Shown here one piece after another: positions 1 to 38,713 of a DNA stretch of 38,713 bases. The stretch comes from a virus. The notes under the pieces are model-generated. The model was not told where the DNA came from, searched no databases, and saw nothing but the letters and a program-made list of their open reading frames with translations. The position numbers and the translations under genes are program-made. How positions within the stretch are numbered: the stretch's first letter is position 1; each line of letters begins with the position of its first letter. Location: IMG/VR virus record IMGVR_UViG_3300029258_001256, positions 1 through 38,713 of that record. The stretch is one strand, 5' to 3'.

Positions 1-144
1 CCTTCCGGTGGCTTTGCCAATTTAGATGTCAGGTTCTCGGGCTTACCAGTGTTGGCAACTCCGGGAACACGCAACCTCTTCGGCTGAAATGGCCCAGCAG
101 GTCCACCAGTAGCACCCCGACCGGTGGCCTGTCTCAGCTTCTCG
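1..144. repeat. Left copy of 144-bp terminal direct repeat
   Basis: Bases 1-144 are identical to bases 38570-38713. This shows a circular or circularly permuted molecule whose unique length is 38,569 bp. The repeat lies inside the coding sequence of an 81-residue protein, so it is best read as an assembly overlap of a closed circle and not as a packaging terminus, although a true short terminal redundancy cannot be excluded. Confidence 0.95.
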
Positions 145-242
145 ATGAGGGAATTGATATCACCCCCACTAGCGTTCTTCTGTATTAGTCCCGCGAGCCT
201 ATCCTGTGGTGTAGTAGAGGCAGATGTAAATTCGCTACTCAT
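1..242 (-). CDS. 81-aa protein downstream of portal (3' end continues across the circle join)
   Basis: ATG at 242-240 overlaps the portal stop codon (TAATG), so translation is probably coupled to the portal. Reading leftwards off base 1 and continuing at 38569, the frame ends with TAA at 38568-38566, giving 81 residues. The protein begins MSSEFTSAST, has a predicted helix (residues about 13-40, with DRLAGLIQKN and SLIEKLRQ) and a Gly/Pro/Lys-rich C-terminus. There is no recognised domain. Its place between portal and giant virion protein suggests a minor head or portal-associated protein; this is inference from position only. Confidence 0.75.
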   Translation of the reverse strand, partial: MSSEFTSASTTPQDRLAGLIQKNASGGDINSLIEKLRQATGRGATGGPAGPFQPKRLRVPGVANTGKPENLTSKLAKPPE

Positions 243-1760
243 TACTGTTCCTCCAATCCCATGCGCTTCGCCCCTTCACCCACTGAACTCCCTGCATCTA
301 TCAGCTTGGGGATACTCGGCTGTAGCAGCCCCGGCTTTTCGGGCTTTTCACCATTGCCACCACCCGTTAGCTGAGGAGAAGGCTGAGGTTGAAGCATAGC
401 CTCAAGCTGCATCCAGACCAGTTCTGCCTCGTCAAACTTCTCACTCTCCACCAGCACCTTGTAAATGCGGTACAGCCTGGTAGCAGGAGACAGGACTTCG
501 GCAAGCTGATCCGCAACCTTACCCGCCACGCCCTTCGGGTCGTCCAGCTTGATGATAGTTTCCCTGATTGTGTCATCATCGAGGAACGGCCTTGCAGCAG
601 CAGCAACGGAGTAGTTGGCGATATTCTCCTCAGGGGAGATCGTCACGAAGTCAAAGGAAATCTCGTAGTCGCCCTTTAGGTCTTTTGCCGTGTAGGTCTT
701 CTTTTTCCCGGGCGCACCCAAGGTGACTGTTAAATCCTGATCTATGAACTGTTTTATGATGCTTTCCGCTATCTGCCGATATTGCAACTTGACCGCGCTC
801 ATAAAAGGCGCAAGCACCAGCATCCTACCCTGGCCCAGCTTGGCGATGGCAACGGCTGAGAGTTCAAACCCCAATTCGCCGTATTCCACATAGGAGAAGG
901 TACGCCTCTGAATGGCTGCGCTAATCTCTCTATACATGAAAGGCGCAATCTCTTTGATGTCCGCGAAGGGGATTTCCATAAACCCCTCATCCGTCTTGAT
1001 GGCAATGACACCACCAGGGGCATAAGGTGAAGTCTCAGGGTATTTATTACCCTCGGCTGACTTGAAGCCCATCGGCGGTTTGAAGCCCATGACGTTGACC
1101 GTCTGCATGATGGTAGCGAGCTTGTTCTTTTCGGCATACAGGCCCCTTGATATAGATGATGTTTTCCTTCTCATCCCAGAAGTCAACCACGTTCTGCGAC
1201 TTGCCCTTGCTCTGCGTCTTAAAAGCGTATTCCCTCTCGATCTGGAAATTGGTCTTGGAGATCGTGTTGGAGCCCCAGGCGATATCTTCCGCGCCCATAT
1301 CGAAAGCGCCGTACCGCATATCTATAGGCAGAATATCAAAGATAACTTCGCCCCCATCCTTCACCACCAAAGTACGGCTCCCCGTCCAGCCCCGGATCCC
1401 AGCGCCAAAAGTCAGGTTCTCCCTCAGCGTCCCTTTCCTCTTCTTGACCAACCGCCTGTCGGCCTGAGCCAGCGCCCACCATAAGAACTCCTCAATCACG
1501 GTAGCCTTGTCTTGCTCAAGGCCATCGACGATAATACGCATATTCGCCGTATTCATAAGAGCCAGAGCGCGGGAGGCGAATAGCTCCGGGTCATTACCCG
1601 TGACGTTATCGACCTTCTCGACCTTCTTGTTGTCGTAGTCAAGAAGCTGAAACTTCTCCAACCTGTAGAGCTTCAGGTCATTGTCCATGCGTTGCCGAAG
1701 AGACTGAAGCTCGTTCTCTTTTTCACTAACCATAGTGGCGCATTTAAGTCCTATAGTCAT
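242..1760 (-). CDS. Portal protein, reading frame split by an apparent +1 frameshift
   Basis: The portal forms the dodecameric DNA channel at the head vertex. The first part (1760 to about 1145) starts at an ATG overlapping the TerL stop (TGATG) and has portal-like features: a helical N-terminus, then VTGNDPELFASRALALMNTA and IIVDG, matching the usual 'N-P...A...L..A..RI' entry of portal families. The second part (about 1140 to 242) continues in the +1 frame as AEKNKLATIMQTVNVMGFKPP and carries the helical rest. Removing one G from the G4 run in minus-strand AAGGGGCC (near 1142-1145) fuses the frames into 505 residues, a normal portal length. Overlap of the two frames is at 1047-1186. No canonical slippery site is seen, so an indel or sequencing error is more likely than programmed shifting. 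Identity as portal rests on position after TerL plus motif style. Confidence 0.8.
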
Positions 1761-3217
1761 CAGTAATACCTCACAGTCGCTACTCGTTGGTCGGCTCTGT
1801 CAGCCCCTTTGAAAGCCAGGGCGAGAGCATCAGCGTAGTCAGGGCTTTTCAGCCCCCTCTTCTTCATCTCCTCCTTGCTCTCGATCTGCAAGCGCCCCCT
1901 GCTATCGAACTTGTATTTCATGCTAGTGGTCTGAGCCTTCAGCTTGGCGTGGTCTGGTACGTCTATATCCTCTTGCTCAAACCGCGTCCGTAGCTGCCAG
2001 TACATCTCAGCCCGAAGGTTGACGAATTTATCAGAGGTGGGCTTGGCAGACATATTGACCACTTCAACTGCGTATTGCTGCTCTGCCAGCCTGTCTATTA
2101 CACCCGCAGCAATCGGTGCATCGTCTATGCGAACTCTCTGGGGCAGCCAGTCCTCGATGAGATTGATAACCTTGCCCGTCCCGGTCATGGTGTCGCACTT
2201 AGCCCACGACACCACACCGATGACCTTCGACCCCTGACGGATAACCGCCACGTTCTCATCATCCCCAAACCGCGCTGTATCTATCCCTATGACCACCCCG
2301 CCAGCAGGAGGAAGCTGGCGCACAATCGCCTTCTCGACCCATGCCAGCGGTATCAGGGTGTCCGGGGCTTCCTCTGGGAACTGCCCCTCGACATAGACTT
2401 GCCACATCGGGGAGTCCAGGCCCCAATCCAACAACCTGTCGGCTACCGCGTGGGGAGTCACGAGGAACGGATACGGCAGTGGACCCGTTAGCTTCTCTTG
2501 CCACGTTCCCTCGATTATGTCTTCCCGTGTTATCCCGAAATGCGTGAAGTTGGGCGTGTCGAAGGCCGATATGTGGAATGTCTTATACAACGGCGAGGAG
2601 AAGGCATCGTGGAATGTACCGCTTACTTGCGTGGGGTTCCCGAGCAATAGTACGCGGGTGTGTCCCGCAGCTAACGGATTTTCTACAGCAGTGAAAATCG
2701 TCTCTGGAACCCCTGAAGCCTCATCTACAACCACCAGCACGTTTTGATTATGGAACCCCTGGAACTTCTCAGGCTCTTCCGTAGTCATGCCGATGGCAAA
2801 CCACTTCATCGGGTCAGTGGCCTCCGTCATGGTTATCCCGGTCTGTGTCGGGTCATTCGGCCCCAAGACAATCTTCGACCCAGCCCACATCGCCCTTATC
2901 TCTTCCCACAATATGTCCCTGACTTGCCTGAAGGTCGGCGCTGTGGTGACTACCGTTGACGGCCTGTGCGTTGCCAGAAACCAGATAGACGCTGCTGCGC
3001 CGTCAAAACTCTTGCCAACGGCGCTCGCTGTCCTAGCTGCCGTCCGGGGATTGTCCCGCACACTCAGCAGTATCTCCTTCTGCTTCTCCCATAAGCCCAG
3101 CCCGAGGACTTCCTGGGCGAAGAACAAGGGATCTGCTTTGCACATCCGCGCGAACTCTATCTCTTTTTTGTCTGCTACTGGTGGCGGTGGAGCAGCCACT
3201 TTGCTACGCTTTCCCAC
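1760..3217 (-). CDS. terL: Terminase large subunit
   Basis: Packaging motor ATPase and nuclease of 485 residues. The ATPase domain shows a P-loop-like RTASAVGKS (residues 62-70) and Walker B LVVVDEA (161-167), followed by the coupling segment LLGNPT. The RNase H-like nuclease domain has D313 in GIDTARFGDD, D365/D366 in RIDDAP, and D460/D463 in SPDYADALA, so all acidic positions are present. The start is GTG at 3217 with a G-rich Shine-Dalgarno (AAGGGGG) about 4 nt upstream. The stop overlaps the portal start by one base. The adjacent small terminase subunit and HNH gene are consistent with a packaging module. The motif pattern suggests a Terminase_6-type protein, but cos versus headful packaging cannot be decided here. 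Confidence 0.95.
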   Translation of the reverse strand: MGKRSKVAAPPPPVADKKEIEFARMCKADPLFFAQEVLGLGLWEKQKEILLSVRDNPRTAARTASAVGKSFDGAAASIWFLATHRPSTVVTTAPTFRQVRDILWEEIRAMWAGSKIVLGPNDPTQTGITMTEATDPMKWFAIGMTTEEPEKFQGFHNQNVLVVVDEASGVPETIFTAVENPLAAGHTRVLLLGNPTQVSGTFHDAFSSPLYKTFHISAFDTPNFTHFGITREDIIEGTWQEKLTGPLPYPFLVTPHAVADRLLDWGLDSPMWQVYVEGQFPEEAPDTLIPLAWVEKAIVRQLPPAGGVVIGIDTARFGDDENVAVIRQGSKVIGVVSWAKCDTMTGTGKVINLIEDWLPQRVRIDDAPIAAGVIDRLAEQQYAVEVVNMSAKPTSDKFVNLRAEMYWQLRTRFEQEDIDVPDHAKLKAQTTSMKYKFDSRGRLQIESKEEMKKRGLKSPDYADALALAFKGADRADQRVATVRYY

Positions 3218-3232
3218 TAAGCCCCCTTATGT

Positions 3233-3472
3233 CTAGTTACAGGTCAGAGCCAGCTTCCCCTCTATCACCCGCCTCACCTCTTTGTTGAAATCAAGCAGCA
3301 CCCGGTTGAACATCACCGAGTCCCGCCCCTCGCGCCTCATGTACCACACCGCCGCCTGTCTTAGTACCTCCACCTCTCCATACGCTGCCCCCATCTCTGT
3401 CCACATCCGCGCCCTGAACTCCTCAACGGGTACTAGAAGCCCATCGTTATAGACAACTACACCACCACCCAT
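3233..3472 (-). CDS. Hypothetical 79-aa protein before TerL
   Basis: No family recognised. The ATG at 3472 overlaps the TGA of the upstream 55-aa gene (TGATG), so I prefer it to a GTG one codon earlier. The protein starts MGGGVVVYNDG and contains a helical, charged segment (EEFRARMWTEMGAAYGEVEV, then RREGRDSVMFNRVLLD). It ends 16 bp before the TerL start. The tight coupling with its neighbours shows it belongs to the packaging operon; a packaging accessory role is only positional inference. Confidence 0.75.
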   Translation of the reverse strand: MGGGVVVYNDGLLVPVEEFRARMWTEMGAAYGEVEVLRQAAVWYMRREGRDSVMFNRVLLDFNKEVRRVIEGKLALTCN

Positions 3473-3639
3473 CACCCTGCCCTCTGCTCTTCTGCGTGTA
3501 TCTGTGCCATCAGCCTCTCATGCTCACTGCACACCATCACCCACTCCCCGTCACGCATCGTCCCGTACTTCCCTACCTCTCTGCACCCTTCCACCGCACA
3601 CAGCTTCCTAGCCTTCCTCGGCCTCCCTAATCCAGACAT
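3472..3639 (-). CDS. Small zinc-binding protein, 55 aa
   Basis: This short frame begins at ATG 3639 with GGAGG 6 nt upstream and shares TGATG junctions with both neighbours. The sequence has a basic N-terminus (GRPRKARK) and the metal-ligand spacing C14-x4-C19 ... C37-x2-H40, a zinc-knuckle pattern, followed by a charged helix. It probably binds nucleic acid or stabilises a complex; the exact role is unknown. The start, overlaps and ligand pattern make it credible despite the size. Confidence 0.75.
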   Translation of the reverse strand: MSGLGRPRKARKLCAVEGCREVGKYGTMRDGEWVMVCSEHERLMAQIHAEEQRAG

Positions 3640-3869
3640 CAAGCCCTCCCTCTCTTATCTCCCTGAACTTGGCACTCAGGACACCGTACCCCTATTTCCT
3701 CTATCGCCAACCCTTCGTGAACTATCCTCCATTCACTCCCGTCATACGGCCTGCCACAATCACAACACTTTTGCTCCCCAGCATCGTCTCGCCTCTGCAA
3801 CTCCTCCTTGACAAGCCGTATCCTTGAGGGTGGCCTCGAAGTCGGCCTGACACAAAAAACCTTCTCCAT
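3639..3869 (-). CDS. Zinc-ribbon protein, 76 aa
   Basis: ATG at 3869 is preceded by a strong GAGGAGGG. The C-terminal half has CCDCGRPY ... VRCPEC, a four-cysteine zinc ribbon with about 25 residues between the knuckles, and the N-terminus is Arg-rich (RPTSRPPSRIR). The stop overlaps the next ATG. It is first in a run of three tiny proteins between the HNH gene and TerL. The fold suggests DNA or RNA binding. The biological role is not evident. Confidence 0.8.
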   Translation of the reverse strand: MEKVFCVRPTSRPPSRIRLVKEELQRRDDAGEQKCCDCGRPYDGSEWRIVHEGLAIEEIGVRCPECQVQGDKRGRA

Positions 3870-4094
3870 ATACCCTCCTCTTTTCCCCTTTTTGATTTTC
3901 CCCCGGATTGCAAGACGACCATATTGTCTATTAGGGGTTCCCCTCGGAAGCTACCCCGTCCCTCGGGGCTGAGGGGGGATATAGGGGGATGGCTTCGCTG
4001 GGGGGATTGCCAACCTTGGACACCTATGCTTTGTCGTAGCTGTTCTAGCTATGTTCTAGCTTCCCGTATCTATATAGTTACAGATACAGATTAG
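3870..4094. other. Intergenic gap with repeats and a GC hairpin
   Basis: This 225-bp gap between the HNH gene and the 76-aa gene contains a pyrimidine-rich stretch (3870-3905), a short CCCC/GGGG hairpin around 3954-3968, and two tandem GTTCTAGCT units at 4042-4061. No gene with a credible start was found on either strand. It could hold a promoter or packaging recognition site, but I cannot show one. Confidence 0.4.
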
Positions 4095-4409
4095 CTATGC
4101 TACAGGTACGGGGATACTAGCAACTAGCTCTGCTTCCAATGCTGCATAGTATTCATCGAGGGGGAGACGTGCATCCTTCCTTGGCCTCCTAGTAGCTACA
4201 TTGCACCGGTGACATAGGACTCGCAGGTTATCCAAGGTGCTGTCATGGCTCTCTGCCCAGGGGTTAATGTGATCTACATCCCAACCGAAGCCACCGCATA
4301 TCTGACAGGTGAAGTTGTCCCGTAAGCGCACTAAGTCCTTGAGGGCTTGCTGTTGCCGGTATGCCTCTCCACCCTTCATTCTGCTGCCATCTACGAAGCG
4401 CCACGCCAT
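4095..4409 (-). CDS. HNH endonuclease next to terminase
   Basis: A 104-residue HNH nuclease. Zinc knuckles are CQIC (35-38) and CHRC (66-69); the catalytic part is DVDHINP (44-50) with H55 and N61-L62. ATG 4409 has an excellent Shine-Dalgarno (AAGGAGG, 5 nt spacing). HNH proteins encoded beside the terminase are required for genome cutting and packaging in several cos phages (HK97 gp74 is the known example), so a packaging role is more likely than homing. It lies between TerS and the small zinc proteins and is flanked by gaps with repeated GTTCTAG motifs. Confidence 0.9.
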   Translation of the reverse strand: MAWRFVDGSRMKGGEAYRQQQALKDLVRLRDNFTCQICGGFGWDVDHINPWAESHDSTLDNLRVLCHRCNVATRRPRKDARLPLDEYYAALEAELVASIPVPVA

Positions 4410-4577
4410 GCAATCCTCCTTAAAATCAGACTAAATAAGCCAAGTGGGTCGGACAATGTTTATTATGTACGTTCTCTTAGATACAACCTAACAAGGATTT
4501 GTTAACTTTGTTAAACGGGGGATGGGATTCCGTAGCTGTTCTAGGTATAATCTTGTGCCTGCAAAGCTAGAACGTAG

Positions 4578-5108
4578 CTAATCCGTAGCTGTCTCGGGTT
4601 CAACTTTCCCTGGTGCTAGTGCTGGTGTGGTAGGTGCTGGGGTCGCCTTGCCTTGCTCTATCTCGTACGTGGCCACACGGTCCATCAGCCCCTTGAACGT
4701 GTGGTCTATAGTCCCTGACACCTTTACCCGTAGCTCTGGGGCTGCTGCAAATAGCTCTGGATGTGTGCGCTCTAGCAGCCACGCATTAGCAGCCCAATGG
4801 TTGACTACCTTCCCGGCCTTCTTTAGCTGGTCGAGGCGGTCAGATATAACTTGAGCCTGTGCCATTTTTACAGAATCACGAAAGGCTCGAAAGGGCCCCT
4901 CGATCCCCTGTTCCTCCTCCTCATCGCCTCTTCTACACCAATCACTATACCTTTGGGTACTAATACATACTCCCCAACAGGCAGAAGTAATGGGATGGCC
5001 TTTAGCGATGAGGGCACAGAAGTCATGCTGTAGCTGTGGAGTTAGCTTCGTAGGTCTGCCGATATGCTTCTGTTCCTGTATCTGTTTGGTATCTGTTGCA
5101 GTAGTCAT
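4578..5108 (-). CDS. terS: Terminase small subunit
   Basis: A 176-residue DNA-recognition subunit. The N-terminus has GRPTKLTPQLQHDFCALIAKG followed by an HTH-like segment (ITSACWGVCISTQRYSDWCRRG), the usual opening of small terminase families. Residues 65-120 are helical, and the C-terminus is Ala/Pro/Thr-rich. It lies upstream of HNH and TerL in transcription order. ATG 5108 has only a distant GGGAG (about 12 nt), while a TATAAT lies about 45 nt upstream at 5160-5155, so it may have its own promoter. Function is inferred from motif style and position. Confidence 0.85.
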   Translation of the reverse strand: MTTATDTKQIQEQKHIGRPTKLTPQLQHDFCALIAKGHPITSACWGVCISTQRYSDWCRRGDEEEEQGIEGPFRAFRDSVKMAQAQVISDRLDQLKKAGKVVNHWAANAWLLERTHPELFAAAPELRVKVSGTIDHTFKGLMDRVATYEIEQGKATPAPTTPALAPGKVEPETATD

Positions 5109-5154
5109 AACTATATATACTCCCTGATATGATCCCGTGACTGCGCGTAGCTAG

Positions 5155-5160
5155 ATTATA
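5155..5160 (-). promoter_or_regulatory. Possible -10 box for terminase operon
   Basis: Minus strand TATAAT at 5160-5155, 47 nt before the TerS ATG. No convincing -35 hexamer is seen at 16-18 bp, so an activator would be needed if this is a late promoter. Confidence 0.3.
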
Positions 5161-5222
5161 GCTGTTGGTTCGGAACAAAGACCCAAATTTGAGCCTGAGT
5201 CTCCGTTATGTCTAGAACACTA

Positions 5223-5252
5223 TTGACAAGAATGGAACATATGTGATATATT
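5223..5252 (+). promoter_or_regulatory. Promoter for plus-strand small-gene cluster
   Basis: TTGACA (5223-5228), an 18-bp spacer and TATATT (5247-5252) with an upstream TG that makes an extended -10. Predicted start is near 5259, 74 nt before the first ATG at 5333. It reads away from the TerS gene. Confidence 0.65.
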
Positions 5253-5278
5253 GACAACGTTGACAGCAGGAGTTGTCA
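5252..5278. promoter_or_regulatory. Operator-like inverted repeats over the start site
   Basis: TGACAAC at 5252-5258 is repeated in reverse as GTTGTCA at 5272-5278. The 14-bp near-palindrome TGACAACGTTGACA occupies 5252-5265, directly after the -10 box. This location would let a bound repressor block transcription of the plus-strand cluster. The binding protein is unknown; the RHH protein at 5730-5888 or the phage repressor are candidates. Confidence 0.5.
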
Positions 5279-5332
5279 GCCTAGAGAGGAGCGCCGACCA
5301 GCTTTTAAGCCGGCTAGAGAGGAAGGCCGGGG

Positions 5333-5506
5333 ATGCAGTCATACAAGGCATCGCTGCGAGAGTCTATCGGCAAACTAGAAGCGCAGCGGAAGATCAGGCC
5401 ACTAACCGAGGAAGAGGCCGAAGCATTACAAGACTTATATGACAAGCTCGACTGCCATCAAACATACCTAGATGAAAGTGGCAAGGCATACGAGGAGCAA
5501 GACTGA
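5333..5506 (+). CDS. Hypothetical 57-aa acidic coiled protein
   Basis: ATG 5333 to TGA 5506 encodes a highly charged helical protein, beginning MQSYKASLRESIGKLEAQ, with a central LTEEEAEALQDLYDKLD and an acidic end. It is the first gene of the plus-strand cluster behind the promoter at 5223-5252. A purine-rich GAGAGGAAGG lies about 10 nt upstream. A longer overlapping frame (5251-5442) starts at TTG inside the operator and is less convincing. No family recognised. Confidence 0.65.
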   Translation: MQSYKASLRESIGKLEAQRKIRPLTEEEAEALQDLYDKLDCHQTYLDESGKAYEEQD

Positions 5507-5520
5507 GAGGAGACGCGACA

Positions 5521-5718
5521 ATGTGGGACGGATTAAGTGAGCCTATACCGGGCAAGGCTTGGGTGCTAGAGCATAGCTGGTATCAACTCCCACCACAAGG
5601 CATTGAAATATACTACGATGGCGAATTGCTCGGTGCGCTGGACGGTTGGGAACGTGGTACAATAAGGCAGCTGATGGGTCAGCCTATGCAACAGTCTCAG
5701 CTTAACATGGAGCTATGA
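5521..5718 (+). CDS. Hypothetical 65-aa protein
   Basis: ATG 5521 has GAGAGGAG 8 nt upstream and follows the 57-aa gene by 14 bp. The protein begins MWDGLSEPIPGKAWVLEH and looks like a small beta-rich fold (WYQLPPQGIEIYYDGELLGAL), then a short helical end rich in Gln and Met. It has no recognised domain. It is co-transcribed with the flanking small genes, so it may share their function in regulation or lysogeny, which remains inference. Confidence 0.7.
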   Translation: MWDGLSEPIPGKAWVLEHSWYQLPPQGIEIYYDGELLGALDGWERGTIRQLMGQPMQQSQLNMEL

Positions 5719-5729
5719 AAGGAGCAGCA

Positions 5730-5888
5730 ATGACAGAGCCAAGACCTAAACACCCACCCGTAACGCTGCGGAACATACCGCCGGAGAAGATACACGCTGC
5801 TAAGATGGACGCTCTGAAACAAAAGCTCCACCTGTGGCAGTGGATGGAGCAAGCGATTGATGAGAAGTTGGGGAAGCGGAAGAAGTGA
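5730..5888 (+). CDS. Small ribbon-helix-helix-like regulator, 52 aa
   Basis: ATG 5730 has AAAGGAG 6 nt upstream. The pattern VTLRNIPPEKIHAAKMDA fits the strand and first helix of Arc/CopG-type ribbon-helix-helix proteins, followed by a second helix (LWQWMEQAIDEKLG) and a basic tail. Such proteins dimerise and bind operator DNA. Being last in a cluster with operator-like repeats at its promoter, it may autoregulate the cluster. A terminator follows 18 bp later. The protein is shorter and less canonical than textbook Arc, so the call is moderate. Confidence 0.65.
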   Translation: MTEPRPKHPPVTLRNIPPEKIHAAKMDALKQKLHLWQWMEQAIDEKLGKRKK

Positions 5889-5906
5889 TGCAGCGTGTCA
5901 AGAAGA

Positions 5907-5938
5907 AGAGGGGCTTGCCTCTGTGGGCTGGCCCCTCT
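5907..5938 (+). terminator. Terminator of plus-strand cluster
   Basis: Perfect 8-bp stem AGAGGGGC (5907-5914) / GCCCCTCT (5931-5938), 16-nt loop, followed by a pyrimidine-rich CTCTTT. It separates the plus-strand cluster from the convergent minus-strand genes and may act in both directions. Confidence 0.6.
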
Positions 5939-6001
5939 CTCTTTAGACACCTATTGGATTGTAGAACTATACCACACAAAAGCGGTCATTGTCAAGTGTA
6001 G

Positions 6002-6448
6002 CTAGGACGGGGGCTTGACACGGGATAATTTGATTACGTTTTCGTAATCATTTTCCCCTCGATATCGCCTCTGTCTTTTCCAAGTCAGATAATCAAGTTC
6101 CTTCCTCTTGCTTCCACGCATATACCGTAACGCTCGCCTGGATTCCTCCTGCATGAATTGTACGCTGATCCCAGCCCTAACCTCAGAGAGTAGCAGCTTG
6201 CCCTCTAATCCTGTGGCCTCCAACCTAGCAGATAACTCAGCGCACACTTGGACTGGTGTCTCAAACGGGGCCTTCTGGCTCCTGGCTCGATCCTCTCCAA
6301 CATAGCCACTAGCCACACCTTCGGGGGGCCACTCCCCGGCACAGATAGTAGCCTTGTGTTTCAAGAGCCATAGTATCTGCTCTTCCCAATCATCCCCGGC
6401 GAAGGTTATCTCCCTCGGGTCCCACCAGTCCTTCGGTTCACCCACTAC
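6002..6448 (-). CDS. Hypothetical 148-aa protein, end of early operon
   Basis: No family recognised. A GTG at 6448 follows a purine-rich GGGGGCAAGGG, so I prefer it to a TTG at 6460; both overlap the end of the upstream gene. The protein has a Trp-rich N-terminal part (DWWDP, DWEEQILWLLKHKA), a middle segment (VQVCAELSARLEATGLEGKLLL) and a strongly basic C-terminal region (RGSKRKEL, WKRQRRYRG) that could bind nucleic acid. Its place as the last early gene before the packaging module resembles that of late-transcription regulators, but this is positional inference only. Confidence 0.7.
   Translation of the reverse strand, partial: VVGEPKDWWDPREITFAGDDWEEQILWLLKHKATICAGEWPPEGVASGYVGEDRARSQKAPFETPVQVCAELSARLEATGLEGKLLLSEVRAGISVQFMQEESRRALRYMRGSKRKELDYLTWKRQRRYRGENDYENVIKLSRVKPPS
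6031..6050. repeat. Perfect 8-4-8 inverted repeat
   Basis: TGATTACGTTTTCGTAATCA: 8-bp arms and a TTTT loop, within the last codons of the 148-aa gene. The same 8-4-8 architecture with a TTTT loop occurs at 10232-10251 in the iteron array. It could be a protein-binding site or an RNA hairpin. Confidence 0.6.
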
Positions 6449-6644
6449 CCTTGCCCCCAATATAGGCTGCGTGCTTACCTCGTGGCTTCTGCCTCATAAT
6501 CTTGTCTATTTCCTGAATAGGCTCAATATGCACCGAGAGGGGCGGTTCCCACCCCTCCTTTCCCAGTGCTAACATGAGTAGCTGGAGTTTCAGTCTGTCT
6601 TTATCTGAAAGCATTTCCCATAATTTAGGCATTTTCGTAACCAT
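6438..6644 (-). CDS. Hypothetical 64-68-aa protein
   Basis: No family recognised. ATG is at 6644 or, four codons later, at 6632; neither has a clear Shine-Dalgarno sequence. A TAAGAT box 6 nt before 6644 would allow a leaderless start. The N-terminal half is helical (LWEMLSDKDRLKLQLLMLAL), and the end is basic and Gly-rich (GKHAAYIGGKGSG). It overlaps the next gene. It is transcribed divergently from the HNH gene at 6682, with the two starts only about 40 bp apart. Confidence 0.6.
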   Translation of the reverse strand: MVTKMPKLWEMLSDKDRLKLQLLMLALGKEGWEPPLSVHIEPIQEIDKIMRQKPRGKHAAYIGGKGSG

Positions 6645-6645
6645 A

Positions 6646-6674
6646 TTGCAATCTTAATTGGAATATGCTATACT
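6646..6674 (+). promoter_or_regulatory. Promoter of inserted HNH gene
   Basis: TTGCAA (6646-6651), a 17-bp spacer and TATACT (6669-6674), with TG in the extended -10 position. The ATG at 6682 lies where transcription should start, so the mRNA is probably leaderless. Confidence 0.7.
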
Positions 6675-6681
6675 TATTTCT

Positions 6682-7176
6682 ATGAGCAGGTACAATCGTA
6701 GCGAAGCACTTGAGAAAAGAAGGCATCCATGTATTGATTGCGGACAGCCTTGTTGGGATAAATCTACCCGTTGCCGAGCTTGTTTTCACCAGTTTACCCA
6801 TATACATTGGCGAGGGAAACAAAGCCCCGCTTGGAAAGGAGGAAAGGTATGGGCTGCTTGGGGTAAACAAAATCCAGCTTGGACTGGCGGTAAGCACAAA
6901 CACGAAAAGGGTTATATCCTGATACGCCACAAAGATCATCCACGTGCAAAATCCAATGGCTATGTTTATGAACATATCTTGGTTTGGGAAAACGCACATG
7001 GGAAGCTTCCCCCTCCCGGATGGCACATTCATCATCTGAATGGAATCCCTTGGGATAATAGACCTACGAACCTTGTTGCTATACCAGCACAAAAACATTA
7101 TCTCGTCCTTGAGGCAAAGGCGAAGAGAATCCAAGAACTGGAAGCCCTTCTTAAAAATCAAGGCCATCTGTGCTGA
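6682..7176 (+). CDS. HNH homing-type endonuclease, 164 aa
   Basis: Encodes a free-standing HNH nuclease. The N-terminus has a treble-clef-like cysteine cluster (CIDCGQPC, then CRAC). The middle has the repeated Trp/Gly motif 'SPAWKGGK' / 'NPAWTGGK'. The C-terminal part has the HNH core: GYVYEHILVWENAHG, WHIHHLNGIPWDNRPTNL. It is on the plus strand within a run of minus-strand genes and has its own promoter, which fits an inserted homing endonuclease gene. An ATG at 6658 is in frame, but it would lie inside the promoter, so 6682 is preferred. Codon usage looks more AT-rich than the neighbouring structural genes (by eye). Confidence 0.9.
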   Translation: MSRYNRSEALEKRRHPCIDCGQPCWDKSTRCRACFHQFTHIHWRGKQSPAWKGGKVWAAWGKQNPAWTGGKHKHEKGYILIRHKDHPRAKSNGYVYEHILVWENAHGKLPPPGWHIHHLNGIPWDNRPTNLVAIPAQKHYLVLEAKAKRIQELEALLKNQGHLC

Positions 7177-7205
7177 AACCATGAATGTGTCTTTCGCGCT
7201 CCTCA

Positions 7206-7622
7206 TCACTCCCCGTTGAGACTATCAAGTCCCAGAACTTGTGATTCCCTCTTTCGTCTCTCATCGTATTGCTCTAGGAACTGCTTCAGCTTTTGCAGGT
7301 CATGGTAGCAAAGTTCCTGCTGGGCCCACTGAGACAGTTCATACTCACTTATGTAGCCCAAAGGGAAAATCGGAATTATTTGCTCATCCTCTCTGAAGGT
7401 AACATTTGGTTTGCTGCGATAGACCAGCATTGGTAGTTCCAAGCTCTTAACAATGGCATCGGCCCCGTCCTCAACCCCCTCTTTATAGCCACTCCTGAAG
7501 CCCTCATTCCGGGCGTTGATTATATCCGTGTAGCTATACTCTGTGGGTATTAGGGGCTTAATACGCTTGAACCTCGGTGGCTTCGGCTTAATCTTGTGCC
7601 AGTTTGTGGGTCTGTAGCTCAT
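7206..7622 (-). CDS. Hypothetical 138-aa protein
   Basis: No family recognised. The N-terminal 25 residues are basic and Pro-rich (HKIKPKPPRFKRIKPLIP). They are followed by a motif SYTDIINARNEGFRSGYKEG and a helical, charged C-terminal half (LSQWAQQELCYHDLQKLKQF). ATG 7622 has GGAG plus a G-run upstream and overlaps the stop of the preceding gene as ATGA, so it is translationally coupled. It sits directly after the HNH insertion site. Function unknown; position among replication genes suggests an early role. Confidence 0.75.
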   Translation of the reverse strand: MSYRPTNWHKIKPKPPRFKRIKPLIPTEYSYTDIINARNEGFRSGYKEGVEDGADAIVKSLELPMLVYRSKPNVTFREDEQIIPIFPLGYISEYELSQWAQQELCYHDLQKLKQFLEQYDERRKRESQVLGLDSLNGE

Positions 7623-7879
7623 CCCCCTGCTCCTTTCGCCCTGAAATGGTCGGCGATGGCTTGGATTTGGGCCTTCATAGCCTCTTCCAACATATCAGCC
7701 TCTGCACTGCCAATTATCCACAAATCCAGACTAGCGACATCTAGTGCTGCTATCCCCTCCACCTCATCGGCTATGGCGTTGTAGATTTGGGCTTTAGCTT
7801 GCCTCACGGCTTTCTCTGGATGGCGGTGAGGTGGGCTTGAAAAGTATATGCCCTTAAGTATCTCCTCAACCTTGCTCAT
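7619..7879 (-). CDS. Hypothetical 86-aa helical protein
   Basis: The start is ATG 7879 (MSKVEEILKG), with GGAGG 6 nt upstream; the frame is open further upstream but without a better start. The sequence is mostly helical, with Ala-rich stretches (QAKAQIYNAIADEVEG, AEADMLEEAMKAQIQAIADH). It overlaps both neighbours (7866-7879 and 7619-7622). No domain recognised. Part of the early operon between RusA and the HNH insertion. Confidence 0.75.
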   Translation of the reverse strand: MSKVEEILKGIYFSSPPHRHPEKAVRQAKAQIYNAIADEVEGIAALDVASLDLWIIGSAEADMLEEAMKAQIQAIADHFRAKGAGG

Positions 7880-8039
7880 CGGGGGCCTCCTGTTCCTGAA
7901 AGATGTCAATTATTCCATCAATGCGCTTCATCGCAAATAGTTCCACTCCAAGATACTCAAATTTATAGGCTTCATTGATGTCCATTAGCTCTGGGTTTAT
8001 AAACGCCGAATCCTCAATAATCTCTATGGGATTTTCCAT
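7866..8039 (-). CDS. Hypothetical 57-aa acidic protein
   Basis: ATG 8039 (MENPIEIIEDSAF) has AGGAG 8 nt upstream and starts 4 nt after the preceding stop, so I reject the longer open frame up to 8186. The product is acidic, with EAYKFEYLGVELFAMKRIDG in the middle and an EQEAPDEQ tail. No family recognised. The small size and charge resemble phage proteins that bind host factors, but nothing specific can be said. Confidence 0.7.
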   Translation of the reverse strand: MENPIEIIEDSAFINPELMDINEAYKFEYLGVELFAMKRIDGIIDIFQEQEAPDEQG

Positions 8040-8043
8040 CCGC

Positions 8044-8286
8044 TCACTCCTTTCCAGCCTCTTGGCGTAGAGTTTCCCAACACTCTGGGCATTGACACCG
8101 ATAACGGTGAATATGGAGAAAATGAGGGCACTCCTCCATTCCCCACTCCCACACCTTCTGTAGCATGGCATCGGCAACAATATCAACGGCTTCTATCAAA
8201 TCAACTGTGCCATTTGGATTAATGATTTTGCTCCTCAGTCTTTTAGCAACTTCCTCAGTGTCAAAATTATCAGGTCGCCAACTCAT
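8044..8286 (-). CDS. Small protein with C-terminal zinc cluster, 80 aa
   Basis: ATG 8286 (MSWRPDNFDTEEV) has a perfect AGGAGGTG 5 nt upstream. Residues 10-45 form a helical region (VAKRLRSKIINPNG, LIEAVDIVADAM). The end is rich in Cys and His: ECPHFLHIHRYRCQCPEC, enough ligands for one or two zinc ions. The start overlaps the end of rusA by 17 bp. A DNA-binding or scaffold role is possible; no family recognised. Confidence 0.75.
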   Translation of the reverse strand: MSWRPDNFDTEEVAKRLRSKIINPNGTVDLIEAVDIVADAMLQKVWEWGMEECPHFLHIHRYRCQCPECWETLRQEAGKE

Positions 8287-8698
8287 TTTGCACCTCCTGC
8301 ATATCAGCAATGTCTATAATCTCAGGCTCTATCGAAAACTCAATCCTCGGCGGATCCCCGAACCGCTTGCGAGCCACAACCGTTGTTATCTGGGCATCAT
8401 CGGTGAAGAGATACTTATTCAGGGCATCCGTTAGGAGCTTCAGATAGTTGTCAAGGTCGGGCCTAGTGACTGGCAATGTTTGCTTCTTAGGGAGGCTCTT
8501 GGGCCTGACTCGGTAGAATGTGGCATCCAGCTTTAGTGCCCCACTAGTAAACCTCTCTTCCTGAGACATGACCGCTACCCTGATAGAGTGTTCAGCTCCT
8601 GCTGTGCCGTGTGGTGTATAGACCACGAGGCGATCCCCACTCGTGCTAATACGAGGCCTGCCCTTCGGCATCGGTTCAAGCAGAATTGTCATGTCCAT
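8270..8698 (-). CDS. rusA: RusA-like Holliday junction resolvase
   Basis: A 142-residue RusA-family endonuclease that resolves branched DNA made during phage recombination and before packaging. Family hallmarks are KGRPR near the N-terminus (12-16), RPDLDNYLKLLTDAL (79-93) with acidic residues D81, D83 and D91, the following FTDDAQI (D100, D101), and K111 in the basic strand. Length matches the family (about 120-140). ATG 8698 follows the upstream stop as TGAATG. It works logically with the RecT-like protein at 14006-15259, since annealing creates junctions that RusA cuts. Confidence 0.9.
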   Translation of the reverse strand: MDMTILLEPMPKGRPRISTSGDRLVVYTPHGTAGAEHSIRVAVMSQEERFTSGALKLDATFYRVRPKSLPKKQTLPVTRPDLDNYLKLLTDALNKYLFTDDAQITTVVARKRFGDPPRIEFSIEPEIIDIADMQEVQNELAT

Positions 8699-8921
8699 TC
8701 ATTCCCCCTCCGCATCTATTAGTTGGTCGCAAGCCTTGCAAAATGCCATAGCAGGGGTTTCGGCTTCGGCACTACCAGTTTCCCCTCTAATGCCAACACA
8801 CTCTGCGTAGTGCCCATTGGCTGTCCTGTGCATGAGATAATGGGAAATCCTAGGCACAAGCCACTTGAAACAGGCATCGAGGGAGTGGGTGAAGTCGGGA
8901 CAGCTTCTCGTTTAGTTCCAT
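8699..8921 (-). pseudogene. 73-aa early protein, frame broken by one extra base
   Basis: The ATG at 8921 overlaps the preceding TGA (TGATG), as do many junctions here, but after MELNEKLS the frame soon stops. The +1 frame then reads DFTHSLDACFKWLVP ... HYAECVG ... AETPAMAFCKACDQLIDAE and ends with TGA directly before rusA. Removing one C from the CCC run near 8899-8897 restores 73 residues. The restored protein resembles the short 'DACFKWLVP...HY' phage proteins often found among replication genes; their function is not known to me. The break may be a sequencing error or a real mutation. Confidence 0.65.
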
Positions 8922-9118
8922 CACTCCCCCTCTATACCAAATTCCTCAATCATTCTTTTGGCAGTTTCAATACCTCTCTCTGTGGCAATGGATATGTATT
9001 TGTTTACTATAAGTTCCACTTCCTCCTCAGTGATGTTTATATCCCCTTCAATGTGCCAGGTATCATCACACGCATCATCCAAGTCGTACCTTTTGCTAAT
9101 CTTTAGACTAACTTCCAT
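8921..9118 (-). CDS. Hypothetical 65-aa protein
   Basis: ATG 9118 directly follows the stop of the upstream gene (TGAATG) and has AAGGGGGA upstream. It starts MEVSLKISKRYDLDDACDD, then a beta strand with WHIEGDINITEEEVELIV and a helix ending in ERGIETAKRMIEEF. Compact, acidic, no recognised family. The pattern 'ITEEEVE.I..KYI' is seen in phage proteins of unknown role. It is coupled with the neighbouring short genes. Confidence 0.7.
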   Translation of the reverse strand: MEVSLKISKRYDLDDACDDTWHIEGDINITEEEVELIVNKYISIATERGIETAKRMIEEFGIEGE

Positions 9119-9289
9119 TCATTCCCCCTTGCTTTTAGCAATTTTGGGCTTTGGCCCTGGTTTGCCCGTGTCGTAGATACACACATCCAATGGGCAGGTC
9201 AGGCGGTCATCATGTATGTGGCATCCTGTATCTTTATAGTTATCGTGCCTAGACCAGCCTTCGCCTATTGTCTCACCCTTCTTCCGTGG
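9119..9289 (-). CDS. Small Cys/His protein, 56 aa
   Basis: Start chosen at ATG 9289 (MPRKKGETIGEG), with GGGGGA about 8 nt upstream, just after the stop of the ATPase gene. It has a candidate metal site GCHIHDDRLTCPLDVC (C, H, C, C) and a basic tail (GPKPKIAKSKG). It belongs to the set of tiny zinc-finger-like proteins in this genome. Function unknown. Confidence 0.65.
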   Translation of the reverse strand, partial: PRKKGETIGEGWSRHDNYKDTGCHIHDDRLTCPLDVCIYDTGKPGPKPKIAKSKGE

Positions 9290-9293
9290 CATA

Positions 9294-10166
9294 CTAGAAT
9301 TCCCCCTGTCCATAGTAGCGCTGAATATTCTCAAAGGTTACACCGTCCTCCCCAATACGGAAGCTCCATGTCATGTTATTGGGATTAACCTTGGGATTGG
9401 CCGGGGTCTTGACGTATAGCAGCTTTAGCCTGCTGCTGCTCATAGAGATATAAAGGGCAGCGCGCTTGGCAGAAAATGGTCCACCGTACCCCAAATCCCT
9501 CCCGGGTGGCTTCTGTATGCCGATTATTGCCACACCCTGGTTTAACTTGCGGAAGATGGCATCTATCTCAGCCCCGATAAGATATACCTCTGAATTGAAG
9601 TCCAGGTAATCTATAACCGTAATATGATCCGGGTGTATGACATCGGCAAAGTTATCGTACCGCTCAAAAACCCCGAACGGCGCTGGCTCGGGGATACCAA
9701 ATGGCTGCATCCGTTCATCCATCTGCTCGGGACCAGTTTCGCTATTGAATAAATCAATCGTGAAATCAAGCATGTTCATAGTGATGAAGTTATACAGGAA
9801 TCCGGTCTTACCCACGTTCTTTTCCCCTGCCACTATGACCACGTTCTTGGGCCGTATCCGGCAATGCTGCTCAAGGCCAAACGGGAACTTCAATGCCACG
9901 CAAGGGCGATGCCGTGTTCCCTGCCAGTCTATCGGCTTCCGCTCACTATCAACCTTCCGGTAAGTTCCGTCCCTGCTCCCGTGTACGATAACCCCTGCTT
10001 GAACCAGCCGGGACAAGATCACCCTCAAATACTGCTTGTTGTCAGGAGATTCTATCCCGAGTTCATGCCATATATCGCGAACACTGAATGCACCTGTCGC
10101 CCCGTTTATCCAGTCCTCAACCACAGCCTGGGGTAAACTGGGCTTCCTTCTGTCTGTGTAGCTCAT
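9294..10166 (-). CDS. RecA-fold ATPase with N-terminal winged helix; probable replication protein
   Basis: Residues 1-75 look like a winged-helix DNA-binding domain (FSVRDIWHELGIESPDNKQYLRVILSRL, then a GTYRKV wing). Residues 105-230 hold a RecA-type nucleotide-binding core: Walker A AGEKNVGKT (113-121), Walker B ITVIDYLDF (182-190), and a sensor-like AIIGIQKPPGRDLGYGG, typical of DnaB/RepA-like ring ATPases. At 290 residues it is shorter than DnaB. An iteron array lies immediately upstream (10175-10251). Together these suggest an origin-binding or helicase-loading initiator. A role in repair instead is possible. Confidence 0.75.
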   Translation of the reverse strand: MSYTDRRKPSLPQAVVEDWINGATGAFSVRDIWHELGIESPDNKQYLRVILSRLVQAGVIVHGSRDGTYRKVDSERKPIDWQGTRHRPCVALKFPFGLEQHCRIRPKNVVIVAGEKNVGKTGFLYNFITMNMLDFTIDLFNSETGPEQMDERMQPFGIPEPAPFGVFERYDNFADVIHPDHITVIDYLDFNSEVYLIGAEIDAIFRKLNQGVAIIGIQKPPGRDLGYGGPFSAKRAALYISMSSSRLKLLYVKTPANPKVNPNNMTWSFRIGEDGVTFENIQRYYGQGEF

Positions 10167-10174
10167 CTGTCTCC

Positions 10175-10251
10175 CATGATATGATTGATATACATGATAT
10201 GGTTGATATGAAATGATATGATTTCGGGGACATGATATGTTTTCATATCAT
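10175..10251. repeat. Iteron array with terminal hairpin; candidate replication origin
   Basis: Four direct copies of (C/A)ATGATATG begin at 10175, 10193, 10212 and 10231 (spacing 18, 19 and 19 bp, nearly two helical turns), with TTGATAT-like bases between. The last copy pairs with an inverted one to give a perfect 8-4-8 hairpin, ATGATATGTTTTCATATCAT (10232-10251). It lies 9 bp upstream of the ATPase gene and beside an AT-rich stretch (10254-10380), as in iteron origins. It could instead be an operator array for that gene. Confidence 0.65.
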
Positions 10252-10381
10252 TACCTTTGTATTAGCTTGTATCTGCATTTGGCACGAAAATTGCATAATG
10301 TATATTCTTATTCTAATAGTATTGCTAATAACAAGAAGTAACGTAGGTAGCATAGTATCGTTATTCTCTATGGACACAGAT
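10252..10381. other. AT-rich non-coding stretch beside iterons
   Basis: About 130 bp of AT-rich DNA with no credible gene; a 63-codon plus-strand frame here (10232-10423) has no ribosome site and overlaps the iterons. It could serve as the DNA-unwinding part of an origin or carry the ATPase promoter (a TATACA box lies at about 10311-10316 on the minus strand). Confidence 0.4.
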
Positions 10382-10654
10382 TTAGTAAACCCCATGACTC
10401 CTCTTCGTTCTACGCTTCTCTAATTCATGCACTTTATTCATAAGATATAAGAGCTGGCCGCGCATCTGGCCGATAGCGTCATGCTCGCTCATAGGGCGCA
10501 CTTTGGGTTGATCTTCCTCTTCTGGGGGATCACCGTAACCCCAGCCATAGTATCCCGGTGGGGGTTCCAATGGCGGGAGATGTGTGCGCCCCCACCTCTT
10601 CTGAAGCCTCTCGTTCCCTATTATGCAAAACGGCTGGTCATATCTTCCATTCAT
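10382..10654 (-). CDS. Hypothetical 90-aa Pro/Gly-rich protein
   Basis: ATG 10654 (MNGRYDQPF) overlaps the upstream stop as ATGA with GGAG 6 nt before it, so I prefer it to a start at 10684. The middle is Pro/Gly/Tyr-rich (LPPLEPPPGYYGWGYGDPPEEE) and probably disordered; the C-terminal third is a basic helix (QLLYLMNKVHELEKRRTKR). Last gene before the origin-like gap. No family recognised. Confidence 0.7.
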   Translation of the reverse strand: MNGRYDQPFCIIGNERLQKRWGRTHLPPLEPPPGYYGWGYGDPPEEEDQPKVRPMSEHDAIGQMRGQLLYLMNKVHELEKRRTKRSHGVY

Positions 10655-10800
10655 TGCCATCTCCTTGACCTGCACTTTGGGCACCGCTTAGGCTCAGGTG
10701 TGTTGGGTATCCATGCATGACCACACCGCCTACATGCAAATTGCGTCAGGGTGGGTTTGCATGGATATTTGGTGGGCTTATGCGCCCAAGGCCATTTCAT
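10651..10800 (-). CDS. Zinc-ribbon protein, 49 aa
   Basis: ATG 10800 has GAGGAG 6 nt upstream. The product is a classical small zinc ribbon: basic N-terminus, then FACRRCGHAWIP and RCPKCRSRRW (two CxxC knuckles about 14 residues apart). Such domains bind nucleic acid or RNA polymerase. The gene overlaps its downstream neighbour by ATGA. Confidence 0.8.
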   Translation of the reverse strand: MKWPWAHKPTKYPCKPTLTQFACRRCGHAWIPNTPEPKRCPKCRSRRWQ

Positions 10801-10801
10801 A

Positions 10802-10885
10802 TCATCTCCTCGGGAATACCTTGCTAAAAAACACTATGCAGCCCACGAACCAGGCTAGGCCGACTGATATTATTGCGTAGGTCAT
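10802..10885 (-). CDS. 27-aa single-span membrane peptide
   Basis: ATG 10885 follows directly after the upstream TAG and is preceded by AAGGGGGA. It encodes one hydrophobic segment (AIISVGLAWFVGCIVFF) and a basic end (SKVFPRR). The stop lies just before the next gene's ATG. Micro membrane proteins like this occur in phages, but no function can be given. Confidence 0.55.
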   Translation of the reverse strand: MTYAIISVGLAWFVGCIVFFSKVFPRR

Positions 10886-11548
10886 CTATCCCCCTTCCAT
10901 GCTAGGTGCTACAGGATAATATTCTCTAACAATATCAGCGCACTCTCTAAGGGTGTCGAAAAAGGCGGCATCGGTGACGGCATAGGAGGCATAGGCATCG
11001 GCGGCACGGGCGGCGGCAGAGGCGGCAGAGACGGCGACATAGGCGGCATCGGCGGCGGCATTGGCGGCAGAGGCGGCACGGGCGGCGACATAGGCGGCAT
11101 CGGCGGCGGCATTGGCGGCAGAGGCGGCGACATAGGCGGCATCGGTGACGGCAGAGGCGGCAGAGACGGCGACATAGGCGGCATAGGTGACGGCATAGGA
11201 GGCATAGGCATAGGCGGCGGCATAGGCGGCGGCATCTCTTACATCTTGAAGGGTAATCCCTTCGTCTCCTCTAGCCCACGCCTCAGCAGTTTCAATCGCT
11301 TTCAGTGGGCGCATTTCCCCCTTCTTTACATAGGGCAATGCCAACCTAGCACACTGACATACTACTAATACCAGCTTCTTGCGGCTATCGGACTCAGGCG
11401 GCCCCGATAGCATACCTAAAAGCCACAGCATCCAATCCCCACACTCACACGCTTGCCACGCCTCATCGAGTGAGTCAAATTGTTCGCACCAGTCCACAGC
11501 TTCATCACATGCCTCCATGTCTGCTATTGGTTCAATCCATGCTTTCAT
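10886..11548 (-). CDS. Ala/Tyr repeat protein resembling Imm5-type 'putative immunity' proteins
   Basis: A 220-residue protein with two parts. Residues 1-100 are ordered: an acidic and Cys-containing start, then WMLWLLGMLSGPPESDSRKK, ARLALPYVKKGEMRPLKAIE and TAEAWARGDEG, which closely follows the N-terminal region of a family annotated as putative immunity protein (Imm5-like). Residues 105-200 are a low-complexity array of AADAAYVA-type units. A globular end (FFDTLRECADIVREYYP) follows. Its role in phages is unknown. The start ATG 11548 has AAGGAGG and overlaps the upstream stop. The array is encoded by near-identical GC-rich tandem repeats and probably varies in length. Confidence 0.75.
   Translation of the reverse strand: MKAWIEPIADMEACDEAVDWCEQFDSLDEAWQACECGDWMLWLLGMLSGPPESDSRKKLVLVVCQCARLALPYVKKGEMRPLKAIETAEAWARGDEGITLQDVRDAAAYAAAYAYASYAVTYAAYVAVSAASAVTDAAYVAASAANAAADAAYVAARAASAANAAADAAYVAVSAASAAARAADAYASYAVTDAAFFDTLRECADIVREYYPVAPSMEGG
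10931..11250. repeat. GGCGGC-rich tandem repeats inside the Ala-repeat gene
   Basis: Imperfect tandem units built from GGCGGCGACATAGGCGGCAT and variants such as GGCGGCAGAGGCGGCA fill about 300 bp. Their GC content is well above the flanks. Slippage or recombination between the units would change protein length in steps of whole codons, because most units are multiples of three. Confidence 0.8.
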
Positions 11549-11745
11549 TTATTTCCTCCTTCCGGCATCTCGCTCGGTTCAAAAAATAGGCAGCCTACAT
11601 CTTTGGCTGGGAAACAAAGATAGCCCCCAAATTGGCACTCTAGGAAGTTCAACTGGAACTTGCACCTATCACAAAGCGCGGCATCATAGTTCAGGTAGCA
11701 ATCACAATAGCAACTGTATTTTGCTCCCCGCTTTTTTTCTGTCAC
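11545..11745 (-). CDS. Cysteine-rich 66-aa protein
   Basis: GTG 11745 has AGGAGATAGGG upstream. Seven of 66 residues are Cys, arranged as SCYCDCYL, LCDRC, ECQF, LCF and GCLF, which suggests one or two zinc sites or an iron-sulfur cluster. The end overlaps the next ATG (ATGA). No family recognised. Confidence 0.7.
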   Translation of the reverse strand: MTEKKRGAKYSCYCDCYLNYDAALCDRCKFQLNFLECQFGGYLCFPAKDVGCLFFEPSEMPEGGNK

Positions 11746-11767
11746 TTCCCTATCTCCTGCCTCTTAT

Positions 11768-12163
11768 TCACCTTCCCCCTCCTTCCGTTGTGCTACTCGG
11801 CTCAAAGAAACCCAGCCTTCCCTTGCACGGTATTGACTTCTCGTATAGCTGCGGGTTGCGTAGGACGAAGCCGAAAGGCCCTGTGAACCAAGGCGATGTA
11901 CTCTCAGTAACGCAGTCTGCGATGTCCACTTCACCGATGATTGCACCTAGAGCCAGAAACTGCTTACTCATCTCTTTCAAGGCACGGTAAGGGATTCTAA
12001 TTTCCCCACGCAGCATGGCTATCTGAGAGTGCCAATCTACCATCTTTCCAGCATGGATATACACCCTTCCTTTGAAGCCAGATGACCATTCTCTATTCTC
12101 TATGTCCTTATAGCCAGTGCAGATGAGCCATGCCCAAGGCTGCCTAACGCTAAGTGCTTTCAC
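11768..12163 (-). CDS. ASCH-domain protein
   Basis: A 131-residue single-domain protein of the ASCH (PUA-related) superfamily. Diagnostic features are the N-terminal SVRQPWAWLICTGYKDIENR, then GRVYIHAGK, the strand LGAIIGEVDIADCV, and WFTGPFGFVLRNP with a final LGFFEP. ASCH proteins bind RNA or modified nucleotides; some cleave RNA or hydrolyse acetylated cytidine. The start is GTG 12163 with GAGG 8 nt upstream, overlapping the previous gene. It lies in the early operon near a MazG-like protein and a methyltransferase, a nucleic-acid metabolism setting. Confidence 0.85.
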   Translation of the reverse strand: MKALSVRQPWAWLICTGYKDIENREWSSGFKGRVYIHAGKMVDWHSQIAMLRGEIRIPYRALKEMSKQFLALGAIIGEVDIADCVTESTSPWFTGPFGFVLRNPQLYEKSIPCKGRLGFFEPSSTTEGGGR

Positions 12164-12506
12164 TTGGTAACCTCACAACAATGCGCCACCGATAGGGTTC
12201 TAAAATCTGTATATTCAACAATGCATTCCGAAAAGGCTTTTGGATGATAGCTTTCCCTTCTAGCCCATCGGCCTTAAAGCCTTCTCCTCTTTCTAAGTTG
12301 CCAAGTTGCCAGGGGGATCGCCCTATCAATGCCAAGGTAGTTAAGGTATCAAGTGCAAGATGCCCTAATGCAACTTCTAACTGACACATTGTGTTGAGAT
12401 AATGACTGTTCTTGTAAGTTGCATCCCATGAAATAGGATTGTCGGCCAGCCTAGCCAACTCTTGTAGATACGGTCGGCAATTGTGCGTGTTAATAATCCT
12501 TTTCAT
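12150..12506 (-). CDS. Hypothetical 118-aa protein
   Basis: No family recognised. ATG 12506 has GGGAGGGAG directly upstream. The protein starts MKRIINTHNCRPYLQELARL and has a helical middle (LEVALGHLALDTLTTLALIG) and a strand-rich end (IQILEPYRWRIVVRLP). Its 3' end overlaps the ASCH gene by 14 bp, so the two are probably co-translated. Confidence 0.7.
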   Translation of the reverse strand: MKRIINTHNCRPYLQELARLADNPISWDATYKNSHYLNTMCQLEVALGHLALDTLTTLALIGRSPWQLGNLERGEGFKADGLEGKAIIQKPFRNALLNIQILEPYRWRIVVRLPSEST

Positions 12507-12524
12507 CTCCCTCCCTACTCGCCC

Positions 12525-12767
12525 TCATGGGGTTGCCTGTTCTTTTAGCCATTGTTGCTCTATAAGTTTCCACACTTCCTCTGCGTACGGCTGGTTCTCA
12601 TTTACTACTATATAGCTATGGCAAGCCACTTTACCTTCGGCTACACGGCAAGCCCCAATGATGCCTACGATCTTCTCTAGCCTTCGTTTATCTGCCAGCG
12701 ATAGATACTTCTCAATATCAGACCTCTTGAGAACCTCATATTTGTTATATCGAATAAAACTTGTCAT
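12525..12767 (-). CDS. Hypothetical 80-aa protein
   Basis: ATG 12767 has GGGAGGAG 2-3 nt upstream. It opens with MTSFIRYNKYEVLKRSDIEKY, followed by a charged helix and the segment CHSYIVVNENQPYAEEVWKLIE. The 'YIVVNENQPYAEEVW' style is familiar from small phage proteins of unknown function. It follows the methyltransferase by 31 bp in the same operon. Confidence 0.7.
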   Translation of the reverse strand: MTSFIRYNKYEVLKRSDIEKYLSLADKRRLEKIVGIIGACRVAEGKVACHSYIVVNENQPYAEEVWKLIEQQWLKEQATP

Positions 12768-12798
12768 CTCTCCTCCCTATTCACTGGGATGGTGGGGG

Positions 12799-13338
12799 TT
12801 ACATCTCCATAGTTTGTTGTTTATAACTATGCTGTTCACACCACATATGCCATGCCTTTGTTACAATTCCAGAGCCAGGGAACAAATCGTAGAATTCATC
12901 GGTTGGTACAGCTCTGAGAATTTGGAATATCCAGAAACAGAATCGAAGTGGCTTTGCTCCCACTACCCCCTTTTTCATGGTGATATTGGCACTTACCCAA
13001 TCTCTCACCGTTGGCACATCTCTGCTAAAACGACGTGGTACTGGCTTGTAGATGACAGGCTCCCACGCATAAGCAGGATTGACATTCGGCTTAAAAGAAG
13101 CAAAAGGTTTTACCCAAGCTCCAATTCGAATTACTCCTTGTCTGTCTTGTAAGTAGGTATTTTTTAGCAGCTCAAATAGGCTTGGTGAATGGCATGATAA
13201 AGCCCACCCATCATAATTCCAATTCAAATCTTCGATGAGTTTGTTATGGTCAACTGGCTCATGTTCAGGATAATAGTGCTCGCAACCTAAATATGGAGGG
13301 TCTGCATATGCTATTTTAGCTATTTCTATGGTATCCAT
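12799..13338 (-). CDS. Small DNA adenine methyltransferase-like protein
   Basis: A 179-residue protein with catalytic motif IV ADPPY (12-16, DPPY) near the N-terminus and the AdoMet-binding motif I as DLFPGSG (151-157) near the C-terminus. This permuted order fits beta-class amino-methyltransferases. The target-recognition region between them is short, so specificity may be low or the protein may act on unusual substrates. No restriction gene is adjacent, so it may protect phage DNA or mark it. The start ATG 13338 has GAGGAG 5 nt upstream. Confidence 0.8.
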   Translation of the reverse strand: MDTIEIAKIAYADPPYLGCEHYYPEHEPVDHNKLIEDLNWNYDGWALSCHSPSLFELLKNTYLQDRQGVIRIGAWVKPFASFKPNVNPAYAWEPVIYKPVPRRFSRDVPTVRDWVSANITMKKGVVGAKPLRFCFWIFQILRAVPTDEFYDLFPGSGIVTKAWHMWCEQHSYKQQTMEM

Positions 13339-13366
13339 CTCATCTCCTCACCATGTTAGGGGGTTA

Positions 13367-13582
13367 TCAGAGTACCTCTTCCTTAATGAGCCTTTGGGCA
13401 AGTTTCAGCCGTGCTATTGAGCCCCCATCGCTGGCAGCGTTGTCAAATTGCATCCCGCCACTATCGCCAGAATAAACATCACTATACAGGCCGTTAATCA
13501 CGGTACCTATGAGGGCTGCTGCTTCTATCAGCATCTCCCCATTCTCGCTATTTGCTCTAAGCGGAAACATACCACTTGCCAT
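13367..13582 (-). CDS. Hypothetical 71-aa protein
   Basis: ATG 13582 has AAGGAGAGG 3-4 nt upstream. The sequence contains NGEMLIEAAALIGTVINGLY, a Ser/Asp/Gly-rich loop and a basic helical end (RLKLAQRLIKEEVL). No family recognised. Located between the MazG-like gene and the methyltransferase. Confidence 0.65.
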   Translation of the reverse strand: MASGMFPLRANSENGEMLIEAAALIGTVINGLYSDVYSGDSGGMQFDNAASDGGSIARLKLAQRLIKEEVL

Positions 13583-13631
13583 TCCCTCTCCTTTCGTGAG
13601 CCTCCCACTCCCTCCTCTGGGTGTGGGGTCA

Positions 13632-13880
13632 TTAAAACCACTCGTTTCTTATTCCACACTCATATATGGCTTGGCATACAGCAGCAACCTGAACTAGCTC
13701 CTTGGGAAATTCCTTGTTGCGATGCTTTGCAGTTCCCCACTTATTACAGAGTATGGAGCTTGCCGCCTCGCCAACCTCTTCCATTAAGATAGCAAGCCAT
13801 AAACTAGGTTCATGGTTTTGCTCTCCCCATTTTTCCTCTTGTCTGATTCTCTCTTGTGCTACTAGGGTTTCAAAATCCAC
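13632..13880 (-). CDS. MazG-like nucleotide pyrophosphohydrolase fragment-sized protein
   Basis: An 82-residue protein with the phage MazG-like pattern ERIRQEEKWGEQNHEPSLWL, the metal-binding EEVGEA helix and ELVQVAAVCQAIYE. This family hydrolyses nucleoside triphosphates to monophosphates and may clear modified nucleotides or lower alarmones; the substrate is not readable here. The start is GTG 13880 with AAAGGAG 6 nt upstream. It is shorter than full-length MazG but matches the compact phage type. Confidence 0.85.
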   Translation of the reverse strand: MDFETLVAQERIRQEEKWGEQNHEPSLWLAILMEEVGEAASSILCNKWGTAKHRNKEFPKELVQVAAVCQAIYECGIRNEWF

Positions 13881-13892
13881 TTATTGCTCCTT

Positions 13893-13937
13893 TCAAGAGC
13901 CTCCCTGCCCTGTGAGGCTGGCTTTATCGGTTCTCAT
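13893..13937 (-). CDS. Possible 14-aa leader peptide
   Basis: ATG 13937 has AGGAGG 8 nt upstream and encodes MRTDKASLTGQGGS. The good ribosome site in a 125-bp gap between the recT-like and mazG-like genes is the only evidence. It could just be a chance start or a leader that controls the downstream gene. Confidence 0.25.
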   Translation of the reverse strand: MRTDKASLTGQGGS

Positions 13938-14005
13938 TTACCGAGTCCTCCTGTGTGGCGAGTTTAAGTCCCTCGCTCTGTCCTCGCACCCCACAGGGCA
14001 AGAGA

Positions 14006-15259
14006 CTACAAGGGTAACTCCTCCGGTGCGCCTTCCTCTTGTGGCGCTTCAGCCGGAGGATTCTCGCGCTCCATGAGCTTGATCGCGGTGAGCCACTGGT
14101 CCGGGCTCATCTTCGACCAGGTGTTGCCTCCGAAGCGCTCCTTCAGCCACTCATCCAGCTTCCACTTCTCATCGGGCTCGCTAACAAAGCCAACCCGCTT
14201 TGCTTCTTTGGCGAAGATTTCCCAGAAAATAGGCTGTGCCTTGCACCAGCCCCCTTCATGCGAATGTGATAGCTTCCCGAAGTTATCACGCCTCCAAGGT
14301 TGACCATGAATGGGACAGGCCACAAGCAGGTCATCGAATCGCGAGTATTCGCCTACCCTCTCCCCGTATTCAACATCCTTAAACTCCCCCTCTTCTACCA
14401 TCTTGGTAACATCGAGCACCTTGTAATCGCCCTCGATGTACTTCTCATCCATTACCTCGGTATCAGGAGGCATCTCGCCAGGGAAGAGCCTATCGAGCGC
14501 AGCCCTCTCAGACCTGATATGAGCCATGTTAGCAGCAGAGTTGCCCTTCTCAGCACCTTGCACTTGCTTTGACTTAGGCCAATAGCCATAGCCCACAGCC
14601 TCCATGCCGTCAATGTTCCTAACCCTAGTAATGGAGCATAGTTTATCCTGTTGGGCTTCGCCCATGATTGACTTCACTTCCTCCTCCGTCATAATCCTGG
14701 GACCATCAACGTAGCTGTAGCCACCGCGCCGGGAAGCCAGTAACCGCGTTGCCTTAATGCCCATCACGATTGCCCATTCTTCGTTCTCTCTACCCTTATT
14801 GAAGGGTATCAAGAACACATGGCGCATAAGGGGATTCAGCCCATACTGAGAGCAGAGCATCGCAGCTTTGGCAACCTCTGGTGGTGGTGCATCAGGCCAG
14901 ATGGTAGCGAGAACAGTAGTCGCCTGTTTCCTAGTGAGCGATGTGATCCCCCGGTAAGGCTCTAATGCAGTAGTGGCCTCTAGGCCTAACTCTTCTGTCA
15001 TTTTCTTCTTCCTCCTATCTTGTAGTCTGTTCTCGATAAATACGGGAAAGCGATGGCCTTCCTCAAATAGCTGACCGTAGCTCTTCAGCTTTGCATATCC
15101 CTGGTGGGACCTGTCCTGACCGCAGACGAGGAGCATACAGCTATTCTCTGCATCCCAAGGTGTAACCAGTGGGCCACCACACTCAGCGCAGCAGCAGCAT
15201 TGCGAGAGCCTGATTAGCTCGTCTTGCTCTTCCCTTTGCTGCCTGAACTGCTCAGTCAT
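14006..15259 (-). CDS. recT: RecT-like single-strand annealing protein with N-terminal zinc cluster
   Basis: A 417-residue recombinase-type protein. Residues 15-55 have clustered cysteines (CCCCAECGG and later CMLLVCGQD), a probable zinc finger. Residues about 100-260 follow the RecT/Red-beta core: EVAKAAMLCSQYGLNPLM, HVFLIPFNK, WAIVMGIKATRLLASRRGG, YVDGPRIMTEEE, GYGYWPK. Such proteins anneal single-stranded DNA in phage recombination. No 5'-3' exonuclease partner is recognisable nearby. The C-terminal part (PIHGQPWRRDNFGKLSHSH) may hold another metal site, followed by a Pro/Glu tail. The start ATGA-overlaps the upstream gene. Confidence 0.85.
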   Translation of the reverse strand: MTEQFRQQREEQDELIRLSQCCCCAECGGPLVTPWDAENSCMLLVCGQDRSHQGYAKLKSYGQLFEEGHRFPVFIENRLQDRRKKKMTEELGLEATTALEPYRGITSLTRKQATTVLATIWPDAPPPEVAKAAMLCSQYGLNPLMRHVFLIPFNKGRENEEWAIVMGIKATRLLASRRGGYSYVDGPRIMTEEEVKSIMGEAQQDKLCSITRVRNIDGMEAVGYGYWPKSKQVQGAEKGNSAANMAHIRSERAALDRLFPGEMPPDTEVMDEKYIEGDYKVLDVTKMVEEGEFKDVEYGERVGEYSRFDDLLVACPIHGQPWRRDNFGKLSHSHEGGWCKAQPIFWEIFAKEAKRVGFVSEPDEKWKLDEWLKERFGGNTWSKMSPDQWLTAIKLMERENPPAEAPQEEGAPEELPL

Positions 15260-15483
15260 GCTTTCGCCTCGATCTCACCTGTGTCTAAGAAAGCACCGCC
15301 AATGCCACCCTTCACGCCCTCAAAATCCCCACTCTCAACATCAAAGGTTGCTACTTCTGTTATCGTTATTTTGCGCCTTATTTCATCATGTAGGAGAACG
15401 CTCTCATTTGCTATAAGGCGCAAAGTATCCCCTGGCTCTGCATGGATTGGGCGATATAGCTTACGTCTTAGTCGCACCTTCAT
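15256..15483 (-). CDS. Hypothetical 75-aa protein
   Basis: ATG 15483 overlaps the previous stop, and the end overlaps the recT-like start (ATGA on both sides). It begins with a basic strand (MKVRLRRKLYRPIHAEPGD), then a beta-rich segment and a Gly-rich end. It shares the terminal 'GE(I/V)EAK' residues with the next gene upstream. No family recognised; it may be an accessory to the annealing protein. Confidence 0.65.
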   Translation of the reverse strand: MKVRLRRKLYRPIHAEPGDTLRLIANESVLLHDEIRRKITITEVATFDVESGDFEGVKGGIGGAFLDTGEIEAKA

Positions 15484-15677
15484 CCCTTCGCCTCCACCTC
15501 GCCACTCTGAGCAAACTTGGTTCTCAGGGTAAGATCCATGCGTTCAATCCTATCTATCAGCACTTGATCATCCGTGTTCTCGTAGCTGATTTCCCAACCG
15601 TAGGTCCCACGCTGTCCACGCTCTAGCTTGACCTTGATTGTGTCCTCTTTCACCCACCTATGTATTTGCTCTTCCAT
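15480..15677 (-). CDS. Hypothetical 65-aa protein
   Basis: ATG 15677 (MEEQIHRWVKEDTI) has AAGGAGGAG 3 nt upstream; the open frame up to 15728 lacks a better start. It is a small alternating strand/charged protein (KVKLERGQRGTYGWEISYE). It ends in the same residues (EVEAKG) as its downstream neighbour ends (EIEAKA), which hints at a local duplication, though the rest differs. Confidence 0.65.
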   Translation of the reverse strand: MEEQIHRWVKEDTIKVKLERGQRGTYGWEISYENTDDQVLIDRIERMDLTLRTKFAQSGEVEAKG

Positions 15678-15687
15678 TACTCCTCCT

Positions 15688-15861
15688 TCAATTAAGAGAG
15701 ATGGGCGATATAACGTGAACCAACCCATCTGCCCTGGCGGTTTTGATTTCTGCTTTTAGCCTTTGTTGGCATAATTCACAGATGCCGTGCGATACTGGTG
15801 CTACACCTTCCCTTATTAGCACCCTACACCACGCACACCTAACCTCATGAACCTCTAACAT
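15688..15861 (-). CDS. Small zinc-finger protein, 57 aa
   Basis: ATG 15861 lies within the end of the preceding gene and has AGGAGAGGG upstream. The protein has two knuckles, RCAWC and HGICELC, separated by about 15 residues, in the pattern 'CxxC...(S)HGICxxC' common in small regulators and phage proteins. A helical basic segment follows (QQRLKAEIKTARADG). Possibly DNA binding. Confidence 0.75.
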   Translation of the reverse strand: MLEVHEVRCAWCRVLIREGVAPVSHGICELCQQRLKAEIKTARADGLVHVISPISLN

Positions 15862-16094
15862 TTTCCCTCTCCTATCCTCGGCCTTCCCCCGCGCTTACCC
15901 ATCTCGCTCATCCCTTCCCGGCCTATCGCCTTCAGGCGAGCGTACCCGCCCTTCTCTCCTATGCGCTGGTAAAAGTCGTTAAGCATCGGCCTATTGCAGC
16001 AGGGACAGAACTCGATGGCATGGAGTTCCAATGTCCTGAGTCCGCCTTTTCTGCCTGCTATAACGTGTGGATTTTTAGCTTCGGGTGGCATCAT
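15855..16094 (-). CDS. Gly/Arg-rich protein with zinc knuckle, 79 aa
   Basis: ATG 16094 overlaps the HNH-HTH gene end; there is no good Shine-Dalgarno, so it is probably coupled. It contains GRKGGLRTLELHA, a CPCC knuckle (FCPCCNRPML) and two 'KGG.A.LK..G..G...MGKRGG' type segments ending in GRPRIG. The GGR/KRGG repeats are typical of small DNA-binding phage proteins. Function unknown. Confidence 0.65.
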   Translation of the reverse strand: MMPPEAKNPHVIAGRKGGLRTLELHAIEFCPCCNRPMLNDFYQRIGEKGGYARLKAIGREGMSEMGKRGGRPRIGEGKC

Positions 16095-16704
16095 AGGTTG
16101 TCTGCAATTCTTTGAGACGACGTAGCACGGTGCTCTTGTGAACGCCTAGCAATTTAGCCTTCTCCTCTAGTGTCTGACCACCTGTTTCAAGGATTCGCCT
16201 TTCCTCATCTGGAATTATTCTTTGAGGGCGACCCCTCTTATTGCGATTTCTTGTTGCATAAATTCCAGACAAGGATTGCATCGGATTATTTATTGCAACG
16301 GGCTTTTCAAGGGTAGAAACAGGCGTTTCAGCCCGTTTTAGGGGCTTTCCGACGGTGATTTCGGGGTTTTCATCTTCAAGGGGAAGTGCAAACTGCGAGC
16401 CATAAGGAAAGAGAACATCATAATGGATGAGGTCTTTTCGCCCTGGAACCTCTATCCCTATGAATATCACGCCCTCTTCTTTGTGTAGCCACCAATACTT
16501 CTCATGGCTTGTCGCCTTAGCCCCTAATTTCTCTCGCCGTATCTTCTCAATTAGGTCTGGGGTAAACGGTATCCCCTCGACCTCATCGTGGCACTTCTGG
16601 CAGAGCTTCACCAAGTTGCGAGGCTCATCCGTGCCCCCTTCGCTTCGGGGAACGATATGGTGGTCGCTTACAGCAGGTTGGTCACACAGAGGACATAGTT
16701 TCAT
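16075..16704 (-). CDS. HNH nuclease fused to C-terminal helix-turn-helix
   Basis: With ATG 16704 (MKLCPLCDQ; AGGA about 9 nt upstream) the product has 209 residues. The N-terminal 50 residues are an HNH domain: CPLC, SDHHIVP, RNL and CQKC. The middle contains a beta-rich segment, then an AT-hook-like KRGRPQR near residue 155, and the C-terminus is an HTH (TLEEKAKLLGVHKSTVLRRLKEL). The combination suits a sequence-specific homing nuclease or a regulator that uses the HNH zinc fold only for structure. The H and N catalytic residues appear present. Confidence 0.8.
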   Translation of the reverse strand: MKLCPLCDQPAVSDHHIVPRSEGGTDEPRNLVKLCQKCHDEVEGIPFTPDLIEKIRREKLGAKATSHEKYWWLHKEEGVIFIGIEVPGRKDLIHYDVLFPYGSQFALPLEDENPEITVGKPLKRAETPVSTLEKPVAINNPMQSLSGIYATRNRNKRGRPQRIIPDEERRILETGGQTLEEKAKLLGVHKSTVLRRLKELQTTYDATRS

Positions 16705-16715
16705 TATGCTTTTCC

Positions 16716-16985
16716 TCAGAACATGATCGCAAACTGACACTCATTACAGACGGCAAAAGCAGCCATATACCTAGTATGGGTTACGCCGAAGATAGTATCG
16801 CGCCGGATGCCGTCATAACGCCCGAAGCCTTTGTACCGCATGGGCTTGTGGCACTCGGGGCAATGGGTTTGCTCGGCAATGTCTCTGTCTATCGGGTTGC
16901 TGTAGTCCCGAACATTGGAGGGAGCTTTGTCCCTGAAATCGAGGTAGTCAGGCCAGTTGTTGATGGTGACCTTGAGCAATGTCAT
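16716..16985 (-). CDS. Zinc-ribbon protein, 89 aa
   Basis: ATG 16985 has GGAGAG 8 nt upstream. It holds HCPECHKPMRY and VCNECQFA, a zinc ribbon with a long insert (about 35 residues). The N-terminal 40 residues include WPDYLDFRDKAPSNV. It is second in the early operon, so it may regulate early genes, which remains inference. Confidence 0.75.
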   Translation of the reverse strand: MTLLKVTINNWPDYLDFRDKAPSNVRDYSNPIDRDIAEQTHCPECHKPMRYKGFGRYDGIRRDTIFGVTHTRYMAAFAVCNECQFAIMF

Positions 16986-16987
16986 CG

Positions 16988-17149
16988 CTAACTCTCCTTG
17001 CTATGGTCAAAGTAGAAAACGAGAGCCTGCCGAATGACAGCCCCTTCAGAGATCATCAGCCTTCTGGCCTCTTGCCTCAGCTTTTCTCGTAAGCTATCTG
17101 GCAAGAGTGTGTTGATTTGGCTGCGGTTTTCTTTTGCTGTGCCTACCAT
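16988..17149 (-). CDS. Ribbon-helix-helix regulator, first gene of early operon
   Basis: I choose ATG 17149 (MVGTAKENRSQ) because GGAGGG lies 5-6 nt upstream and the start falls 46 nt after the predicted transcription start. The longer frame from 17218 overlaps the promoter. The 53-residue protein has RSQINTLLPDSLREKLRQEA (strand and helix 1) and RLMISEGAVIRQALVFYF (helix 2), a clear Arc/MetJ pattern. As the first gene transcribed divergently from the repressor, it resembles Cro-like or Arc-like early control proteins. Confidence 0.8.
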   Translation of the reverse strand: MVGTAKENRSQINTLLPDSLREKLRQEARRLMISEGAVIRQALVFYFDHSKES

Positions 17150-17201
17150 CGTAGCCCTCCTGGAGCGCCGTTTACGCCTACTTCGGATTATTATTGACCC
17201 A

Positions 17202-17231
17202 ATTATATCACCTATCATCCATATTAGTCAA
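17202..17231 (-). promoter_or_regulatory. Early minus-strand promoter
   Basis: TTGACT (17231-17226), an 18-bp spacer and TATAAT (17207-17202). Predicted start near 17195. It drives the early operon and is back to back with the repressor promoter. Confidence 0.8.
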
Positions 17232-17244
17232 GCCTTTAAACTGC

Positions 17245-17270
17245 CAATTTTAGAATTATTTGACAAATTG
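17245..17270. promoter_or_regulatory. Candidate operator between divergent promoters
   Basis: CAATTT (17245-17250) and AAATTG (17265-17270) form an inverted repeat 14 bp apart that covers the -35 box of the repressor promoter and lies just upstream of the early promoter. A bound repressor could act on both. Other partial palindromes exist here, so the exact sites are uncertain. Confidence 0.4.
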
Positions 17271-17289
17271 GACTAGTTTGGATTATAAT
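17260..17289 (+). promoter_or_regulatory. Repressor promoter
   Basis: Consensus TTGACA (17260-17265), an 18-bp spacer and consensus TATAAT (17284-17289). The predicted start (about 17296) is only 4 nt before the repressor ATG, so the mRNA is nearly leaderless, as for lambda cI from PRM. Confidence 0.85.
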
Positions 17290-17299
17290 AGGCGATGTT

Positions 17300-17923
17300 A
17301 TGTACTCAGACGATGCGACACGGAAGCAGCGCGGCTTGAGAGTTAAGGTAGCTAGGATGCTTCAAGGTTGGGGGCAAAGAGAATTAGCTAAACGGGCTGG
17401 TTGTGCCCATATTACTATTTCAAGATTAGAGCGTGGTATAGGACGAACTAATTTTGAAACAATGCAGCAAATAGCAAGTGCCCTTGGTCAGCCATTGGAG
17501 TATTTCATAGCAGGGGATCCCCTGCATCATCCACATTTCACCATGAAAGGACCCACCCTCGAACACATCCCCCTCGCTTCGATCCCAGTTTTGGGACAAC
17601 TCATCTCCGCTGGCCCTGGTGCTATCCCAGAGGAGCATATCTACATCCCAGAAAAGAACGCAGTTAAGGAAGGCGTCTATGCCTTGAAGGTTACTGGTGA
17701 ATGTATGATGCCCAAACTTAGCCCAGGGGATATCGTGGTTTATGATGTCGATGTCTCGCCTAAAGACAAGGACATAGTGGTGGCTACAAGGGATGATGAG
17801 GTGCTCTGTAAGCGATACCGGCAGGAGGATCATAGAGAGTGGCTAGAATCCAACGATACCGTGATAGGCATGGAGGGCGTGGAGGTCAAGGGAACGGTGA
17901 TCGGTATTTATCGTGTGCCTTAG
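17300..17923 (+). CDS. LexA/CI-type phage repressor with Cys at the nucleophile position
   Basis: A 207-residue repressor. Residues 12-70 form an HTH_3 domain with recognition region GQRELAKRAGCAHITISRLERG. Residues 95-205 are an S24 LexA-like peptidase: possible cleavage site A104-G105 (LISAGPG), the nucleophile segment VTGECMMPKLSPGDIVV and K171 in VLCKRY. In this family the nucleophile is Ser in G(D/E)SM; here codon 135 (17702-17704) is TGT, Cys. The Lys is kept. Self-cleavage may be altered, so SOS induction may differ. ATG 17300 sits just after a consensus promoter. Confidence 0.92.
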   Translation: MYSDDATRKQRGLRVKVARMLQGWGQRELAKRAGCAHITISRLERGIGRTNFETMQQIASALGQPLEYFIAGDPLHHPHFTMKGPTLEHIPLASIPVLGQLISAGPGAIPEEHIYIPEKNAVKEGVYALKVTGECMMPKLSPGDIVVYDVDVSPKDKDIVVATRDDEVLCKRYRQEDHREWLESNDTVIGMEGVEVKGTVIGIYRVP

Positions 17924-17957
17924 AACATTAGTGCTTGCCAGCTTTTAGAGTTTCCTT

Positions 17958-18002
17958 CTGATAAGACTGAGGTCTCTGGTTCGAGTCCAGAATGGCCCAC
18001 CA
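17958..18002 (+). other. attP: Candidate attP core: 3' half of a tRNA-Ile(GAT) gene
   Basis: The 45 bp start with anticodon-loop CTGATAA (anticodon GAT), then the 3' anticodon stem GACTG, variable loop AGGTC, T-arm TCTGG-TTCGAGT-CCAGA, acceptor strand and CCA (18000-18002). The 5' half of a tRNA is absent: the bases before the loop (TTTCCTT) do not pair. Such a half-tRNA beside the integrase is the classic attachment site, which restores the host tRNA on integration. It lies between repressor and integrase. Confidence 0.88.
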
Positions 18003-18022
18003 CAAAGCTAGGAGCAAGCATT

Positions 18023-18955
18023 ATGGCAAGCAGCAAGTCGAAGCACCAGGTTTTAGACCACAGTATTACGAGGGACTTAGATATGCCTAGAGCGCTTTCG
18101 TGCATGGAGGGCTGGCTTGCCGACCTCAGAATACGAAACTGCTCCCCCCTGACACTAGCAAGACACGAGCAGGTAATAAAGAGGCTCATATCTGTTATTG
18201 GCGATAAGAAAGTCCACAAGATCAAGCCCGACGATATCCGGCTTTACCTCGCCAGTCGCATTGAAAAGGTCGCTCCCAGCACCGCAGATATGGAACGAAG
18301 GACTATCCACGCCTTTTTGAACTTCTGTCTTGAAGAGGGGTTTATAGACTCTAATCCGGTGAGCAAAATGAAGCCCACTCACCTACCGAAGAAGGTTATC
18401 CCCCTCCTCAGTCAAGACGTGATAGCAAAGCTACTGGCAGCTTGTAATGATAAGACATTCCTCGGTGCGCGGAACAAGGCAATCATTCTAACTCTTCTCG
18501 ACACAGGAGTTCGGCGCGCCGAGCTCGTGTCAATGACCCGCAGGGATTTATACAAAGAGGCGATCACGATACACGGCAAGGGGGCAAAGGAACGGTTCAT
18601 CAAGATCAGCCCCCGGACGCAGAAGGCCATCTGGCGCTATATGCTATTCCGCAGAGATAACCTAGATGCCCTCTGGCTTACCGAGGAAAGACGACCACTC
18701 AGGGTTCAGGGGTTACGGATGATGATAAGACGGTTGGCTAACAGGGCTGGCCTTGACGGAGAGAGAATATCAGCCCACATCTTCAGGCATACCTTTGCTA
18801 CCCAGATGTTACGCCTGGGCGTTGATGAGCGCTCTGTGCAGATACTCTTGGGCCATTCGAGCAGCGCCATGACCAAGCGCTATACCGAGCAATTCAATAG
18901 CGAGGACGTGCTTAGGCTTAATCAGGTCAGCCCGGTTGATGCGATGGGTCTTTAG
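18023..18955 (+). CDS. int: Tyrosine integrase
   Basis: A 310-residue XerD-like tyrosine recombinase. The N-terminal SAM-like DNA-binding domain covers about residues 25-110. The catalytic set is complete: R164 (TGVRRAEL), K186 (HGKGAKER), H252 and R255 (AHIFRHTF), H278 (LLGHSS) and Y287 (MTKRYTE). ATG 18023 has AGGAG 9 nt upstream, and the putative attP lies 20 bp before it. It is downstream of the repressor on the same strand, so both may be expressed in the lysogen. No excisionase-like gene is obvious nearby, though the RHH protein at 16988-17149 could serve. Confidence 0.95.
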   Translation: MASSKSKHQVLDHSITRDLDMPRALSCMEGWLADLRIRNCSPLTLARHEQVIKRLISVIGDKKVHKIKPDDIRLYLASRIEKVAPSTADMERRTIHAFLNFCLEEGFIDSNPVSKMKPTHLPKKVIPLLSQDVIAKLLAACNDKTFLGARNKAIILTLLDTGVRRAELVSMTRRDLYKEAITIHGKGAKERFIKISPRTQKAIWRYMLFRRDNLDALWLTEERRPLRVQGLRMMIRRLANRAGLDGERISAHIFRHTFATQMLRLGVDERSVQILLGHSSSAMTKRYTEQFNSEDVLRLNQVSPVDAMGL

Positions 18956-18957
18956 AA

Positions 18958-18989
18958 ACAAAAAATTCGCCCACTCAGAAGAGTGAGCG
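18958..18989 (-). terminator. Late-operon intrinsic terminator
   Basis: On the minus strand GCTCACTC-TTCT-GAGTGGGC forms an 8-bp stem with one mismatch and a 4-nt loop, followed by AATTTTTTGTTT. It lies right after the stop of the 56-aa gene. It may also stop integrase transcription from the other side, but that direction has fewer T's. Confidence 0.8.
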
Positions 18990-19160
18990 TTATTCTTCAC
19001 CGTTCAATATATTCAAGGTGAGTTCTAGGTTGCTCAATATCTGGGATATATGCTCTAATAATTGAGCGATAAGGCGTTCCTTACACACCATGCACATTGA
19101 GCGGTCTTCAGACCAGATAATGTTATCATCTATTATCTGCCTGATTTTCTCCTCAGACAT
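18990..19160 (-). CDS. Hypothetical 56-aa protein, last late gene
   Basis: ATG 19160 (MSEEKIRQI) lies after GGGGAAG, just beyond the stop of the preceding gene; an in-frame ATG at 19196 is less likely. The protein has CMVCKERLIAQLLEH with two Cys and a helical end (ISQILSNLELTLNIL). No family recognised. It lies between the holin-like protein and the terminator, so it could be a lysis accessory, but nothing confirms this. Confidence 0.6.
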   Translation of the reverse strand: MSEEKIRQIIDDNIIWSEDRSMCMVCKERLIAQLLEHISQILSNLELTLNILNGEE

Positions 19161-19164
19161 CGCA

Positions 19165-19485
19165 TCATAGCTTCCCCAGGACTTCCAAGATTCCATAGAT
19201 GATAGCAGTTATTGCAGCAGCAGTACCGCCACCAACAACAGCGGTGCGCTTTCTTGACCCTTGATAGCCACCATTAGCACCGTTATTCTTGACTGTTTTA
19301 CATAGGTTCTTGACCTCGGTGCGGAGACTGGCTAACTCCTCCCCGTGCTTACTGATGGTTTCCCTGTTAGTTTTTACCTCCGCTTTGAGGCCATCCATTT
19401 CCCTGCTGAAAAACTCCCGTGTCAGTCTCAGGGCGCTATCAACTACATCTATGCCTATAATCTTGTCTCTCCCTTGTGCCATCAT
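19165..19485 (-). CDS. Holin-like protein: coiled coil plus one C-terminal membrane span
   Basis: About 106 residues from ATG 19485, which overlaps the phosphoesterase stop (TGATG). Residues 15-75 are a charged coiled coil (REFFSREMDGLKAEVKTN, KHGEELASLRTEVKNLCKTV), then a basic GSRKR and a hydrophobic stretch TAVVGGGTAAAITAIIYGIL. This design resembles XhlA/holin-associated or Bhl-type proteins. Position at the end of the late genes supports a lysis role. No endolysin is identifiable beside it. Confidence 0.6.
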   Translation of the reverse strand: MMAQGRDKIIGIDVVDSALRLTREFFSREMDGLKAEVKTNRETISKHGEELASLRTEVKNLCKTVKNNGANGGYQGSRKRTAVVGGGTAAAITAIIYGILEVLGKL

Positions 19486-20183
19486 CACACCTCGTCATAC
19501 AGATTGCAGCGCTCGATCCCCTGAGTGTCATGGATTAGATAATCTCCATCCTTCGCTGCCCCACAGTCCATTACGAAGGTCACTCCCGGCTTCCCTACAG
19601 AACCACCCTGACAATGAGTGTGTCCCAAGACCACCGTAACCTCATGCCTCTCGGCATAGGCCATTCCCTTGCGCCACAGCCAATTAACTTGCTTGGTGTA
19701 CTTCCTTTTCTTTGGCAACCCCTCTTCCTTCAACTCGCTCGGTATCCAGCCCATCTTTTTGCTGAACCAGTACCAGGGCTTCGGGAAGTAGTCAACCATG
19801 AACTCCACAATCGCCGGGGCCACATGGCGCAGCAGCCACCAGTCGGGACTCCAAGAGTGACCGTGCCGTAGGTGAACGCCATTGGGTAAATTCTCCCTTC
19901 GCTTCACGGTAACATTGGGCATATCACAGAACAGGCGCTTGAGATATCGGTACGGGTCATGGTTGCCCCCGAGAACTAATATCGGGTAGCCATCAAGAAG
20001 CTCCTCAAACTCCTTCAGCCACTTCTCCCACCCGTCGGGACCGAGAGGCAGGATATTGATAAGGTCGCCATTGCTGTAAAGCCTGCACCGGAGGGCCTTC
20101 GCCCGATGTACTATCTGGCGCAGGTTCTCGCTCACTCCGTCGCGGTTATCATGCAGGTCTGAAAAGTAGATATGGGTAATCAT
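19485..20183 (-). CDS. Calcineurin-like metallophosphoesterase
   Basis: A 232-residue enzyme with all metal-binding blocks of the superfamily: FSDLHDN (D9, H11), NGDLIN, LGGNHDP, RHGHSW and VLGHTHCQ. Between the last two blocks is an aromatic-rich insert (SPDWWLLRHVAPAIVEF, PKPWYWFSKKMGW) that may bind lipid or a membrane. The substrate is unknown; phosphodiesters of nucleic acids, cyclic nucleotides or lipids are possible. It is the third gene from the end of the late operon, with ATGA overlap upstream, so it is made with tail and lysis proteins, which is unusual for a housekeeping-type enzyme. Confidence 0.85.
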   Translation of the reverse strand: MITHIYFSDLHDNRDGVSENLRQIVHRAKALRCRLYSNGDLINILPLGPDGWEKWLKEFEELLDGYPILVLGGNHDPYRYLKRLFCDMPNVTVKRRENLPNGVHLRHGHSWSPDWWLLRHVAPAIVEFMVDYFPKPWYWFSKKMGWIPSELKEEGLPKKRKYTKQVNWLWRKGMAYAERHEVTVVLGHTHCQGGSVGKPGVTFVMDCGAAKDGDYLIHDTQGIERCNLYDEV

Positions 20184-20401
20184 TCTGGTGGCTTCTCCAT
20201 CTCTCTAAGAGCCTCTTGCTTCGCTGCTTCCCGTTCAAGGATGATGATGTCAGAATCTACTACAGCCTCAAACCTGTTAATAATAGCCTTAATCTCGTAA
20301 GGGGATAGATTATCAATCGTCCACTGCAATGTAGGTCTGGGCTTTGCATCCTTGTCCAGCACGAGTGTTAAGATCCCAATGCCCTTACCCTCTTCAGCCA
20401 T
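20180..20401 (-). CDS. Hypothetical 73-aa protein
   Basis: ATG 20401 (MAEEGKGIGIL) has GGAGGG 5 nt upstream, within the last codons of the preceding tail gene. It contains TLVLDKDAKPRPTLQWTIDN, then YEIKAIINRFEAVVDSDIII and an acidic helix. It may be a tail accessory or chaperone by position. No family recognised. Confidence 0.7.
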   Translation of the reverse strand: MAEEGKGIGILTLVLDKDAKPRPTLQWTIDNLSPYEIKAIINRFEAVVDSDIIILEREAAKQEALREMEKPPE

Positions 20402-23114
20402 GACTTCCCTCCAACACCTCAACCCTCTCTGCGAGTTGCCGTATTGCACCAAAGGCCAAGCCTATGCTCTTACCAAGGTCTATACCAGGATCACCCTCTT
20501 CTACCATGCGCTGTGCTTTGGCCTCAGCTTTAGCAACTATGTCAGCCTTAATCCGCACCTTCTCTTCCGGCGATATATCCTGTTCGTCTATCCTGTCTGC
20601 GTCTGCCCGGGCAGTAGCCACCATATTGAGGGCAATCAACTCCTGCTCTGCCTGGGAGCCTCTTATTTCAGGTGGGACAGTAGCAGGGTCAATCTTAGTT
20701 GGCTCCTGCGGGTTCGGCTCCATCTGCTTCAGCAGGGCAATATCATCGTGAACCTGGAAACTGTCGAGGTCTTTGTATCGAAGATTATTGAAGTAGCCAT
20801 AGTTCCAATACTGGTCTGACTTTCCAACATAACCTGTTGCAGACCCACCGCTAGGGTTGACATCGGTTGCTTCCAAGTGAGTGCCATACAAGCGATCAGC
20901 CGACCAGTAAATATCATTACCAGCCACCAACACCATATCGCCATCACTCTCAAGATAGATATAGCCATGTTGTGAGCCATAGTACAGGTGAAATAGCGTT
21001 GTGCCCCCAGAGCAATCTATGTCAATGCCCCCTGCATCGAGAACACACTTGCCACCGGCGAAGACCCCCTTGCCATCTGCAACCCTTATCTCGAACTGTG
21101 TAACACTGTTGAGAAGTCCTTTGATGCCCGCCGATGTTAGCTCAACCCTCGTACTGGCACTACTGGTTCTAACGTAGTCCTCATAGACTTCGATTTGACC
21201 GATTAGTTTAATCTCGCCATCGGTGATTTGTGTTGCCTTGACTAGCTTGTAGGTTGCGCCATCTGGAACATCATCTAGGGTGTCCAAGAGCAAGTCGAAC
21301 TTATCGCTGGGGTCATAACCGGTATCAAACTCGGTAGCAGAGCTAACCAAGATTTTCCCCGCTGAGATTTGCGTTGAAAGCACTTTCTCGTAAGTCGAGC
21401 CATCTGGCAGATCGTCCAGTGTTTCCACCATTACCAAGTCTATCTGCTCTGCCTGAAGATGCTCTACCCACAACTCCCTCACTGCCAACTGGTCATAAGC
21501 CAGGAATGAACCGCCATCAGCAACACCAGAAGAGAATGTTTTAAGGTCCTCGACTAGCTGCCGAACCCGCAGCCACCCGCCAAAGCGAAACTCCATATAA
21601 TACTCGCCACTGCTATAGTGACGCTTGATATAGCCGATGTTGCCTACTACCGTGCTGCCCTCGCGCTTATCCGTGATCTTCACATAGTCGAAGATTTCAG
21701 CCCCAACATTCATCGGCACGCTGGCATTAGCGAACTCGGCATCCATCTTTATTCTAGCTAAGAGGGCATCGGCTATGTCGGCAGCCTGGTCATTAGACTC
21801 AAGCCCGTCAAGAGGAACATACTTAATGACTTCATGGTAGGCATCTATGGAGTCTTGGTCTTTGGCCTCACCTGAGTAGTCATCATCATAGACCTTGAAT
21901 GTAGTGGGAAAAACAAGCTGCGTCCTGTCACCTTTGTTGAGGAACGTATGCTCTAGGCTAGTGTCCAGCTTATACTCGTAGTCGTAGGTGGTTCCTGTAG
22001 TAGTCGGAACAAAGATGTGAACCTTCCCGTCTGCCTCTGCCCTTCCTACGCAGTGGGTGAACTCAATGAGCCTTCGGAAAGCGCCGAGCTTAGAGGTATT
22101 GACATCAACCCTGAAGCTATCACCGGGCTTGTAGCTATCAATCAGGTCGTCTTCGCTGTCATATTCAACGGTGTAAGCGGGGGTGTCTTCAAAGGCGGTA
22201 AGAGTGCTGCCCATGATGGCTGAGATTAAGTCCTTAACTGTGTCCTCGCCATCACCCCATTCCTCAAACAGCAAATCATAGTCAGAAAAGGAATTCCAAG
22301 AAGAACCGCCATCGGAACTGTACTCGGCATTTCCAGCAGCGTAACCACCAGTCAACTTCATTCGCCAGTACACTTCAGTCCCACCAGGGGCATCAGGAAC
22401 CCGGAGCGCAATGGCATACTTTGTACTAGCAGCCAAGCTATACTCGTCCAAATCAATAACTACCCATTCGCCAGCAGCATCATCGGTAAGCAAGTTGGCA
22501 TTGTATGTAACAGATACTAGGTCTGCACCAGTGGGATGCCCAGAGCCATCAGTCGCCTTTATGCTTATGACTAAAGTACCTGGCTTACCACTACGGCGCA
22601 GCTTCAACTTCAGCCTTTTTATCTTATGTGCAGAGGATGTCGTAAATGTCTGCGCTCGCCAGTGATTACCTAAGATATTCCACGCACTATCATCCCCACT
22701 ATTGAAGTGCTGGAAAAGGCCATTAGTAGCGGTAAAGCGCTCCTTCGCCAAGTCGTCCTTCATCATGGTCATATCGCCCACCGCCAGCAGTTCGCAGATG
22801 AGCTTGCCCGGGGATGAGCCGAAGAATTGCCCTATGACCTTGAGAGGCGCAGCAGCAGAATACTCTTTGCCGTCTTCGGTCACGAAGCCCCAGCTAGGAG
22901 TTACGGCGTTACCCTTCAGGTTTATGTCAGTCAGGTATTGGTCGGAGTTATCAAGGAGAATATGGGAAACCTTGCCAAAGGGATACTCTTCTTCGGTACA
23001 GGAAAGCACGCGCTCCCCAGAATAGAACGTATAGCTCCCCACCACAACCTTGACGGCAGAGTGGCGGGTAGCCTTCTTCTGGGTAGCTAGAAGTGTTGAG
23101 CTAAGGGTTCGCAT
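20394..23114 (-). CDS. Large tail/receptor-binding protein (906 aa)
   Basis: Residues 1-130 are a beta-rich hub-like region (KVVVGSYTFYSGERVL, ILLDNSDQYLTDINLKG, WGFVTEDG, SSPGKLICELLAVGDMTM). Residues 150-290 hold a beta-sandwich domain (AQTFTTSS, SIKATDGSGHPTGADL, TKYAIALRV) that recurs in the next fibre protein. Residues 300-550 are again hub-like (DSEDDLIDSYKPGDSFRVDV). Further on come helical AVRELWVEHLQAEQID and two 'DLPDGSTYEKV/DVPDGATYKLV' units. The end has a fibre-type strand (YWNYGYFNNLRY) and a charged helix (DADRIDEQDISPEEKVRIKA). This looks like a tail-tip or spike protein that touches the host surface. ATG overlaps the upstream TAA. Confidence 0.8.
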   Translation of the reverse strand: MRTLSSTLLATQKKATRHSAVKVVVGSYTFYSGERVLSCTEEEYPFGKVSHILLDNSDQYLTDINLKGNAVTPSWGFVTEDGKEYSAAAPLKVIGQFFGSSPGKLICELLAVGDMTMMKDDLAKERFTATNGLFQHFNSGDDSAWNILGNHWRAQTFTTSSAHKIKRLKLKLRRSGKPGTLVISIKATDGSGHPTGADLVSVTYNANLLTDDAAGEWVVIDLDEYSLAASTKYAIALRVPDAPGGTEVYWRMKLTGGYAAGNAEYSSDGGSSWNSFSDYDLLFEEWGDGEDTVKDLISAIMGSTLTAFEDTPAYTVEYDSEDDLIDSYKPGDSFRVDVNTSKLGAFRRLIEFTHCVGRAEADGKVHIFVPTTTGTTYDYEYKLDTSLEHTFLNKGDRTQLVFPTTFKVYDDDYSGEAKDQDSIDAYHEVIKYVPLDGLESNDQAADIADALLARIKMDAEFANASVPMNVGAEIFDYVKITDKREGSTVVGNIGYIKRHYSSGEYYMEFRFGGWLRVRQLVEDLKTFSSGVADGGSFLAYDQLAVRELWVEHLQAEQIDLVMVETLDDLPDGSTYEKVLSTQISAGKILVSSATEFDTGYDPSDKFDLLLDTLDDVPDGATYKLVKATQITDGEIKLIGQIEVYEDYVRTSSASTRVELTSAGIKGLLNSVTQFEIRVADGKGVFAGGKCVLDAGGIDIDCSGGTTLFHLYYGSQHGYIYLESDGDMVLVAGNDIYWSADRLYGTHLEATDVNPSGGSATGYVGKSDQYWNYGYFNNLRYKDLDSFQVHDDIALLKQMEPNPQEPTKIDPATVPPEIRGSQAEQELIALNMVATARADADRIDEQDISPEEKVRIKADIVAKAEAKAQRMVEEGDPGIDLGKSIGLAFGAIRQLAERVEVLEGSHG

Positions 23115-23404
23115 TAGATAACCTCAAAGCCTCCGTGATAATGTCGTTCTTTGCCGGAGGTAATGCACTCGGCATCGTAAGTCCAGAAGCCAAGAAGGTC
23201 TGTGGCTGCTAACTGGTAGCCGTCATATTTGTAGATACCAGTAGAAACATTGGACATCTGTGTGCTGACTACCTTCTCTGCTCCCACTGAATCATTGACG
23301 ATAATCTTCGGGTATCCTGCATCACAGTCTGCCAAGTCGCCGTTCTCGTCATAGTTCTTAATCTCTATGTAGGGGTGATCCCCCCGATGATATCTCTGAG
23401 CCAT
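23114..23404 (-). CDS. Hypothetical 96-aa beta-rich tail protein
   Basis: ATG 23404 has GGAGG 6 nt upstream; the stop TAA overlaps the next ATG. It reads as one beta-sandwich: PYIEIKNYDENGDLADCDAG, TGIYKYDGYQLAATD, GFWTYDAE. A small tail adaptor or Ig-like decoration between two fibre proteins is likely by position. No family recognised. Confidence 0.7.
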   Translation of the reverse strand: MAQRYHRGDHPYIEIKNYDENGDLADCDAGYPKIIVNDSVGAEKVVSTQMSNVSTGIYKYDGYQLAATDLLGFWTYDAECITSGKERHYHGGFEVI

Positions 23405-23414
23405 TTCAAGCCTC

Positions 23415-25949
23415 CTAGTAATTGCCCCCGGATACTCTTCGCCCTCTCCTCGATTTAACGGTACTGGCTCCCCTCTCCGACCCGGTAACAGAGCTTGCTC
23501 CTCTCTCGCTCCCTGTTTGGCGAGTCCACATAATGTCTATGTACCTAGCCAGAGCGCCCAGCGTAAAGCCATCTGTCAGCGTCAGGTTCATAATACCCAC
23601 AACAGTCGGTAGGTCACTCAGCTTGAGGCCATCTGATACCAGCAGGTCGAGGACCTTACCAACAGAAGTCGTATCGCCAACCTTGAAGCCGTCTGATGCT
23701 ATTGTCTGAAGGATGGCCTGAGTGAGAGGCGTATCGCCTATCTTCACCCCATCTACTGCTAGGGCATTGAGGATGGCAAGGGCAATAGGCACATCGCCAA
23801 CTTTGAAACCGTCTGTAGCCAGGAGTTGATACATAAGTCCAGCAGCAGGGGTATCACCTATCTTTACACCATCGGTGAGGCTTTGGTAGGTGGTTAGCTC
23901 GGCTTTGGGGAATGGTGCTGGGGAAAGGACCTCGAACATCGTATCTGTACCTGGATATGACACCCAGACTGCTCCTCCACTACCTGACTTTTCATAGCAG
24001 CCCCCCTCATAAGTAGGAGATGACTCATCAACTCTCCAATAGACCAGATTGCCAACTGGTGCATCCGTTGCTCTTACCACAATGGCATACTTAACACTTG
24101 AAGAAACAGAGCATCCATCACCAAAATAGATTTCCCGCCACTCACCAGCCGTATCCGTTGTTAAGGTATCCCCATCGGTAGTTCCCGAACATAGGTCTTG
24201 ACCTGTTGGTTGTCCATTCCCATCTGTAGCCTTAATACTAACTGTTACTTCTCCTGGGCTATTAGAGCGATATAGTTTTAATGCAACACCGATAACTTGG
24301 TATGGAGCAGAAGGTGTAAAACTTTGAGCACCCCAAACTAAAGACCTTAGACCCTCTGCACCATCATCGCCAGTCTTGTAGTTTTCTTCCGTTTGTCCCA
24401 CCGATATTGAATACTCTCCCAGCTTAAACCCATCGGTAGCAAGAGCATTGAGTATCGCAAGCGTAGTCGGCGCATCCCCCACCTTCACCCCATCCGCTGC
24501 CAGCACATTCGCAATATAATCGTGTAGAGGCGTATCCCCAACCTCAAACCCATCGGTCGCTAGAAGCTGATAGAGCAAGCCAGCCACAGGCGAGTCGCCA
24601 GCCTTGAAGCCATCCGCAGCCAAGAGGCTATAGACAAGACCTGCCAATGAGGTATCCCCGACCTTTAAGCCATCAGCAGCTATCGCATTGAGGATGGCGA
24701 GTGTGCTCGGTGTGTCACCTATATCTACTCCATCGGTGAGAAGAAGGTTCAGGGTCTTGAACACGCTAGGCGCATCACCGATCTTCAGGCCATCTTCGCT
24801 CAAGGCTTGCATTACCGCGGGGCCAACGGGAGTGTCACCCCCCTTAATCCCGTCCGTCAGACTAAGCCCGATGGTGAGGCTAGCCTTAACCGTTGGCTCG
24901 CCCATTTTGAACCCATCGGTGCAGGAGAGTTCATAAACTTGCCCTCCCCCCTCTGCCTCTGTAACCTCTAAAAAGATTTGGGTGCAGTTGCCAATTCCTT
25001 GGTTTTTGTCATCCGTGTAGGTTCGTTCTAGGTTCACCCCGATTTGCAGGCTGGCTATGTCTGCTGCCTCCCACGCCTGGCTATCATCAGGGTTTGTTGA
25101 CCACTCGTTAGTGTACTCGGCATAGCTCGCCGTCACCTCTTGTTCACTCTCTTCGTCAACCGAACCACCACTGGGCTTGACCGAGAGCTTGATTGCTGGC
25201 GTGCTCGGAGGTGTGCCCGCTCCGCCATATCTGCAATAGCCTACAACCGTAACTTTGCTTATCGAGGTAATATCAACAAGAGAGGCTATGTTATAGAGGT
25301 CACGAGTCCAGTTCGCTTCGCCTGTTGTGCCATTAACGACATAAGATGTAACTCCGTCATGCGCCGGAGTTGCCGAAAGCCACTCATCAACGGCTTCGTA
25401 ATTGCTACCACTTGGTTGCACATTACAATTAGTCTCATCCCCCGCTGCGTTCACCAGACAGGTTTCAACATTGGTGGTGGCACGCATGACGTACTGGTTG
25501 TCGTTCCGGCGTCCTCCATCGTAGGGGAACGGGTCGGGAAGGCCAACGGAGTAATACTCTGCGTCAACGTCAGACCAGCAATGAGAAGAGGAGGGCTGCC
25601 CGCTTTGGTAGCGGACATCGTTTGAACTCTGCATACAGTAGGCGAGCCAATAGAAGACGGCCCTGCCGATGGAGATGTCAAGACTGCTTATCTTCACGAA
25701 GCCGTTTGCAACGGCAACAGTTCCAATATCTGCTATCAAAGCCCCTGGTTGACCAGAGCTATCGGCATAAACTCCAAGCCTCACACTTCCATTGGGAGAG
25801 GCATCGAGAAATTCGAGCTCTATCTCCCTAATCTTGCCTGTCCCGCAGGTATTGTGGAACCGCATACCCTGAACGGTGCTGGCTGCGCTTCCGCTGTCAG
25901 TGGTGTTACCAGAGTCAAGCCCGAACTGCTTACCATTGCTGGCGGTCAT
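23415..25949 (-). CDS. Fibre-like protein with 15 copies of a 20-residue repeat (844 aa)
   Basis: Residues 1-160 resemble a lectin-like beta-sandwich (GMRFHNTCGTGKIREIELEF, LGVYADSSGQPGALIADIG, FYWLAYCMQSS). Residues about 160-335 are further beta-rich sequence. Residues 341-506 and 690-800 hold 15 units of a 20-aa repeat, consensus (A/L)-x-D-G-(F/V/L)-K-x-G-D-x-P-x4-(A)-(I/L)-L-x-x-L. Between the blocks (about 510-680) lies another beta-sandwich related to one in the 906-aa protein. The basic C-terminus has two SERGAS units. It is probably a tail fibre, with repeats forming the shaft. The start overlaps the upstream TAA (TAATG). Confidence 0.8.
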   Translation of the reverse strand: MTASNGKQFGLDSGNTTDSGSAASTVQGMRFHNTCGTGKIREIELEFLDASPNGSVRLGVYADSSGQPGALIADIGTVAVANGFVKISSLDISIGRAVFYWLAYCMQSSNDVRYQSGQPSSSHCWSDVDAEYYSVGLPDPFPYDGGRRNDNQYVMRATTNVETCLVNAAGDETNCNVQPSGSNYEAVDEWLSATPAHDGVTSYVVNGTTGEANWTRDLYNIASLVDITSISKVTVVGYCRYGGAGTPPSTPAIKLSVKPSGGSVDEESEQEVTASYAEYTNEWSTNPDDSQAWEAADIASLQIGVNLERTYTDDKNQGIGNCTQIFLEVTEAEGGGQVYELSCTDGFKMGEPTVKASLTIGLSLTDGIKGGDTPVGPAVMQALSEDGLKIGDAPSVFKTLNLLLTDGVDIGDTPSTLAILNAIAADGLKVGDTSLAGLVYSLLAADGFKAGDSPVAGLLYQLLATDGFEVGDTPLHDYIANVLAADGVKVGDAPTTLAILNALATDGFKLGEYSISVGQTEENYKTGDDGAEGLRSLVWGAQSFTPSAPYQVIGVALKLYRSNSPGEVTVSIKATDGNGQPTGQDLCSGTTDGDTLTTDTAGEWREIYFGDGCSVSSSVKYAIVVRATDAPVGNLVYWRVDESSPTYEGGCYEKSGSGGAVWVSYPGTDTMFEVLSPAPFPKAELTTYQSLTDGVKIGDTPAAGLMYQLLATDGFKVGDVPIALAILNALAVDGVKIGDTPLTQAILQTIASDGFKVGDTTSVGKVLDLLVSDGLKLSDLPTVVGIMNLTLTDGFTLGALARYIDIMWTRQTGSERGASSVTGSERGASTVKSRRGRRVSGGNY
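23540..24935 (-). repeat. 60-bp tandem coding repeats in the fibre gene
   Basis: Two blocks (23540-23885 and 24410-24935) of 60-bp units encode the 20-residue repeat: six copies in the first, nine in the second. Units share the codons for DG(F/V)K.GD(T/A)P but differ at many third positions, so the array is old enough to have diverged, which limits slippage. The blocks flank the region encoding the inserted beta-sandwich (23890-24405). Confidence 0.85.
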
Positions 25950-26473
25950 TAAGGAAGCACCTCGCTAATCTCCAAGAAATCCTCTACCGTCCAGCCAAGC
26001 CCGATGATTGTCTCTTTGAACTTGTCAAACAAGGGCGCATGGGCAAACGGGTCAACGCCTCGCTGCGATTCCTGATACTCGGCAAGGGCTTTGCGTCCAG
26101 CCTTCAGCCTGTCAGAAGGCTCATAGCCAGCTTCGGATAGCCCGAGCTCCCTTTGATGTATCCTCTCGATGCTATCGAATAGGGTTGTAACAGGAGTTCT
26201 CGCAACGCACCAGCCAAGGAAGTCCTCTTTTGAAAGCTCCTTACTATCGAGCCTGGTCATGGCGGTGCTGTACTCTACAAACGAATCTGTCTCGATGGCG
26301 TTGGTTATGGTTTTCCAGTATCCGACACGCTGTAGCTCTTGGGCCAACTCAATGGATATAAGGCGGAACCATTGCAGCTTTTCCTCAATCCCAACCTTCT
26401 CTTTATAAAGGGAATTGGTCAGCCTCATGGCTTCTTTGGCTGCCCTGACAACCTCAATGCTGTCTATTTCCAT
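25949..26473 (-). CDS. Hypothetical 174-aa tail-region protein
   Basis: No family recognised. ATG 26473 has AGGAG 6 nt upstream; the stop overlaps the fibre ATG. The protein is almost entirely helical (EVVRAAKEAMRLTNSLYKEK, LQWFRLISIELAQELQRVGY, FLGWCVARTPVTTLFDSIER). It could be a fibre chaperone or connector-complex protein by its place just upstream of the fibre gene. No signal or membrane segment. Confidence 0.7.
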   Translation of the reverse strand: MEIDSIEVVRAAKEAMRLTNSLYKEKVGIEEKLQWFRLISIELAQELQRVGYWKTITNAIETDSFVEYSTAMTRLDSKELSKEDFLGWCVARTPVTTLFDSIERIHQRELGLSEAGYEPSDRLKAGRKALAEYQESQRGVDPFAHAPLFDKFKETIIGLGWTVEDFLEISEVLP

Positions 26474-26499
26474 TGCCTTCTCCTACCCATAGCAGATAT

Positions 26500-26546
26500 A
26501 GGCTTCTCTCCTGAGATGGCAAAGCGTTCACCCCAGGAGAGAGCCT
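26500..26546 (-). promoter_or_regulatory. Strong stem-loop between tail genes
   Basis: Minus strand: arm AGGCTCTCTCCTG (26546-26534), 20-nt loop, then CAGGAGAGAAGCCT (26513-26500), about 12 bp with one bulge. No T-run follows, so it is not a standard terminator. It may slow transcription, protect an mRNA end or be an RNase processing site between the 195-aa and 174-aa genes. Confidence 0.55.
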
Positions 26547-26566
26547 GTTACCTCAAACCACCAACC

Positions 26567-27154
26567 CTATGCAGCATCATCGGCTGCCGAAATCGTGTAC
26601 GTGAGATTTAGGACATCATCGTCAACCACAGACCGTGAAGATGCGAACTTGGCATAGCAGAGCAGAGTCCCACCACCAGCGGTATTGCCCTTCACAGTAG
26701 GGTCAGTCCCACCGCCTACCAGAGAAGCACCATACATAGTCTTGGTGTCACTGATGGTGAAGGTTGCCTTGTTCGCCGAGTTGGTGATGCTCTGCGAAGA
26801 TGCAGCAGCCTCTTCATACTCCGGCCTAGTCGCCTCATCGTACGCTGTACTCTCTGTGTAAACAGGCGTGGCATACGTCATGCCAGCAGCCGGGGCGGTG
26901 TCAGACTCAACCAGAGTACAGTACCAAGTGGTGATCTGCGTAGCACCATGAAGCACGACATTCAGAATATGGTCAAGACCCTCATTGGTGACGATGTTGT
27001 GGACTTCCTCTGTCCACATCAAACGGCGCTCAAAGCGCCCCCTGGCATCCCTGAACCTGTTGCCATGCTCATCATGCCATCGCCAGCACTCGACATTGAA
27101 GACCCCGCGAAACTTCCCTCTCGCCTGTGCCTCTTCCATTGCTACCTGTTCCAT
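26567..27154 (-). CDS. Tail-region structural protein (195 aa)
   Basis: ATG 27154 has AGGAGG 5 nt upstream. It opens with a charged segment (VECWRWHDEHGNRFRDARGR) and then NIVTNEGLDHILNVVLHGAT, TTWYCTLVESDTAPAAGMTY and a Ser/Thr-rich beta region (SITNSANKATFTISDTKTMY). 'TNEGLD.IL...' followed by WYCTLV is a pattern I know from phage structural proteins near the tail connector. A tail or baseplate component is probable; exact identity is unknown. Confidence 0.7.
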   Translation of the reverse strand: MEQVAMEEAQARGKFRGVFNVECWRWHDEHGNRFRDARGRFERRLMWTEEVHNIVTNEGLDHILNVVLHGATQITTWYCTLVESDTAPAAGMTYATPVYTESTAYDEATRPEYEEAAASSQSITNSANKATFTISDTKTMYGASLVGGGTDPTVKGNTAGGGTLLCYAKFASSRSVVDDDVLNLTYTISAADDAA

Positions 27155-27167
27155 TTCGTCCTCCTTG

Positions 27168-28034
27168 TTATGCGCTCTCGCGTAAGTTATAGTTCCTACT
27201 CATAACCCGGCGCTGCCCATCCAGCTTCTTCAGGAATAGCAGCAGCCGATCCTTCCCAGACTGCTCGACCTTGCTGGCAGCATCCTTCCCACCTTCGGAT
27301 ACAGTCTCGGCGTTTGCAGATCCCCAGGCCATCATTGCGTAGGCAGCACCACCGTCTATTACAAGCTGAGACTGGTCGTAGTCCAGCGTAGAAATCAGGG
27401 TATTAACTTCGTGAGGACAAGCCCACTTCACATACACAGGCTTACTTCCGTAGCACGTTGCCCCCACAGAATCAGCACCGTTGGAGTAGCTGGGATACTT
27501 CAGCACCAACGCCGTGTCTGAAGTTACCGAAGCTATCTCATACCAGATGTCGTCTGTGGACTTCTTAATGAAATCGCCAGCCTCTAGTTCACCGTCAAAA
27601 TCAGTACTGGAACCACTAACGGCAGTGGAGCCTTTGGTGAAGGTAACGGTTCCTGTCAGGGTTCCCTCTTCTGTGGCATCTGGGTCGTAATTGATTTTCA
27701 GGGTGAGGTAATCCCCCCAAACCTCAAAAGCCCGCTCCTCTTCAGGAGATACAGGGTAGAAGACCTGTAGTATCCCCACCGTTCCGAAGCTAGACATTCT
27801 GGGTCTGAGACAAGAGATATCAATTTCCTTGACATTCGCCGTGAGTCCCAGCGCACTCTTGCGCTGCCAGGGACTTACACGGCTCAGGTCCACAACCGCG
27901 CTCTGAATGAACGTCTCGATCTGGTGGTCTTCAAACCGCAGGTCGTTCAGGTTCTCGTCAATAAGTATCTGACGCACACCATTGCGGAGGAAGGGAAGCC
28001 ACTCTCTGTCATGTACCGTGTATAATTGAGTCAT
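27168..28034 (-). CDS. Head-tail adaptor/connector with inserted beta domain (288 aa)
   Basis: Residues 1-60 are helical (LPFLRNGVRQILIDENLN, IETFIQSAVVDLSRV) as in head-tail adaptors. Residues about 115-195 are a small beta insert (GTVTFTKGSTAVSGSSTDFD, LEAGDFIKKSTDDIWYEIAS, ALVLKYPSY) seen in many phage connectors and fibres. The helical end (AAYAMMAWGSANAETVSEGG, DRLLLFLKKLDGQRR) completes the adaptor shape. It lies after capsid genes and before tail genes, as expected. ATG 28034 has GAGGTGG about 7 nt upstream. Confidence 0.7.
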   Translation of the reverse strand: MTQLYTVHDREWLPFLRNGVRQILIDENLNDLRFEDHQIETFIQSAVVDLSRVSPWQRKSALGLTANVKEIDISCLRPRMSSFGTVGILQVFYPVSPEEERAFEVWGDYLTLKINYDPDATEEGTLTGTVTFTKGSTAVSGSSTDFDGELEAGDFIKKSTDDIWYEIASVTSDTALVLKYPSYSNGADSVGATCYGSKPVYVKWACPHEVNTLISTLDYDQSQLVIDGGAAYAMMAWGSANAETVSEGGKDAASKVEQSGKDRLLLFLKKLDGQRRVMSRNYNLRESA

Positions 28035-28036
28035 AT

Positions 28037-28210
28037 CTATCCACCTCTCTTAATCTCCACGCCAGTAGCCTTTTTATAGATATTGGCGCAGATAGCAACG
28101 CTCTGGTCTGTGTCCTCGTCAGGATGCTCATGCTGCCGAGTGCTAATGCAATCAGACATCCAATCCTTAGCTGCTTCCTGACTAATGTGCTTTTTTGGTG
28201 GTGCTGGCAT
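28037..28210 (-). CDS. Hypothetical 57-aa protein
   Basis: ATG 28210 has a perfect AGGAGGTG 5 nt upstream. It encodes MPAPPKKHISQEAAKDWMSD followed by CISTRQHEHPDEDTDQSVAI and CANIYKKATGVEI. The pattern resembles the short C-terminal domains and tiny proteins that accompany phage head genes ('H...D...D..VAIC...Y.K'). No function can be assigned. Confidence 0.7.
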   Translation of the reverse strand: MPAPPKKHISQEAAKDWMSDCISTRQHEHPDEDTDQSVAICANIYKKATGVEIKRGG

Positions 28211-28213
28211 GGC

Positions 28214-28303
28214 TCACCTCCTCTTCTTATCTTTCCCCTTGCCCTTCTTGCCAGTTACAACAGGCTCAGCTTTCTTCTTAGCCTTGTGCTTCTTCTTTCT
28301 CAT
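28214..28303 (-). CDS. 29-aa polybasic micro-protein
   Basis: ATG 28303 is preceded by GCAGGAG, overlaps the end of the 84-aa gene and stops just before the next ATG. Of 29 residues, 16 are Lys or Arg (RKKKHKAKKK near the start, GKGKDKKRR at the end). Such composition would neutralise DNA or bind RNA. The good start context and exact fit between neighbours favour a real gene, but no peptide evidence exists. Confidence 0.5.
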   Translation of the reverse strand: MRKKKHKAKKKAEPVVTGKKGKGKDKKRR

Positions 28304-28532
28304 CTCCTGCACCTTCAGTGTTGACAGAAACAGTTTCCGTCTCTCTGACCCGCACCGATTCACCAAGCACACAAAGCTCCCTTACCGAGTCGGCAATAAA
28401 AGAAGTGGTCGGCACTACGACAATCGCCAGTAGTTCACCGTCAGCGGTTACTTCAAACGAGCCCATGCGCTTGAAATCCTTGACCTTCATGGTCTTTAGA
28501 CTAGATACGGTTATCTGTTCTAAGTCAGGCAT
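28278..28532 (-). CDS. Hypothetical 84-aa head-region protein
   Basis: ATG 28532 (MPDLEQITVSS) with AAGGGGG 5 nt upstream; a frame open to 28571 has no better start. Beta-rich with alternating charge (TMKVKDFKRMGSFEV, GELLAIVVVPTTSF, GESVRVRETETVSV) and an acidic tail. By position after the capsid and decoration genes it may be a head completion protein. No family recognised. Confidence 0.65.
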   Translation of the reverse strand: MPDLEQITVSSLKTMKVKDFKRMGSFEVTADGELLAIVVVPTTSFIADSVRELCVLGESVRVRETETVSVNTEGAGDEKEEAQG

Positions 28533-28555
28533 AAAGCCCCCTTGGAAATTTTGTA

Positions 28556-28582
28556 GCCCCGATATTTTCAACCCGTCGGGGC
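28556..28582 (-). other. Stem-loop between head genes
   Basis: GCCCCGA (28556-28562) pairs with TCGGGGC (28576-28582), 13-nt loop. On the minus strand it is followed by TACAAAATTT, too weak to be a firm terminator; it may attenuate transcription between the capsid genes and the tail genes. Confidence 0.4.
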
Positions 28583-28609
28583 CAGCGGGGGTTTAGCCTA
28601 GCCGAGTGA

Positions 28610-29041
28610 CTATGCAATCACATCGACTACGAAGCCGGGGTAAAGCAGGGCATCATTGGCGCTGAGGCCAAGGCCGATGATGGTTGCGTTGTCGCCAGTA
28701 TCCCCACCAACCGTCTCAGAGATAGCACCATCTGTGCCGTTCTCAGCGCAGTAGAGCTTTGTTCCCAAGGCTCCACCTGTGTAACCGCCGACAACGGCAG
28801 CAGGGTAGGCCGTAATGACCTCCGCAGCCTCTCCGTCCTCGCCAGCTACCAGCCTGTGAACATAAGTCACACCAGTAGCATGACCGTTCACATGGCTATC
28901 AGATGGGCCAAGGTCGTCAAAGTTGTCCTCTGCAACGCCCAGGATGTCGCCACACTTACACGCCCTTGCGAGAGTGACACGGCATGGCAAAATCCCCTGC
29001 TTAATTACCCTTCCACCTGAAGTTGGTTCCGTGAACGCCAT
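28610..29041 (-). CDS. Capsid decoration or head-stabilising protein (143 aa)
   Basis: ATG 29041 has GGAGG 7 nt upstream and follows the major capsid gene by 80 bp. The protein is Gly/Ala/Asp-rich and beta-like: TSGGRVIKQGILPCRVTLAR, THAT-like DSHVNGHATGVTYVH, AGEDGEAAEVITAYPAAVVG, GDTGDNATIIGLGLSA. The pattern of short, compact beta strands and the place right after the major capsid protein fit a decoration protein such as DUF2190-type. Assignment is by style and position. Confidence 0.7.
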   Translation of the reverse strand: MAFTEPTSGGRVIKQGILPCRVTLARACKCGDILGVAEDNFDDLGPSDSHVNGHATGVTYVHRLVAGEDGEAAEVITAYPAAVVGGYTGGALGTKLYCAENGTDGAISETVGGDTGDNATIIGLGLSANDALLYPGFVVDVIA

Positions 29042-29123
29042 TTCAGTCCTCCATGATTCAAATTAGGGGCGATGATTTAGCTTCGGGACCAGGCTCACCA
29101 CCCCCGCAAAGCCTTTACTTCTC

Positions 29124-30110
29124 CTACGCATCAGTGGCGCCAATCAGCACGGCAACACCGGTAACTTGCTTCAAGGCAGCAGCGCAGTACATCTTGATCC
29201 TAGTGCGCGTTGCGTCCTTGGTTTCCAAGGAACCGAGGTCTTCTTGCTGAATACCACCGTTGATAAGGCCGAAGACCCCAGCATCCTCTCCCCACTTGAC
29301 CGCGAAGATGGGCGAGTTGTCATGGGTTCCTGCCCGTGCCTGACCGTAGCTGTAACTTGCGATGGCGCAAACAGAGGAGCTATTGTCATCGAGGTTGTCC
29401 ACGATGAAGTCGTTGATGAGAATTGGGATAGTGTCGTAGATTTCGATGAACTTGCCCCACTGGTCTTGCTCCACTCGCAGGTTCGTACCACTGGCCCTAG
29501 CCAGAGCGTTCAGCTTTCGGCGCGACCTTCTGCTCATAATCAGAGCATCGGGCTTACCTGGCTTCACAGCGTCAATAAGCTCATCCATGTTGTCCAGGCT
29601 GAGAGCCTGAGACGTGGCATGGGCAGCCACTACTGCGCTGTTGTTGATGGCATCGAGGTCGGTAGTTGAGGAACTTTCCACCTCAGCGATTAGCTGAAGC
29701 AGCCCCTTGAACTCTTTGGCATCCGGGGTGCTCGTGGTCCCGCCATAGATGAAGCTCTTTTCAAACGCATGGGCGATAGCCTTCGCCTTCAACTGGATCA
29801 CCGCAGCTTTGATGTCCTGTAGGTTCCCGAGGGTCTGCTTTGCAAACGTGTCCACATCGGCATCCCCACCGAGAATCACCAGGCTCGTGCTGCGCTGCGC
29901 CCAGGTGGGCGAACTCTCAACCCATGTGTCGCCAACGCCGTAATACTGAGCCCCAGCCAGTTCCGACTCAAGGTTGTACTTATAGGCGTTCCCTGACATC
30001 GGCAGGAAGGGCAACCGGGCCAGTATCGGGCTTTCCTTGACGATGGTTTCGGCAATACCCAAAGCAATCATGTCATTGCTTAGGTACTGGTACTCAACCA
30101 GCGTATTCAC
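29124..30110 (-). CDS. Major capsid protein (HK97 fold)
   Basis: A 328-residue capsid subunit. The N-terminal part (NTLVEYQYLSNDMIALGIAE) leads to the loop SGNAYKYNLESELAGAQYYG, the long spine-helix region (LGNLQDIKAAVIQLKAKAIA, HAFEKSFIYGG), the A-domain (DALIMSRRSRRKLNALARAS, DTIPILINDFI, ATRTRIKMYCAAALKQ). No delta domain precedes it, because a separate scaffold protein is upstream. The start is GTG 30110 with AAGGAGGTG 5 nt upstream; that sequence is half of a perfect hairpin (30118-30139). Confidence 0.9.
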   Translation of the reverse strand: MNTLVEYQYLSNDMIALGIAETIVKESPILARLPFLPMSGNAYKYNLESELAGAQYYGVGDTWVESSPTWAQRSTSLVILGGDADVDTFAKQTLGNLQDIKAAVIQLKAKAIAHAFEKSFIYGGTTSTPDAKEFKGLLQLIAEVESSSTTDLDAINNSAVVAAHATSQALSLDNMDELIDAVKPGKPDALIMSRRSRRKLNALARASGTNLRVEQDQWGKFIEIYDTIPILINDFIVDNLDDNSSSVCAIASYSYGQARAGTHDNSPIFAVKWGEDAGVFGLINGGIQQEDLGSLETKDATRTRIKMYCAAALKQVTGVAVLIGATDA

Positions 30111-30117
30111 TGTTTCA

Positions 30118-30139
30118 CCTCCTTAAAGGATTAAGGAGG
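30118..30139 (-). promoter_or_regulatory. Hairpin that hides the capsid-gene ribosome site
   Basis: Minus strand arms CCTCCTTAA and TTAAGGAGG form a perfect 9-bp stem with a TCCT loop. The second arm contains the Shine-Dalgarno AAGGAGG of the major capsid gene. The RNA could mask translation until a protein or the ribosome opens it. The 3' T-run needed for a terminator is missing. Confidence 0.75.
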
Positions 30140-30148
30140 CTTCTAGGA

Positions 30149-30886
30149 CTATTTCTGCGCTTCCTCCCGCCTTAGACCTTCCTGAATCTTCTGGAAAGCT
30201 GTCATGCTCCCCAAGTCAATCCCTCCACCAGTCCCAACACCAGACTCGAAGAGTGGCTTGGCTACCGGGGTCGTAGGTGGTGTAGCAGATGGCGCACCCC
30301 CACCAGCTTTCGCCAGCGTTTGAGCGAACACCGTCATCTGGTCTTCGTTCTCTGGGTTCAGGTTTGCCAGGGCTTCAGCGGAAACGCCATGCTCCCCGGC
30401 AATTCGATGCAAGGCGAAAAATCGGCGGTAGTTTCCTAACTCCTGACTATCTGCCTCAAACTCCAACTCCCTGAGCCCGAGTGTTTGTTCTCGAAGTCTC
30501 AGGTTGGCATCGCGGGCGCGGTAATCGCGCCTCTCTTTTGCAAGAGCCTGAAGGTCGGGATCTTTCCTTGCGCCTCTCTCTTCCTCATCATCGACTTGCG
30601 CCTGAAGCGTAGCGTTCTGTTGCCTCAACTGTTCGAGTTCGGCGTTGGCAAAAGGAACAAGTTTGAGCGTAGTCTTCATGGAAGCAATCTCTCTCCCTTG
30701 CTCGGTAAGCCGTTTCTGAAAGTCGCCAGTCGCAGCAGCAATCGCCTTGTCCAAGTCTTCCTGAAGGTACACTGTGACGGCAGGTTTGCCAGGAGACGGA
30801 GCCTTAGTAGCAGCAGGGGGGCCACCCTGGTCACTTCCGTTTGCAGGTTGGTTGCCCTGAGCCTTTGGGTCCTTGTCCTGTGTCAT
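30149..30886 (-). CDS. Scaffold protein (245 aa)
   Basis: ATG 30886 has AAGGAGG 6-7 nt upstream. The N-terminus is Pro/Gly-rich and disordered (GNQPANGSDQGGPPAATKAP). Residues 45-160 form a long coiled coil (LDKAIAAATGDFQKRLTEQG, LRQQNATLQAQVDDEEERGA, DLQALAKERRDYRARDANLR). A flexible Gly-rich end finishes with a helix (GSMTAFQKIQEGLRREEAQK). This composition and its place just upstream of the capsid gene are those of a scaffold; no protease is seen. Confidence 0.85.
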   Translation of the reverse strand: MTQDKDPKAQGNQPANGSDQGGPPAATKAPSPGKPAVTVYLQEDLDKAIAAATGDFQKRLTEQGREIASMKTTLKLVPFANAELEQLRQQNATLQAQVDDEEERGARKDPDLQALAKERRDYRARDANLRLREQTLGLRELEFEADSQELGNYRRFFALHRIAGEHGVSAEALANLNPENEDQMTVFAQTLAKAGGGAPSATPPTTPVAKPLFESGVGTGGGIDLGSMTAFQKIQEGLRREEAQK

Positions 30887-30924
30887 CCTATAACCTCCTT
30901 ATATTCACCGCCGTAGCGGTGGGA

Positions 30925-31122
30925 TTACATTTTTGAGAACCTTATTAGTCTCTCGATACCCAAGAGAAGTACCAAGAGGAAAAACACTAACTCAGAAATA
31001 CGAATAGCGATATTGGGTTCAGCAACCTTTACTGCATCCACAAACCACATACCAGCAAAGATAGCTGCCATTGTTCCCGATATAGTAACCAGCAGCGCCG
31101 AGGCAATGATGCTTCGCCACAT
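30925..31122 (-). CDS. Two-span membrane protein (65 aa)
   Basis: The ATG at 31122 (MWRSIIASALL) has GGAGG 5 nt upstream and is preferred to the TTG at 31134. Two hydrophobic segments (IIASALLVTISGTMAAIFAG and SELVFFLLVLLLGIERLI) flank a short charged loop, and the end is basic. The shape suits a holin or another small inner-membrane protein. It stands between the scaffold gene and the divergent micro membrane-protein operon. Confidence 0.75.
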   Translation of the reverse strand: MWRSIIASALLVTISGTMAAIFAGMWFVDAVKVAEPNIAIRISELVFFLLVLLLGIERLIRFSKM

Positions 31123-31135
31123 GACGTCCTCCAAT

Positions 31136-31166
31136 TTGGATAGTTCTTGACAGGTCGTGATATAAT
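31136..31166 (+). promoter_or_regulatory. Promoter of the micro membrane-protein operon
   Basis: Consensus TATAAT (31161-31166) preceded by TGA, an extended -10. A weak -35 TTGGAT is 19 bp upstream (31136-31141); a TTGACA at 31147-31152 is too close. The start falls on the GTG at 31173, so the mRNA is probably leaderless. Confidence 0.6.
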
Positions 31167-31172
31167 GACGGC

Positions 31173-31268
31173 GTGAGAAAGGGCATTGATGTTGCTCTCA
31201 CAATAGTCGCTGTGAGCCTGATAGCCTTCGGTCTTATCTGCGGTATTCAGGCAATGATAGGTTTGTGA
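31173..31268 (+). CDS. 31-aa membrane peptide (first of three)
   Basis: GTG 31173 sits at the predicted transcription start. It encodes MRKGIDVALTIVAVSLIAFG and LICGIQAMIGL: a short basic start and one membrane span. Its stop overlaps the next ATG (TGATG). It lies on the plus strand, opposite to the structural genes. Possible roles are lysis control, superinfection exclusion or lysogenic conversion; none can be chosen from sequence. Confidence 0.6.
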   Translation: MRKGIDVALTIVAVSLIAFGLICGIQAMIGL

Positions 31269-31444
31269 TGAGGAAAGTCATCGGCTGGCTTGTTCTTTGC
31301 CTCGGGATCCTGGTTATCATGCCCGGTGGTGCGATTGCCAGCGATCTCGGTATTCCCGCGCCGTTATCAATAGCTATAGGTGTGGGAGTGGCCCTTATTC
31401 TCAGCGGGTGGTTTCTATCTCATCCTAAGAGGAAAGAGATATGA
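31268..31444 (+). CDS. 58-aa two-span membrane protein (second of three)
   Basis: ATG 31268 overlaps the previous TGA. The protein has two hydrophobic segments (VIGWLVLCLGILVIM and LSIAIGVGVALILSGWFL) separated by a short loop with IASDLG, and a basic end (HPKRKEI). It overlaps the third gene as ATGA, so all three are translationally coupled. Topology suggests both ends in the cytoplasm (positive-inside rule). No family recognised. Confidence 0.65.
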   Translation: MRKVIGWLVLCLGILVIMPGGAIASDLGIPAPLSIAIGVGVALILSGWFLSHPKRKEI

Positions 31445-31581
31445 AAAAAGCAGCGTGGTTCAGCTTCAGGGTATTCCTCGGCATCGCCTTCTGGGGCGTG
31501 GTGATCCTTCACGTCCTGTGGTTCTTTCAGGTCGGCTTCTTCGGTGACTTTGACTTTGGCCCCTTCTGGGTGAAGACCTAG
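31441..31581 (+). CDS. 46-aa aromatic membrane protein (third of three)
   Basis: ATG 31441 overlaps the preceding stop. The sequence starts MKKAAWFSFRVFLGIAFWG, has one membrane span rich in Trp and Phe, and ends with an aromatic, Gly/Asp segment (GFFGDFDFGPFWVKT). Eleven of 46 residues are Phe. Its stop TAG overlaps the stop of the giant gene on the other strand; both use the palindrome CTAG at 31578-31581. Unknown function. Confidence 0.6.
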   Translation: MKKAAWFSFRVFLGIAFWGVVILHVLWFFQVGFFGDFDFGPFWVKT

Positions 31582-34500
31582 AACTCCCTACCAGCGTGTT
31601 CCTCCATCTCCTCTAACCACTCAGGCTTGTCGGTAGGAGTCTTTGGTCTGCTAGAGAAGTCGCAGCGGTCAGTACCATATACCCTCTTGTATCCCTTCGC
31701 CGTCACCAGCCAGTCATCGAGAGCCTTGTTTTGACAGCGAAACTCCAACCGGGGTCTGCCCGTACCCTGCTTCTCGTACTGAAGGAACAACCCCCAGACT
31801 TCCTTAGTCGGTACTTTGCTAAAGTCCTTCGGCTCCCACTCAAGCAAGGAAAGTGCAGCCTGGTAAAAGTCAGGGTTGTCTTGCAGGAACCACTCTTGGG
31901 CGTAACCAGACGTAGGCAGCTTGTAGTATTCCACATACGTTTCAACCATCTCATCGGCAAACCCGTGCTGATAAGCGTCCCGCCTACGCCGATCATCGGC
32001 GTACTGCGGATTCTGTGAAAGGAATAGCTCTCTGGCCTCTCGCCTTTGCCCCTCATCCTCGATGTAAAACTCAGACTCCCTATCGCCAAAGCCATCATAC
32101 TGAGCATCTAGCCCTCGCCACTCGACACTGAGGCGCAACGCCTCGGGATGAGCGTCTATCTCTTGCCAGCCCCACTCTTCCTGACCCCACGCGTCCCACT
32201 CAGGATGCTCCAACCTGAATAGCCGTGCCTCGGCACTACTACCACCAAACTCAAGAGACACCTTATTGTATTCAAAATATGGCTCTATCAGGCTTTGCGG
32301 TGGCAAGCCGAGCCCCAACTGTCCCAGCGGAAAGCCGTACTCCGCTGCTCGGGAGACGAGGATATCGTAGGCTTCCATACTCTGCAATTTCCCACCATAG
32401 CCCCAGAGGGCTAACATAGCATCCGCTTCAGGATTCTTTAACCTGAACTCAGCGCGCCAGTCCTTAGTCAAGTCAGGGTGGCTCTCGATAAAGGCTTCCC
32501 GCGCCTCATCGGTTTCCAATGCCTGATACTCTCGCCACAGCGAAACATACCTTGTGGGAATGTTGCCATCAGCCACATCTTGCTCGTCCATCTGTATAAT
32601 AGGCTTGTAGGGCAACTGCCAATAGCTTCTGCCCAGCTTGTCCTTATCCTCAGCCAGAGCAACCAGAGCAGGGTGCATCCCCTCAAGTAGTCTCTTCTGG
32701 GAATACATCTCCCTGATGATCTGGTAATAATCTGCGCCCCACTTCTGAATGAAGCCGTCAATAGCCTTGTCTCTCGCGTCCCAATCGTAATCGCCTTTCT
32801 CATCCTGATACTCGGCGAACATAATCTCTATGTATTCAGCCAAGACCATATCTGCCTCAAACAGATACTTGTCGCCCTTCTCCTTCTGCTTCTCGAAGTA
32901 GTCATAAATCCACTGATAGGCCGGGGTATCTTCCATCGTATCGAGGGCAGTACCGTACTGGCTTCCATCCTCTGCCCACATTTCTCTCAACTCCCGCGTA
33001 TCCAGTTCACCAGCCAAAACCCTCTCTATCAGGCTATGACCAGACTGGTAATAGGCATCCCGTTCTGCCTCCTGCTGCTGGGTCCAATCCTTCCAATGGT
33101 CGCTCTGCCGTAGCTCGCTGTCAGCCTGAGCTTCCACATAGGCATCATAGAGTTCCGGGTAGCGGTGAAGCAGGTTTATCTTCTGTATCTTGGTCAGGTG
33201 CGCCCACTTCAGCTTGCCGTCTTTCCACGCGTCCCTCTGCTTGGCATCCAGTTCTTCCACAGGGAGACGGGGGATATACTTATTGGCAACGTCATAGAAC
33301 CTCTGCCAAGCGTACTCAGGATTTACCCGCAGCCCGAATAGCTCGCCAAGGACCCAAGATGCCGTCTCCAAAGCATCCTCTGGAACCTCGTAGTCTCCGC
33401 GCAACTGCGGGATGAGAGGATTGATAGATTGCTCAACCCAAATGGGCTGAAGCAGCTTAATCAAATACTGCCCATACTCTTCCGGCGTTTCTATCGGGTA
33501 GCCGAGGAAGTCCCTGCCTGTTGCCAGTTCATAAACTGTGCTGGTCAATGCTGCCGATCTGCTATATTGCCAAGCAATCGTAGGATTGTCCTGCTTGTTC
33601 AAACTGCCGTGCTTGAGTATGCGGATTAGGTCAATGCGTTCCCTCTCTCCAACCTCGTTAATCGTGGCTGCAACATTCCCTAGTAGCCTCATAAGCCCAT
33701 AGATACCGCCACCGATGCCGTAGGAGGTATCGCCAATTTGCAGCGACATAAATTTGGCCGTTGGATTCCAAGACCAGTCGCCAGTGATGGGGTCGTGGAC
33801 AATGCCAAAGCCCTCCATCACTATGTCCCAGGCCTCGTCATCATCCATGCCTTCGAGCTTACAGATGGCAAATTGTATGCCCACGAAGAAAGCCGAGCCA
33901 GCAACCACGAACCCACCAATCGCCCTTCTAGCCATCGAGCCACTATAGCCACCCCTGAATATATCTGCCACCAGCGTCATGTAAGAGTAGGTGTAGGCCA
34001 TCGAGAACAGAATCCATGATTGCTGAAGCTGTCTGACCGTCATCGGCACACCGAGGGCTCGAGGATCTGCGATGCCCGTCACTAGGTCAAGGTGGCGAGC
34101 AAGCTCAAACTCCTTGCCCTTCTCGATGGCTTTGGGCGAGAGGATTTCCCAGAACCGGTCCCGAACTATCTCACCCCCGGTGAAGAACGCTACCTCTGCC
34201 CTCTGATATGGGGTTAGTGGTATCGCCCTCAATGCCTGTTCCCCCATTCTGGCTATTCGCCCTTTGCCTACTACCGCCTCCATCTCTTGAAAGAAGAACA
34301 CTGCCCTTGAGCTACCGCCACAGGCTATGCGCTGCATCGCCATCTCTTTGTTCTTTTCCATGAACCTTGCCATGATGCCGGGATTAAAGAACGCGCCTAT
34401 CTGCTCGAAGAAGCACTTATACCACGCTCCCATCATCCGAGCCCCTTTCGGTGGGTCAAAAACTAGATAGGCATGAGCAAGACCCCAAGAGAGTGTGCCT

Positions 34501-37500
34501 TGAATCGCTGGCTGAGAGAAGTCCAGCGCAGCCTTGACAATCCTCATTAAGCCCGATACATCAGCAAAAGGTTGAAGCCAGTCCTGACCCTCTTTATGCC
34601 CGAAGAACTTGTTGAAGGCATCTATAAAGTCCTGATCGTACTTCCTGCCCTGTGCAAACGGATGCTGAATAAAGCCCTCATCAATCCCAGGCTGCTTTAC
34701 TTGCTCCATCCTGTATTTGCGCTCTGCCCTGGCTTGCCAATACGGTATCTTCCTCGCCTCAGCAATGTCCTTGACCTCTTTCCGCAGAGCTACGAGCGCA
34801 GCCTTGCGCTCCTTTGCTGTCCTCTCGGCTGGGACTTCGTAGGAGACTCTGACCACCTGAGTATCACCCTCTAGTCCTTTTACACCTTCGACCTTCGGCT
34901 TGATAGCCACCGGCAACTCGCTCTCAGGCAACCCCGCTGCCTTCCAAGCGTCAACCAGCTTGGCATAATCGTCCATTGAAATCTGTGTTACTTCACCTTT
35001 GCCCTTCGGCTGGACAGGCTGGGCATAGCCAAACATATCTTGCTGCATCCCACCTTCAGGCGCACCGGATTCGGGTACTTCAGGCGTTGGCTCGAACTGA
35101 GGGATGAACTCGGGGTCGGTGTCCACCTCGTCCAGCACCCCCACCATCCGCTTGATACCCTCTTGCCTGTCCCTCGCTATCTTTACCAAGACACGCAAAT
35201 CCCTGGCCTGGACTTTCATCTTGGCAATGGACTCAAGATGATTGATGAACTCTTGCTCGCTCATACCGAAGTGTTCAGCAAGCTCGTCAACAACATACTC
35301 CCACCTGACACGGCCCTCTAGGGTCAGGACGTTGGGCAGGATCTCTCCACCCATAAGGACTAGCTCGGCTTGCTTTTTGGTGAGAGTTTCAGGCCACTTG
35401 CCATGTACCAGCAGACTAACGAGGGAAATGGAGGATGACCTTTTCACCCCCTTCTTTGTGACAAAGGTTCGTCTCCCCCTATATACGGCTACGGGATCTG
35501 TCCTCAAATACTCTTGGATGCTGTCTAGCTCTGCTTCCTGCTCTCCTACCATCTGGACAATATCTGCCAACTGGTCCTGCATAGTCGCCCGGAAAGCCAA
35601 GCGGTCTTCGTAGTCCATCAGGCGAAAAGCCTCAGTCAGCTTTACACTATCAGGGACTTCACCCCTCTCCATCTTCTGAATAGCAGCAGCATCTATTTCC
35701 TTCTGCTTTAATTGTTCCTGCAAAGCCTGAATGACCTGTTTTGTTTGAGACAGAAGTTGCCGTAGCTGCTTCTCTGCGGTAACAGGCTCGGTGACGAGCG
35801 CCCTGAACCTTCTGCCGTGTTCAGGGAACCGCCTCTCGATAGCATCGAGCGTTTGCTTCGGCAGCACCTCACCCCTGATAGCTCGGTTGATCTTGTCTTG
35901 AAAAGCCTTAGCATCAGCCAACTCCTCGGCGGTCACTACCGCCCTCTCAACAGCTTCAGGGTATCTCCTCAGCAGTTCCTCGCTCGGCAGAACACCCATC
36001 TTAGCCAGAGGCTCTAATTCCTTTGCAAGATACTTCTCAAACCGAGCATCAGCTATCTTGCTAAACGCCTCTTCTATAAAGGCAGCAACGGAGTCAGCGG
36101 GGTTTCGCCCATAGAGGATACCCCACGCTATGCCCTCAGCCATCGTTGGCGCTTGGCGGTGCATCTCGTATGATTTCTTACCACCTATGCGCCCCCGGCG
36201 TACCCCGGCCCTACCGCGCACCATAGTCAGTTCGCCTTCGGGATCATATTTGCCCACGACAATACGCTTCAGCCACCAGTCTTCAGTGACGCTCTCAGGC
36301 GCTACCCCCTCAGCTTCGAGCATTTTGAGAACTGCCATGTTTATCCTATGGACAAGATACACATAAGCAGATTGTTTCTTTGTGAGATTATACTTCTCAG
36401 GATGAGTGAAAATGTCTTCTATCGTGCCGTCTGCATCTTCAGCTATCCGCTTCACCTTTGACGCTGGGGCTACAGCTTGCTTGTTAAACCCGAAGAGCTT
36501 GACGGGGTTGGAATCTACTGCCATCATTCGCCAGTTTGTGACCGCACTAGCGCCTTCGCCTTTTCTATTTACCTCGGCATGGAGGAACTTACCGCGCCCA
36601 GCTATATCCTCGATGGCCTCTGACTGCCTTCTGACCAGTATCCTCTTGCCGAATACCCACTCAATAGGGGGTCTGAGAACACGGGTCTTCGCAGTAAGCC
36701 TCAAGGCTTCTCTCTGCCAGGAGTCGGTCATAATGCCGTCAAGGATTTTCTCTGAGTCGGGGATCTCCATGAGCACCGGGGGCTCTTGCTCTGGAACCTC
36801 TATCGAGGTTGCAATCTCCCTCAACTCGTCCATCGTGTTAGTAATACTCTCCATTCCCTCAGCAGTTTCAGCTATCCGGTTCAACGTCTCTGTCTCTGCC
36901 TCTGCCTCCGATGCACCGCCCTCTATTAACTCAGCCTTAATCCGTTCATATTCAGCCCTGAGATCAGGGGAGAAGTCCCGCTTGACCCTCTCTGTCAGAA
37001 CTGTCCAGACACTACCAGCACCGCCAAGGCCCATACCGAAGATAGCACCAATCGCCATCGCCTCGCTCATCTGGGCATCCAGCGCCGTCTCCTCACCGAG
37101 CGCCCTACGCTGCACCATCTCCTGAAAGCCCTCCTCGCCAGCCTCCAAAGCGCCAACGCCAGTGATCTTTCCCCCTGCAAGTGTTATCGCACCCAAGCGA
37201 GTGTTTGAAAAGCTCCTGATGATTTTCCCCCCGCCTTTAAGTGGTGCAAACGCAGCAGCGAACTCCACTGCGTCCATGCCAACGAGGGCAAGATTATGCT
37301 CAAAGGTACTCCGCGCAGCGCTCGCAGCCTCCTCCTCGCTCATCCCTTGCTGTAGCGCTTGCTCGTACGCCCCGGCTGCTTCAAACGCACTCTCTATTGG
37401 CCTAGAAACTGATGCAGCCCCCAAAGCACCCAGAACAACCCTACCGAAAGAACCGAGGCCCAGCGCTATAGCACCAGCCACACCAGCCACACCCCCGACA

Positions 37501-38563
37501 AGCGCTGCCGGGATGAGACTTAGCGTGAATGGAACTGCCCTTGTGACTGAGGTTGCCCACCACTCAGGGTCTAAAACACTTTGCCAGCCAAAGTCACCGG
37601 GGTCTTCAGGGGGGATAAAGTGGGAGCGCATGAAATCGCCAAGCTCTTTAGCCTGTTTGCCCAGCCAATCCGCACCAGCCCAATCAAAAATCTGACCAGT
37701 AGCAGAGACAATATCGCCAACCCCTGCGTAGAAACTCGACTTTACCTTCTCCCATAGCGAAGCCGACTTGTAGCCAGGGACAATCTCGGCTATTTCTTTT
37801 CCGCTAAAGCCGAACCTGCGGAGCTTCTTTTCAGCAGTCTCAGGATGCTCCTCGATAAAATCCCAAATCGCATTGACCTTCGCCTCATCAGACCAGTCAG
37901 CCCAAGCCTCTTCGCCCGGAACTTCTGTCTGCCATTTGCCCTCAATAAACTCAACCCCGATATCCTTCGGCGCGACCTCCCACTTGACAGTATCCCAGAA
38001 CATCGGGATCAGGTAAGGCTCGATACTTTGCCTGTTAATCTCCCCTTCCGGCATGACGGCGAGGGCTTCCAACTCCTCAGCCGTATATTTCTCACCTGTG
38101 GGGCTAACGAGGAAAGCCTGATAGCCCACTTCAGTATCAGGGGCAGATGCAATCTCGACACCCCATCCCTCGTCAAGATCCAACCCGTATTGCTTAGCCT
38201 CCTCAGCGGTCAGCGTAAAGGATGAACCCTCCGGCACGGCTCCTGCTTGCGCCGGGGCTTGTGTAGGCTGTAACTGCTCCTGCGTGAACTGCTTGCCCTG
38301 TGGAGAGATATACGTTCCACCCTCTGTAATCTTCCACCTGTCAGGGGTGAAATAAGCAATATCATAGGGCTTATCTTCTCTGCCTGTAGGGGTTAGCTCA
38401 AGCTCCCAGCCAGAAGGTATCTCAATGCCCCAATCGAATCGGCAGCCTGAAACTGAGTCAGGCGGATAGGCTTCTCTCGCAGCTTCGGCTTCGCCTGGGT
38501 CTTCTGGTAAAGCTCCTCTATCCGTTCTGGTGAAACATCCTTAAAAAAGTTTGGAAACGTCAT
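31578..38563 (-). CDS. Giant virion/polyvalent protein, about 2,328 aa, N-terminal frameshift
   Basis: An uninterrupted frame runs from 38237 (GTG) to 31578, 2,219 residues. It is open further upstream with protein-like sequence (GWELELTPTGRED, GGTYISPQGKQFT). A good start, ATG 38563 (MTFPNFFKDVSPERIEEL), just after the previous gene, is in another frame: one missing base near 38490-38510 would join them. Parts, numbered from 38237: paired 'WELEL/WGVEI' beta units at the start; a hydrophobic Gly/Ala region (about 236-275); helical blocks typical of large polyvalent or internal virion proteins (300-1400); a second hydrophobic helix (about 1435-1465); and from about 1890 five or more 'R..F...NP...W' units. 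Likely ejected with DNA or in the head interior. Confidence 0.75.
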
Positions 38564-38565
38564 CC

Positions 38566-38713
38566 TTATCCTTCCGGTGGCTTTGCCAATTTAGATGTCA
38601 GGTTCTCGGGCTTACCAGTGTTGGCAACTCCGGGAACACGCAACCTCTTCGGCTGAAATGGCCCAGCAGGTCCACCAGTAGCACCCCGACCGGTGGCCTG
38701 TCTCAGCTTCTCG
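38566..38713 (-). CDS. 81-aa protein, 3' part (same gene as at 1-242)
   Basis: Repeats the coding sequence of the first 144 bases and adds the true end: one Gly codon completed across the join, then TAA at 38568-38566. Two bases later the ATG of the giant gene's N-terminal frame begins (38563). This entry is incomplete at its 5' side because the window ends. Confidence 0.75.
   Translation of the reverse strand, partial: EKLRQATGRGATGGPAGPFQPKRLRVPGVANTGKPENLTSKLAKPPEG
38570..38713. repeat. Right copy of 144-bp terminal direct repeat
   Basis: Identical to bases 1-144. One of the two copies should be removed to obtain the circular genome. Confidence 0.95.

Follow-up and report, generated by a model that had tools for sequence, protein, structure and literature searches.

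What is a set of three overlapping ORFs, each encoding a tiny hydrophobic protein, doing within the structural gene block of a phage and on the strand opposite to all of its neighbors? We addressed this question for a locus in the virus record IMGVR_UViG_3300029258_001256, the whole 38,713 bases of which are referred to here as the window. A preliminary description had regarded the triplet as a moron and named superinfection exclusion, a membrane toxin, or lysis control as its candidate roles. The features concerned are listed in Table 1.

Table 1. Positions and properties of the features of the window considered in this study.
Feature	Position	Strand	Properties
HTH + S24 repressor gene	17300–17923	+	Promoter TTGACA-18-TATAAT, 10 nt to ATG
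attP core and tyrosine integrase	17971–18955	+	attP 17971–18002; integrase 18023–18955
Scaffold protein gene	30149–30886	-	Other border of the slot
65-aa two-span membrane protein	30925–31122	-	Late strand, same cargo slot; Shine-Dalgarno GGAGG
Perfect palindrome TCCAATTTGGA	31130–31140		Overlaps -35 of the triplet promoter
Sigma70-type promoter	31137–31166	+	TGGATA, 18 nt, extended -10 TGATATAAT (TATAAT 31161–31166)
p31	31173–31268	+	31 aa; GTG start; predicted one-span membrane peptide, hydrophobic span 7–25
p58/59	31265–31444	+	59 aa from GTG or 58 aa from ATG 31268; predicted spans 5–23 and 33–51
p46	31441–31581	+	46 aa; ATG start; one predicted span 11–29; aromatic C-terminal tail
Giant 2219-aa protein gene	31578–38237	-	Stop borders the slot; putative polyvalent internal/ejection protein

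Genome Organization, Lifestyle, and Host

The window ends in a 144-bp direct terminal repeat and thus represents a complete, circularly read phage genome. The terminase, portal, giant, scaffold, major capsid, and tail proteins are all encoded on its minus strand, and the HTH/S24 repressor and the tyrosine integrase on its plus strand. Just upstream of the integrase gene lies a 32-nt attP core identical to the 3' end of tRNA-Ile(GAT) in 20 of 393 Dehalococcoidia genomes. Judging from the repressor, the integrase, and this tRNA-type attP, the phage is temperate. The identity with tRNA-Ile(GAT), together with a relative of the capsid protein (41%) found in a Dehalococcoidia MAG, indicates that the host is probably a member of Dehalococcoidia.

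Capsid protein relatives of about 45–53% identity occur in 169 of the 393 Dehalococcoidia genomes (e.g., L230–L259), mostly in single copy, and in most of them the giant protein is missing upstream of the scaffold gene. These loci can be read either as abundant prophages or as a gene-transfer-agent-like element that is vertically kept; being mostly devoid of the giant gene, they were uninformative for the comparison of the slot described below. We also observed that the portal gene (242–1760, minus strand) consists of two overlapping frames (1760–1047 and 1186–242), both parts of which are matched within a single frame in L229, L261, and L268; a frameshift, a sequencing error, and a programmed shift are the alternative explanations. 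An HNH-endonuclease-like ORF (6658–7176, plus strand), probably a homing endonuclease, is located amid the minus-strand early region, and positions 10886–11548 (minus strand) encode a repetitive Ala/Tyr-rich protein with AAYAAYAYASYAV... repeats.

As for the giant protein, it contains hydrophobic segments, and its homologs in L110 and L088 carry the LPD38 polyvalent domain, that of L088 also giving a weak match to a virion RNA polymerase PHROG. Comparison of a giant-protein profile with PDB sequences returned nothing convincing. From its position, the LPD38 domain of its homologs, and the weak virion RNA polymerase match, it is plausible that this protein is an ejection or internal virion protein.

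Three Membrane ORFs With Their Own Promoter

The ORFs themselves are as the preliminary description had them: three frames of 31, 58 (or 59), and 46 aa, joined by a GTGATG overlap (p31/p58) and an ATGA overlap (p58/p46), all strongly hydrophobic and with one or two spans each predicted from hydropathy. p58/59 has the form of a two-span hairpin, basic at both ends, which are probably both cytoplasmic, and it is predicted to be translationally coupled to p31 via GTGATG. An AGAGG motif is found upstream of p46, and the stop codon of p46 overlaps that of the giant gene (CTAG). The orientation was also confirmed, as all flanking genes are on the minus strand and the triplet represents the only likely plus-strand genes from about 19 kb to the end of the window. 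In turn, the suggestion that the 65-aa protein belongs functionally to the triplet found no support: its gene lies on the strand of the late operon, has a normal ribosome-binding site, and shows no tie to the triplet.

Such an arrangement is hardly obtained by chance. When the stretch was dinucleotide-shuffled 5,000 times, neither three membrane ORFs nor two in a chain ever appeared, and the mean was 0.13 membrane ORFs per shuffled stretch. Codon usage of the triplet (0.083 bits per codon, versus -0.01 to 0.10 for the real genes of the phage) exceeds the average for 198 shadow ORFs (-0.02), yet stays inside their 95% limit; at such length the test is weak, and we treat it as supportive only.

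The independent promoter that had been claimed for the triplet is readily recognized in the sequence as TGGATA-18-TATAAT with the extended TG, and its score was not matched in 5,000 shuffles. The TGnTATAAT motif occurs twice in the window, the second site facing the early (leftward) region. A TTGACA at 31147 was rejected as the -35 element, being only 8 nt from the -10. Since the -10 ends 6 nt upstream of the p31 GTG, transcription should begin at the start codon, and the mRNA is probably leaderless. The 9-mer TCCAATTTG of the palindrome that overlaps the -35 recurs once, within the promoter of the repressor gene (17264–17272; chance about 0.02), which we consider a lead only. Downstream of p46 we found no terminator, only a weak stem within p46 and another weak stem 280 nt further, and a scan of the late strand found nothing resembling a terminator over the length of the cassette.

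A second plus-strand island is present behind the gene for the terminase small subunit (5260–5718). Two ORFs of about 60–65 aa make up this island, and the start of the first is preceded at 7 nt by a TTGACA-18-TATATT promoter; the island may be a further moron sharing the promoter layout of the triplet.

Conservation of the Triplet Proteins

In viral contigs, homologs of p58 and of the 65-aa protein were found in one contig only, and among the fetched loci p31 and p46 had no match outside it. This contig is 99.97% identical to the window over 19.6 kb, the sole difference being a 5-bp tandem-repeat deletion (AATCG) at window position 38437, between the portal and giant genes, and it is uninformative about selection; conservation of the triplet cannot therefore be shown from it. 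A match of p58 in Pseudomonas HRDY3 (E 0.07) was discarded as too weak. Searches of the triplet proteins against Pfam, PHROG, and PADLOC gave no match and revealed no homology with SieA or other exclusion families; likewise, the region has no match in Rfam. As the triplet proteins lack homologs, the comparison was moved to the genomic site.

The Giant-Scaffold Slot in Related Phages

We collected loci with a readable giant-scaffold junction, the baits being the capsid protein and a C-terminal portion of the giant protein, and obtained a census of 31 distinct phages, the window included. Cargo calls involved judgment, in that antisense ORFs merely overlapping a sense gene were regarded as shadows. 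In 17 of the 31 phages (L009, L090, L094, L096, L109, L112, L113, L162, L265, L268, L269, L270, L271/L272, L273/L274, L275, L279, and L301) the slot is empty, with 12–132 bp from the giant stop to the scaffold start, compared with 692 bp in the window. Eight phages carry sense cargo only (L092, L110, L111, L261, L262, L264, L267, and L276), including zinc-ribbon ORFs, and six carry antisense cargo (the window, L088, L105, L263, L277, and L298).

The antisense cargo encodes a membrane microprotein (31–103 aa) in all six phages. The relatives have different single membrane genes at this site, and the window has three in tandem. The membrane ORFs of L088, L105, L263, and L277 have a shuffle P of at most 0.004. 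In each of the six, the stop of the cargo gene lies within a range from 12 nt inside the giant gene's stop to 11 nt past it, and a sigma70 -10 element ends 6, 11, 9, 6, 6, and 6 nt upstream of the start codon (window, L088, L105, L263, L277, and L298, respectively). For the first five, the promoter outscores more than 99.8% of the sequences obtained by shuffling the region upstream of the same gene. Counted by locus, and before the sixth case was known, antisense cargo went with membrane products and sense cargo with soluble ones (5/5 v 0/8; Fisher P = 8e-4). L298 came as the sixth antisense case from a held-out last scan, after the rule was formed; the other new readable site was empty.

The cassette proteins are mostly unrelated to one another, and only the pairs L088–L277 (z 4.5–4.9) and L263–L298 (z 3.0) stand out, the members of the former being perhaps distant relatives. 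L263 and L298 share 84% identity across 64 nt of promoter, yet their proteins give only a weak alignment, a pattern that fast-evolving cargo would be expected to show. The conservation of the three frames in relatives, which the preliminary description had named as its own test, does not hold; conservation extends instead to the slot, the orientation, the membrane nature of the products, and the promoter layout. Non-conservation of the frames beyond the near-identical contig is what would be expected of spurious ORFs in an intergenic region, yet the shuffle tests, the placement of the promoter, and the recurrence at the site effectively exclude that explanation.

How specific the promoter layout is was estimated by scanning 413 kb of the clade for ORFs of at least 30 aa whose start is preceded, at no more than 14 nt, by a promoter of this strength. 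Thirteen non-redundant ORFs were found, five of them with membrane products, and every one of these five is a slot cassette; among the rest are the phage repressor and a Cro-like gene. The score threshold was chosen when five cases were already known, so that L298 alone is a true held-out test. The layout of the cassette promoter is thus that otherwise found at lysogeny-control genes.

Several further elements were noted in the relatives. Mu Com-like zinc-ribbon ORFs occur as sense cargo of the slot in L092, L105, L261, and perhaps L276; the 60-aa ORF beside the L105 cassette is similar to PHROG gpCom (E 1.5e-7), and the remaining ones are weaker or unscored. L088 possesses a strong plus-strand intrinsic terminator (CCGGCTTTACGAGCCGGTTTTTT, 6258–6283) between the promoter of the antisense cassette and the scaffold gene, facing late transcription. 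A repressor operator common to the relatives' cassettes was considered and rejected: the dyads of L277 (TTGCC-N5-GGCAA) and L088 (TTGACAAATTGTTAA) do not recur in their genomes and so give no evidence of CI control there. The L277 phage also encodes (L282, 7133–7456, minus strand) a membrane protein of 107 aa with several spans, whose gene follows the last tail gene in antisense orientation beside the integrase and is perhaps another lysogen-expressed membrane gene.

Possible Roles of the Cassette

The designation as a moron is well borne out: 17 related phages lack a cassette at the site, 13 have other cargo there, and the triplet has its own promoter. At the sequence level we thus see an insertion and an own promoter, and no own terminator, and we regard the triplet as almost certainly a genuine, independently promoted moron. 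Expression of the cassette in the lysogen is likely, although less firmly so.

Lysis control would make the two-span and one-span peptides holin/antiholin-like timers of lysis, with the 65-aa protein as a partner. Their topologies do match holin classes, and no endolysin was recognized among the proteins searched. Peptidoglycan is absent in Dehalococcoides, and a phage of a host of this type would mainly need to permeabilize the membrane. Yet the cassette runs antisense to the late genes from a promoter of early/lysogeny type, and the slot is empty in 17 of the 31 phages, so the cassette is dispensable for lysis. Moreover, a separate XhlA-like candidate with a weak match to a hemolysin PHROG is located after the tail genes (19165–19488), and the triplet proteins, encoded antisense within the structural block and outside the lysis module, show no match to holin families. 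We consider this role improbable. Improbable as well, and placed by us behind lysis control, is a membrane toxin, i.e., a type I-like or abortive infection effector silenced by the antisense late transcript or by the repressor and released under some condition. Hydrophobic peptides of 31–58 aa are similar in size to type I toxins and opposing transcription is built into the locus; against this, neither a promoter of a small antisense RNA nor an antitoxin partner was identified, Rfam gave no match, and a strong leaderless promoter would give constitutive expression.

The transcript rather than the peptides might matter, with a convergent RNA exerting control over the giant mRNA at its 3' end or over the expression of the scaffold. 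The stops of the cassette and the giant gene overlap or almost touch in six of six phages, and the corresponding P22 moron is thought to affect late read-through into the tailspike gene (PMC2629481). Since such an RNA would leave the conserved membrane character of unrelated proteins unexplained, we find it very improbable. Lysogenic conversion of another kind, in which the peptides alter host physiology (e.g., a membrane-bound enzyme or transporter) or the cell envelope to the benefit of the lysogen, is less remote and still unlikely. An independent promoter and a dispensable slot are typical of any moron, and the sequence indicates no specific target; however, the repeated site behind a giant virion gene and the fast divergence of proteins under a kept promoter fit phage-phage conflict better.

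Among the roles named in the preliminary description, superinfection exclusion appears to be the best anatomical fit, given the position and orientation of P22 sieA. According to this reading, a small operon inserted antisense in the cargo slot between the giant and scaffold genes would be transcribed from its own strong sigma70 promoter into an mRNA that is probably leaderless. The late operon would be silent in the prophage, so that the cassette could be on; during lytic growth, late transcription would cross it in the opposite direction, with no recognizable terminator in between, and shut it off automatically. The three peptides would enter the host inner membrane and, by analogy with P22 SieA, interfere with the way in which related superinfecting phages assemble their DNA-delivery conduit, which would protect the lysogen. 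The palindrome across the -35 counts against exclusion, as it could mean repression in the lysogen. On balance, we offer prophage-expressed exclusion at DNA injection as a tentative full explanation that falls somewhat short of probable.

A broader version, which seems rather doubtful, is a dedicated immunity slot, where unrelated antisense membrane microproteins would be swapped under a retained leaderless promoter and turned off by late transcription, each of them (here a three-peptide complex) blocking phages that bear the partner ejection protein. If true, the immunity gene would be linked to its target as in P22, with proteins 2–5 times smaller than SieA. The slot thus provides a predictive rule for the site: behind the giant gene, antisense, with a start-proximal promoter, and encoding a membrane peptide. 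Having found a new case in the held-out scan, it may offer a route to candidate exclusion microproteins too small or diverged for homology searches.

Comparison With Known Systems

The commonest recognizable cargo in the same slot of the relatives, the Mu Com-like zinc-ribbon proteins, is soluble, encoded on the sense strand, and missing from the window, in contrast to the membrane-type, antisense triplet. Lambdoid morons, independently expressed insertions in late operons according to the definition quoted in PMC2629481, share with the cassette the insertion relative to relatives and the own promoter. An own terminator is typical of morons, though outside the working definition of PMC2629481; here none was found, and all six antisense cargoes differ from lambdoid morons also in encoding membrane proteins. 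The HK97 gp15 moron and TP-J34 Ltp are cited in PMC10883804 as exclusion proteins that affect tape-measure-dependent DNA entry. They are membrane-associated prophage products whose target is in the injection apparatus, as would be the case for the triplet, but they belong to long-tailed phages, are located differently, and have no homology that we could find to the triplet proteins.

The closest likeness is to sieA of P22 (the "ant moron," between gene 16 and the tailspike gene 9). In the P22 record, sieA and ejection gene 16 lie on opposite strands, sieA following the gene 16 stop by 22 bp and having a promoter to itself; among P22-like phages, the segment that separates gene 16 from gene 9 is variable and corresponds to the moron definition (PMC2629481). 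SieA is an inner-membrane, prophage-expressed protein that blocks DNA injection, its escape mutations map to the ejection proteins gp16 and gp20, and its types are less than 30% identical (PMC10883804). Like sieA, the cassette is convergent with and directly behind the giant gene, itself a putative ejection-type gene, has its own promoter and predicted membrane products, and occupies a slot that is variable or empty in relatives and filled with diverse sequences. The two differ in that SieA is a single protein, about 164 aa long, whereas the slot cassettes encode 31–103 aa, with three in tandem in the window; that the sieA promoter lies about 30 nt upstream and is not leaderless, while those of the cassettes are start-proximal; and that the other border of the slot is the tailspike gene in P22 and the scaffold gene here. 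Host and phage are unrelated and SieA has no sequence similarity to the triplet, which we accordingly do not assign to the SieA family; from the similar position we propose exclusion, and the triplet may work like SieA. Since a Salmonella phage shares this anatomy with unrelated phages of uncultured Dehalococcoidia, an immunity gene placed beside, and facing, an ejection gene may be a general solution.
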